Part shown: positions 1-43,261 of the stretch, piece after piece
Position numbering within the stretch: position 1 is the first letter of the stretch
How the letters are laid out: each line of letters opens with the position of its first letter
From: a virus
Length of the DNA stretch: 43,261 nucleotides
IMG/VR virus record: IMGVR_UViG_3300025641_000015
Location: 1 to 43,261 of that record
Reading direction: 5' to 3' (one strand)
Translations under genes and position numbers: made by a program
Notes under the pieces: generated by a model
The model's input: only the letters and a program-made list of their open reading frames with translations
What the model was told of the DNA's origin: nothing
The model's database searches: none

Positions 1-1
1 A

Positions 2-193
2 CAATCTCTTAACAGACAGAGCCTAGCTACTGGTGGTGTTCAAGATATGGTACAAAAAGCTGGTGATACGGCTCAACGTGATGCCTCGGCTTGTGGTCGA
101 ACATCTTCTTGTGCAAGAAAAGTTTATAATAAATTCAAGAAAGGGCAGGGTGGTAAAAAAGGAAAAGCACACGACAAACTAATGAAAAAATAA
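2..193 (+). CDS. C-terminal end of a protein of unknown function (cut by window edge)
   Basis: An open frame enters from the left edge and stops with TAA directly before the ATG of the holin gene (TAA-ATG abutment). The visible 63 residues are polar. They include a two-cysteine stretch (ACGRTSSCARK) and end in a Lys/Gly-rich tail (KKGQGGKKGKAHDKLMKK). The start and N-terminus lie outside the window, so no function can be given. The tight junction to the next gene supports a real coding end in the same late transcription unit. The basic tail could bind nucleic acid, but that is only a composition argument. Confidence 0.6.
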   Translation, partial: QSLNRQSLATGGVQDMVQKAGDTAQRDASACGRTSSCARKVYNKFKKGQGGKKGKAHDKLMKK

Positions 194-649
194 ATGAAAA
201 AGAAATTTAAAGATACAAAGATAGCCGCGTTTTTAAAAAACAAAGCCCCTGGAATTTTAAATATGGTGGGCGATATACTACCTACTAACGGTGCACTTGG
301 CGTTGTAAAGAATTTAATATCTAAAGACGATTCTATATCTGTTGAAGATAAAGAAACGGCATTAAGACTTATAGACCAGGACACGGCAGAAATGAAAGAG
401 GTTAGTAAGCGTTGGGCTGCTGATATGAAGTCTGATTCGTGGCTATCTAAAAATACTAGGCCAATGTCATTAATATTTTTAACCTTAATGACCGTAGCCC
501 TAATATGGGTTGATAGCATTGAAGCCGCTAGTTTTTCCGTAGATACTGGGTGGGTTAATTTACTACAAACATTAACTACGACAGTATACGTTGCTTACTT
601 TGGTTCAAGGGGAGCAGAAAAATGGAAAACTTTAGGTAATAATAAATAG
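194..649 (+). CDS. Holin-like membrane protein (GTA/3TM holin type)
   Basis: This 151-residue protein has a soluble, charged N-terminal half and two hydrophobic segments near the C-terminus, about residues 91-107 (after NTRP) and 120-137 (ending at YFGSRGAEKW). The Arg-Pro before the first segment and the GSRG-EKW end after the second match my memory of the holin family found in gene transfer agents and many phages. Holins form inner-membrane lesions that time lysis. No endolysin gene is visible next to it, so the partner would lie outside the window. The start ATG directly follows the previous stop. The family call is by motif; the membrane topology is clear from the sequence. Confidence 0.7.
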   Translation: MKKKFKDTKIAAFLKNKAPGILNMVGDILPTNGALGVVKNLISKDDSISVEDKETALRLIDQDTAEMKEVSKRWAADMKSDSWLSKNTRPMSLIFLTLMTVALIWVDSIEAASFSVDTGWVNLLQTLTTTVYVAYFGSRGAEKWKTLGNNK

Positions 650-675
650 AGTATAATCAAATTTAATTTAATATA

Positions 676-912
676 ATGAATATAACTAAAAAAGAGTTAG
701 AGAAAGTTAGGGAACAGCAAACTAAAATTGCAGAAATTAAGCAAGATTTAGGAACGCTTGAAATGCAAAAGCACGAGATACTTCATGTGTTGGTAGATAT
801 AAACAAAGAAGTCAATGATACCAAAAAATTACTAGAAGAGAAGTACGGGCGAGTTAATATAAATCTTGATGACGGTAGTTATACTGATATTGAGGAAAGC
901 CCTAGCGAATAA
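676..912 (+). CDS. Small coiled-coil protein of unknown function
   Basis: A 78-residue acidic protein. Residues 1-55 are a heptad-like amphipathic helix rich in Lys, Glu, Leu and Ile. It ends in a short EKYGRVNINLDDG segment and a polar tail. I recall similar small proteins with an 'EKYG...VNI..G' end near the packaging genes of Bacteroidetes phages, but no function is assigned to them. The gene lies 26 nt after the holin behind an A/T-only leader, and its stop overlaps the next start by one base (TAATG). It could be a spanin-like or regulatory accessory protein, but nothing in the sequence decides this. Confidence 0.6.
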   Translation: MNITKKELEKVREQQTKIAEIKQDLGTLEMQKHEILHVLVDINKEVNDTKKLLEEKYGRVNINLDDGSYTDIEESPSE

Positions 913-1139
913 TGGAAAGTGTTATAAGGAAAATTAGCATTGGCGCTGATTACAAAAATGAAGCTATGCATTACGCTGTATCACAGCAAGTGTACGGTGG
1001 TCATGAAATATCTGATATTCTCCTAGATGAGAAAGATAACTCTTATAACATTTACATAAAGAAGAACGATGAAGTATTGCCTTGGAAGAAGTTCAATTCT
1101 AACATGGCTATCTCTGTGGAGTACGATTTACAGTATTAA
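912..1139 (+). CDS. Small hypothetical protein
   Basis: A 75-residue soluble protein I do not recognise. It has mixed alpha/beta character (for example the strand-like NSYNIYIKKND), with no signal peptide or membrane segment. It is translationally coupled at both ends: its ATG overlaps the previous TAA, and its own TAA overlaps the next ATG. It therefore belongs to the holin-GroES-terminase operon. The coupling and codon use make it very likely to be expressed. Confidence 0.6.
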   Translation: MESVIRKISIGADYKNEAMHYAVSQQVYGGHEISDILLDEKDNSYNIYIKKNDEVLPWKKFNSNMAISVEYDLQY

Positions 1140-1735
1140 TGAAAAGCGTACATGATTTTATTGTAAAGCCTATAAACGGTAGATACAATAATACAGTAAA
1201 AGTCGGAGATGTAGATCTTGTAGTAAACACGAAAATAGAGGAGTTTAAAAACATAAGCAAGATTGCTGAGGTAGTAGCTTTGCCATTATCAATAAAAACA
1301 AATGTAAAGATAGGTGACAAAGTTGTTGTTCACCACAACGTCTTTAGAAGGTTTTATGATATAAGAGGCAATGAAAAAAACAGTAGAAGTTTTATAAAAG
1401 AAGATATGTACGCTTGCTCACCAGAGCAGATATATATGTACGGAGCCAATACAGCTCATTTAGACTACTGTTTTGTAAAACCTATAGTGAACAGCGATAT
1501 TTTTATTACAAGTAAAGAGAGGCCTCTTATGGGCTTATTGAAGTATGGTAATGAAGAACTAGAAAGCCTTGGCGTTTACGAGGGTGATTTAGTTTCTTTT
1601 AGACCAACGTCTGAATTTGAGTTTGTAGTAGATGGAGAATTATTATATTGTATGAAATTAATTAACGTTGTATCGAAGCATGAACGTAAAGGAAACGAAG
1701 AAGAGTATAATCCAAGCTGGGCAAAAAGCAGTTGA
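1139..1735 (+). CDS. GroES-like co-chaperonin with two tandem GroES-type domains
   Basis: A 198-residue protein that appears to contain two GroES-like beta-barrels. Repeat 1 (about residues 5-105) has FIVKPI at its start, AEVVALP, then VKIGDKVVVHHN and an ending like the GroES roof and terminal strand (MYACSPEQIYMY). Repeat 2 (about 110-185) restarts with CFVKPI, then MGLLKYGN, VYEGDLVSFRP and LLYCMKLINVV. In GroES the matching blocks are the 'GEVLAVG' and 'VKVGDIVIF' strands. Phage GroES analogues such as T4 gp31 cap host GroEL so that the capsid protein can fold. Its place just upstream of terminase, portal and capsid genes fits that role. The last 56 nt overlap the small terminase gene. 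Confidence 0.65.
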   Translation: MKSVHDFIVKPINGRYNNTVKVGDVDLVVNTKIEEFKNISKIAEVVALPLSIKTNVKIGDKVVVHHNVFRRFYDIRGNEKNSRSFIKEDMYACSPEQIYMYGANTAHLDYCFVKPIVNSDIFITSKERPLMGLLKYGNEELESLGVYEGDLVSFRPTSEFEFVVDGELLYCMKLINVVSKHERKGNEEEYNPSWAKSS

Positions 1736-1964
1736 GGAATTGATTAAGGTAGCCAAAGAGGCTATTGTAGATTCTGATGATGATCTGACAGCTGATAAAC
1801 TAAAGAATGCGGCGGCAACTAAAAAGCTAGCTATATTCGATGCTTTCGAAATTCTTAAAAGAATACAAGAGGAAGAAGACATGCTAGATGATAAACCTAA
1901 AGACGACACAAAAAAGAAAAGCGAGTTTAAGGGTTTTGCAGAAGGTAGAGCAAAGTTCGAGTAA
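1680..1964 (+). CDS. terS: Probable terminase small subunit
   Basis: A 94-residue helical, highly charged protein directly upstream of the large terminase, separated from it by one base. The central stretch (VAKEAIVDSDDDLTADKL, then AAATKKLAIFDAFEILKRIQ) and the C-terminal GFAEGRAKFE resemble small packaging proteins I recall from Bacteroidetes phages. Its role would be DNA recognition and regulation of the packaging ATPase. I chose ATG at 1680; an upstream TTG at 1668 is also in frame. With the ATG, the overlap with the GroES-like gene is 56 nt. Function is inferred from position, size and helix content; no HTH is obvious. Confidence 0.6.
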   Translation: MNVKETKKSIIQAGQKAVEELIKVAKEAIVDSDDDLTADKLKNAAATKKLAIFDAFEILKRIQEEEDMLDDKPKDDTKKKSEFKGFAEGRAKFE

Positions 1965-1965
1965 T

Positions 1966-4182
1966 ATGTACGAGCAAACATTATATAAAGTACTGGATAA
2001 CTATATAAAACCCAGTACTTTAAAAAAGAAAAATAGAGTCAAGTCCTGGAAGTATGGATATGACGAAGACCATGATATGGTCGTTATAAGTAAAACTGGT
2101 AAAATAGGTGAGATATACGAAATACAAAATCTTAAAATAGCATTACCAGCTGAGTTTAAAACTCACAACTTTAAAGAAAATAAATGGGGTAAGTTAGATT
2201 ACCCTAAAGAGTTAAGCAGAATTAAAACAATATTTGACTGGAAGGAATACCCAGAAGAATTTAAAGAAGACTGGTACGATTATATCGAAACAGAATTTGA
2301 AAGAAGAGATGCTGGATTTTTCTTTTCTAATAAAGGCAAGTCTACTTATATCACGGGGTCACATTATATGTATTTACAATGGTCAAAGATTGATGTTGGA
2401 AATGCAGACTTCAGAGAATCAAACAGATTGTTTTATATCTTTTGGGAAGCATGCAAAGCCGATACGAGGTGTTTCGGAATGTGTTACTTAAAGAACAGGC
2501 GTAGTGGATTTTCATTCATGTCGTCAGGAGAAACAGTTAACCTCGCTACAATGTCTACAGACTCTAGATATGGTGTGTTATCAAAGTCAGGGCCTGATGC
2601 AAAGAAAATGTTTACTGATAAGATAGTACCTATATCTATTAACTATCCTTTTTTCTTTAAACCCATACAGGATGGTATGGATAGACCGAAGACAGAGCTA
2701 GCATATAGGGTTCCTGCTTCAAAGCTTACTAGAAGAAAGCTTGATGTTAACGAAACTGTTGAAGATATAAAGGGGTTGGACTCTACAATTGATTGGAAGA
2801 ATACAGGAGACAACTCTTATGATGGAGAAAAGCTAAAGCTTTTAGTTCATGATGAATCTGGTAAATGGGAAAGACCTAATAACATATTAAACAATTGGAG
2901 AGTAACAAAGACTTGTCTGAGACTTGGTAGTAGGATTATTGGCAAGTGTATGATGGGATCAACAAGCAATGCCTTAGATAAAGGCGGTAGCAATTTTAAA
3001 AAATTATATTATGCCTCAGACGTTGAAAAAAGAAACAGTAACGGACAAACTGCTTCTGGATTATATTCTTTGTTCATACCTATGGAATGGAATTACGAAG
3101 GATACATTGATTCTTACGGAATGCCTGTCTTCGATACACCAGAGAAACCAGTTAGCGACCCGTATGGAATACCTATTAAACAAGGGGTAATAAGTTATTG
3201 GGAAAATGAAGTTAACGGCTTAAAGCAAGACCAAGACGGTCTAAACGAATTTTACAGACAGTTTCCTAGAACAGAACAACATGCATTCAGAGATGAGGCA
3301 AAAGAATCATTATTTAACCTAACAAAGATTTACCAACAAATAGACCATAACGAGTCTATGGCTTCTAGTACGTTAGTTACAAAAGGTAACTTTCAATGGG
3401 AAGGTGGAATTAAAGATACCAGGGTAGTATTTATGCCTAATAAAAACGGTAGATTTTATATAAGTTGGATACCACCAGTTAGTCTACAAAATAGAGTTGT
3501 ACAAAAACACGGTGTTAATTATCCTGGTAATGAGCACATGGGTGCTTTTGGATGTGATAGTTATGATATATCTGGAACAGTAGATAATAGAGGTTCTAAT
3601 GGTGCACTACATGGATTAACTAAGTTTAGTATGGAGGATGCTCCTTCAAATCATTTCTTTTTAGAATATATAGCTAGACCACAAACTGCTGAGATATTCT
3701 TTGAAGATGTGCTTATGGCATGCGTGTTTTATGGTATGCCAATACTAGCGGAAAATAACAAACCTAGATTGTTATATCACTTTAAGAGAAGGGGTTACAG
3801 AGGGTATTCTATGAACAGACCAGATAAGTTATTAAATAAGTTATCTACAACAGAAAGAGAGATTGGAGGAATACCTAACTCTAGTGAAGATATAAAACAA
3901 GCGCATGCTGCTGCTATTGAAACATATATAGAGGAATTAGTAGGAATACTAGGTGACGATGAGATGGGAGATGTTTACTTTCAGAGAACGCTAGAAGATT
4001 GGGCTAGATTTAATATTAACAATAGAACTAGTCATGATGCTTCTATAAGCTCAGGTTTAGCTATAATGGCCTGTAACAAAAACAGATATGCACCAATAAA
4101 TAAAGTGGTACGAAAAAATATAAATCTAGGACTTAAGAGATACGATAATACTGGAGAATTTTCAAAAATAATAAATAAATGA
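1966..4182 (+). CDS. terL: Terminase large subunit
   Basis: This 738-residue protein is the DNA-packaging motor (ATPase plus nuclease). The ATP-binding segment at about residues 176-190 reads KNRRSGFSFMSSGE, a degenerate Walker A without the usual GKT/S. The Walker B region is LLVHDESGKW (acidic pair about D296-E297). The RNase H-like nuclease begins at FGCDSYD (about D531), continues with an acidic LAENNK, and ends with HDASISSGLA (about D691). The order matches TerL, and the divergent P-loop is typical, as I recall, of crAss-like and Cellulophaga phage terminases. I start it at ATG 1966, one base after the small subunit stop. An upstream in-frame ATG would add 26 residues overlapping that gene. 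Its end overlaps the portal gene by 4 nt. Confidence 0.88.
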   Translation: MYEQTLYKVLDNYIKPSTLKKKNRVKSWKYGYDEDHDMVVISKTGKIGEIYEIQNLKIALPAEFKTHNFKENKWGKLDYPKELSRIKTIFDWKEYPEEFKEDWYDYIETEFERRDAGFFFSNKGKSTYITGSHYMYLQWSKIDVGNADFRESNRLFYIFWEACKADTRCFGMCYLKNRRSGFSFMSSGETVNLATMSTDSRYGVLSKSGPDAKKMFTDKIVPISINYPFFFKPIQDGMDRPKTELAYRVPASKLTRRKLDVNETVEDIKGLDSTIDWKNTGDNSYDGEKLKLLVHDESGKWERPNNILNNWRVTKTCLRLGSRIIGKCMMGSTSNALDKGGSNFKKLYYASDVEKRNSNGQTASGLYSLFIPMEWNYEGYIDSYGMPVFDTPEKPVSDPYGIPIKQGVISYWENEVNGLKQDQDGLNEFYRQFPRTEQHAFRDEAKESLFNLTKIYQQIDHNESMASSTLVTKGNFQWEGGIKDTRVVFMPNKNGRFYISWIPPVSLQNRVVQKHGVNYPGNEHMGAFGCDSYDISGTVDNRGSNGALHGLTKFSMEDAPSNHFFLEYIARPQTAEIFFEDVLMACVFYGMPILAENNKPRLLYHFKRRGYRGYSMNRPDKLLNKLSTTEREIGGIPNSSEDIKQAHAAAIETYIEELVGILGDDEMGDVYFQRTLEDWARFNINNRTSHDASISSGLAIMACNKNRYAPINKVVRKNINLGLKRYDNTGEFSKIINK

Positions 4183-6587
4183 ATATAGGCGCAAACCCAA
4201 ATAGTATATTTCCTAGCCAAGTAGTTAGTGACGCTGAAAAATCAAGCTTTGAGTATGGCGTGCAAGTTGGTAGGGCTATAGAATCAGAATGGTTCAGGCA
4301 AGGTGGTATGGGAAATAGGTTTTCACAGAATTATAATCATTTTCACACATTAAGACTTTACGCAAGAGGAGAGCAACCAGTACAAAAATACAAAGATGAG
4401 TTAGCAATTAATGGTGACTTATCTTATTTAAACTTAGACTGGGGGATAGTTCCAGTTATATCTAAATTTGTAGATATAGTTGTTAATGGTATTACTGAGA
4501 AAGAATTTCAAATAAAAGCATATGCACAAGATCCAGAGTCTGTAAAGAAAAGGACAGATTACGCCGAAGCTATAATGCAAGACATGGTAGCAAAGCAAGA
4601 GATTATGGCAATCGATGCTGCAATTGGTATTAACAGTTTCAATACTGATAGTCCAGAAAATCTTCCTCAAACTAAAGAGGAGCTTTCTCTACACATGCAA
4701 TTAGATTACAAGCAGTCTATTGAGGTTGCTGAAGAAGAGGTTATAAATCAAGTATTAGCAAAGAATAAGTTTGATCAAATACAAAAACGATTTAACCATG
4801 ATTTAGTTGTATTAGGTATAGGTGCAACTAAAACCACTTGGAATAAAGCAGAGGGTGTTGTTCTTGAGTATTGTGATCCAGCTAGAATGGTTTACTCTTA
4901 TACTGATGACCCAAACTTTGAAGATATATATTATGTTGGCGAGGTTAGGGCACTTACGATACCAGAATTAAAAAAGCAGTTTCCTAATATACCAAACGAA
5001 GAGCTAGAAAGAATTGAAAAGATGCCAGGTAACAGGGAGTATGTTACTGGTTGGAATGCTTATGATCAAAATACTGTTCAGGTTTTGTTTTTTGAATACA
5101 AAACTTATAATAACCAAGTATTTAAAATTAAGCAAGGTGCTAATGGATTAGAAAAAGCAATACAAAAGACAGACGAATTTAATCCTCCTGAGAACGATAC
5201 ATTTAAAAAAGTATCAAGAAGCATTGAGGTGTTATACAGTGGAGCAAAAGTTTTAGGTACTAATACAATGCTAAAGTGGGAGTTAGCTGAAAATATGACT
5301 AGACCGTTCGCTGATACTACTAAAGTAGAAATGAACTATGTCATATGTGCACCTAGAATGTACCAAGGCAGAATAGAGTCTATTGTAAGCAAGACAACTA
5401 GCTTTGCAGATATGATTCAACTTACACATTTGAAGTTGCAACAGGTATTATCTAGAATGGTTCCTGACGGAGTATTCTTAGATGTTGATGGATTGGCAGA
5501 GGTTGATTTAGGTAATGGAACAAGCTACAACCCAGCCGAAGCACTTAACATGTATTTCCAAACTGGTAGTGTTCTAGGTAGGTCACTTACGCAAGACGGT
5601 GATATGAATAGAGCAAAGGTTCCTATTCAAGAATTACAAACATCAAGCGGAAGCGCTAAGATACAGTCACTAACTCAGACTTATCAGTATTACTTGCAAA
5701 TGATAAGAGATGTTACTGGGCTTAATGAAGCAAGAGATGGTTCTGCTCCAGCTAAAGATGCTTTAGTCGGGTTGCAGAAGATGGCCGCTAATCAGTCGAA
5801 TGTAGCAACTAGACACATATTACAGGCTAGTTGTTATTTGTCTCTTAGAATATGCGAGAACATATCTAGAAGAGTTGCCGATTCACTAGAGTTTGCACTA
5901 ACGGCTAATTCTCTACAAAACAGTATAACTAATTTCAATGCTGCAACTTTATCTGAGATTTCTCAATTAAACCTACATGACTTTGGTATATTCTTAGAGT
6001 TAGAACCGGACGATGAAATAAAAGCTCAATTAGAGCAAAACATACAGGTAGCATTAAAGTCTGGTGGAATAGACTTAGAGGACGCTATAGATATAAGACA
6101 AGTAAAAAATCTTCAGTTGGCAAATGAAATGCTAAAGGATAGAAGAAAGAAAAAGCAGGCAGCGGCACAACAAGCGCAGCAAGCTAACATACAGGCACAA
6201 GCACAGGCTAACTCAGAATCAGCTGAAAAAGCTGCAATGTATGAAGTACAGAAACAGCAAGCGTTAACCGCTGAGAAAGTGAGTATAGAGCAAGCTAAGT
6301 CTCAATTTGAAATAGAAAGACTTCAAGCAGAGGCTCAGATAAAAAGAGAGTTAATGGCTACTGAGTTTGAGTATAACATGCAATTGGCTCAACTTAGAGT
6401 AGAAGCAGAAACTTCTAAAGGAACTCAAATGGAGGATAGGAAAGATAAAAGAACTAAAATACAAGCTACTCAGCAGTCAGAGTTAATATCTCAAAGGCAA
6501 AATGATTCTTTACCTAAAAACTTTGAATCTACAGGTAATGATATCTTAAGCGGAGGGTTTGGTTTAGAGCAGTTTGACCCAAGTTAA
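4179..6587 (+). CDS. Portal protein
   Basis: An 802-residue protein that would form the dodecameric vertex through which DNA enters and leaves the head. The N-terminal part contains LRLYARGEQPVQKYKDEL, DLSYLNLDW and VISKFVDIVVNGI, which match the portal proteins of crAss-like and related Bacteroidetes phages as I recall them. The middle has TGLNEARDGSAPAKDALVG, typical of the portal stem region. Residues from about 640 onward form a long Gln/Ala/Glu-rich coiled coil, probably in the inner barrel. The ATG overlaps the terminase stop by 4 nt (ATGA), the classic order for packaging genes. Confidence 0.88.
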   Translation: MNIGANPNSIFPSQVVSDAEKSSFEYGVQVGRAIESEWFRQGGMGNRFSQNYNHFHTLRLYARGEQPVQKYKDELAINGDLSYLNLDWGIVPVISKFVDIVVNGITEKEFQIKAYAQDPESVKKRTDYAEAIMQDMVAKQEIMAIDAAIGINSFNTDSPENLPQTKEELSLHMQLDYKQSIEVAEEEVINQVLAKNKFDQIQKRFNHDLVVLGIGATKTTWNKAEGVVLEYCDPARMVYSYTDDPNFEDIYYVGEVRALTIPELKKQFPNIPNEELERIEKMPGNREYVTGWNAYDQNTVQVLFFEYKTYNNQVFKIKQGANGLEKAIQKTDEFNPPENDTFKKVSRSIEVLYSGAKVLGTNTMLKWELAENMTRPFADTTKVEMNYVICAPRMYQGRIESIVSKTTSFADMIQLTHLKLQQVLSRMVPDGVFLDVDGLAEVDLGNGTSYNPAEALNMYFQTGSVLGRSLTQDGDMNRAKVPIQELQTSSGSAKIQSLTQTYQYYLQMIRDVTGLNEARDGSAPAKDALVGLQKMAANQSNVATRHILQASCYLSLRICENISRRVADSLEFALTANSLQNSITNFNAATLSEISQLNLHDFGIFLELEPDDEIKAQLEQNIQVALKSGGIDLEDAIDIRQVKNLQLANEMLKDRRKKKQAAAQQAQQANIQAQAQANSESAEKAAMYEVQKQQALTAEKVSIEQAKSQFEIERLQAEAQIKRELMATEFEYNMQLAQLRVEAETSKGTQMEDRKDKRTKIQATQQSELISQRQNDSLPKNFESTGNDILSGGFGLEQFDPS

Positions 6588-6612
6588 TTTTTAATTTATA
6601 TTATATTATATT

Positions 6613-7797
6613 ATGTCAGAAGAAAAAGAAGTAATAAAAGAAGGCGAATTTAAGGTAAAGAAAAGACCTTCAATGAAGAAGTTGGTTAAGGAAGATGAGG
6701 TCATAAAGGTTGACTTATCTGCTCCAAAAGCAGAAGAACCAGAAGTAACTAAAGTAGTAATACCTTCAATTGAAGAAAATAAAGATACAGTAAATGAGCA
6801 AACCGAAACAGTTGAGCAACCTACAGCAGATGTGCCTAGCGATAGATCGGATAATGAAAAGCAAGAAGAAAAAGTAGAGGATACGATTTCGGTAATACAA
6901 GAAGTAACTGAGGAGGAAGTAGAAGAAAAAACTCAGGAAGTTATTGAAGCTGTACAAGAGCTTAAAGAAACTGGAAAGCCACTACCAGAAAACATAGAGA
7001 AACTTATTTCTTTTATGGAAGATACTGGTGGTAATATAGAAGACTATGTAAGATTAAATGCCGACTATAGCAATGTAGATGGCAACACATTATTAAGAGA
7101 ATATTATAGTAAAAGTAAACCTCATTTAGATGAGGCGGAAATATCCTTTTTATTAGAAGACAACTTCAAATTTGATGAAGAGTACGACGACGAAAAAGAG
7201 GTTCGCAGGAAAAAACTTGCGTTTAAAGAAGAGGTTGCAAAAGCTAGCAGCTTTTTGGATGACTTAAAAGGTAAATATTACGACGACATCAAGTTGAGGC
7301 CGGGCGTTACCCAAGAGCAGAAGAAAGCGTATGACTTTTTCAATCGCCATAAAGAGCAGGAGGAGCTACTAAAGGGAAAGAGGGAGAGGTTTAAAAAAGC
7401 CACATCTAATCTTTTAAACGATGATTTCAAAGGTTTTGATTTCAACATCGGAGAAAAGAAATTTAGATATGGTATTAATAACCCAACTAAAGTCGCTGAA
7501 GATCAATCCAACATCTCTGATTTCATTGGAAAGTTTCTAGATGATAAAGAGGAAATATCGGATCACAAAGGTTACCACAAAGCTATGTATGCCGCTTCAA
7601 ATGTAGATAAGATTGCGACTCATTTTTACGAGCAAGGTAAAGCTGATGCTATTAAGGAAGTTGTTGACAGTTCTAAGAACCTCACATCTAAACCACGACA
7701 AACAGCCAGTGACAGTGTTTTTATTAATGGGTTAAAAGTCAAGTCTATAACTGGAATGGATTCTTCTAAGTTAAGAATTAAGAAAAAACAATTTTAA
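6613..7797 (+). CDS. Probable capsid assembly scaffold / internal head protein
   Basis: A 394-residue, strongly charged protein between portal and major capsid genes, the normal place for a scaffold. Residues 1-130 are low-complexity and acidic (Glu/Val/Lys-rich, probably disordered). The rest is helical and Lys/Glu/Asp-rich, with a short conserved-looking C-terminal segment (FINGLKVKSITGMDSSKLRIKKKQF region). No protease domain is visible, so head maturation by a linked protease is not supported here. Its 25-nt leader consists almost only of A and T. The scaffold role is inferred from position and composition. Confidence 0.65.
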   Translation: MSEEKEVIKEGEFKVKKRPSMKKLVKEDEVIKVDLSAPKAEEPEVTKVVIPSIEENKDTVNEQTETVEQPTADVPSDRSDNEKQEEKVEDTISVIQEVTEEEVEEKTQEVIEAVQELKETGKPLPENIEKLISFMEDTGGNIEDYVRLNADYSNVDGNTLLREYYSKSKPHLDEAEISFLLEDNFKFDEEYDDEKEVRRKKLAFKEEVAKASSFLDDLKGKYYDDIKLRPGVTQEQKKAYDFFNRHKEQEELLKGKRERFKKATSNLLNDDFKGFDFNIGEKKFRYGINNPTKVAEDQSNISDFIGKFLDDKEEISDHKGYHKAMYAASNVDKIATHFYEQGKADAIKEVVDSSKNLTSKPRQTASDSVFINGLKVKSITGMDSSKLRIKKKQF

Positions 7798-7816
7798 AAA
7801 TTAAAAAACAAAAAAA

Positions 7817-9277
7817 ATGGGACAATTTGGAGCGGGTGATCCGCTAGGCGCATTTAGCATCACGCCAATGCCATCAAAAATGGCACTTGAGAGTAATTAC
7901 TTAAGTTTTACAGATGCAGGAGGAAACTCAAATAACTTTGCACAGCAGTACTTACCAGAGCTTTATGAAGCTGAGGTAGAGCGTTATGGAAACAGAACTT
8001 TGTCTGGATTCTTACGTATGGTTGGAGCTGAAATGCCAATGACTTCTGATCAAGTTATTTGGTCTGAACAAGAAAGATTGCACATCGGTTATGAAAGTGT
8101 AGCTGGTGGAACAGTAACTGTTTCTGCATCTACAAGTGCTGAATCAACTATTACTTTTACAGGAACTGCATTGGATGCCAATGGAAAGCATGCGATACGC
8201 CTTGGAAACACTCTTGTAGTAACAAATCCTGCAACAAACGTTACACTTAAGTGTTATGTAACAGCTGTTACTGATGCTACAGTTAATGTTAAATCATATA
8301 CTACGGCTAATTTAGCAACTATTGGAGAGTCTACTGTGAACCTATTTGTTTATGGTTCTGAATTTGCTAAAGGAACACTAGGAATGTCTGGTTCTCTTGA
8401 CGCACAATTCAAACAGTTCAATAACAAACCTATTATCATTAAGGACAACTATGAGATCAACGGATCTGATACTGCTCAAATTGGTTGGGTTGAAGTTGCT
8501 ACTGAAGATGGAGCATCAGGATACCTATGGTATTTGAAGTCTGAAGGAGAAACAAGATTGCGTTTCCAAGATTACTTAGAAATGGCAGTTATTGAAGGAG
8601 AATTAAAATCTGCTACATCTACTGCTCCAGTAGGAGGTACTCAGGGTTTATTCTCTGCTATCGAAGAAAGAGGTAACGTGTATCAAAACTATGCAAGTGG
8701 AACTGTAGCTCCAAGTACTGGAAACAGAACAGCTTTGCAGGATTTTGATTTTATTCTACAGAATCTTGACAAGCAAGGTGCTATTGAAGAAAACATGTTA
8801 TTCTTAGATAGAGCTACTTCTTTGAATTTTGATGATATGTTAGCTGCTCAGAACTCTTATGGAGCTGGTGGTACTTCTTACGGGGTGTTTGAAAACTCTG
8901 AAGAAATGGCACTGAACTTAGGATTTGATGGTTTCAGACGTGGTTCTTATGATTTCTATAAGACTGATTGGAAATATCTAAATGATGCTACAACTAGAGG
9001 CATGGTAAACAATGTCTCAGGTGTATTAGTTCCTGCTGGAACAAGTACAGTGTATGATCAAATGTTAGGTACTAACATCAGACGACCATTTCTACACGTA
9101 CGATACAGAGCTTCTGAAGCTGATGATCGTAGAATGAAGTCTTGGATCACGGGATCTGTTGGTGGAGCTGCAACTTCTAGTTTAGATGCAATGACAGTTA
9201 ACTTCCTATCTGAGAGATGTTTGGTTACTCAAGCAGCTAATAATTTCGTATTATTTACTGCTACTAACCCAGCTTAG
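7817..9277 (+). CDS. Major capsid protein (HK97-fold, crAss/Bacteroidetes podovirus type)
   Basis: A 486-residue protein, close to the roughly 500 residues usual for crAss-like capsid proteins. It begins MGQFGAGDPLGAF and has an N-terminal helical arm (QQYLPELYEAEVERYGNRT). A Thr/Ser/Val-rich beta segment at about residues 92-185 is probably an inserted I-domain, and the C-terminal half has the mixed character of the HK97 P- and A-domains. Codon use is smoother here than in its neighbours, as expected for the most abundant virion protein. An A-rich leader (AAAAACAAAAAAA) precedes the ATG, and a hairpin terminator follows. The identification rests on position, size and start motif. Confidence 0.85.
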   Translation: MGQFGAGDPLGAFSITPMPSKMALESNYLSFTDAGGNSNNFAQQYLPELYEAEVERYGNRTLSGFLRMVGAEMPMTSDQVIWSEQERLHIGYESVAGGTVTVSASTSAESTITFTGTALDANGKHAIRLGNTLVVTNPATNVTLKCYVTAVTDATVNVKSYTTANLATIGESTVNLFVYGSEFAKGTLGMSGSLDAQFKQFNNKPIIIKDNYEINGSDTAQIGWVEVATEDGASGYLWYLKSEGETRLRFQDYLEMAVIEGELKSATSTAPVGGTQGLFSAIEERGNVYQNYASGTVAPSTGNRTALQDFDFILQNLDKQGAIEENMLFLDRATSLNFDDMLAAQNSYGAGGTSYGVFENSEEMALNLGFDGFRRGSYDFYKTDWKYLNDATTRGMVNNVSGVLVPAGTSTVYDQMLGTNIRRPFLHVRYRASEADDRRMKSWITGSVGGAATSSLDAMTVNFLSERCLVTQAANNFVLFTATNPA

Positions 9278-9295
9278 TATTAATTATTGTGATTG

Positions 9296-9322
9296 TTACC
9301 CTCGTCTTTTAGGCGGGGGTAA
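9296..9322 (+). terminator. Hairpin terminator after the capsid gene
   Basis: TTACCCTCGTC (9296-9306) pairs with GGCGGGGGTAA (9312-9322), an 11-bp stem with two G-U pairs and a 5-nt loop. A T-rich tract follows, including a run of eight T at about 9341-9348. It lies in the 87-nt gap between the capsid gene and the next gene. It would cut read-through and set a high capsid-to-downstream transcript ratio. Confidence 0.75.
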
Positions 9323-9364
9323 TTATTACTTTTACTTATTTTTTTTATTAAATTTTATTATATT

Positions 9365-10153
9365 ATGGCTACAAAAGCAAATACAACAACAGCAGCAAAA
9401 GCTGCTTCACCTAAAAATACGTGGGAAATTAAAGATAGAGCATATTATCTTCTTAATGGCAAATCACCAATAACATTAATACTAGCTAGTAAACATTCAA
9501 GCCAGTTTCCTTTAATGTACTTTGACGAGAACCTTGGGTACGAAAGAGAATTGCGATATGCTACAAATCAAAAATCTCCATTTGTAGATGAACAAACTGG
9601 AACAGTTACCGTTGCGCACATAGTATTTAAGGACGGTGTGTTATTTGTACCTAAAAAAATGCAGGCATTACAGAAACTACTGTCATTATATCATCCTCAA
9701 GCCGGTAAAACATATGCGGAACAAGATCAGGTTGCAGAAGCTATTGACGAATTAGGAGATTTACAACTTGAGATTGAAGCGCTTAATTTAGCTAATACTC
9801 TTGATGTTGATCATGCTGAGGCAATACTAAGAACTGAAGTAGGTAGTGCAGTAGCAAGTATGTCTTCTAAAGAATTAAAAAGAGACTTAATGCTTTTAGC
9901 AAAAGACAACCCAGCTTTATTCATAAGCCTAGCGCATGATGAAAATGTAGAGCTTAGAAGTTTTGGTATTAGAGCTGTAGAATCTGGAATTATTACTTTA
10001 TCTGAAGATCAAAAAGTATTCAAATGGGCTTCTAATCAGAAAAAACTTATGACAGTTCCTTTTGATGAACATCCTTACTCAGCATTAGCTAGTTGGTTTA
10101 AAACTGACGAAGGAATGCTAGTATACAAAAGTATAGAGAAAAAAACCTCTTAA
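9365..10153 (+). CDS. Structural-region protein of unknown function (possible head protein)
   Basis: A 262-residue soluble protein flanked by two intergenic hairpins, so it is effectively a monocistronic unit inside the late block. The N-terminus is an Ala/Thr/Lys-rich tail (residues 1-18). The middle holds beta-type segments (VAHIVFKDGVLFVPKKMQALQKLL) and the rest is helical. I do not recognise a named domain. Its position between capsid and connector genes and its likely high expression suggest a head-decoration, head-completion or capsid-auxiliary role. That is inference from place only. Confidence 0.6.
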   Translation: MATKANTTTAAKAASPKNTWEIKDRAYYLLNGKSPITLILASKHSSQFPLMYFDENLGYERELRYATNQKSPFVDEQTGTVTVAHIVFKDGVLFVPKKMQALQKLLSLYHPQAGKTYAEQDQVAEAIDELGDLQLEIEALNLANTLDVDHAEAILRTEVGSAVASMSSKELKRDLMLLAKDNPALFISLAHDENVELRSFGIRAVESGIITLSEDQKVFKWASNQKKLMTVPFDEHPYSALASWFKTDEGMLVYKSIEKKTS

Positions 10154-10174
10154 CATGTAACTATAATTTATGAT

Positions 10175-10201
10175 GGTAGGCTGACTTAACGTTGGCCTAC
10201 C
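10175..10201 (+). terminator. Possible hairpin terminator
   Basis: GGTAGGC (10175-10181) and GCCTACC (10195-10201) form a perfect 7-bp stem with a 13-nt loop, followed by TTTATAAAT. The T-tract is short, so it may be a weak terminator or an mRNA-stabilising hairpin. It lies in the 73-nt gap before the connector genes. Confidence 0.55.
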
Positions 10202-10226
10202 TTTATAAATAAAACAAAAAAATAAT

Positions 10227-10958
10227 ATGGCAATAAATGTAAATACGGTATATAAGACTGTATTATTAATACTCAACAAAGAAGAAAGGGGATATGTAAC
10301 CCCAGACGAGTTTAATAAAATTGCTACTCAAGTTCAATTAGAAATATTTGAACAGTATGGCGAGGACTTAAATCAGCAACTGCGTGTACCTCAAACGGAT
10401 ACAGATTATGCAGATAGAGTTGCTGCTATTGATGAACACCTTTCTATATTTAAAACATCAGGCCCTGCTACTTATGTAGCCGCTGCCTCTCCAACACCTG
10501 CTCACTTTACATTACCAACTACTGACGTTTTTAATAATACGGTAGAGCTTTACAGGCTAGGTGCTGTTAACTACAAAGAAGAAGTCGAACTCCAAAGACT
10601 TCAAAGAATGGATTTTTATAACATTCAAAAATCTCCATTAACAAAATCAACAGAAACATTCCCAACTTACCTATTAGAAAATGAAAGGCTATTCGTAAAG
10701 CCTGATACTATTACTAGTAATATTAACTGTGATTTCTTAAGAAAGCCATTAGACCCTAAATGGGGATTTACAATCGGTGCAGTTGGACAATATGTTTATG
10801 ATACCACATTATCTACTCAAATAGAACTGGATGTATCGGAACAGACGAGTTTTATATTAAAAACTTTATTCTACTTCGGTGTTGTAGTAAAAGACCCTCA
10901 AATCATTCAAGTTGCTGCTTCTCAAATCCAGCAAGAAGAAAACAACTCAAAAAGCTAA
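10227..10958 (+). CDS. Head-tail ring/connector protein (crAss-like type)
   Basis: A 243-residue protein. The N-terminal block (TVYKTVLLILNKEERGYVTP, then EFNKIATQVQLEIFEQYGEDLN) is a pattern I recall from a family conserved near the portal and ring genes in crAss-like and many uncultured Bacteroidetes phages. The centre is beta-rich (LPTTDVFNNTVELYRLGAV) and the C-terminus helical with a Gln/Glu/Ser tail. Such proteins line the neck below the portal. The gene is followed 6 nt later by another connector gene. The assignment is by memory of the motif plus position. Confidence 0.68.
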   Translation: MAINVNTVYKTVLLILNKEERGYVTPDEFNKIATQVQLEIFEQYGEDLNQQLRVPQTDTDYADRVAAIDEHLSIFKTSGPATYVAAASPTPAHFTLPTTDVFNNTVELYRLGAVNYKEEVELQRLQRMDFYNIQKSPLTKSTETFPTYLLENERLFVKPDTITSNINCDFLRKPLDPKWGFTIGAVGQYVYDTTLSTQIELDVSEQTSFILKTLFYFGVVVKDPQIIQVAASQIQQEENNSKS

Positions 10959-10964
10959 TAAGAT

Positions 10965-12134
10965 ATGCCAAATCCAAATGGTGGTTTAATAACCGAAACT
11001 AATGCACAGTATTATTCAGGTCAGCAAGGCTTTATAGGTGATGGTACTACAGCATCGTTTGTCTGTAATTTTAACACGGACCTAGCTAATGCTGTTGCTG
11101 GGGCTTCTAATGCAAACTACGCGGTAACCTTGAATGGTGTTATTCAGGTAATAGGTACTAACTTCACTATGGTAAACAATACCATAACATTTAGAACTGC
11201 CCCTCTTGCTAACGATATAATATTAGTCACACTAAGTGTTAACGCACTAAGGTCTAACTATGGTGGCTATCAGTATACTAGCCTTAATGATATAATCAAT
11301 AACTTTATTGTTGCATATGTTGGTGCTGGTAAGCTTATACCTAGCGTTAAAAGAACTGACGTTATATTCCATGCTAAACGTGGAATGCAAGAGTTTAGCT
11401 ATGATACACTTAAAAGCATTAAGTCACAAGAACTTACAATGTCACCTAGCTTAACAGCAATAATACCACAGGATTACGTTAACTATGTTAGGCTATCTTG
11501 GATAGACGTAGCGGGTGTTAAAAGAATAATATACCCAAATAACAATCTAACAATAAACCCAGCCGAACCAATAATTCAAGACGATACAGGTCTACCAATA
11601 CAAGATGCATTTGGTGAGAACATAGAATCTGATCCACCTGAAACAGTTCAGAAGTGGAGAAAAGCTGATACAAGTAGAATATCAGGAGCATTTACTACTG
11701 CTCAATTAAATAAAGGTCTTGATTTTAATAGAGATTATTGGGGAGATAGCTTTTGGGGCGGTGTAAATGGCGAAAGATACGGGGCTGAACCTCAATTAAC
11801 GCAAAGAAACGGTTGGTTTGGTATTGATGAGGTTAGGGGAGTGTTTACATTCTCAAGCAACTTAAAGGACGCTCTTATAACCATAGAGTACATCTCTGAC
11901 GGTTTAGCGTATGATTTGGATACTAGAGTCCCAAAGATGATAGAAGACGCTATGTACAGCCATATAAGCCATGCTATAATAGCCAGTCGAATTAATCAAC
12001 CAGAATATGTGGTTAGCAGGTTAAAACGAGAACGAAGTGCAAAGCTTAGAAATGCAAAAATAAGATTGTCTAATATAAAGCTTGGTGAAATAGTACAGGT
12101 GATGAGAGGCAAATCTAAATGGATAAAATCGTAA
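10965..12134 (+). CDS. Head-tail connector / tail stabilization ring protein with an added N-terminal beta domain
   Basis: A 389-residue protein. From about residue 105 it contains SLNDIINNFIVAYVGAGKLI, then SVKRTDVIFHAKRGMQEFSYDTL and QDYVNYVRLSWIDVAGVKRIIYP. This block is shared, as I recall, by ring or tail-stabilization proteins of crAss-like and marine podoviruses. Residues 18-95 form a separate beta domain (GFIGDGTTASF, VTLNGVIQ, TITFRTAPLANDIILVT). That is the common 'DGTT..NGV....I.F..AP..GD' repeat seen in phage fibre and surface proteins. The C-terminus is basic and helical. The gene lies 3 nt upstream of the nozzle gene. Confidence 0.7.
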   Translation: MPNPNGGLITETNAQYYSGQQGFIGDGTTASFVCNFNTDLANAVAGASNANYAVTLNGVIQVIGTNFTMVNNTITFRTAPLANDIILVTLSVNALRSNYGGYQYTSLNDIINNFIVAYVGAGKLIPSVKRTDVIFHAKRGMQEFSYDTLKSIKSQELTMSPSLTAIIPQDYVNYVRLSWIDVAGVKRIIYPNNNLTINPAEPIIQDDTGLPIQDAFGENIESDPPETVQKWRKADTSRISGAFTTAQLNKGLDFNRDYWGDSFWGGVNGERYGAEPQLTQRNGWFGIDEVRGVFTFSSNLKDALITIEYISDGLAYDLDTRVPKMIEDAMYSHISHAIIASRINQPEYVVSRLKRERSAKLRNAKIRLSNIKLGEIVQVMRGKSKWIKS

Positions 12135-12137
12135 TAT

Positions 12138-15100
12138 ATGCCAGAAGTTAAAAATACTTTTATTGGGGCTAAGATGAATAAAGATCTTAATCCCAGATTG
12201 GTTCCGAGCAAAGAATATATAGACGCTAAGAATGCTGCTGTATTAAATTCAGAGAATGGAGACTCAGGTTTACTTCAAAACGTAGATGGCAATACTCTGC
12301 TTACTAGTCTAGGTTTAACTGACGAAAACTTAGAGATAATAGGTTTTTATATAGACAGAGCACTTGATAGAATGTTTGTTTTTGTAACTAACTGGAATGA
12401 TACATCATTAGGTGATTCTACTAGGTTTGCTTCTGAGCAGTCTAGTCATTATATATGCATGTATAATATTTCTTCAGGTAAATCAACTGTACTAGTAAGT
12501 GGCAGCTTTTTGAATTTCAGCAAATCAAGCCGTATGCTTGGTATTAACCTGCTAGAAGATTTATTATTCTTTACAGATAATAGAAACCAACCTAGAAAGA
12601 TAAATGTAAAGCTAGCAGCTGCAAATACCTCGTACTACACAGAAGAATCTAATATTTCTGTTTTAAAATACTTTCCTTGGAAAGCACCTCAGCTATCAAA
12701 GAATAAATTATCTAGCAATCAAACTAACAAATATCCTTTACTATTAAATAGTGAGTTTATAATAAAAACTAATTTTACAGGTGCTACAGATGGAACTTAC
12801 ACTGTATCGCCAGCAACTGACGGTAATGGTAGTGGCACTGAATTGAAAGTAAAAGTAGTTGGTGGAAAAGCAGATACCGCTACTGTAAGTGATCGATTTT
12901 CTGGCGATAATTATGCTATTGGTGATACTTTAACTGTAACGGGAATAACTGGTCAGGTTGGCGACTTAGTTGTTACAATTGGTAGTCAAAATATAGCTCA
13001 AATACCTACTTTACAGGATGTTATATCACCTGATTTACCTGGAGCGGTTAAGTTAACTAATGTAAAAAATCTGCTTGGTAATGCAGGATCAGGGTTTGTT
13101 GGAGCATTTGTATACGGTAACCCATTAAAAATTGGTTATAACTTAAATGCATTTAAAAATCCAGCTGTAATTTACGCTGCTAATAATATAGTAAAACCTA
13201 TTATTCTTACGCAGTGGGATGGTACTGGCACGCAAGGATCAAATGAATTTGCATATAGTACAGCAGCAACTGGAGTAGCACAATCTGGAACTGGCTTGGT
13301 ATTAAGCATTACAAATTGGGCCAATGACTTTCAAATTATTGTTGTCGAACGTGGTAGTAATTACTGTGAAAATCAAACAATTACCATTACAAGTAATCAG
13401 ATGCCAGGTCTATCTCCTATTGTGATGGACCTAACATTAACACCTAGAGTGGGTGAGAACCCATTTGAGAGTTTAACTATTCAGTCTTTTAAAAATGGCA
13501 TTATAACAAGTAAAAGTTCTAGTGGGGTTAATAAGCTAACATTATCAGATAATATAACTGTAACACAGAATGTTGCAACAAATCCAGGTGGAGTATCTAG
13601 CGTTCCAAACACAATAGAATTTTCTCCGTTTTTACAACCTGGACAAATTGCTGTAGGTGATGTAATGACTATCGGAGCAAACCCTGATTACGATGGCACA
13701 TACGATGGTGATAATGACTTCATATCAGATAAATTTATAAGATTTAGTTATAGGTTTAAATTTGAAGATAACGAGCACTCTCTGATAGCACCTTTTTCAC
13801 AAGCGGCATTTATACCTAAACAAGATGGGTATTTCTTAGAAGACTTTGTCCCTAGAGATATTAATGATGATACCGTTAACTCTGATGAAAACAGGGCAAT
13901 AAAAAGCACTATAATAGCGTTCTTTGAGAACAAAGTAAACAAAGCTGGAATTGTTATAGATATGCCAGAAGGAGTTGATACTCCTGCAGATTTATATGAT
14001 AAATTAAAAGTTGTAGAAATAGATATTCTATATAAAGATTCAGATGAAACTGGAATAAGATTAATAGATACTATAACAAAAGATGAGCTAATTGACTTGA
14101 AAACAAATCAATACATATATAATTATAAGTCGTCTATGCCTATTCAGACATTGCGTTCTGTAGATTTTTCTAGGGTAAGTGATAAAGCCCCAATAAGAGC
14201 CAAGGCTCAAGAGGTTGCGGGTAATAGAGTTATGTATGGTAATTACCTAGCAAGAACGACTAGACCTAATAGTCTTAGCTATAACATTAGCGTTAGTCCT
14301 AAGCAGGCATATGGTACATATAATTCGTTTGATACGGTTCAGTATCCTAATCATAATTTAAAGCAGAATAGATCATATGAGGTTGGTATAGTTTTAGCTG
14401 ATAAATTTGGCAGGCAATCCGATGTTATTACTTCTGACAATTCTACTGTGTTTAGTAATTATAGACAGAGTAGAACTGGTCTTAATTCTTGGATGGGTGA
14501 TTCTTTAAAAATATCTTGGACAAACTCTATACCCACTACAATTGGTACACCTGGGTATGCTGGGTTATATAGCGAAACAAACCCGCTTGGGTGGTATAGT
14601 TACAAGGTAGTTGTTAAGCAAACAGCTCAAGACTATTACAACATATATCTACCAACTATATTAAATAACACCCCAGCATCAAATACTTTAATAATAAACC
14701 CAATATCCTTTATTAGCGCTGGTGGTGTTCATGTTTTATCGGTTTCTTTAAAGGATGCAATATCTTCAGAATGGCTTGGCTCTATATTAACTGGGACTGA
14801 CGCTAAGTTTACAGCAGGTGATAGTGTTGAGTTAATTCAAATATCAGGTGGCGGTACAATTTTACATTTTGATAATACAGCAGCACCACTTACTCTTGGA
14901 GAGGGTATACTAACTATTCCTAATTTTGATCCGCCAGTATCTCCTAACTTAGCTTATGTAACATTGTTTAGTGACAATATAAACAAAGTGCCTAGAGACT
15001 TAAAACAAGTGGCTTCTGATGATATAACATTTTCTAGCTCTGTAGAAGTATATGGTAGAGTTTGGAATAATAGATTCTATCAATACAAATCTTCTAATAT

Positions 15101-16373
15101 TCAGTTTTTTCCTAATGATAATAAAATATCAGATAAAATAACTAGAGTAGGTACTAGAGACGCATTAGGTTTAAATGAAAATTCAAAAGGGTATATAACT
15201 AGTACCTCACCTTTTAATACAATACCATCTCCGTATGAAAAAGGCGGCAATCCTTTTATAGGAGAGGTTGCAACACAGAGAACAATTGGTGCTACTGGCG
15301 GTAAAGCAGTTAATCCGTATGTTACTTTTGAAAACGTTAGGTTAAACGTATATGAAACTGCTCCATTTGAATCCAATCTAGACATATACTATGAATCTAG
15401 CTCCTCTGGTCTTATATCTGAATTAAATAGTTATATAGCTCAAGACTCAAGTGTTAATCAACCAGCAGGTCTAATAGACTGGTCTTGGCAGCTAAGAGAA
15501 AGTGATACACCTGGAACATATGTTAATTTAGCGTGGTTTGACGTTTCAAATTCATTAGGAGATAGTATTACTTCTAATAATCTAACTGGACAAATAGCAA
15601 GTATAACTAACCCATCAGGAGCAAATTTTGGAGTAAACTTATTTACATTAGAAAGAAATGAAGATGCTGGGTCACCTGATCAATATAAGTTTAGACTAAA
15701 AATTAGTGCAAATAATTATTTTGTATTTAATAATTTAAGTGCAACAAACGATAGATATATTTTTACATTTAGGTTTACTAATTTAGTAAGTGGGATTAGC
15801 TACATAGAAAACGTTACAACTACTGTTGTAAATGAGTTAGATAATGTTGCGCCAGGATTCATAGGTGAACAATCACCATTTACGCCTTACCCAAATTCGC
15901 CAATAGAATTACGTACTACTGATACATTTTTAAAAGGAGCACTTGACGAAAGAACGTTTAACGGTACAAACGGGACGGCTAGTACTCTATCAAGCGATTT
16001 TAAAGAAGGTTTAGAATGGGAAATAACTAATGTAGAGTTTTATTGGGACGCGAAAAGTGAATGGAGGCCATACAAACCCTACTTTAACTTTAGCCCTATT
16101 AATAATTTTGGTGCTTATATGACAATTGATAAAGATACGTTTCTACAGCCATACAACGATATAAATGAAACACTTTCATATAATAGCATATTTACATGTT
16201 TAAATACTGCGTCACAAAGCGAGGGCGACGGCACTGGACTATTTAATATTAGTGCAAGAAACAATACGCAGTTTAGAGTATCATTAAGACTATTTGATGC
16301 TAGTGGTATAAACGGTTCTTTATCTACGCCATCAACAGCTCAATTTACACTCATAAAAAATACTAATAGATAG
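12138..16373 (+). CDS. Large tail nozzle / tubular tail protein (T7 gp12-like position, crAss-like type)
   Basis: A 1411-residue beta-rich protein. The N-terminus (FIGAKMNKDLNPRLVPSKEY, then DAKNAAVLNSENGDSGLLQN) matches the 'MNKD.D.RL.P.GEY.DA.N' signature I associate with podoviral tail nozzle or stabilization proteins, usually beta-propellers that extend the tail below the connector. At about residues 214-283 and 375-437 there are two copies of a Gly/Thr-rich beta domain (GSGTELKVKV / YAIGDTLTV and GTGLVLSI / YCENQTITI). One further copy is in the next gene. The C-terminal third looks like several Ig-like domains. Length is well above the T7 protein, consistent with added receptor or surface domains. 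Confidence 0.72.
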   Translation: MPEVKNTFIGAKMNKDLNPRLVPSKEYIDAKNAAVLNSENGDSGLLQNVDGNTLLTSLGLTDENLEIIGFYIDRALDRMFVFVTNWNDTSLGDSTRFASEQSSHYICMYNISSGKSTVLVSGSFLNFSKSSRMLGINLLEDLLFFTDNRNQPRKINVKLAAANTSYYTEESNISVLKYFPWKAPQLSKNKLSSNQTNKYPLLLNSEFIIKTNFTGATDGTYTVSPATDGNGSGTELKVKVVGGKADTATVSDRFSGDNYAIGDTLTVTGITGQVGDLVVTIGSQNIAQIPTLQDVISPDLPGAVKLTNVKNLLGNAGSGFVGAFVYGNPLKIGYNLNAFKNPAVIYAANNIVKPIILTQWDGTGTQGSNEFAYSTAATGVAQSGTGLVLSITNWANDFQIIVVERGSNYCENQTITITSNQMPGLSPIVMDLTLTPRVGENPFESLTIQSFKNGIITSKSSSGVNKLTLSDNITVTQNVATNPGGVSSVPNTIEFSPFLQPGQIAVGDVMTIGANPDYDGTYDGDNDFISDKFIRFSYRFKFEDNEHSLIAPFSQAAFIPKQDGYFLEDFVPRDINDDTVNSDENRAIKSTIIAFFENKVNKAGIVIDMPEGVDTPADLYDKLKVVEIDILYKDSDETGIRLIDTITKDELIDLKTNQYIYNYKSSMPIQTLRSVDFSRVSDKAPIRAKAQEVAGNRVMYGNYLARTTRPNSLSYNISVSPKQAYGTYNSFDTVQYPNHNLKQNRSYEVGIVLADKFGRQSDVITSDNSTVFSNYRQSRTGLNSWMGDSLKISWTNSIPTTIGTPGYAGLYSETNPLGWYSYKVVVKQTAQDYYNIYLPTILNNTPASNTLIINPISFISAGGVHVLSVSLKDAISSEWLGSILTGTDAKFTAGDSVELIQISGGGTILHFDNTAAPLTLGEGILTIPNFDPPVSPNLAYVTLFSDNINKVPRDLKQVASDDITFSSSVEVYGRVWNNRFYQYKSSNIQFFPNDNKISDKITRVGTRDALGLNENSKGYITSTSPFNTIPSPYEKGGNPFIGEVATQRTIGATGGKAVNPYVTFENVRLNVYETAPFESNLDIYYESSSSGLISELNSYIAQDSSVNQPAGLIDWSWQLRESDTPGTYVNLAWFDVSNSLGDSITSNNLTGQIASITNPSGANFGVNLFTLERNEDAGSPDQYKFRLKISANNYFVFNNLSATNDRYIFTFRFTNLVSGISYIENVTTTVVNELDNVAPGFIGEQSPFTPYPNSPIELRTTDTFLKGALDERTFNGTNGTASTLSSDFKEGLEWEITNVEFYWDAKSEWRPYKPYFNFSPINNFGAYMTIDKDTFLQPYNDINETLSYNSIFTCLNTASQSEGDGTGLFNISARNNTQFRVSLRLFDASGINGSLSTPSTAQFTLIKNTNR

Positions 16374-16375
16374 AT

Positions 16376-18394
16376 ATGGCCACAGTAAGAGAAATATCAT
16401 ACTTCAATTCATTTGTAGTTAAGAAATTAGTTAGAGCTCAAAATGGAGCTGGAGGAGGCTCGGCTACTTGGCCAGGATTACCTTGGAATCCAACTGGATA
16501 TCCTAACTTCCCATTATTAGCAACACAAGATCCAGCGGAGCAAATATATACTTGGTATGTTGAAGAATCTAGAATACGAGGCGGTTATAATAATGACCAA
16601 GTTGATTTAGGGGTTAGAGCATACATAAGAGAAACTAATGATTCTGAGCTAATATTAGCTAATGGAATAATCTATTCTGGATTATATAACTCTACAACAG
16701 GATTTAACGATACAAATGTATTTTCTGTTGCTGAAAAAATAGAGAAACAGGTTGATCCAAGATATGGCCCTATACAAAAACTACATACAACTGACACTAA
16801 TTTAATCATTTTTCAAAATGATAAAGTAAGTAATACCACAGTAGATAAGGATACCATATATACAGGTGATGGTAACGCAGTACAGACTGCATCTAATTTA
16901 GTATTAGGTACTGTAAACCAATATGCTGGAGAATATGGTATAAGTACAAATCCAGAGTCATTTTCGTTTAAAGGTAACAGGTTGTATTTTTCAGATAAAA
17001 ATAGAGGTGCAATAATGAGATTATCGTTAGATGGTCTTACTGAAATAAGTGCATATGGTATGCGTGATTATTTTAGAGATAAGTTAGCTGATATATCTGA
17101 AACAACAGGATTTAGTCCTTTTGTTACCGTAAATGTATATGCAGGCCAAACTACAGGTGGGGCTCCATTTCCTACAAATTCTTTAGTGGTAAGTGATTCT
17201 GCTTCTGGGCTAGTGGGTAACCTAGAACTTGGCATGCAGTGCTCTACGTCCATGTTTGGCAATAGTAGCGTTTACGTTAATGCGAAACAATCTGTTGGTA
17301 CATTAACAGGGGATTTGAATATACCTTCTGGCACGTCTTCACTAACTCCTGGAACTTATACAGTAATAACTGTTACAACATCTAGATACGTAGCAACACA
17401 GGTTGCCGCAACTGTCAACGTAATTGTTTCATCTGCAGGCGCAGTAGATAGAATTATTGTTCAGTCAGGCGGTACGTTTTATTCTGCTGGTGATGTACTT
17501 ACAATACCTGGAAATTTAATAGGTGGAGCAACTCCCGCTAACGATCTTAAAGTTACGATAGTCGAAGCTAATTTAACTGCAATATCTACTACGCACAAAC
17601 GCGTAACATTTGATAGGGTATTAAATTATTTAGATCCATTTGGCGTACTTGATTATCTTGATTATAGCTTTTACAGTTTAGTTAGCGATAAAATCGTAGG
17701 TGGTTATGATAACTATTACGACAACTATGTTGTCTCAATGCAAAAATCATCTGGTACTTACGATACAATATCATTTGCTGATTCAGTAAACGGATGGACT
17801 AGCTTCTGGGATTACAAACCTTCTTTCATAGATACTATTAACAATGTATACTATTCAGTAGAAGGCGCTAATATATGGAAACATTACGATCAATCGGTGA
17901 TTAATAATAGAGGATACTTTTACGGAACTTATTATCCGTCTTCAGTAGAATTAACTTTTAATACTAATCCTTCTATTTCTAAGAATTTTAATACAATTGG
18001 ATACGAAGGAACTAATGGATGGCAAGTTGATTATTTCTTGTCTGATCCAACAGGTGCTACGATGTTATCGGCTGAAACTAATAACTACAAAGATGAAACA
18101 TCTTTTGTATACAGTTATGATGAAGGCGTATATACTGAAGATGGCGTAACATACAGAGTTGGATTCAATAGAAAAGAAAATAAATACGTAGCTAACTTAA
18201 TAAATAAAGGCGTGTTGATTAGCGGTAGTAATGAAAGCGTTGAGTTTGGTCAGCCTGGACAAGTAGTACCTGGTATTAGTATGAGCGGTATAAAAGGGTT
18301 TTTTGCAACTGTTAAATTAAGTACTGATGATACTACCGATTTAGGTGGTAGCAAGAACTTATTTTGTGTATCTTCAAACTTTGTTAAATCTTAA
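16376..18394 (+). CDS. Second tail nozzle protein (crAss-like tail tubular/muzzle type)
   Basis: A 672-residue protein. Residues 62-200 contain YVEESRIRGGYNNDQVDLGV, GIIYSGLYNSTTGFNDTNVF, VDPRYGPIQKLHTTDTNLII, DKDTIYTGDGN and QYAGEYGISTNPESF, followed by NRLYFSDKNRGAIMRLSLDG. I recall this ordered set of motifs from tail proteins of crAss-like and other Bacteroidetes podoviruses. The motif spacing suggests beta-propeller blades. A Gly/Thr-rich beta domain interrupts it at about residues 325-400 and resembles two in the upstream gene. It starts 2 nt after that gene and would assemble the distal tail tube with it. Confidence 0.72.
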   Translation: MATVREISYFNSFVVKKLVRAQNGAGGGSATWPGLPWNPTGYPNFPLLATQDPAEQIYTWYVEESRIRGGYNNDQVDLGVRAYIRETNDSELILANGIIYSGLYNSTTGFNDTNVFSVAEKIEKQVDPRYGPIQKLHTTDTNLIIFQNDKVSNTTVDKDTIYTGDGNAVQTASNLVLGTVNQYAGEYGISTNPESFSFKGNRLYFSDKNRGAIMRLSLDGLTEISAYGMRDYFRDKLADISETTGFSPFVTVNVYAGQTTGGAPFPTNSLVVSDSASGLVGNLELGMQCSTSMFGNSSVYVNAKQSVGTLTGDLNIPSGTSSLTPGTYTVITVTTSRYVATQVAATVNVIVSSAGAVDRIIVQSGGTFYSAGDVLTIPGNLIGGATPANDLKVTIVEANLTAISTTHKRVTFDRVLNYLDPFGVLDYLDYSFYSLVSDKIVGGYDNYYDNYVVSMQKSSGTYDTISFADSVNGWTSFWDYKPSFIDTINNVYYSVEGANIWKHYDQSVINNRGYFYGTYYPSSVELTFNTNPSISKNFNTIGYEGTNGWQVDYFLSDPTGATMLSAETNNYKDETSFVYSYDEGVYTEDGVTYRVGFNRKENKYVANLINKGVLISGSNESVEFGQPGQVVPGISMSGIKGFFATVKLSTDDTTDLGGSKNLFCVSSNFVKS

Positions 18395-18410
18395 TTGTTT
18401 TTTTTTAAAA

Positions 18411-18461
18411 AAACTGTGACATTAGGCTATATATATTAGATAGTAATAGGCTATTGTCACA
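18411..18461 (+). promoter_or_regulatory. Inverted-repeat element upstream of the cupin gene (candidate operator/promoter)
   Basis: The 80-nt gap between the nozzle and cupin genes begins with a run of ten T and seven A (18399-18413 region). It then holds TGTGACA (18415-18421) and its perfect inverse TGTCACA (18455-18461). Flanking bases extend the similarity, with AGGCTAT occurring beside both arms. A similar ~55-bp stretch sits on the minus strand immediately before the HTH gene at 41,264. The shared layout suggests a binding site for the same regulator. No flavobacterial TTTG/TAnnTTTG promoter is obvious inside it. Confidence 0.5.
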
Positions 18462-18474
18462 ATAATTAAATAAC

Positions 18475-18921
18475 ATGGAATTAAAAAAAGTAAATAAAGA
18501 AATAGAAGACCTGCAGAACTTTATAATAGCAAATAACGATAATGAAGGGTTTTATGGTGACGGAATAAGTATTGCTGAATCACCTGAAGTGCCTATAAAA
18601 CATAGCTTTGCCGACCAAATATATGTAAGGCAAATGAATATGAATGCTGGTCAGGTTATTGTTGGTGCAATTCACAATCATCAGCATGTATGGTTTTTAT
18701 TGACTGGACATGTATCAATAAATAACAATGGTGAGGTAATAGATTATGTAGCACCTTGTTATACGGTATCTGAGCCTGGGTCAAAAAGAGTTATATACGC
18801 ACATGAAGATTCTATATTTGTTAACATACACAAGAATCCTCTAAACGTAAAAGATATAAAAGAATTAGAGGAAGAAATAGTTTCTATGAACGTAGAAGAA
18901 TTTAATAAAAAAAATAAGTAA
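18475..18921 (+). CDS. Cupin-fold protein
   Basis: A 148-residue single-domain protein. About residues 45-120 have the cupin pattern: GQVIVGAIHNHQHVWFLLTG (His67, His69 and His71 are candidate metal ligands), a turn with Asn and Gly, then a second block ending VIYAHEDSIFVNIHKNP (His110, His118). The C-terminal 30 residues are an acidic helix. Small cupins are fairly common among phage virion-region genes, and their substrate is unknown. The gene has its own upstream inverted-repeat element and sits between tail and internal-protein genes. It may be a virion component, an assembly factor or a metabolic cargo gene. Confidence 0.65.
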   Translation: MELKKVNKEIEDLQNFIIANNDNEGFYGDGISIAESPEVPIKHSFADQIYVRQMNMNAGQVIVGAIHNHQHVWFLLTGHVSINNNGEVIDYVAPCYTVSEPGSKRVIYAHEDSIFVNIHKNPLNVKDIKELEEEIVSMNVEEFNKKNK

Positions 18922-18923
18922 AT

Positions 18924-19643
18924 ATGTCATTTGTAGTAGCGGGTATTATAGTAGGAAGTGGTCTGTTGATAAAGGGCACATCTCAGATTATTAGTGGTGC
19001 GGTAAAGAATAAAAATGCGAGAAAAGATAAGAATGAAGCACAGGTTAGACTGCTTAAAAACGAAACTAAATTAGCGCAGCTAGAGGCTTCTAGGCAAGAA
19101 ATAATAAACCCATACGCAGATGTTAAGAGTCTAACTGGCGATATGTCAAATCCATTTGCTAATTTATCTGTGGCTACTGGGGCAGCAGAGATACAAATGC
19201 AACAATCGGATGCTGCATTAGCAAATACACTAGATACATTGAGAGCCACTGGAGCTGGCGGTGGTGGAGCAACAGCATTAGCACAAGCTGCACTACAAAG
19301 TAAAAAAGGTGTTGCTGCTAGTATAGAAAGTCAAGAAGTTGCTAATCAGAAGCTAAGAGCTCAAGGGGAACAAACATTGCAGCAATCAGTTATTAGAGAA
19401 AAAGAAAGACTTCAAGATGCTGAAATAGCAGGCTCTGGATTTATGTATTCTGAAAAAGAAAAAAGAGAGATAACTCAATTAGATAGAACACAGAATAAAA
19501 TTGATATAGCTGAATCTGACAAAAGAAATGCCGAGCAAAGGAGAAGAGATGGAAATGAAAAAGCTGCAAAAGACGTTGGAGATTTTGGAATGGAGGTTGC
19601 TAAATTTGGCATTAGTACAATTGGTAAAACAGAAAATATATAA
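18924..19643 (+). CDS. Internal virion-like protein with N-terminal membrane segment (T7 gp14-like position)
   Basis: A 239-residue protein. Residues 3-27 form a hydrophobic Gly/Ile/Val segment (VAGIIVGSGLLIKGTSQIIS). The rest is a long Ala/Gln/Glu/Lys-rich helix with a Gly-rich break at about residues 110-118 (ATGAGGGGATAL). This design resembles the small ejected inner-core protein of podoviruses, which enters the outer membrane after ejection. It is followed by two larger proteins, as T7 gp14 is followed by gp15 and gp16. The functional analogy is inferred from order, size and composition. No sequence similarity to gp14 itself can be claimed. Confidence 0.55.
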   Translation: MSFVVAGIIVGSGLLIKGTSQIISGAVKNKNARKDKNEAQVRLLKNETKLAQLEASRQEIINPYADVKSLTGDMSNPFANLSVATGAAEIQMQQSDAALANTLDTLRATGAGGGGATALAQAALQSKKGVAASIESQEVANQKLRAQGEQTLQQSVIREKERLQDAEIAGSGFMYSEKEKREITQLDRTQNKIDIAESDKRNAEQRRRDGNEKAAKDVGDFGMEVAKFGISTIGKTENI

Positions 19644-19649
19644 AAAAAT

Positions 19650-21650
19650 ATGGGTACTTATAGAAATCCTTCATTACAAAAAGGTTATACTACTTCTAAT
19701 ATTAATACTGGATCTAGTAGCGCTGGAAGTGGCTTAACACAAGCCATAAATGCTCAAAGACAAAGAGCTAGGGATGCTGAAATAGCAAGCAATGCAAACT
19801 GGGAAATATATGAAAGACAACAACTTGCTGCTGGAGACTTGCAAAAGCAAATTGGTGATGCTGTCGACATTCCTCAAAAAGGTGGTGGTACTAAAGGTTT
19901 TATAAATAAAGCAAGTCTTGAAGATGCTACAAGAGATTATGTTAAGGGTATTACCGAAGCAAAAATTAGACTAGAGTCTCATGATGGTTGGTATGATATG
20001 CTAGATGAAGACATAGCTACAGTCAGAAATAGTAAGAATGATATAGCTAGGCTTCCTGAAATATTTGGAGATTTCTCACTTGTTATGGATAAGTTGATGA
20101 CTACACAGATGGGATATGCTCCAGGTGATATTAATCCAGATGGTCTTAACCCTCATCTGCATTTAGCAAAGTTAATTGGTAATACAACTAGTGGAATAGG
20201 AGGTGAAATTTCCTATAGAAGAAGCTATTCTGAACAAGAAGGTAGTACATGGGAAATGGTAGTTTCTGGAGAGAGTGTTGAAAAATTAAACAAAGAGCTA
20301 TATGCAAAAACTGGTGACGAAAAGTATAATAGCAACGAGTATGCCTTTAGCTATAATCAAGTTAGTGACGCAGTAGGTGATAGTGATAGCGATGAGTATA
20401 CATTTGGCGGAATGTTTAACACTAATCCTAACGTTCATGCAGAAACCGAAGATTTAAAAACTGCTAATATTCTTGACAACAATAATCAAGTAAGCAAGAG
20501 ATTTATAACAACCAAGCAAGTTGTAAAGGGAAACCAAGTGTTTCAACAGGAGATGGTGGATGTCGCATCAGTTGCTAGAGAATTAAAGCCATATTCAAAC
20601 GCATTTGCTAGTAGAGTTATAAATAATAACCAAGTTTTACAAGCCTTTATAACAAGTCGTGCGAGTATGCCGGCAAGTGGCGCTAGTGTAGAGCAGGTGG
20701 ATGGAATGCAGCAGATTTCTTATATACCATATCAAAGAGATGAGAGCGGTAATATAAAAACAGATAAGAATGGTCGCGCTATTGAAGGTGAGAAAGTAAC
20801 GCTTGGTGATAACGGTTTTTATAAGAAAATATCAAATAAAGATACACAACAATTTCAAAATTATACTAAAGAAGAGCACGATCAGATACTAAACTTTGTT
20901 CAAGATCAATTTATTAGAGATAATAACATTAATGCTAAAATAAACCCCGTATTAGATAGATCAGCAACGGATGCATTGGCTAGAAAAAATGCTGCTGATT
21001 TAAAAGAGCAAAGAAGACTACGAGCACTTGCAATTAAGCAAGGTAAAGAAAATGTGAACGAAAACATAATAACAAGCTCGCTTATTAAAAATCTTAAGCT
21101 ATATGAGGCTGGAGATCAGACTGATTTTAGTGTGCTTGAGTCATTTAAAGAAGGACTAAAATTAACTCAAGATCCAGATGACTTGAATATACACAATGTG
21201 TATAGCAGAGAAGATAAAGACGGTAATAGAAAATTCTTGTTTACTGTTGATTTAGCAGAGCCAGAACAAGCACTGCAGATGTTATTACAACAAGGTGGTG
21301 CAAAAGCGTTTATATCTATTCCTGAAGAAAAAACTGCTACCACGCAAGATGGTATAAAACTTAGTGCTATTGTTGCTAACTTACCAAGTGAAATTACTGA
21401 AGAAACTTTTATGGAAACATTAAGTAAGTCTAATAAAGATCTTCTTACTAAGTATGGAATTACTGTATCAGAAACAGATGTTGGAAGTGATGTACTTCTA
21501 ATAACAAGAAGAGATGGTAAAACTACTGAAATTGATCTTGAAGACGGCGAGTGGAAGAATAAGTGGAGAAAAATAATGAAAGACATGACAGCTACTAATA
21601 CAACAGCAAAAGTAGATACTCCAACTAATATTAGCGAAGCATACAAATAA
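19650..21650 (+). CDS. Probable internal virion protein (T7 gp15-like position)
   Basis: A 666-residue soluble protein rich in Gln, Asn, Ser and charged residues. The N-terminus is low-complexity Ser/Gly/Thr (about residues 8-28), followed by predicted helices (LTQAINAQRQRARDAEIASN). There is no recognised domain or membrane segment. It lies 6 nt after the gp14-like gene and 17 nt before the giant gene, so the three form one translational group like the T7 inner-core set. I infer an ejected or inner-head protein. Tail or cement proteins are alternatives. Confidence 0.5.
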   Translation: MGTYRNPSLQKGYTTSNINTGSSSAGSGLTQAINAQRQRARDAEIASNANWEIYERQQLAAGDLQKQIGDAVDIPQKGGGTKGFINKASLEDATRDYVKGITEAKIRLESHDGWYDMLDEDIATVRNSKNDIARLPEIFGDFSLVMDKLMTTQMGYAPGDINPDGLNPHLHLAKLIGNTTSGIGGEISYRRSYSEQEGSTWEMVVSGESVEKLNKELYAKTGDEKYNSNEYAFSYNQVSDAVGDSDSDEYTFGGMFNTNPNVHAETEDLKTANILDNNNQVSKRFITTKQVVKGNQVFQQEMVDVASVARELKPYSNAFASRVINNNQVLQAFITSRASMPASGASVEQVDGMQQISYIPYQRDESGNIKTDKNGRAIEGEKVTLGDNGFYKKISNKDTQQFQNYTKEEHDQILNFVQDQFIRDNNINAKINPVLDRSATDALARKNAADLKEQRRLRALAIKQGKENVNENIITSSLIKNLKLYEAGDQTDFSVLESFKEGLKLTQDPDDLNIHNVYSREDKDGNRKFLFTVDLAEPEQALQMLLQQGGAKAFISIPEEKTATTQDGIKLSAIVANLPSEITEETFMETLSKSNKDLLTKYGITVSETDVGSDVLLITRRDGKTTEIDLEDGEWKNKWRKIMKDMTATNTTAKVDTPTNISEAYK

Positions 21651-21667
21651 TAGTTAAAAATTAAAAC

Positions 21668-24600
21668 ATGAACGAAGAGTTACTTGAGCTAGGTTACAGC
21701 AAATTAGAAACCGAAAGGTCGTATGATCAATACAAAATTGACATGCAAGAAAGTGAAGAGTTGAGGAAGTTGGTTTTTAACAAGATTGAAACTAACAAGA
21801 CATACGATGAATTTATTACAGACTTATCATTTGAACCATTAGAGAAAGTATCTGATGAGATGGGAAAGTCAACTGCTGCTGTAACAAAGGGTGCGACTAC
21901 ACCAGCAAGTACGGGTTTAGCATCAAAGGATGGTTCATCGGAGTCACAAGAAAAAAATACAGCAATTGAAGATACTTTTGGCAAAAACTGGCTTACTAAC
22001 TTTTACGGAGATCATGTAAGAGCATATGAGCAAGGTATTGCTTCTTCTAGGCTAGTAGACCCTAGTGCTACTGTAATGTTTGAAGGTGCTGCGGCGTCTG
22101 ACCAAGCTGTGATGAACCTGTTAAACCAGCTAAAAGAAAATGCTGGCATGGTAATGCAAAACGACGAAGGAGTAACATGGGATAAAGTATATGACGAAGA
22201 AGGCGGTGGTTTTTCGGGATTCTTAGCTGCCACAATGGAAGCTCCTACGGCTCTTACTAGCATGTTAGTTAGGTCTATGTCATCTCAGTTAGGTTCTGTT
22301 ATGAACTCTGACTATGTAGCAGCCGCAGGCACGGCTGGCGTAGCGTTAGGTGCTACTGGTGGATCAGCATTTGGAGGAGTTGGAGCAATTCCAGGAGGTC
22401 TGGCTGTTGGAATGGGTGCTACTATGGGCATGATGGAAGCTTCACTTACATTTATTGAGCTACTACAAGAAGAAGTGGGTACTGAGTTAACGCCGAAAAA
22501 TGTTAGAAGTGTACTCGAAGATCCAGATAAGTTACAAAACCTAAGATTAAGAGCAGGTGGTAGAGGTGCTGTAGTTGCGCTTATAGAGACAGCTACTGCT
22601 GCATTATCAAAAGGAGCGGCTGGTAAGGTTTTCAGTAAGCTTGCAACACCAGCAAAGACAACTTTAACTAGAGGCTTAGGAGCGGCTACGGCAGCTACAG
22701 CAGGTACGGTAACTGAAATGGCTGGTGGTAGTCTTGGTGAGGCAGGAGGTATGCTTGTAGCAGGTCAAGATTTTAACTTTAAAGAAATAGCTTTAGAAGG
22801 CGTTGTTGGATCCGTAGGAGCAGCATACACCGCTTTACCTACTATAGTATCTAAAATACAAAAGCAAGCTGATCGTGTTGCAATGACAAATACAGCTTTA
22901 AAAGCAAAATTTGGTAGTGCACGCGAAGTGTTTATGTCAAATGATAAAGTAGATAATGTAGCTGTTGAAATTGCATCGAAGAAAGGTAATGTTAATGCGT
23001 TTCAAGAACAACTAGATTATGACGTAGCAAATAAAAAAATAACTAAACAAGAAGCAGAGGTAATAAATAAAAACTTTTTAAATGTACGCGAGCAAAGCAA
23101 GAGATTAAAATCATTCAATCTTCAGTTTAATCAAGGAGAGATAGTTAACAAGCTAACTAAGATGGATGTCCTTAAGGAAGAAATCAAAACAATAGATGAT
23201 CCTACATTAAGTAAAGGTAAGTTTGCCGAATATGAAAGTTTAAGTGAAGAAATAGGAGTATTAGTAACAAAAGATCAGATTGATACTCAAATTGAAAAAA
23301 TAAAAAAATTAAAAGGTAATGTAGATGGTTTAACTGTTGAAGCTCTTAGCGATTCAAATGCAGTTAGGGCTTATATAGATAAGGAGCACGCTGATAACAA
23401 AAAGTTAAAGCAAAAGAAGAATGACACAAAACAAGAAAGTGCTGAGTTTCAACAAGGCTTTATAATAGATAAAGCTGATGGATCAAAGGTAATAGTAATA
23501 AACAGAGATGTAGCTATAAAAGAAAAAGCAGTAAACATAGCTGGTCATGAGTTTTTACATGCTGTATTATTTAATACATTAAAAGCTGATGATACATTTC
23601 AAAAGAACCCTAACAAAGCAGTGGCTTTAGGTGGTAGCCTAAATGATATGCTACAAGATTTAGATAAAAATCAATTAGATGAATCAGGATTTACACAGCG
23701 AATAGAACAGTACAAGTCGCCTGGAGATAATGCAGTTGCAGCAGAAGAGGTTATGACTGCACTATCTGATTTTCTAGCATCGGATAAACTTAAATTTAAA
23801 GAAAACGCATTAACTAAAATTGGTGATTTTATAAGACGTAAACTTCAAGACTTTGGAGTCAACATTAAATTTGACACTAGCAAGGATGTTTATAATTTTG
23901 TAAGAGATTACAATAAAAGCATAGCCGGAACTAAAGGCTTGAATAGGGCACAGAAAAAATTAATAAAAGAAGGTGCTAAGGGTAAATTAATAGATGCCGC
24001 AAACGCAGCAACAAAAAATAAGACCAGCATAAGCGTAGATGGTGAAACAGTATCGTTCTCAAAGAAAGATCAGTCATTAAGCGATTCAATTACTAAGTCA
24101 GTTCCAGAAGTAATGACTAAAGATGAGTGGGACTCTGTGCATAGTGGTACAGTGTACATGGATATAATTGATGGTAATAAGCTTCACGGATTAATCAGAA
24201 ACGAAGTGACTAGAAGAAACGTTCCACCTGAATCTATATCTGAAGACTTCTATGAAGATGTTAAAGCAGCTTTATATGAAAAAAGTATGCTAAGGTTTGA
24301 TCCAACTAAGAATGATAACGTTGGTGCATTCTTGCTGTCTGAGCTTGTTAGGTTTAGAATAGGCGATGTTGTAAATAAGTACAAGGAAAAAGGCTTATTT
24401 GAATCTACAGTAGCTGCAGATAATGCCGAGTTTGTGCAAGAAGATACAGCTAGTATGGTTGAGTTTGATGCCATAATAGAAGATACGGAGACTATACAAC
24501 CAGAGTATCAAATTAAAGCCGCAGAAAGACTTCTAACTGATCCTGATATATTACAAGAGGCAAGGGAAACCATAGAAGATGAGATGATGAATCCAGATTC

Positions 24601-27600
24601 TAAGAAGTTTTCTCTTAAGAAACTGCCAAACTGGGCTGCAACAGCATTAGCAAAGCAGATTACACTAGATCCTGAAAAGCCTTTTCCTGCAAAGAAAATT
24701 GTGAACCTTGGTATTAACCTTACTAAAGGTGAAATGAGAGAAGGTCAAGTATTCATTGTGAACAATGCTGAGGTGTTAATGAAGATACTACCAGAAGGCG
24801 CAGTCTTAAAGGCCGCTAGTGATAAGTTACTTGAAACATCGACAGGCTTACCTAGTAATCTTCTTAATGCATTTTATGTAAAAAATCCTAGGATAAGTAA
24901 AGGTCAAGGGTTAAAGCCATTTAAGAAAAGACGTGACATAACAAAAGAAGAATTTTTTAAATACTTTAATTTAGCACCTAGTGGCATACCTATTAGAGAC
25001 GAAAAAGGTGAATTGCCAGACGGTAAGTCTGAAATTGGTCAGAATATAAAAGGCATGTTATCTGTATCTAGTAGGTTAATAACAAACCAACTAGTTAGGC
25101 AGATTGGCTTAAAACAAGATTATCCAATCAGTGAAAACCAGGCTCTAGATATAAGAGGTGGTACGGCTGAGATAATGTTTAGTAAGTCTAATGTTAACGG
25201 ACCAATGTCTACATACGGTGATCATGATTTGCTTCTTGATGTTAGATTCTCGCTAAGAGACAATTATGTGTCAGAACTTAGATCAACTTATGATTTAGAG
25301 GTTGAACCTGCTAAGGAATATGTAGAAAATTTCTTCAAGTGGGTTGATCATAAAAAACGCCCATGGTCTGATAGTGAAAATGAAGACTTTAAGGATGAAG
25401 TTACAAAGCTAGGTTTATACTGGATAATTAAAAGTTCTGACAAGGAGAAGGCAGCTAAATTTAAAGGCAAACCTTTAAGAGAAGAAGATAGATACCAAAT
25501 ACCTTTAGCTCTTAGTACTGCTAATGCAAATAAAGTTGACCCATATGCTTTTAACAGTCCTGGAGAGCTATTAAATAAATTTACTGCTGTAAAAAAAGAA
25601 GCTAAAAAACAATTAGCTCCAGATAGTCTTCCTTCTATTACAAAGTTTGGAAAAGAAGAACTAGGTATTCAATTATATACAGTTGAAGGTAGCAAACAGG
25701 GAATGTTGGATGTTAGAAAATTAAACGATTTTTATTATGGAAACAGTTTTAATGGATGGTGCATAACAAATAGACTAGACGCAGATTCCAAAGATGTTAG
25801 AGAAGCCAATGAAGCTGCAATTAAAAAGTACGGTAAATATGCAGTGTTACAGTACGAAGATAATCTGAAAACGGCTTTAGGGTTTTGGGAAAATAACTAT
25901 CCTGGCCCAAAAATGCTAGCGTTCAAAGACAATAAGTTCCTTGGTTTGCAATCAAGCCAGGGTGGGGACGTTCAGGAATGGAACACTAAAGAGAATAAAC
26001 AGTCTGATAACCTTGAAGTTCCATCAGGCAAAAAAGAAAAAGCATCTTTTAAAGATGCAGATAGGAATGATACTAATGGTGATTTAACCATTATTGAGAA
26101 AATACCCACTTATAATATTCTAAATGAATTATTAGAAAGTGAAATTATTGACGACCCTATTGAAATCGGTAGCAACTGGAATACCGAAAAAGTTATTTTT
26201 CCTGATAAAGCCTTCATATCTGGCTACGAACAAAAGATTCGCAAAGGTGGAAATCTTATTAAAAGAACTTTTGACACAGATAAAGTTTTAAAAAAAGAAG
26301 TTACTACTAAAAAAGGCATAAGAGTAAAAGATCATACTATTAGTAAAGTTACTGGTTCTAGATTCCATTTTTTTAGAATTGGACGACAAGGTGAACTTAT
26401 AAAAATGGATTCTGCGACGAATGAAAATCAAGCAGAGCTTGATTATAAGCTTGAAGCTGAAGGAATGTCTAATCAGTTTGAAACAACAGAGTTAATTAAA
26501 GAGAGTGATAATTTAGATAAACGTGAAGATGAAAATGGTGCACCTTTAAAGGTAAAAGAAACAGAAATATCGAGAGCTTCCTCAACCAGTAAATCAAATT
26601 TATCAGAAGTAGACATAGAGTATGTTGAATCTTATATTTCTACTGATATAATAACTATAATATATATAAACAGTCCTAACAGTCCTACGCCGGTGGAAGT
26701 AATAACGAGTAGAATAGAGGACCAAGAAGTAGGAGACGCTAGACATACTATTGTTTACAAGCAAATTAATGGAAAAAAATATCTTAGTAAAATGGAGATT
26801 TTAGGGTCTCATCTTCCTGAGCATAAAAACGCTAGAGAAGAATTAATAAGAAACTTAGGCATAGAACCGACTATTGAATATTACGAAGAAATCGCAAAGA
26901 TTGATGCAAATGGGAATTTTAAAAATGCAAAAGGTGTATTTAGTGCGTATAAGTATTATAGAGATGTGGAGATACCAAAATATACGGGGTTTAATGTATA
27001 CAAGTTTAAAGCATTTAGTCGTGAAACTTTAAAAGCATTAGAAAGTGAAATAGTACCACTAGATGATAATAATGTTCCTGATATGAACCAGGAAGGTGCA
27101 GTATTATATAGTAAGAGCCTAGGGAACTCTATGGAAAAAGCAACAAAAAATAACAATAAAATGCTACCCAAGTCCAAAAGACTTAAAGGCAATTTTACTA
27201 ATGATCAGGTATTAAATGTAATGTCTGAAGTAGATGATGATAGAAACGTATCTTACTCTAAATCTTATAATAAAATAAAACAGGCAGAAGATTTAAATGC
27301 AGATTACAATAAGTTAATATTAGAACCTTTAACCGGAATACCTGCTACTGATAAAATATCTGAAACTAGAGCAGAGCTAATAGGTAGAACGAAGTCTAAG
27401 GTTAGATTCTTTATTCCTCCTGCTGCTGAAGATTTTGTAGGTTTATTATATTCTACATTAGGTAAAGGTAAGGTTGGTGAAAAACAAATGGCTTGGTATA
27501 AAGAACATTTACTAGATACATTTGCAGATGGTGCTAATAATGCTTCTACTGCAAGAACTACATTAATGCATCAGTTTAAAGTGCTTAAGGATCATTTAAA

Positions 27601-29317
27601 GGTAGTTCCTAAAGACTTGAAAAAGCAAGTACCTGGTTCTATTTTTACCAAAGAACAGGCCTTAAGAATACATATATGGAGATCGCAAGGAGATAAGATA
27701 CCTGGTGTTGATGCTAGAGACTTAAGAGAGGTTGCTAAGTTTATGAATAGTGACCCAACATTAATGACATTTGCAGTTACATTAAAGAAACTTCAAAAGA
27801 GCCAAGGTGTTGATCAGTGGCAACCTCCAACAAATAGCTGGAGAGGTGGTTCCATAGAAACAGACTTATTAGCAGCTTTAAACACTGGCGTTAGAAACAA
27901 GTACTTAAAGAAATGGCAAGACAATGTTGATATTATATTTTCTAAAGAAAATAAAAACAAACTAGAATCTGAATTTGGAAAAGGATATGTAATAGCATTA
28001 GATAACATGTTAAATAGAATGAAGACTGGTAGAAATCGTATTGCTACTAAAGATCGTGCTACTTCAAAGTTTTTAAATTGGATCAATGGTTCTGTTGGTG
28101 CAATTATGTTTCTTAACATGCGATCTGCGTTACTACAAACAATATCAGCTGTTAACTTTATAAACTGGAGTGATAACAATGTTTTAGCCGCAGGCAGAGC
28201 ATTTGCAGATATAAAGCAATATACCGCCGATTTTAAAACACTTTTTAATTCTGACTTCTTAGTTGAAAGACGTGGAGGCATGAAAATGGAAGTTACTGAT
28301 TCTGAAATAGCTGATTTGGCTAAAGAAGGTGGTATGGCAGGTGCTGTTAGTAAGATATTGCAAGCAGGATTCTACCCTACAAAGCAAGCAGATAGTTTTG
28401 CAATTGCTTCTGGTGGTGCTGCATTCTATAGAAATAGAATAAACTCGCTAGTAGCTGGTGGTATGGACCTGAAGGAAGCAGAAAAACAAGCATTCCGTGA
28501 TTTTAGAGAGACAGCAGAAGAATCACAGCAGTCTAGTAGACCAGATAAAATTAGTCAACAACAAGCTGGGCCAATGGGACGTGTTCTACTGGCTTTTGCA
28601 AATACGCCAGCACAATATGCAAGACTAATGAAAAAGGCAATTCTAGACCTTAAGAATGGCCGTGGCAACCCAAAGGAACATATTTCTAAGATAATATATT
28701 ATGGTGTTGCTCAGAATTTACTATTTAATGCCTTGCAAGCCGCGATATTTAGCTTAGCATTTGGTGATACAGATGGTGATGATGAAGAGAACGCAAAAAC
28801 AGTAAGAGTTCTTAATGGTATGGTAGATTCTATATTAAGAGGTACTGGTTTTGTTGGTGCTGGAGTATCTATAGGCAAGAATGTTATTTTAAAAATAATA
28901 GAGCAGTCAGAAAAGAAACGACCTGATTACGCTGATATTGCATGGGAAGCTGTTAAGTTGTCACCACCGCTATCTAGTAAGATTCAAAAACTAAGAACTG
29001 CTGGTAACACTGTTTCTTATAACATGGATGAAATAAAAGAGAAGGGATTTTCATATGACAATCCAGCACTATTAGCTTCTGGCAGTGTAGTATCTTTTGC
29101 TACAAACGTACCTATGGATAGATTAATTAAGAAAATGGATCATGTAATGACAGCATCGACACAAGAGATCGAAATGTGGCAAAGAGTTGCATTACTTGCT
29201 GGTTGGGATAAGTGGTCATTAGGTTTGATTGAAAAGAAAGGAGACAAGGCTACGTTTAGACAAACCAAGGAAAGAGTAAGAAAGAGAAGACAGGATAAAA
29301 AAATAATTTGGAAATAA
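21668..29317 (+). CDS. Giant multidomain virion protein with HExxH metalloprotease motif
   Basis: A 2549-residue protein, probably ejected with the DNA. Residues 6-52 hold two similar ~25-residue repeats (LGYSKLETERSYDQYKIDM / LVFNKIETNKTYDEFITDL). Residues ~210-270 are a Gly/Ala-rich hydrophobic zone that could insert in a membrane. HEFLH at 627-631 is a zinc-protease HExxH. A helical region at ~825-910 (MLRFDPTKNDNVGAFLLSEL, then VRFRIGDVVNKYKEKG) recalls sigma-factor region 2. A segment near residue 1360 contains FNGWCITNRLD. The C-terminal ~420 residues (from GSVGAIMFLNMRSALLQ on) are helical with hydrophobic stretches (~2338-2372). I read it as a 'polyvalent' protein like those of marine podoviruses. 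No RNA-polymerase motif of the N4 type was found. Confidence 0.65.
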   Translation: MNEELLELGYSKLETERSYDQYKIDMQESEELRKLVFNKIETNKTYDEFITDLSFEPLEKVSDEMGKSTAAVTKGATTPASTGLASKDGSSESQEKNTAIEDTFGKNWLTNFYGDHVRAYEQGIASSRLVDPSATVMFEGAAASDQAVMNLLNQLKENAGMVMQNDEGVTWDKVYDEEGGGFSGFLAATMEAPTALTSMLVRSMSSQLGSVMNSDYVAAAGTAGVALGATGGSAFGGVGAIPGGLAVGMGATMGMMEASLTFIELLQEEVGTELTPKNVRSVLEDPDKLQNLRLRAGGRGAVVALIETATAALSKGAAGKVFSKLATPAKTTLTRGLGAATAATAGTVTEMAGGSLGEAGGMLVAGQDFNFKEIALEGVVGSVGAAYTALPTIVSKIQKQADRVAMTNTALKAKFGSAREVFMSNDKVDNVAVEIASKKGNVNAFQEQLDYDVANKKITKQEAEVINKNFLNVREQSKRLKSFNLQFNQGEIVNKLTKMDVLKEEIKTIDDPTLSKGKFAEYESLSEEIGVLVTKDQIDTQIEKIKKLKGNVDGLTVEALSDSNAVRAYIDKEHADNKKLKQKKNDTKQESAEFQQGFIIDKADGSKVIVINRDVAIKEKAVNIAGHEFLHAVLFNTLKADDTFQKNPNKAVALGGSLNDMLQDLDKNQLDESGFTQRIEQYKSPGDNAVAAEEVMTALSDFLASDKLKFKENALTKIGDFIRRKLQDFGVNIKFDTSKDVYNFVRDYNKSIAGTKGLNRAQKKLIKEGAKGKLIDAANAATKNKTSISVDGETVSFSKKDQSLSDSITKSVPEVMTKDEWDSVHSGTVYMDIIDGNKLHGLIRNEVTRRNVPPESISEDFYEDVKAALYEKSMLRFDPTKNDNVGAFLLSELVRFRIGDVVNKYKEKGLFESTVAADNAEFVQEDTASMVEFDAIIEDTETIQPEYQIKAAERLLTDPDILQEARETIEDEMMNPDSKKFSLKKLPNWAATALAKQITLDPEKPFPAKKIVNLGINLTKGEMREGQVFIVNNAEVLMKILPEGAVLKAASDKLLETSTGLPSNLLNAFYVKNPRISKGQGLKPFKKRRDITKEEFFKYFNLAPSGIPIRDEKGELPDGKSEIGQNIKGMLSVSSRLITNQLVRQIGLKQDYPISENQALDIRGGTAEIMFSKSNVNGPMSTYGDHDLLLDVRFSLRDNYVSELRSTYDLEVEPAKEYVENFFKWVDHKKRPWSDSENEDFKDEVTKLGLYWIIKSSDKEKAAKFKGKPLREEDRYQIPLALSTANANKVDPYAFNSPGELLNKFTAVKKEAKKQLAPDSLPSITKFGKEELGIQLYTVEGSKQGMLDVRKLNDFYYGNSFNGWCITNRLDADSKDVREANEAAIKKYGKYAVLQYEDNLKTALGFWENNYPGPKMLAFKDNKFLGLQSSQGGDVQEWNTKENKQSDNLEVPSGKKEKASFKDADRNDTNGDLTIIEKIPTYNILNELLESEIIDDPIEIGSNWNTEKVIFPDKAFISGYEQKIRKGGNLIKRTFDTDKVLKKEVTTKKGIRVKDHTISKVTGSRFHFFRIGRQGELIKMDSATNENQAELDYKLEAEGMSNQFETTELIKESDNLDKREDENGAPLKVKETEISRASSTSKSNLSEVDIEYVESYISTDIITIIYINSPNSPTPVEVITSRIEDQEVGDARHTIVYKQINGKKYLSKMEILGSHLPEHKNAREELIRNLGIEPTIEYYEEIAKIDANGNFKNAKGVFSAYKYYRDVEIPKYTGFNVYKFKAFSRETLKALESEIVPLDDNNVPDMNQEGAVLYSKSLGNSMEKATKNNNKMLPKSKRLKGNFTNDQVLNVMSEVDDDRNVSYSKSYNKIKQAEDLNADYNKLILEPLTGIPATDKISETRAELIGRTKSKVRFFIPPAAEDFVGLLYSTLGKGKVGEKQMAWYKEHLLDTFADGANNASTARTTLMHQFKVLKDHLKVVPKDLKKQVPGSIFTKEQALRIHIWRSQGDKIPGVDARDLREVAKFMNSDPTLMTFAVTLKKLQKSQGVDQWQPPTNSWRGGSIETDLLAALNTGVRNKYLKKWQDNVDIIFSKENKNKLESEFGKGYVIALDNMLNRMKTGRNRIATKDRATSKFLNWINGSVGAIMFLNMRSALLQTISAVNFINWSDNNVLAAGRAFADIKQYTADFKTLFNSDFLVERRGGMKMEVTDSEIADLAKEGGMAGAVSKILQAGFYPTKQADSFAIASGGAAFYRNRINSLVAGGMDLKEAEKQAFRDFRETAEESQQSSRPDKISQQQAGPMGRVLLAFANTPAQYARLMKKAILDLKNGRGNPKEHISKIIYYGVAQNLLFNALQAAIFSLAFGDTDGDDEENAKTVRVLNGMVDSILRGTGFVGAGVSIGKNVILKIIEQSEKKRPDYADIAWEAVKLSPPLSSKIQKLRTAGNTVSYNMDEIKEKGFSYDNPALLASGSVVSFATNVPMDRLIKKMDHVMTASTQEIEMWQRVALLAGWDKWSLGLIEKKGDKATFRQTKERVRKRRQDKKIIWK

Positions 29318-29321
29318 TACT

Positions 29322-29684
29322 ATGGGAAAAATATCACCAGCATGTAAAGCTGCAGCTAAAAGAAAATACAAGGTATGGCCTAGTGCATATGCTTCAGGGT
29401 ATGGAGTTAGATGTACTAAGGCTGGAGGACCTAAGATGAAGAGTAAAACAAAAGGTGGTGGAACAACGAAGGTATGTCTACCTGCGGCTAAGGTTAAGTC
29501 GATGAGCTCTTCTGAGAAAGCAAGTGTTGTAAATGCAAAGAAAAGCGCTGGACAAAGCGGAAAGAGACAAAGGTCATCTAAGAGTAATGTTAAGGGCGCA
29601 AGAAAGAAGGGCGCAACATTAAGAGACTGGTTTCAAAAAGAGAACTGGGTTAATGTATCTACTGGTAAAGAATGTGGAAAATAA
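29322..29684 (+). CDS. Small basic protein with DUF5872-like motifs
   Basis: A 120-residue protein, very rich in Lys, Ser, Ala and Gly. It has KYKVWPSAYASGYGVRCTKAG near residues 15-35 and LRDWFQKENWVNV...GKECG at the end (the two blocks are separated by a Lys/Ser-rich linker). This pair matches my memory of DUF5872, a domain in phages and large algal viruses. The charge suggests DNA or nucleoprotein contact. It is the last gene of the late block, 4 nt after the giant gene and 45 nt before the shared terminator. A packaged DNA-binding role is an inference. Confidence 0.62.
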   Translation: MGKISPACKAAAKRKYKVWPSAYASGYGVRCTKAGGPKMKSKTKGGGTTKVCLPAAKVKSMSSSEKASVVNAKKSAGQSGKRQRSSKSNVKGARKKGATLRDWFQKENWVNVSTGKECGK

Positions 29685-29729
29685 GGAACACAGATAATTA
29701 GGCGTACCATACCTAAAGTTCCTGTAACC

Positions 29730-29764
29730 AAAAAAGGGGAGGCCATCATAGCTTCCCCTTTTTT
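29730..29764. terminator. Bidirectional terminator between convergent late and early blocks
   Basis: AAAAAAGGGGAGGC (29730-29743) and GCTTCCCCTTTTTT (29751-29764) form a 14-bp stem with one G-U pair and a 7-nt loop. The A-run on one side and T-run on the other make it work in both directions. It sits in the 100-nt gap where the late block and the nrdA gene run into each other. The remainder of the gap shows no gene. Confidence 0.9.
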
Positions 29765-29784
29765 AATACAAGTGTATAGCATAG

Positions 29785-31506
29785 TTAGCCGTCACAGCTC
29801 AAGCAATCAGGGTCCATTGCATTAGCAGCAATATCACCTCTAAGCACAGACTCTGTGCGAACATAATACAATGTCTTGATACCTTTCTTCCAAGCTTCAT
29901 AATGAACAGTGTTAATCCACTTAGGTGTTGCCTCTGAGGGAAACGCTAAGTTTAAACTAACAGACTGGTCAATGTACTGCTGGCGTATGCCTGCCTGATT
30001 AACTAACTCTAATTGATTAATCTCTTTAAAGGTTTTATAAACCTCCTTGATAGGCATATCCCAATCCCCTATTAGTATATCATTTAATTCATCTACACCT
30101 TGAATTGAACCGCCATCTCTAAGTATCTTGTCCCAAATAGAATCATTGTTTAGTCCTATGTCTTCTAAGGCCTGTTCTAAGCTCTTATTACGGCGTATAA
30201 ACGTTCCTTTAGCAGATTGATCAGTAAATACATTTGCAGCCCAAGGTTCGATCCCTGGTGATATATCCCCAGACAATTTAGAGTTTGATACTGTTGGAGC
30301 AATTGCCCTTAGGTGCGTGTTGCGCATTCCTGTACCGACACACCATAATGGCTCACCATATATTTCTGCTAATGCCATTGAAGCTCTCTCACTTTCAATC
30401 TTAATCTGAGAGAATATCTTACGAGTCTCGAACTGTGCAAGTAAACCCTCGAACGGAATACCTTTCTCTTGCAAGTAAGTATGCCACCCTAAAACGCCTA
30501 AGCCAATAGCTCTACCTTTCTGAGCTGAACGTACTGCGTTCTCAAATCCCCTAAGACCTTTAGCCTTCTGAATAAACTCCTCCATGACGCCATCTAAAAA
30601 GAAAGTAGCGTCATAAATTAAGTTTGTATCCTTCCACTCTTCGTATTTCGCTAGATTTAAAGAAGATAAACAACAAACAAAACTATGATTTTCATCAGTA
30701 TGTAAGGTTATCTCAGAACATATATTAGTCATATGAACCTTTAGCCCGTTATCTTTATATGCCGGTGGATTTGCTTTATTAATATTTCCCTTGAACATAA
30801 CATAAGGTTCTCCAGTAGCCTTACGCTTTCTAAGAAGGTTAGACCATTTTCTTCTAGCCTCTGGATCACCTTGCTCTAGCTTACGCATAAACTTATCTCC
30901 AACTATAGCACATTGGTGAAGGTTAAGTGACTGTCTATTAACGTCTCCCTTTGGTTCTCTTATTTCAAGCCAGTCCTCAAAATCACCATGCTCAATATTG
31001 ATATTGACTGAAGCTGCGCCTCGTCTTACTGAGCCTTGATTCGTAGCAAGAATAGTTGAGTCATATATCTTACAGAATGGTACGACACCATCAGACGTTC
31101 CGTTACCAGTAATCTTAGTTCCAGCAGGTCTTATCTGATTGATACCAATACCTACTCCACCTCCATGCTTTGCAAGCAGCATCATCTCAAGATTCTTCTG
31201 ACCTATGTCTTGAATTGAATCAGCAACATCAATACCAAAGCAACTAATAGGAAGACCCCTGTCAGTACCGACATTTGAAAGAACAGGACTGGCAAGACAT
31301 AACCAGCCTTTCCAAATATATTCGAAAAAAGTGTCAGCCATCTCTGGCTTGTATAATCTTCTTGCAATTGTCTTAGCCACTCTATGGTATGCCTCCTTTG
31401 GCGTTTCCCCATCAAATAAATAACCACCTGATATGGTCTTCTTATAAACATCTGTATCTCCCCACTCAGGAAAATCCTCTCCTTTAATCCAATTTTCATT
31501 CCACAT
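29785..31506 (-). CDS. nrdA: Ribonucleoside-diphosphate reductase alpha subunit (class I)
   Basis: A 573-residue catalytic subunit that reduces NDPs to dNDPs. Visible residues are the first redox Cys in LPISCFG (C89), the active-site NICSEITL (N261, C263, E265), the second redox Cys in the VCCLSSLNL block, the radical-transfer Tyr pair in TLYYVRTES, and the C-terminal shuttle cysteines in DPDCLSCDG (C568, C571). It lacks the N-terminal ATP-cone of E. coli NrdA (761 residues), so dATP shut-off through that site is absent. It is the last gene of the minus block. Its ATG overlaps the preceding stop by one base, and the bidirectional terminator follows. The beta subunit is upstream in the same operon. 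Confidence 0.95.
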   Translation of the reverse strand: MWNENWIKGEDFPEWGDTDVYKKTISGGYLFDGETPKEAYHRVAKTIARRLYKPEMADTFFEYIWKGWLCLASPVLSNVGTDRGLPISCFGIDVADSIQDIGQKNLEMMLLAKHGGGVGIGINQIRPAGTKITGNGTSDGVVPFCKIYDSTILATNQGSVRRGAASVNINIEHGDFEDWLEIREPKGDVNRQSLNLHQCAIVGDKFMRKLEQGDPEARRKWSNLLRKRKATGEPYVMFKGNINKANPPAYKDNGLKVHMTNICSEITLHTDENHSFVCCLSSLNLAKYEEWKDTNLIYDATFFLDGVMEEFIQKAKGLRGFENAVRSAQKGRAIGLGVLGWHTYLQEKGIPFEGLLAQFETRKIFSQIKIESERASMALAEIYGEPLWCVGTGMRNTHLRAIAPTVSNSKLSGDISPGIEPWAANVFTDQSAKGTFIRRNKSLEQALEDIGLNNDSIWDKILRDGGSIQGVDELNDILIGDWDMPIKEVYKTFKEINQLELVNQAGIRQQYIDQSVSLNLAFPSEATPKWINTVHYEAWKKGIKTLYYVRTESVLRGDIAANAMDPDCLSCDG

Positions 31507-31682
31507 TATGATAAATATAATATTGCGTAGGCTATTGCTACGTTTAAGTTAATTAATACTAAGTTCCATTGTTTTGCTACAAATACTTGAGGTATACATA
31601 TAACCCCAGCTATAACATAGGTAATCATCCCTATTTTATCTGGAAGTAGATGGGGACTCACCATTGCGAATGCTGTCCCCAT
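31506..31682 (-). CDS. Small membrane protein
   Basis: About 58 residues from ATG 31,682, with two hydrophobic segments: GTAFAMVSPHLLP, then a longer one from IGMITYVIAGVICIPQVFVA. It ends NLVLINLNVAIAYAILYLS. The frame stays open upstream to ATG 31,784 (92 residues), but that would overlap the previous gene by 92 nt. A TTG at 31,691 is a further option directly after that gene's stop. Its stop overlaps the nrdA start by one base, so it is translated in the nrdB-nrdA operon. I do not recognise the family. A role at the host inner membrane is likely but undefined. Confidence 0.5.
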   Translation of the reverse strand: MGTAFAMVSPHLLPDKIGMITYVIAGVICIPQVFVAKQWNLVLINLNVAIAYAILYLS

Positions 31683-31692
31683 ATATCCCAAC

Positions 31693-31923
31693 CTACTCGA
31701 AAGTCTTTCTACTGGAGTCAACCTCTTCGGCTTCACCAGACTCTTTAATAATCTTTTGCTTAAGCTTCTCAATTGCTTCATCATAATCAGGCATTAGTTT
31801 CATTGTCTCTATAGTTCCTATAGAAAAATCTTTTATACTATTAATTTCATTTATTAGACCTTGAACTACTCTAGTTAAGGAATCGATCTTCTTCTGCATT
31901 TCAATTAATGTACTCTCTTTCAT
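31693..31923 (-). CDS. Small coiled-coil protein
   Basis: A 76-residue protein. Residues 1-30 form an amphipathic helix with heptad spacing (MKESTLIEMQKKIDSLTRVV) and residues 45-65 a second charged helix. No family is recognised. Its ATG overlaps the SET gene's TGA (ATGA), which supports coupled translation and the chosen start. It lies between nrdB and nrdA. Confidence 0.6.
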   Translation of the reverse strand: MKESTLIEMQKKIDSLTRVVQGLINEINSIKDFSIGTIETMKLMPDYDEAIEKLKQKIIKESGEAEEVDSSRKTFE

Positions 31924-32300
31924 ATTACTTTATTAACGTTTCTATAATTTACTTTTAATTCTGTATTTTTTTTTATATTTCTTTTTGCAATGCAAATTTT
32001 ACTAATCATAGAATATTCTTTATTATTATAAGGCACAAATTCTACATTACCATTTCTACTGTGGTTTACCCATCTAGCTAATGTTGTTCTTTTATCATCC
32101 ATTATAACTGCTCCTATAATATCAAATTTATTAAAATTTTTATTTGCAAAAATTCCTAAGCCATTAATTTTAGATTTTTTCTTATAGTAAAAAGAACTTT
32201 CTATTTCTATTAAGTTATCAATATCTTGGTATTTCATCCAAGCCATCATTTCTTTTTCTGTAATTTTAAGTTCTTTTAAAAATAATTTAAAGTCTTTCAT
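31920..32300 (-). CDS. SET-domain protein (putative protein lysine methyltransferase)
   Basis: A 126-residue protein. From residue 34 it reads as a minimal SET domain: SFYYKKKSKINGLGIFANKN (entry strands with the G-x-G-I/V-F-A motif), FDIIGAVI, then RWVNHSRNGNVEFVP (NHS at 79-81, the pseudoknot that binds S-adenosylmethionine), and CIAKRNIKKNTELKVNYRN (I-x-x-x-x-E-L-x-x-x-Y with the catalytic-type Tyr119). SET enzymes methylate lysines on proteins. Compact viral versions exist (for example the chlorella virus vSET). No post-SET cysteine cluster is present. The target is unknown. It lies between nrdB and nrdA behind a 23-bp repeat pair. Confidence 0.7.
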   Translation of the reverse strand: MKDFKLFLKELKITEKEMMAWMKYQDIDNLIEIESSFYYKKKSKINGLGIFANKNFNKFDIIGAVIMDDKRTTLARWVNHSRNGNVEFVPYNNKEYSMISKICIAKRNIKKNTELKVNYRNVNKVI

Positions 32301-32318
32301 AGTAATTATAATTCGATA

Positions 32319-32382
32319 TAATGAATCATTTATAGTTCATTAACAGCCAAAATGATAGCTAATGAATCATTTATAGTTCATT
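32319..32382. repeat. Two copies of a 23-bp palindromic direct repeat
   Basis: The same 23-bp sequence occurs at 32,319-32,341 and 32,360-32,382, a 41-bp period with an 18-bp spacer. Each copy is itself an imperfect palindrome with AATGAA at one end and TTCATT at the other. The pair fills most of the 89-nt gap between the nrdB stop and the SET start. It looks like a double operator for a dimeric regulator, or two small hairpins acting on the transcript between nrdB and the SET gene. Confidence 0.8.
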
Positions 32383-32389
32383 GGTATTA

Positions 32390-33358
32390 CTACCAAATAT
32401 CCTCAAAATCTTCTCCTTCACCCGCTTTACTATAGTCTGTCGAACGAATAGCAAAAAAATCAGTATGGGTGTGACCACCAGTAAGATGGTAAAACCAATC
32501 CAATTTCTTAGCACTTTCCTCATCAAAAGAAAAATAACTACCAAGATCTGTATAACCAATTTCATATAGCTTTTCATTTGTTCTTTTCTTTATAAAGTTT
32601 TTTAAATCAGTAGAAGACATTCCTTCAATGTCACCCATCTCGAACATTTTATCAATGTAGTTTAGTTCTAACTCAACCATAATTTTAGCTGCCTCTATAA
32701 CGTCATCCTTAACTAAAACTCTTAAGTGTACATCCTCTTCACACATCTGGTTAAATAATTTACAACCCATCTTACTATGCAGTGATTCATCGCGCACAGA
32801 CCATTTCATTTGTTGTCCAATACCTTTAAGCATATTACGTAACTGGAAAGAATACAAAACAGCAAAAGCGCTGTATAAGCTAACGCCCTCAGCAAAGGCT
32901 GAAAAGATAGCAAGTGATGTAGCAATACCAGTACGGCTATTTCCGTCATAAGCCATAAGATTATTAAACCTATTAGCCGTTGCCGGCTGATGTAAGAAAG
33001 CTTCATAATTTTCTAATTTTAATGTTTCGTTTAAATAGCTATATGCTACAGCGTGTACTGTTTCTTGAGAACCGAACATCATAGCCATCTGCTGTATCTC
33101 ATGCTTTGGAAACCAGTGAGTTACCTTGTTAGTCCAGTAGTCTGAAACTGCACATTCAGTCTGAGCAAATCCTAATAGGATATTTCCTACTAGATTCTTT
33201 TCTTTATCCGTGAGGTTCTCATTCCAGTCCTTAACGTCTCCTGACATGCTAATTTCTGTATGTAGCCAGAATGCTTGTGCTTGCTTCAACCAGCCCTCCG
33301 TATAATATTCGGGGTATTCAAATGGTTTGTAAGCTAATCTAGGTGTAAATAATGACAT
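32390..33358 (-). CDS. nrdB: Ribonucleoside-diphosphate reductase beta subunit (class I)
   Basis: A 322-residue ferritin-like radical subunit, the partner of NrdA. Aligning by motif to E. coli NrdB, the metal ligands are E68 (AQTECAV), E99 and H102 (SQETVHAVAY), E157 (FAEGVS) and E191 and H194 (RDESLH). Tyr106 sits where the radical Tyr122 does, so a tyrosyl-radical enzyme is expected. The first ligand appears to be Glu where E. coli has Asp. The C-terminus is acidic and aromatic (EGEDFEDIW), as needed to dock on NrdA. The gene heads the RNR group. A 53-codon membrane-protein gene precedes it by 5 nt. Confidence 0.95.
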   Translation of the reverse strand: MSLFTPRLAYKPFEYPEYYTEGWLKQAQAFWLHTEISMSGDVKDWNENLTDKEKNLVGNILLGFAQTECAVSDYWTNKVTHWFPKHEIQQMAMMFGSQETVHAVAYSYLNETLKLENYEAFLHQPATANRFNNLMAYDGNSRTGIATSLAIFSAFAEGVSLYSAFAVLYSFQLRNMLKGIGQQMKWSVRDESLHSKMGCKLFNQMCEEDVHLRVLVKDDVIEAAKIMVELELNYIDKMFEMGDIEGMSSTDLKNFIKKRTNEKLYEIGYTDLGSYFSFDEESAKKLDWFYHLTGGHTHTDFFAIRSTDYSKAGEGEDFEDIW

Positions 33359-33363
33359 AGTTT

Positions 33364-33525
33364 TTATTTATTTTTATTTTGGTGTTTTTCTATTATATAA
33401 TCAAGTTCTTGTTTGTGAACCTTATATGTTTTTCCAATAACAAATGTCCATAAAGTACACCAAACAATTGTGCTTACTGCAAATCCAACCACTATTCCTT
33501 TCCAATAATTATATTCTTTATTCAT
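33364..33525 (-). CDS. Small single-span membrane protein
   Basis: A 53-residue frame starting MNKEYNYWKGIVVGFAVST. Residues 10-30 form one hydrophobic span with Trp residues at the interface, followed by a basic tail (TYKVHKQELDYIIEKHQNKN). It ends 5 nt before the nrdB start, so it is probably the first cistron of that group. Small one-span proteins of this kind are frequent in phage early regions. No function can be assigned. Confidence 0.55.
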   Translation of the reverse strand: MNKEYNYWKGIVVGFAVSTIVWCTLWTFVIGKTYKVHKQELDYIIEKHQNKNK

Positions 33526-33547
33526 ATTCCGTAAATTTTACATACCT

Positions 33548-33637
33548 ATAACAAAGTGTATAAGTAATTTTATTGTATCACTATCGTATATTTTCGTGTC
33601 TTATCGTATCAAACTACTCTTATACACAAACCGTTAT
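33548..33637. repeat. Long split inverted repeat resembling an integron attC site
   Basis: GTGTATAAG (33,556-33,564) and CTTATACAC (33,619-33,627) are perfect inverses with a 54-nt central part. Outside them, ATAAC (33,548-33,552) and GTTAT (33,633-33,637) also pair, separated from the inner arms by short unpaired spacers of 3 and 5 nt. The central part has TATCGTAT twice (33,582 and 33,602). Two arm boxes with unpaired spacers and a variable centre are the architecture of attC recombination sites. It lies right behind the stop of the 67-codon minus-strand gene. The intergenic stretch 33,526-33,643 holds nothing else. Confidence 0.6.
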
Positions 33638-33643
33638 GTGATA

Positions 33644-33847
33644 TTACTCAACCAAATCGTCTATATTAATATTATGTTCATTTAAAAGTTCTTGTATTTT
33701 AGTCCAAGCCTTTTCATATTCATAATCTGTGTGTTTAAATTCACGCCATCCATTATGTACAAGCTCCCATATAAAACAAGCCATATCATTACATTTAGAA
33801 AATCTCTTTATTTCAGTTGGATTATTACTTTCAAATATTGCTTTCAT
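33644..33847 (-). CDS. Small hypothetical protein (cassette-like gene)
   Basis: A 67-residue acidic protein beginning MKAIFESNNPTEIKRFSKCN and ending in a helix (AWTKIQELLNEHNINIDDLVE). I recall small phage and bacterial proteins with an 'MKAIFEFN.P' start, but no function. GTTATGTG/CACATAAC inverted motifs and hairpins flank it on both sides, with 3 nt between its stop and the downstream element. This single-gene-plus-hairpin arrangement resembles an integron gene cassette. If that is right, it was acquired as a unit. Confidence 0.6.
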   Translation of the reverse strand: MKAIFESNNPTEIKRFSKCNDMACFIWELVHNGWREFKHTDYEYEKAWTKIQELLNEHNINIDDLVE

Positions 33848-33856
33848 AATTTAACG

Positions 33857-33892
33857 CCACATAACAACGTATATAAAACATTGCTTTTGTGG
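33857..33892. repeat. Split hairpin upstream of the cassette-like gene
   Basis: CCACA (33,857-33,861) pairs with TGTGG (33,888-33,892), and CAACG (33,865-33,869) with CATTG (33,879-33,883, one G-T). Unpaired spacers TAA and CTTT separate the two arm pairs around a 9-nt loop. It contains CACATAAC, the inverse of GTTATGTG at 33,633-33,640 on the other side of the gene. This is the expected position of a preceding attC-type site, but the two elements are of unequal length. Confidence 0.5.
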
Positions 33893-33908
33893 TATTTTAT
33901 TTAGTTTA

Positions 33909-34070
33909 TTAATAATTCAATTCTTTTTGTTTATCTATTAATTCCTTTAACAGTATCTTACCCCTGTTATTAAAGCTCCACTTACACCATTTATCAAGCT
34001 GACGTTCGGCATATTTTTTACGAGCTACTGATTTTTGTGCTCGAGTATTAACTCGACTGTTATGTCGCAT
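33909..34070 (-). CDS. Small basic protein overlapping the endonuclease gene
   Basis: A 53-residue frame beginning MRHNSRVNTRAQKSVARKKY and ending LLKELIDKQKELNY, very rich in Lys and Arg. It starts inside the last 46 nt of the endonuclease gene in another frame and runs through the ~115 nt after it, which would otherwise be empty. The high basic content and clean stop support a real gene. A nucleic-acid-binding role is plausible only from charge. No family is recognised. Confidence 0.5.
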   Translation of the reverse strand: MRHNSRVNTRAQKSVARKKYAERQLDKWCKWSFNNRGKILLKELIDKQKELNY

Positions 34071-34474
34071 TCCTTTTGATTTTGTGGTTTATAAAGTACT
34101 GTATCTGGATGTGTATTTGCTATTAAATTCTTAAACAACTTATATCTCATTGGAAAGGATTCATTAGCCCTACCCTTCGTTTCTATTATAAAGTTCTCAC
34201 CTTCGAAATCTGGGGTATATTTTATACCTAAGATCTTCTTGTTGCCCCTGTTCTTGTAATCACCCTTGCCATTTGCTTGTCGCTCATAACAGTCTTGATT
34301 AAAGCTAAACGAAGGTAATAACTCAAACGACCTTAACTCATAAGTAAACTTTATCTTAGCCTTCCTTAGAGCTATGTACATATACTTCTCAAGGCCAGAC
34401 GCAAAGTCGATACCATCATATGATACCTTCTTTGATCTTACTGGACCTTTCTTTCTTTTAAATTTAGTTTTCAT
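34025..34474 (-). CDS. Endonuclease of the PD-(D/E)XK type (T7 endonuclease I / DUF1064-like)
   Basis: A 149-residue basic protein. It has the motif order of small phage junction-type nucleases: YDGIDFASGLEKYMYIALRK (helix with Ser-Gly-Leu-Glu), FTYELRSFELLP, then KYTPDFEGENFIIETKGR with the PD...ETK active-site residues. T7 endonuclease I resolves branched DNA and DUF1064 proteins share this core. Which of the two it is closer to cannot be settled by eye. It sits among nucleotide and recombination genes, consistent with clearing replication intermediates. Its start overlaps a 34-codon gene by 11 nt. Confidence 0.72.
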   Translation of the reverse strand: MKTKFKRKKGPVRSKKVSYDGIDFASGLEKYMYIALRKAKIKFTYELRSFELLPSFSFNQDCYERQANGKGDYKNRGNKKILGIKYTPDFEGENFIIETKGRANESFPMRYKLFKNLIANTHPDTVLYKPQNQKECDITVELILEHKNQ

Positions 34475-34568
34475 TATTTCTTCTTTTGTATTCTTCCCAT
34501 AAAAAGAATACTGATGTTATTGCAATCAACACCGCCATTCCTAACATACCACTGATTAATACTTTCAT
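34464..34568 (-). CDS. Tiny membrane protein
   Basis: A 34-residue frame, MKVLISGMLGMAVLIAITSV then FFLWEEYKRRNNEN: one hydrophobic span followed by a basic end. Its ATG overlaps the TGA of the upstream gene (ATGA) and its stop overlaps the endonuclease start by 11 nt. Coupling on both sides is the main support for a real gene. Function unknown. Confidence 0.5.
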   Translation of the reverse strand: MKVLISGMLGMAVLIAITSVFFLWEEYKRRNNEN

Positions 34569-34786
34569 ACTGTATTGTTTTTTATGCATTGTCTGGCGGC
34601 TTCAATATACAATAACGAATCCATTAATTCTTCTTGTACATCAATTAAAAATCTATCAAGATCTTTTTTTTCACCAACTATTTCTTGCATCATAGTAGCG
34701 CCATATTTTTCTTGACCAATAATACTACGATCATCCATCTTCTTAAGTACTTTAAGTACTATCTCGTCTTTTGTTTTTATTTTCAT
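34565..34786 (-). CDS. Small helical protein, possibly MazG-like NTP-pyrophosphohydrolase family
   Basis: A 73-residue protein. The segments RSIIGQEKYGATM and DLDRFLIDVQEELMDSLLYIEAA match a short all-alpha protein common in phages ('G.EKYG.tM....L....EEl.D...Y.e'), often described as MazG-like. The EExxD acidic helix could bind metal, but the other acidic motif of true MazG is not obvious. It lies 2 nt after a bona fide MazG-domain gene. An enzymatic role is uncertain. Confidence 0.5.
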   Translation of the reverse strand: MKIKTKDEIVLKVLKKMDDRSIIGQEKYGATMMQEIVGEKKDLDRFLIDVQEELMDSLLYIEAARQCIKNNTV

Positions 34787-34788
34787 TT

Positions 34789-35550
34789 TTAGTCTTTTTG
34801 AAATGTACCATCAACCATTTTACCAGTTCTAGATTTTATTACATCATAAGCAGAAGATATACAGTCTTCAATATTATGACCTCTTAGTTTTGCTAGGTTG
34901 GTTAAAACAACAACCATATCACCAATTGCATCAATAACCTCAGGTTCATCATTCTTAAGTATAGCTTGAGCTAATTCACCAGCCTCTTCCATAAGCTTGA
35001 CATATTGAGTTTTAGCATCACCAGACTTGTATATACCTTTTTCGGTAGCCCAATCTCTAATTAAATCATAAATATTAAGCTCATGGTATTCTGTAGTTTT
35101 ATTTGCGTAAAATTCTTCGTGAAACGCTTTGTTATATATAAAACACCTATTGTTATTATACATTGAAGTATTAGTATTCTTCATGATCCAAGGTATTTTA
35201 TCTATAGTTAATTCAAACTCTCCTAAGTGTGTTTCCCATGACAACCCCATAATATCCATTAATCTTCCTTTTAACTTACTTACTGGAACATCAAATGTTG
35301 TAGTTTGTTCTGTTACATTTACTTTCATATCATTTTTATTTTTTAAGTTTTTATAAAGCTGTTGATCAACCTTATAGTTATATTTTTTTTGTAATTCTAC
35401 TTCTAATCTAGACACATGATCTATATCGGTAGTTTCTAATACTATCTCATATTCACCAGGCTTATAGCCTTGTTGCTTATGTATCCTTTTTTCTGGGTTT
35501 GACGTTACGCCTATCTTCTTGCCTTTAATGTGATATAAGTAGTATTTCAT
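34789..35550 (-). CDS. GIY-YIG-like domain fused to a MazG pyrophosphohydrolase
   Basis: A 253-residue two-domain protein. Residues 1-66 look like a GIY-YIG nuclease fold (YYLYHI, KIGVTSNPEKRIHKQQ with Arg22, then SRLEVELQKKYN with candidate metal-binding Glu50), but the classic GIY triplet is lost. Residues 160-250 are MazG: EEAGE at 188-192 (EExxE) and EVIDAIGD at 204-211 (ExxD). MazG enzymes hydrolyse (d)NTPs, and phage versions can also lower alarmone levels or dispose of non-canonical dNTPs. The middle segment (80-155) is unassigned. It lies between the TS-family gene and a small MazG-like gene. Confidence 0.7.
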   Translation of the reverse strand: MKYYLYHIKGKKIGVTSNPEKRIHKQQGYKPGEYEIVLETTDIDHVSRLEVELQKKYNYKVDQQLYKNLKNKNDMKVNVTEQTTTFDVPVSKLKGRLMDIMGLSWETHLGEFELTIDKIPWIMKNTNTSMYNNNRCFIYNKAFHEEFYANKTTEYHELNIYDLIRDWATEKGIYKSGDAKTQYVKLMEEAGELAQAILKNDEPEVIDAIGDMVVVLTNLAKLRGHNIEDCISSAYDVIKSRTGKMVDGTFQKD

Positions 35551-35554
35551 ATTA

Positions 35555-36208
35555 CTATAGTTTATTGTTATACAAATGTAAGTTATGTGCGTGATGGTAA
35601 TAAGTTCCTACTGCATATCCGGTCATTTTAGATACCAAACCTTGCAATAATGAAAAACAGTATTGATCATTGCAGAAACCGTACCAGATGTCATTAGAAC
35701 GCATATAGACAGACATGTTAAGTCTATCATTTAATACTGTAAATTGAATCGCGTATGTGCAAGGAGTATCTTTAGTATACTTGCAAGCCTCTTTGCCATC
35801 GTATATACTTATAGCAGCTTTTCTAGTATTAGGATTATTTTTTAGTAGATTAACCACATGATCTAACTGTGATACATTCATACTTTTTCTTTGCCATTGG
35901 TAACCATAGTTAGAATTAACTACGCCAAATTTATCACACATGCTCTGCCATATCTTAGGTATTTTACCGTATATAAGACCTAGTGCTTTTACATTAGGTT
36001 CACCAGTTAAATACCACTGCCATTCTGCTTCCGCATACTTTTCATTCCATGCTCGATCAGCAGAGTGTATAGCATTATCCAGTGGGTCTTCTATAGTGAA
36101 CCCAACATTAAATAAAGCTTTTGTATTGTCGAAATCTACACCTTCAGTTATAATCCTATCCATTAGGTAGGTATAAGCTTCATCAGCGTTTTTAAATTTA
36201 TTTCTCAT
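35555..36208 (-). CDS. Thymidylate synthase-family enzyme, probably dCMP-specific (hydroxymethylase-like)
   Basis: A 217-residue enzyme, shorter than E. coli ThyA (264). The TS core aligns without gaps: Glu62 (EWQWYLTG), Cys150 nucleophile (TPCTYAIQF), Arg170-Ser171 and Asp173 (YMRSNDIWYGF), and His211/Tyr213 (NLHLYNN). At the position of ThyA Asn177, which selects dUMP, it has Asp181 (GFCNDQY). That Asn-to-Asp change is the known hallmark of dCMP hydroxymethylases such as T4 gp42. The product could be 5-hydroxymethyl-dCMP for modified phage DNA. A dUMP enzyme with altered specificity is the alternative. A dCMP deaminase is encoded in the same block. Confidence 0.7.
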   Translation of the reverse strand: MRNKFKNADEAYTYLMDRIITEGVDFDNTKALFNVGFTIEDPLDNAIHSADRAWNEKYAEAEWQWYLTGEPNVKALGLIYGKIPKIWQSMCDKFGVVNSNYGYQWQRKSMNVSQLDHVVNLLKNNPNTRKAAISIYDGKEACKYTKDTPCTYAIQFTVLNDRLNMSVYMRSNDIWYGFCNDQYCFSLLQGLVSKMTGYAVGTYYHHAHNLHLYNNKL

Positions 36209-36230
36209 ATTATTAATTTACAAATATAGT

Positions 36231-36479
36231 TTACTTTTTATACTTATCGTAGTAGTATGCGTAATATTCGTGTAACTGTTTCCAAATAATATCTTTACCG
36301 TATAAATTAGGTGATTTGTTTTTTTTACCACTTATATTTATTTCTATATACCACTTGCCACTAATATCTGCAACTGGATATATAGTTATATTATTATTCA
36401 TGCACCATTTACTAGCGGCATACTCGTGATTAGTAGGCATATAAGTACCCATTTTCCATTGCTTACTACTAGTTTTCAT
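36231..36479 (-). CDS. Small hypothetical protein
   Basis: An 82-residue protein rich in Lys, Tyr, Asn and Trp (for example KWYIEINISGKKNK, then LHEYYAYYYDKYKK). It is predicted alpha/beta with no membrane segment. I start it at ATG 36,479, which overlaps the primase-helicase stop by one base (TAATG). An upstream ATG would add four residues. It reads like a short integrase-type or AP2-like beta fold, but the evidence is too thin for a name. Confidence 0.55.
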   Translation of the reverse strand: MKTSSKQWKMGTYMPTNHEYAASKWCMNNNITIYPVADISGKWYIEINISGKKNKSPNLYGKDIIWKQLHEYYAYYYDKYKK

Positions 36480-38200
36480 TATGCTTCCCAAGGCATAATC
36501 TCATTTACTATTGAATCAGACACGTGAGGTATAAAGCATCCTGATTTAGGTTCCCATGTAAAATTAGCTTCAGCACCGTTCTCTCCTAAGTTTTGAAACT
36601 TAACCTTAAGAACCTTAGCCTTGACAGTCTTAGCATCGTAGTCTCTGTGAACTAGTATACCGTGGTAGCTTGCATCATACCATTCACCGCCACCTTTAAT
36701 ATTATACATAGTAGGCTCTTCAATTTTTCCGTCTTTGTCTTTATACATTTTAGTAGGGTGAGCAACTATGAATACTAGTACATCATACTTCTTTGCAAAA
36801 GATTCTATCTTAGTTAAATACTCCATAGTATATCGATTTACATCTTCAGTCTTGCAATCAACATCTCTTACCTTATTAAATGGATCAATTACAAGGCATT
36901 TAATACCTTTACGCTTGACCAGCTCAGCGCCTTTACGTAGTACAGACTCTAAGGTATATCGTTCCATGTCTATATGAAAGTAACTACTATTGCAATGATC
37001 AGCTATAGTATTCCATTGGTCTCCATCTATATCTTCTTTAGTAGGCATACCCTGCCATGTCTTACGCATTAGCTTATGTGCATGTAGATATGTTGGTGCG
37101 TTCTCTGGAGATGCAAAGGCAGTCTTCCAGCCATAATTCTTATTATAACCAACAACCATTTGGTCTACGAAGTCTGATTTACCAGATGAAGGTATACCAG
37201 TAACAGTTATAAACTGACCTGTATACGTAGAGAATATATTATCAAAGTTTTCTAATCCAATTTGAAACCCTTTTTTAAATCCATTCCTAACGAAGTCAGT
37301 AACTTCATCTTCTATATCTCTAAATGTTGTAACGTTTTCTAGTGGAACTGGCTTTGATCCATTTATTCTACTGCTAAGTTTTTCTTTACCATATTTAATT
37401 AAGTATTCGTTTGCATCTTTACAGTCGTCAAACGTAGCAATGTAGCATACCTCAGCACCTAGCCTTCTAACTAGTTCTCTTTGAAGTGCTTGGCCAGCAG
37501 GATCAGAGTCAACTGCTAATATAATTTTCTCTTTATCCTCAAGATAATCAATACAATTATCTAAGTAGTCTAAGTTATTAGTGTTTAATGTTGCTCCATT
37601 TGGAACTGAAATCGCATTTTTAATTCCGGCCTCATGAAGTGCAAGCACATCCATTTCACCTTCAACAATAATACAGTTATTATATCCTACAACACTATTA
37701 ATATTATAGAATATCTTCTCAGCACCTTTATATAATTTAAAGTTTTTGCGACCGTCACGATACTTTATATTGATCAATTGATCACCCATAAAGTAGTTGA
37801 ACTGTATTGCATTTTCGTTCTTACCTGTTTGAGGCATAAACTCTTGACCTTCACTTACGTGTAGGTCTTTGAGTGTCTTACTAGATATACCTCTGTCTGA
37901 GAACCATTCTTCAACTTTGGTTGTGTGTATTTTATTAGAAGCTATAGTTTGAGGTCTAGTATATACTTTTTCAGAAGCACCCTTACGTTGGTAAGTATGT
38001 AGTTGAAAACTAGTATTACAGTTGTGACAAGTACCAAGACCGCGTTCCCAATCGTAGGAAGCGCATTTAGCTTTTTGATTTTTATCTTTCCTATCGGAAG
38101 AACACAAGGGACAAGTCCCCTGTGTTTTACCTTCTTCTAAGGAATATATATTAAATTTATCTATTTGGAAACCATTTATTTCCGTAGTCTCTATCTGCAT
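36479..38200 (-). CDS. DNA primase-helicase (T7 gp4 type)
   Basis: A 573-residue bifunctional replication protein. The N-terminal zinc motif is CPLC (C30, C33) with CHNC (C58, C61). The TOPRIM primase core has EGEMD (E180-D184) and DSDPAG (231-236). A RecA-fold helicase follows with Walker A GIPSSGKS (335-342), Walker B CLVIDPF (435-441), the sensor His in VAHPTK (481) and GGGEWYDAS near 503-511. Size and order match T7 gp4, which unwinds DNA as a hexamer and lays primers. The gene is preceded by the SSB-like gene. No polymerase gene is in the window. Confidence 0.93.
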   Translation of the reverse strand: MQIETTEINGFQIDKFNIYSLEEGKTQGTCPLCSSDRKDKNQKAKCASYDWERGLGTCHNCNTSFQLHTYQRKGASEKVYTRPQTIASNKIHTTKVEEWFSDRGISSKTLKDLHVSEGQEFMPQTGKNENAIQFNYFMGDQLINIKYRDGRKNFKLYKGAEKIFYNINSVVGYNNCIIVEGEMDVLALHEAGIKNAISVPNGATLNTNNLDYLDNCIDYLEDKEKIILAVDSDPAGQALQRELVRRLGAEVCYIATFDDCKDANEYLIKYGKEKLSSRINGSKPVPLENVTTFRDIEDEVTDFVRNGFKKGFQIGLENFDNIFSTYTGQFITVTGIPSSGKSDFVDQMVVGYNKNYGWKTAFASPENAPTYLHAHKLMRKTWQGMPTKEDIDGDQWNTIADHCNSSYFHIDMERYTLESVLRKGAELVKRKGIKCLVIDPFNKVRDVDCKTEDVNRYTMEYLTKIESFAKKYDVLVFIVAHPTKMYKDKDGKIEEPTMYNIKGGGEWYDASYHGILVHRDYDAKTVKAKVLKVKFQNLGENGAEANFTWEPKSGCFIPHVSDSIVNEIMPWEA

Positions 38201-38227
38201 AGGTATGTGTATTTAATTTAAGTTATT

Positions 38228-38545
38228 TTAAAACGGTAGATCATCGCTAGCTGCTGGTGCCGCTGCTGCAGTTGCTCGAGGAGCATTGCTGTCTTCTCTA
38301 GGTGCTGCTGACACGTTATTACCATTTGTCCATACAACTTTAACGTTGCCTAAATAAACCTTACTAGCTTTAGCATCGCGCTCATCTTTAGATTGCTCAA
38401 CTATAACTGGTCCTTGATTACCATAGTTATCTAAATCATCATTCAATGTAATAACGATAGGTAGGTACGAACCTTTTTTTCCCTTATAGATCTTTTCTTT
38501 AGGGATGTCATTCAAATTAATGTTTGCCTTAATAATACTAGCCAT
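38228..38545 (-). CDS. Single-stranded DNA-binding-like protein
   Basis: A 105-residue protein with a beta-rich N-terminal part (IIKANINLNDIPKEKIYKGK, LPIVITLND, KVYLGNVKVVW), consistent with one OB-fold. It then has an Ala/Pro-rich linker and an acidic-hydrophobic tip, DDLPF. That tip mimics the bacterial SSB C-terminal peptide (DDDIPF), which recruits replication proteins. It lies between the primase-helicase and the recombination genes. The OB-fold is inferred from pattern, not alignment. Confidence 0.72.
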   Translation of the reverse strand: MASIIKANINLNDIPKEKIYKGKKGSYLPIVITLNDDLDNYGNQGPVIVEQSKDERDAKASKVYLGNVKVVWTNGNNVSAAPREDSNAPRATAAAAPAASDDLPF

Positions 38546-38565
38546 AATGTAATTGTGTTTGTGTA

Positions 38566-39300
38566 CTATAGAGTACGGTTAATAAAAAATTGTTTAGGAT
38601 CAAAGTCCTTTGTTTTAAAAAATAATTGGTACTGAGCAACTGCTCTTTTAACCTTATCTGCTCCGCGAGCATAAAATTCAGGTGAACAGTCAAACAGACC
38701 TATTTGATTTGTGCTTTTGTCTATAACTATGAATATTAAGTCATAGCCAAACAACTTTCTGTATACATATGCCTGACTGTCATAGTTATACTTTGTCGCT
38801 GAGTATTTAAACTTAGCAATATCAGCTGTAGTTTTTAGATCAATAATTAACTTTTCATCGTGATTAATTATATCTGCCTTACCTTTCCATAGCTCACCCT
38901 CTATTTCTTTTATTCCTGGTACTTCGTATTCTACGTTAGCACCTCTTATTAGGTTTTTGCATACATCGTTAGACATAACAGTGTCAATCATTACTTCAAG
39001 CTTATCTACTTCACTTTTTAATAAGCACATCTCACCTCCAGATATTTCTTTATATATCTTTGTATTTCTAGTGCTTGCTTCAATAATCTTAAACTTCTTA
39101 AGTTTATCAGGCTCTAAGATCGCTGTATGAAAATAACCACCAACTAAAAATGCTGGTATACTTTCTTGTGGCTCACGTAGTGATAACGGATTTGTTAGTA
39201 ATTTTGATATATCTGAATTGCTAAGATACTGTTTTCCAAACGAACCGTAATAATCTTCATCATTTTTTAACCTCTCAAGTTCTTTTTTATACTTAGTCAT
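38566..39300 (-). CDS. RecE/PDDEXK-type exonuclease
   Basis: A 244-residue protein. The N-terminus has YLSNSDISKLLTNPL and a His-bearing FLVGGYFHTAILEP block. The catalytic core is ELWKGKADIINHDEKLIIDL followed by KTT, with the Gly-Lys-Ala-Asp ... Asp-Leu-Lys residues of PD-(D/E)XK nucleases. A helix with YDSQAYVYRKLFG follows, as in RecE/DUF3799 and RecB-like phage exonucleases. Its role would be to resect double-strand ends. It sits directly after the ERF annealing protein, the standard two-gene recombination pair. Confidence 0.78.
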   Translation of the reverse strand: MTKYKKELERLKNDEDYYGSFGKQYLSNSDISKLLTNPLSLREPQESIPAFLVGGYFHTAILEPDKLKKFKIIEASTRNTKIYKEISGGEMCLLKSEVDKLEVMIDTVMSNDVCKNLIRGANVEYEVPGIKEIEGELWKGKADIINHDEKLIIDLKTTADIAKFKYSATKYNYDSQAYVYRKLFGYDLIFIVIDKSTNQIGLFDCSPEFYARGADKVKRAVAQYQLFFKTKDFDPKQFFINRTL

Positions 39301-39301
39301 A

Positions 39302-39841
39302 TTACAATGTATTAAGTTCTGTTTCTATATCTTTAGAAAGCTTATACTTAGATTTTATAGCTGAAACCTTACCACCTGATTTTATGTAATCAACTGCTTT
39401 ATGATACGCAGGATCAGTTTTAGACGTCAGTGTAGTCTTTGCTGATGCTCCGTGATCATTACTAGCATCACTATCAGCTGTATCATCTATTAAAAATAGA
39501 TTACCAAGAGCATATTTCTTAGCATAAGATGATGCACTTCCAAATTGCTGAGGAGTTTGCATACCCTTTTGATTAAGATCAATACCAACTACAGCTGTCG
39601 CATGTATAGCATCTACGCCATCACTTATTGTTGCTGTTGTTTCTAGTATAGGTATAGGCTCATAACTAACTAACTTTTCATTAATAGTTACTGATACACC
39701 TAATTCTAATAAGAAGGGTTTTGTAGCTTCTAAAATATCTTCAGCACTTCTGAAGTAATACTTACCGAATGAGTTAAATCTACTTTTTTTTGATTTAAAC
39801 TTTGTTTGAACTGTTGCCAGCTTTTCATTAATTTTACTCAT
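39302..39841 (-). CDS. ERF-family single-strand annealing protein
   Basis: A 179-residue recombinase. The ERF core is visible as SFGKYYFRSAEDILEATKPF, LLELGVSVTI, ATISDGVDAI and QQFGSASSYAKKYALGNLFL with the following IDDTADSDA, a near-perfect match to the family's conserved C-terminal core. Such proteins (P22 Erf) anneal complementary strands to circularise or recombine phage DNA. It is followed one base later by the exonuclease. The last ~40 residues are a linker and a short basic helical tail. Confidence 0.88.
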   Translation of the reverse strand: MSKINEKLATVQTKFKSKKSRFNSFGKYYFRSAEDILEATKPFLLELGVSVTINEKLVSYEPIPILETTATISDGVDAIHATAVVGIDLNQKGMQTPQQFGSASSYAKKYALGNLFLIDDTADSDASNDHGASAKTTLTSKTDPAYHKAVDYIKSGGKVSAIKSKYKLSKDIETELNTL

Positions 39842-39860
39842 ATATATATAATTTAATTAT

Positions 39861-40616
39861 TTACAAATAATCGATCACTTGCGAATGATCTACCTTTTCT
39901 ATTAAAGATTCAACAGCTTGCTTTTTTAATTCAGAGACTCTTATATGATTACTAGTACCATTTAAGCCTAATATGCTAGCTATTTCTTTAGCAGAATGCT
40001 TTTCACAATCTAAGCCATAAGATAATCTTAATACCTCATACTCATTACCAGATAGATGTTTATTCATTATTCCAGTTAAATAAGAATTAAGTATTGCAAT
40101 ATTATATGGCTCAGAGTCGTCTATAATATTATGGTATAATGTTTCACCATTACCATCGGTAGTAACACTGTCAATGCTAAGGAATATAGAATTAAAGAAC
40201 ATTTCAACCATTTTTTTATCATTAGGATTCTTACGCATTTCATTTCGTTTATGTTCGGGTATTTTTATATCCCCCCTATTGATGTCTATACGTCGTCTAA
40301 TGGCCCCTTTTATTCGTTTTGATAAGAAGGACTTTAATGTCTTTTCGATGTCATCTGAATCATTTAAACGCCTATAGTCTATTTTGTCTACGGCTCTTAC
40401 TAGAGCTTCTGCTCCTATTTGGATCAAGTCATTAATACTTAATACTCCAATAGATTGCTGTGACGTAGGAAACTTACGTGCTAAATTTTCTACTAAAGGT
40501 AGAAACTTTACTATTAATTCATCTCTTTCATATTCCATCCATAACTTTGGATCTGGCATAGACTCTACTAAGTCTTTTTTATACCGAATGTAATTTTGTA
40601 CATTATAATTTTTCAT
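39861..40616 (-). CDS. Sigma-70-family RNA polymerase sigma factor
   Basis: A 251-residue phage sigma factor. Region 2 is visible as LPLVENLARKF, INDLIQIGAEALVRAVDKID and FLSKRIKGAIRRRID. Region 4 is LSGNEYEVLRLSYGL followed by HSAKEIASILGLNGTSNHIR and VSELKKQAVESL, a helix-turn-helix that reads -35 sequences. A linker of about 70 residues replaces a full region 3. It probably redirects host RNA polymerase to the late block. No direct promoter match was found. It follows a different HTH protein gene by 12 nt. Confidence 0.85.
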   Translation of the reverse strand: MKNYNVQNYIRYKKDLVESMPDPKLWMEYERDELIVKFLPLVENLARKFPTSQQSIGVLSINDLIQIGAEALVRAVDKIDYRRLNDSDDIEKTLKSFLSKRIKGAIRRRIDINRGDIKIPEHKRNEMRKNPNDKKMVEMFFNSIFLSIDSVTTDGNGETLYHNIIDDSEPYNIAILNSYLTGIMNKHLSGNEYEVLRLSYGLDCEKHSAKEIASILGLNGTSNHIRVSELKKQAVESLIEKVDHSQVIDYL

Positions 40617-40628
40617 TTAGTAACATAA

Positions 40629-41264
40629 TTAAGTTTTGTCTGACCATAATTCTTGGTTCAACAATTCTTTTTCTTTTTTCAGTTCATTGCCTATGTTTCT
40701 ATGAATGGTTCTGCTACTGCAACTAAGTAATCGTGCTAAAGCACTTATAGTTATTTTTTTACCATTGTCATTTATTTCTAACATGCACTGATATATATCA
40801 TCCTGATGAATACTTTTACTCCTACCTATCATCTTACCTACTATTTGTAGTTTTTGTTCTTTAGTAAGACCGCAGAAAGGTTTAAAAATTATCTTACGAA
40901 GTTTATTTTTAGGCTGTACTTCTAAATCGTACATGCTAACTTCGTATATCATATCTCTAAGAACTTGTTCAGATATTGTAAATGTAACAAATCCATTCAT
41001 TTTATCAGAAATAAATTTTGATATACTCTCGAATACATCTTGATTAAGATCAGAGTTTAAATACCATATAACTAACATGTGCCATTTCAATGATCTAAAA
41101 GTATTTATTTTAGCTTCATTCTTGAACAAGTCATAGCATTGGTATGTACCAAACTCATAATAATAACCCCAGTCAAAGACTTTTGTAGGTATATCAGTAG
41201 TAGGTAATCTTCTATAGATTATTCTATTATTGTTTAAGTATTCTATGTTTCTATTGTATGACAT
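40629..41264 (-). CDS. DNA-binding protein with C-terminal helix-turn-helix
   Basis: A 211-residue protein. The C-terminal third contains ITISALARLLSCSSRTIHRN, a clear helix-turn-helix, followed by a charged helix (ELKKEKELLNQELW). The N-terminal two-thirds (aromatic, with WGYYYEFGTYQCYDLF and SLKWHMLVIWYLNSDL) is not recognised. It could be an early regulator or a replication-initiation protein. It lies just upstream of the sigma factor. The ~55-bp inverted-repeat element overlaps its start, so autoregulation is possible. Confidence 0.62.
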   Translation of the reverse strand: MSYNRNIEYLNNNRIIYRRLPTTDIPTKVFDWGYYYEFGTYQCYDLFKNEAKINTFRSLKWHMLVIWYLNSDLNQDVFESISKFISDKMNGFVTFTISEQVLRDMIYEVSMYDLEVQPKNKLRKIIFKPFCGLTKEQKLQIVGKMIGRSKSIHQDDIYQCMLEINDNGKKITISALARLLSCSSRTIHRNIGNELKKEKELLNQELWSDKT

Positions 41265-41310
41265 AAGCCTGTTACTAGTCTATCTTAATATGCTATTGTC
41301 ACAGTTTTAA
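41252..41310 (-). promoter_or_regulatory. Regulatory element at the HTH gene start, similar to the one at 18.4 kb
   Basis: Read on the minus strand, AACTGTGACAATAG (about 41,305-41,292) is followed by TAGTAACAGGCT just before the ATG at 41,264. The plus-strand element at 18,411-18,461 has AACTGTGACATTAG and TAGTAATAGGCT at nearly the same spacing. The similarity continues weakly into the coding start. The left half also encodes the last codon and stop of the upstream 53-codon gene. I read it as a shared operator or phage promoter. Confidence 0.45.
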
Positions 41311-41460
41311 TAATTTTAGTCTCCTATTATATTTTTTAAATAAAAATATCTTATTAGAATCAACTTTTAATTCCAATGCGTCATTTAGTATATTATACTT
41401 CAAGTCGTATACACGACACATCATATATCTAATGTGACTTCTAACTCTTTTATTTTTCAT
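41299..41460 (-). CDS. Small basic hypothetical protein
   Basis: A 53-residue frame beginning MKNKRVRSHIRYMMCRVYDL and ending FKKYNRRLKLLKL. It is strongly basic and helical. Its ATG overlaps the last 11 nt of the upstream 104-codon gene, and its TGA lies within the TGTGACA element. It fills the otherwise empty ~185-nt gap upstream of the HTH gene. Function unknown. Confidence 0.5.
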   Translation of the reverse strand: MKNKRVRSHIRYMMCRVYDLKYNILNDALELKVDSNKIFLFKKYNRRLKLLKL

Positions 41461-41764
41461 TTTTTATTCTAATTTTTAATTCAGCAATGGTTTTTTGTAT
41501 ATCAGCAGCTAATTCATATTTTTCTGCATCAACTAGCTTTTGTTTTACATCATACAATGCTTGTACCCTGTCTTCTAGTTCTTGTATATTAGAATAATTA
41601 TCTTCTACTTTTTCAGTATCTACTGAATCAAATCTTACTTCAAAATCACTATCTTTTTGTTTTTCTATTACAGTTTCTATAAATTGATCATCAATCTCTT
41701 TTTGCATATCAACTAATGCATCTACAATCATTTTTGTCAACTTAACCATTTCTTTTTCAGTCAT
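41450..41764 (-). CDS. Coiled-coil protein with a UVR-like motif
   Basis: A 104-residue acidic helical protein. The C-terminal segment LYDVKQKLVDAEKYELAADI followed by QKTIAEL has the spacing of the UVR domain found at the UvrB C-terminus and in UvrC, a helical hairpin used for protein-protein contact. The rest is coiled coil. The UVR label is a motif impression. The gene lies between a small conserved phage protein and a basic protein, with stop-start overlap at its end. Confidence 0.6.
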   Translation of the reverse strand: MTEKEMVKLTKMIVDALVDMQKEIDDQFIETVIEKQKDSDFEVRFDSVDTEKVEDNYSNIQELEDRVQALYDVKQKLVDAEKYELAADIQKTIAELKIRIKNEK

Positions 41765-41765
41765 A

Positions 41766-41960
41766 TTACGATTTTATTAATTTTTTTAACTCTAAATTTA
41801 ATTGTTCTGCTGCATAATTTATATGCTTTTGTGTAGTACGTGACCAATCACCTAATTGTTTTAAGTACTTGCCATCTATTATAGCCACACACGTATTGTA
41901 ACTGTATATTTTATCATCATGTAGAACTAAATTAGTTCTGTATTTATCAAATCTTCTCAT
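41766..41960 (-). CDS. Small conserved phage protein (DUF8033-like)
   Basis: A 64-residue protein with YSYNTCVAIIDGKYLKQLGD and WSRTTQKHINYAAEQLNLEL. I recall this 'V..I.G..L..LG.WS.TT.KHINYVA' pattern from many small phage proteins of unknown function. Its ATG overlaps the dCMP deaminase stop (ATGA). Its stop precedes the next ATG by one base (TAATATG). Confidence 0.65.
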   Translation of the reverse strand: MRRFDKYRTNLVLHDDKIYSYNTCVAIIDGKYLKQLGDWSRTTQKHINYAAEQLNLELKKLIKS

Positions 41961-42370
41961 ATTACATCTATTATTACATTACATTCTTTTAATAACGTTA
42001 AACCATCAGTATTTTTATATACATCACTATATACTACTCTGATTATACCTGCTTGAATAATAAGCTTTGCACATTCCATACACGGTGACAACGTAGTGTA
42101 TAGCACAGCACCACTACTAGATTGAGTAGACTGAGCTACTTTGGCTATTGCATTTGATTCTGCGTGTAGAACATGTGGCAATGTTAAGCCAGTAATTTTG
42201 TTTTCACATTTATTATCCATACCAGACGGAGTACCATTAAAACCAAAAGATAATATGTTATTATTCTTAACAATAACGGATCCTACAGCACGTCTGTTAC
42301 TAACACTTAATAGGCTAATGTCATATGCGATAGCCATATAAGTCTTGTCTAATTTTTTTTGTCTAGCCAT
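41957..42370 (-). CDS. dCMP deaminase
   Basis: A 137-residue zinc deaminase that converts dCMP to dUMP, feeding dTMP synthesis. The zinc site is HAESNAI (H69, with catalytic Glu71) and LSPCMECAKLI (C97, C100). The N-terminal NRRAVGSVIV and GFNGTPSGMDN motifs are those of phage dCMP deaminases such as T4 cd. Together with RNR, the TS-family enzyme and MazG it belongs to the nucleotide-supply set. Its start overlaps the DnaA-like gene's stop by one base. Confidence 0.93.
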   Translation of the reverse strand: MARQKKLDKTYMAIAYDISLLSVSNRRAVGSVIVKNNNILSFGFNGTPSGMDNKCENKITGLTLPHVLHAESNAIAKVAQSTQSSSGAVLYTTLSPCMECAKLIIQAGIIRVVYSDVYKNTDGLTLLKECNVIIDVI

Positions 42371-42840
42371 TATTTATTAATTTCAAAATTAATATCGTTT
42401 TGAAGACGTATTTTGTTTGTAATGGTATTATTATATGAATCTCTATAAGTAACTGTACCATCTTGCCATGTTATAGCCAACACATCTTTAGTTTGTGTAT
42501 TAGGTTTTAATTCTACTGAATTAATTTCAGATGAGTACGCAGCAGGTCCTATTATAAGCATTTCTAACGTGTTTAATTCACGTCTAGTATCTTTATCTAC
42601 CGTATATAAGGTATTTATCTTATTCTCTCCATGAATGACAGTAGCATGATTTCTGTTTATATACTTTCCTATGTATATGTAGCTTGATGAGGTATGTCTT
42701 CTAGCTAAAATACAGAACATGTGCCTAGCCGTAACTAATTCAAATAGTCTGCTTTTTGATAGCACATCTTTTTCGTCAACGTTGTAGTACAAACATACAG
42801 TTTCCATTATATTATCTAGTGCTTTATTTTTATTATTCAT
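42370..42840 (-). CDS. Stand-alone DnaA domain IV-like DNA-binding protein
   Basis: A 156-residue protein. Residues 8-88 match the C-terminal DNA-binding domain of DnaA: a helix ending VLSKSR, then LVTARHMFCILARRHT, then IGKYINRNHATVIHGENKIN, which parallels the DnaA signature with the DHTTV/DHSTV loop that contacts the DnaA box. There is no AAA+ ATPase domain. The remaining ~65 residues are beta-rich and unassigned. It could bind origin sequences to start phage replication or compete with host DnaA. Its start overlaps the previous gene by 8 nt. Confidence 0.78.
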   Translation of the reverse strand: MNNKNKALDNIMETVCLYYNVDEKDVLSKSRLFELVTARHMFCILARRHTSSSYIYIGKYINRNHATVIHGENKINTLYTVDKDTRRELNTLEMLIIGPAAYSSEINSVELKPNTQTKDVLAITWQDGTVTYRDSYNNTITNKIRLQNDINFEINK

Positions 42841-43051
42841 AATTTTCTTTTATAGCTTGTTTAACTTGATTAAATAAATCTTTAAATAACATTTCGTAAG
42901 TCTCTTCTCCCATGGGCTCACAATCTATCTCTATAAATCTTTGCATTTCATTAATAACCACGTCTTCACTGTCGGATATTTGTTTTGCAAAGTACATTAT
43001 AGTATCCTCGTTCCAATAAAATTTATTATCCATATAGTTTAATTGTAACAT
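42833..43051 (-). CDS. Small acidic hypothetical protein
   Basis: A 72-residue helical, acidic protein (FAKQISDSEDVVINEMQRFI). No family is recognised. The chosen ATG at 43,051 abuts the upstream TAA (TAAATG). A second in-frame ATG six codons later is an alternative. It runs into the DnaA-like gene with an 8-nt overlap. Confidence 0.55.
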   Translation of the reverse strand: MLQLNYMDNKFYWNEDTIMYFAKQISDSEDVVINEMQRFIEIDCEPMGEETYEMLFKDLFNQVKQAIKENYE

Positions 43052-43261
43052 TTATTCTGCCGCACGAGATCTCTCATGGTTTATATGATCAGTAATCTCT
43101 TGGTAGTTAACATCTTCTAAGAATGCACCCACATATGATACTGCTAGGACTGAATCACCAAATACAATCTCTTTTACCATCTCTTGTATAGCGTCTGCAG
43201 TGATGTCTTCTTCATAGTCATCCCAGTCAAGGCCATCTAATATTTCTAAATTTACACGCCA
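43052..43261 (-). CDS. C-terminal end of a protein of unknown function (cut by window edge)
   Basis: An open minus-strand frame enters from the right edge and ends with TAA directly before the next ATG. The visible 69 residues are acidic, beginning WRVNLEILDGLDWDDYEED and ending ITDHINHERSRAAE, with no recognisable domain. The start lies outside the window. Confidence 0.55.
   Translation of the reverse strand, partial: WRVNLEILDGLDWDDYEEDITADAIQEMVKEIVFGDSVLAVSYVGAFLEDVNYQEITDHINHERSRAAE

Follow-up and report, generated by a model that had tools for sequence, protein, structure and literature searches.

We have analysed a virus record of 43,261 bp (the window), which contains genes for portal, primase-helicase, thymidylate synthase, MazG and ribonucleotide reductase, and very likely carries a piece of a flavobacterial-type integron cassette array in its podoviral replication/nucleotide-metabolism region. 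The piece would consist of the 3' part of one attC site, a complete cassette containing a 67-aa gene and its site attC_B, and a second cassette of which only the 5' part is present. The preliminary description of this DNA had proposed an integron cassette, and this view is supported by the match to an attC model, by the presence of the palindromes around other genes, and by the clean absence of the gene in relatives; none of the outcomes named there as refuting was observed. It had also proposed a unit of one cassette; a complete cassette is indeed present, but the insert is an array fragment containing one complete and one broken cassette. The features of the locus are as follows:

32390..33358, minus strand: nrdB, ribonucleotide reductase small subunit, native, right of the insert
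33362..33551, minus strand: cassette 2, truncated (whole version in L334-L338)
33545..33640, minus strand: attC_B, complete, found with covariance model R1, with arm scores among the best of the viral set; in order R'' CACATAAC, spacer GGTTT, L'' GTGTATAAG, AG bulge, centre, L' CTTATACAC, spacer TTT, R' GTTATAGG
33552..33864, minus strand: gene cassette 1, complete and 313 bp long from one putative G|TT crossover point to the other, starting with TTATGTGG and finishing with R'' CACATAAC plus attC
33644..33847, minus strand: cargo gene of cassette 1, a 67-aa ORF
33858..33941, minus strand: attC_A, truncated to its 3' part with loss of the R''/L'' half; what is left is a loop remnant, L' TTTTATATAC, spacer GTT and R' GTTATGTG
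33909..34070, minus strand: p53b, native conserved phage gene left of the insert
33923..33941, minus strand: left junction zone, from the empty-site relatives L188/L189 versus the attC of L069/L084

Read along the minus strand, p53b is followed by the 3' part of an attC, G|TTATGTGGCGTTAAATT-ATG, 67 codons and a stop, and then by CACATAAC, the split palindrome, G|TTATAGG, a 53-aa gene and nrdB. The elements on which the cassette proposal was based are present as described: the single 67-codon gene is at its place, flanked by the 8-mers GTTATGTG (33633-33640) and CACATAAC (33858-33865), and the split inverted repeat is formed by GTGTATAAG (33556-33564) and CTTATACAC (33619-33627), with 54 nt between them and ATAAC/GTTAT outside. 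The "shorter split hairpin" before the gene also exists, but is really the 3' part of an attC of ~145 nt whose 5' part is missing, and the cassette is therefore now bounded by only one complete site. As in integron cassettes, the first bases of cassette 1, GTTATGTG, are the exact inverse of its own R'' CACATAAC (8/8), and attC_B, as matched by R1, has the imperfect palindrome R''-spacer-L''...L'-spacer-R' of an attC site. Compared with the consensus RYYYAAC/GTTRRRY, the R boxes ACATAAC and GTTATGT are off by one position and GTTATAG by two; the boxes GTTAGGC and GTTAGCC in other cassettes of the same array kind fit GTTRRRY. We also considered attC_A as an attI-like fixed site, and rejected this because the full 145-nt version with R''/L'' stands behind many different genes.

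Taken by itself, the sequence gives weak statistics. The frequency of GTTATGTG is unremarkable (3 seen, 1.5 expected), single-sequence folding of attC_B gives no excess stability (z about +1), the split hairpin alone is expected ~0.3 times per 43 kb of shuffled sequence, and an 8-mer at both gene ends alone has a p of about 0.14 for the whole window. The case consequently rests on comparison. Nothing relevant was found in Rfam, where a Lnt match was far under threshold, or in a plasmid collection, and a DNA similarity search with attC_B in phages returned short, chance-level matches only. For the covariance model R1, eight viral sites of the ~80-nt class were used, the window site not being among them. 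Searching for attC sites with a covariance model had been proposed as a check, and the viral-trained R1 matched the window at 33545-33640 on the minus strand over the full model length with 37.2 bits (E 2.7e-6; the E-values of the tool are rough, the bit scores being unaffected); the next best match scored 13.7. R1 gave 42 matches on 16 other viral loci and zero at E <= 1 on 16 cassette-free relatives (169 kb).

The same element is found in other viral contigs. A Blast search with the upstream element identified an uncultured 462-kb phage and Tenacibaculum phage JQ, and an exact-pattern scan of viral contigs revealed about 20 loci in which the long element is followed by different genes. Complete long copies are ~145 nt (ATAAC-GGTTT-GTATATGAAACGTTGC ... 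GCAATGTTTTATATAC-GTT-GTTATG), and full versions are present in L007, L010, L019, L028, L060, L062, L069, L072 and L084. When near-identical contigs are taken once and the window's own phage species is left out, different genes at 11 viral loci are enclosed by GTTATGTGG on the start side and by an inverted CACATAAC on the stop side, the inverse that closes the gene directly after the stop being mostly TAATGCCACATAAC. Among 514 ORFs of the viral leader loci, 27 are enclosed by a GTT-9-mer and its inverted copy, with 0.73 expected after swapping flanks; a Vibrio phage with a known integron has four such ORFs (0.36 expected), and relatives of the window phage have none (2.7 expected). The anticipated occurrence of similar palindromes elsewhere is borne out, as both phages and many chromosomes of Flavobacteriaceae have them on either side of other genes. 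Two arrays deserve separate mention. Phage JQ, whose name is absent from Qi et al. 2023, has at least four cassettes in one array, a methyltransferase among their cargo (L251, 26-4322), and a multi-cassette array of the flavobacterial/phage type is present in a gammaproteobacterial MAG labelled Methylophaga (L083, PAJP01000008.1), a contig that is probably misbinned.

How the piece probably arrived can be read from related phages. The 67-aa gene is missing in all 79 podoviruses with an NrdB of about 80% identity or more, which largely retain the block primase-thyX-mazG-endonuclease-p53b-nrdB, and in most of them p53b has the endonuclease gene and nrdB as its neighbors. In the closer relatives L188 and L189, p53b runs directly into nrdB, which constitutes an exact empty site; the comparison of related phages suggested in the preliminary description hence gave a clean absence. 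On its left, the insert terminates within TTAATAGATAAACAAAAAGA, which is native in L188/L189 and matches, at 19/20 positions, the inner part of the 145-nt attC found with unrelated cassettes; on its right, it is cut inside cassette 2. Because both ends lie inside cassette parts, the insert is an array piece broken at both ends. The position of the left junction within the 19/20-bp match suggests that the piece was probably acquired when p53b recombined, homologously or illegitimately, with the attC interior, for which co-infection or contact with an array would have been the occasion. An alternative reading of the left junction is that the attC interior could be derived from p53b. In L188 itself, a degenerate attC (L188:2889-2984, 26.2 bits) lies immediately downstream of nrdB, and for that reason uptake of cassette pieces in the nrdB region may be a repeated event.

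Integrases can use secondary sites, and an integrase could have inserted the piece site-specifically at a secondary site of the phage, the truncations having occurred later. The intact attC_B and G|TT boundaries would fit such an event. However, neither boundary of the insert is a G|TT: the left one lies in the attC_A loop, in the 19/20 bp shared with native p53b, and the right one lies inside cassette 2. In addition, the window phage has no integrase, as a profile search of the 43,261 bp matched no tyrosine recombinase (PF00589). We consider this route rather unlikely, and favor entry by recombination inside an attC.

The 67-aa protein belongs to no Pfam or PHROG family, tblastn against phage records gave no match, and as a cassette its gene was seen only in the phage species of the window. 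A 38% relative of the protein is encoded in another phage without visible cassette boundaries (L186:4001-4219), on which basis the cargo may be a captured phage gene. Cassette 2 encodes a 53-aa membrane-type protein (33364-33525, minus strand). In the window its 3' end and attC are missing and it is joined to nrdB; five contigs from unrelated phages (L334-L338) have the cassette whole, GTTATAGGTA...TACCTATAAC, and encode proteins of 86-90% identity. The possibility that this 53-aa gene, p53a, is native was discarded, as it is a cassette elsewhere (L334-L338). As expected of cassettes, a single ORF is absent from relatives that have the empty site, and cassette 2 is found whole beside other neighbors in unrelated phages. 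Judged from these genome comparisons, the sites and cassette 2 are shown to be independently mobile. The 67-aa gene would now be read with the phage operon, and attC_B could in principle fold as a single-strand hairpin open to an integrase, which would be supplied by the host or another phage because the window phage encodes none. attC_B may still be active.

The search for bacterial counterparts leads to the Flavobacteriaceae, the likely host family and a major family of marine bacteria with large integron-like arrays. Among 84,980 species genomes, the exact phage-type half-site occurs at only two loci, one of which is in a cassette array of Maribacter litopenaei. Of 300 genomes from the same family, 126 have a match to a second attC of this array, the family being inferred from Maribacter. 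Cassette flanks enclose 125 of the 1,091 ORFs in the Maribacter region and 20 further regions (<= 20 kb), with 1.94 expected. Flavobacteriaceae genomes (L283-L322) contain long co-oriented arrays with up to 28 detected cassettes in 40 kb. Where an upstream walk reached the head of the array, a tyrosine recombinase of 376-403 aa precedes the first cassettes (9/9), although in one of the nine, G268, a single 39-codon hit precedes the recombinase; within each of the nine arrays, all cassettes have one direction, which is also that of the recombinase. Most of these arrays have, immediately after the stop of the recombinase gene, an attI-like site that leads into the first cassette, for example AAACGCACCGGTGCGTTTATCCATATGTTG|T or TATAGTTACTAGTAACTATATACATACGTTG|TGC. 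The Maribacter array is atypical in having mixed gene directions and was therefore left out as a model case; its recombinase was tried as an IntI and rejected (142 bits versus the 265 cut-off). In the same genome, a phage-type cassette lies antisense among host-type cassettes (L246:12402-12889), which looks like a phage-to-host transfer. The presence of this cassette in the Maribacter chromosome suggests possible transfer between phage and host arrays.

These arrays also bear on whether the palindromes are recombination sites at all. They could belong to a dispersed, REP/MITE-like repeat family that flanks genes by accident, since many genomes have repeated copies of these palindromes between genes. 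But the outer 9-10 nt vary between cassettes and are present as inverted copies within each, so that the outer boxes are matched per cassette, as predicted by recombination through a circle, and the host copies are located in strictly co-oriented arrays that begin with a recombinase and an attI-like site. An accidental repeat family is accordingly a very improbable explanation. That the feature is just an ordinary intergenic hairpin or terminator beside a fast-evolving phage gene, which the weak single-sequence tests would allow, has practically no standing, and is already refuted by the covariance-model match, the flanks common to unrelated genes and the whole cassette 2 elsewhere.

The orientation of the cassette gene with respect to attC is reversed between viruses and hosts. 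In host cassettes (L253-L322), the spacer at the 3' end of the gene is short and the other one long, with short-long versus long-short counts of 158:2, whereas in viral cassettes (L005-L082, L238-L239 and L251) long-short predominates (49 versus 5); viral upstream sites show the same reversed pattern (61:3). The spacers of the window attC_B, 5 and 3 nt, have the viral polarity. This result was confirmed with the viral-trained R1, which in eight host regions matched 106 sites, 105 of these being in opposite orientation to the cassette genes. When a possible seeding bias was checked in part with a host-type seed, only two viral contigs were found, one of 70 kb with antisense genes and one of 7 kb that is host-like. 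The opposite polarity leads to a testable prediction on strand choice and expression; our guess is that the cassette pool kept by phages is selected for reading from phage promoters, independent of attI.

The recombinases at the array heads lack the IntI insertion in alignments and have an extra N-terminal domain of ~90 aa. Against TIGR02249 (cut-off 265 bits) they reach 190-211 bits in two stretches, which places them outside IntI, and none of 300 genomes contains an IntI over the cut-off, the positive control, a Vibrio phage, scoring 494 bits. One of the two recombinases tested is over the cut-off of NCBIfam NF040815. The N-terminal domain, which matches no Pfam family over cut-off, is present in 149 of the 300 genomes and is associated with attC (79/126 versus 70/174, p = 1.7e-4). 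The head recombinase presumably acts on attC. The chances are about even that the Flavobacteriaceae contain a widespread, unrecognised class of chromosomal integrons, with an XerA-like integrase that has the extra N-terminal domain and no IntI insertion, and that their phages have a separate cassette pool, the cassette of the window included, in which the gene is inverted relative to the site. If true, phage cassettes would lie antisense in host arrays and host cassettes antisense in phage arrays.

How does the feature of the window relate to known systems? A complete integron needs an integrase gene and attI in one element, and the window has no PF00589; a CALIN in the sense of Qi et al. needs at least two attC sites, and the window has one complete and one truncated. 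Qi et al. 2023 (PMC9892861) described CALINs and attC sites in phages, including Polaribacter phage P12002L, and showed that five of six phage attC sites tested recombined with attI1 via IntI1; hence, the feature belongs to a known kind. R1 also matches P12002L, at 38875-38940, beside the methyltransferase gene gp54. As in those phages, single-gene, attC-bounded cassettes occur without an integrase in virulent marine phages, but the window has only one complete attC plus fragments. Our analysis differs from that study in the attC families common to many flavophages, in the exact empty site, and in the polarity opposite to host cassettes. The empty site of close relatives allows the insertion to be compared directly with the uninserted state, making its probable route, recombination inside an attC, readable.

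With respect to the hosts, Qi et al. (PMC9892861) do not mention flavobacterial arrays, and IntegronFinder 2.0 (PMC9024848) reports in the Bacteroidetes nothing but In0 elements and a single complete integron, that of Salinibacter. The open full-text literature, which does not cover subscription papers and preprints, contained no papers on integrons of Flavobacteria or Bacteroidota as such, and the host integrase family and the polarity difference are apparently undescribed as far as that literature shows. The catalytic part of the head recombinase is closest in sequence and fold to XerA (4a8e, 5hxy) and IntI4 (2a3v); unlike XerA and XerC/D, the protein has an N-terminal domain without a Pfam family and heads cassette arrays. 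The Flavobacteriaceae arrays resemble the sedentary chromosomal integrons of the Vibrio type in being long, co-oriented arrays of single-gene cassettes with attC sites, a recombinase at the head and an attI-like site. They differ from them in that the recombinase points in the same direction as the cassettes, lacks the IntI-specific insertion, has the extra N-terminal domain and scores under the IntI cut-off. If the head recombinase is the integrase of these arrays, the IntI-based definition of an integron is too narrow.
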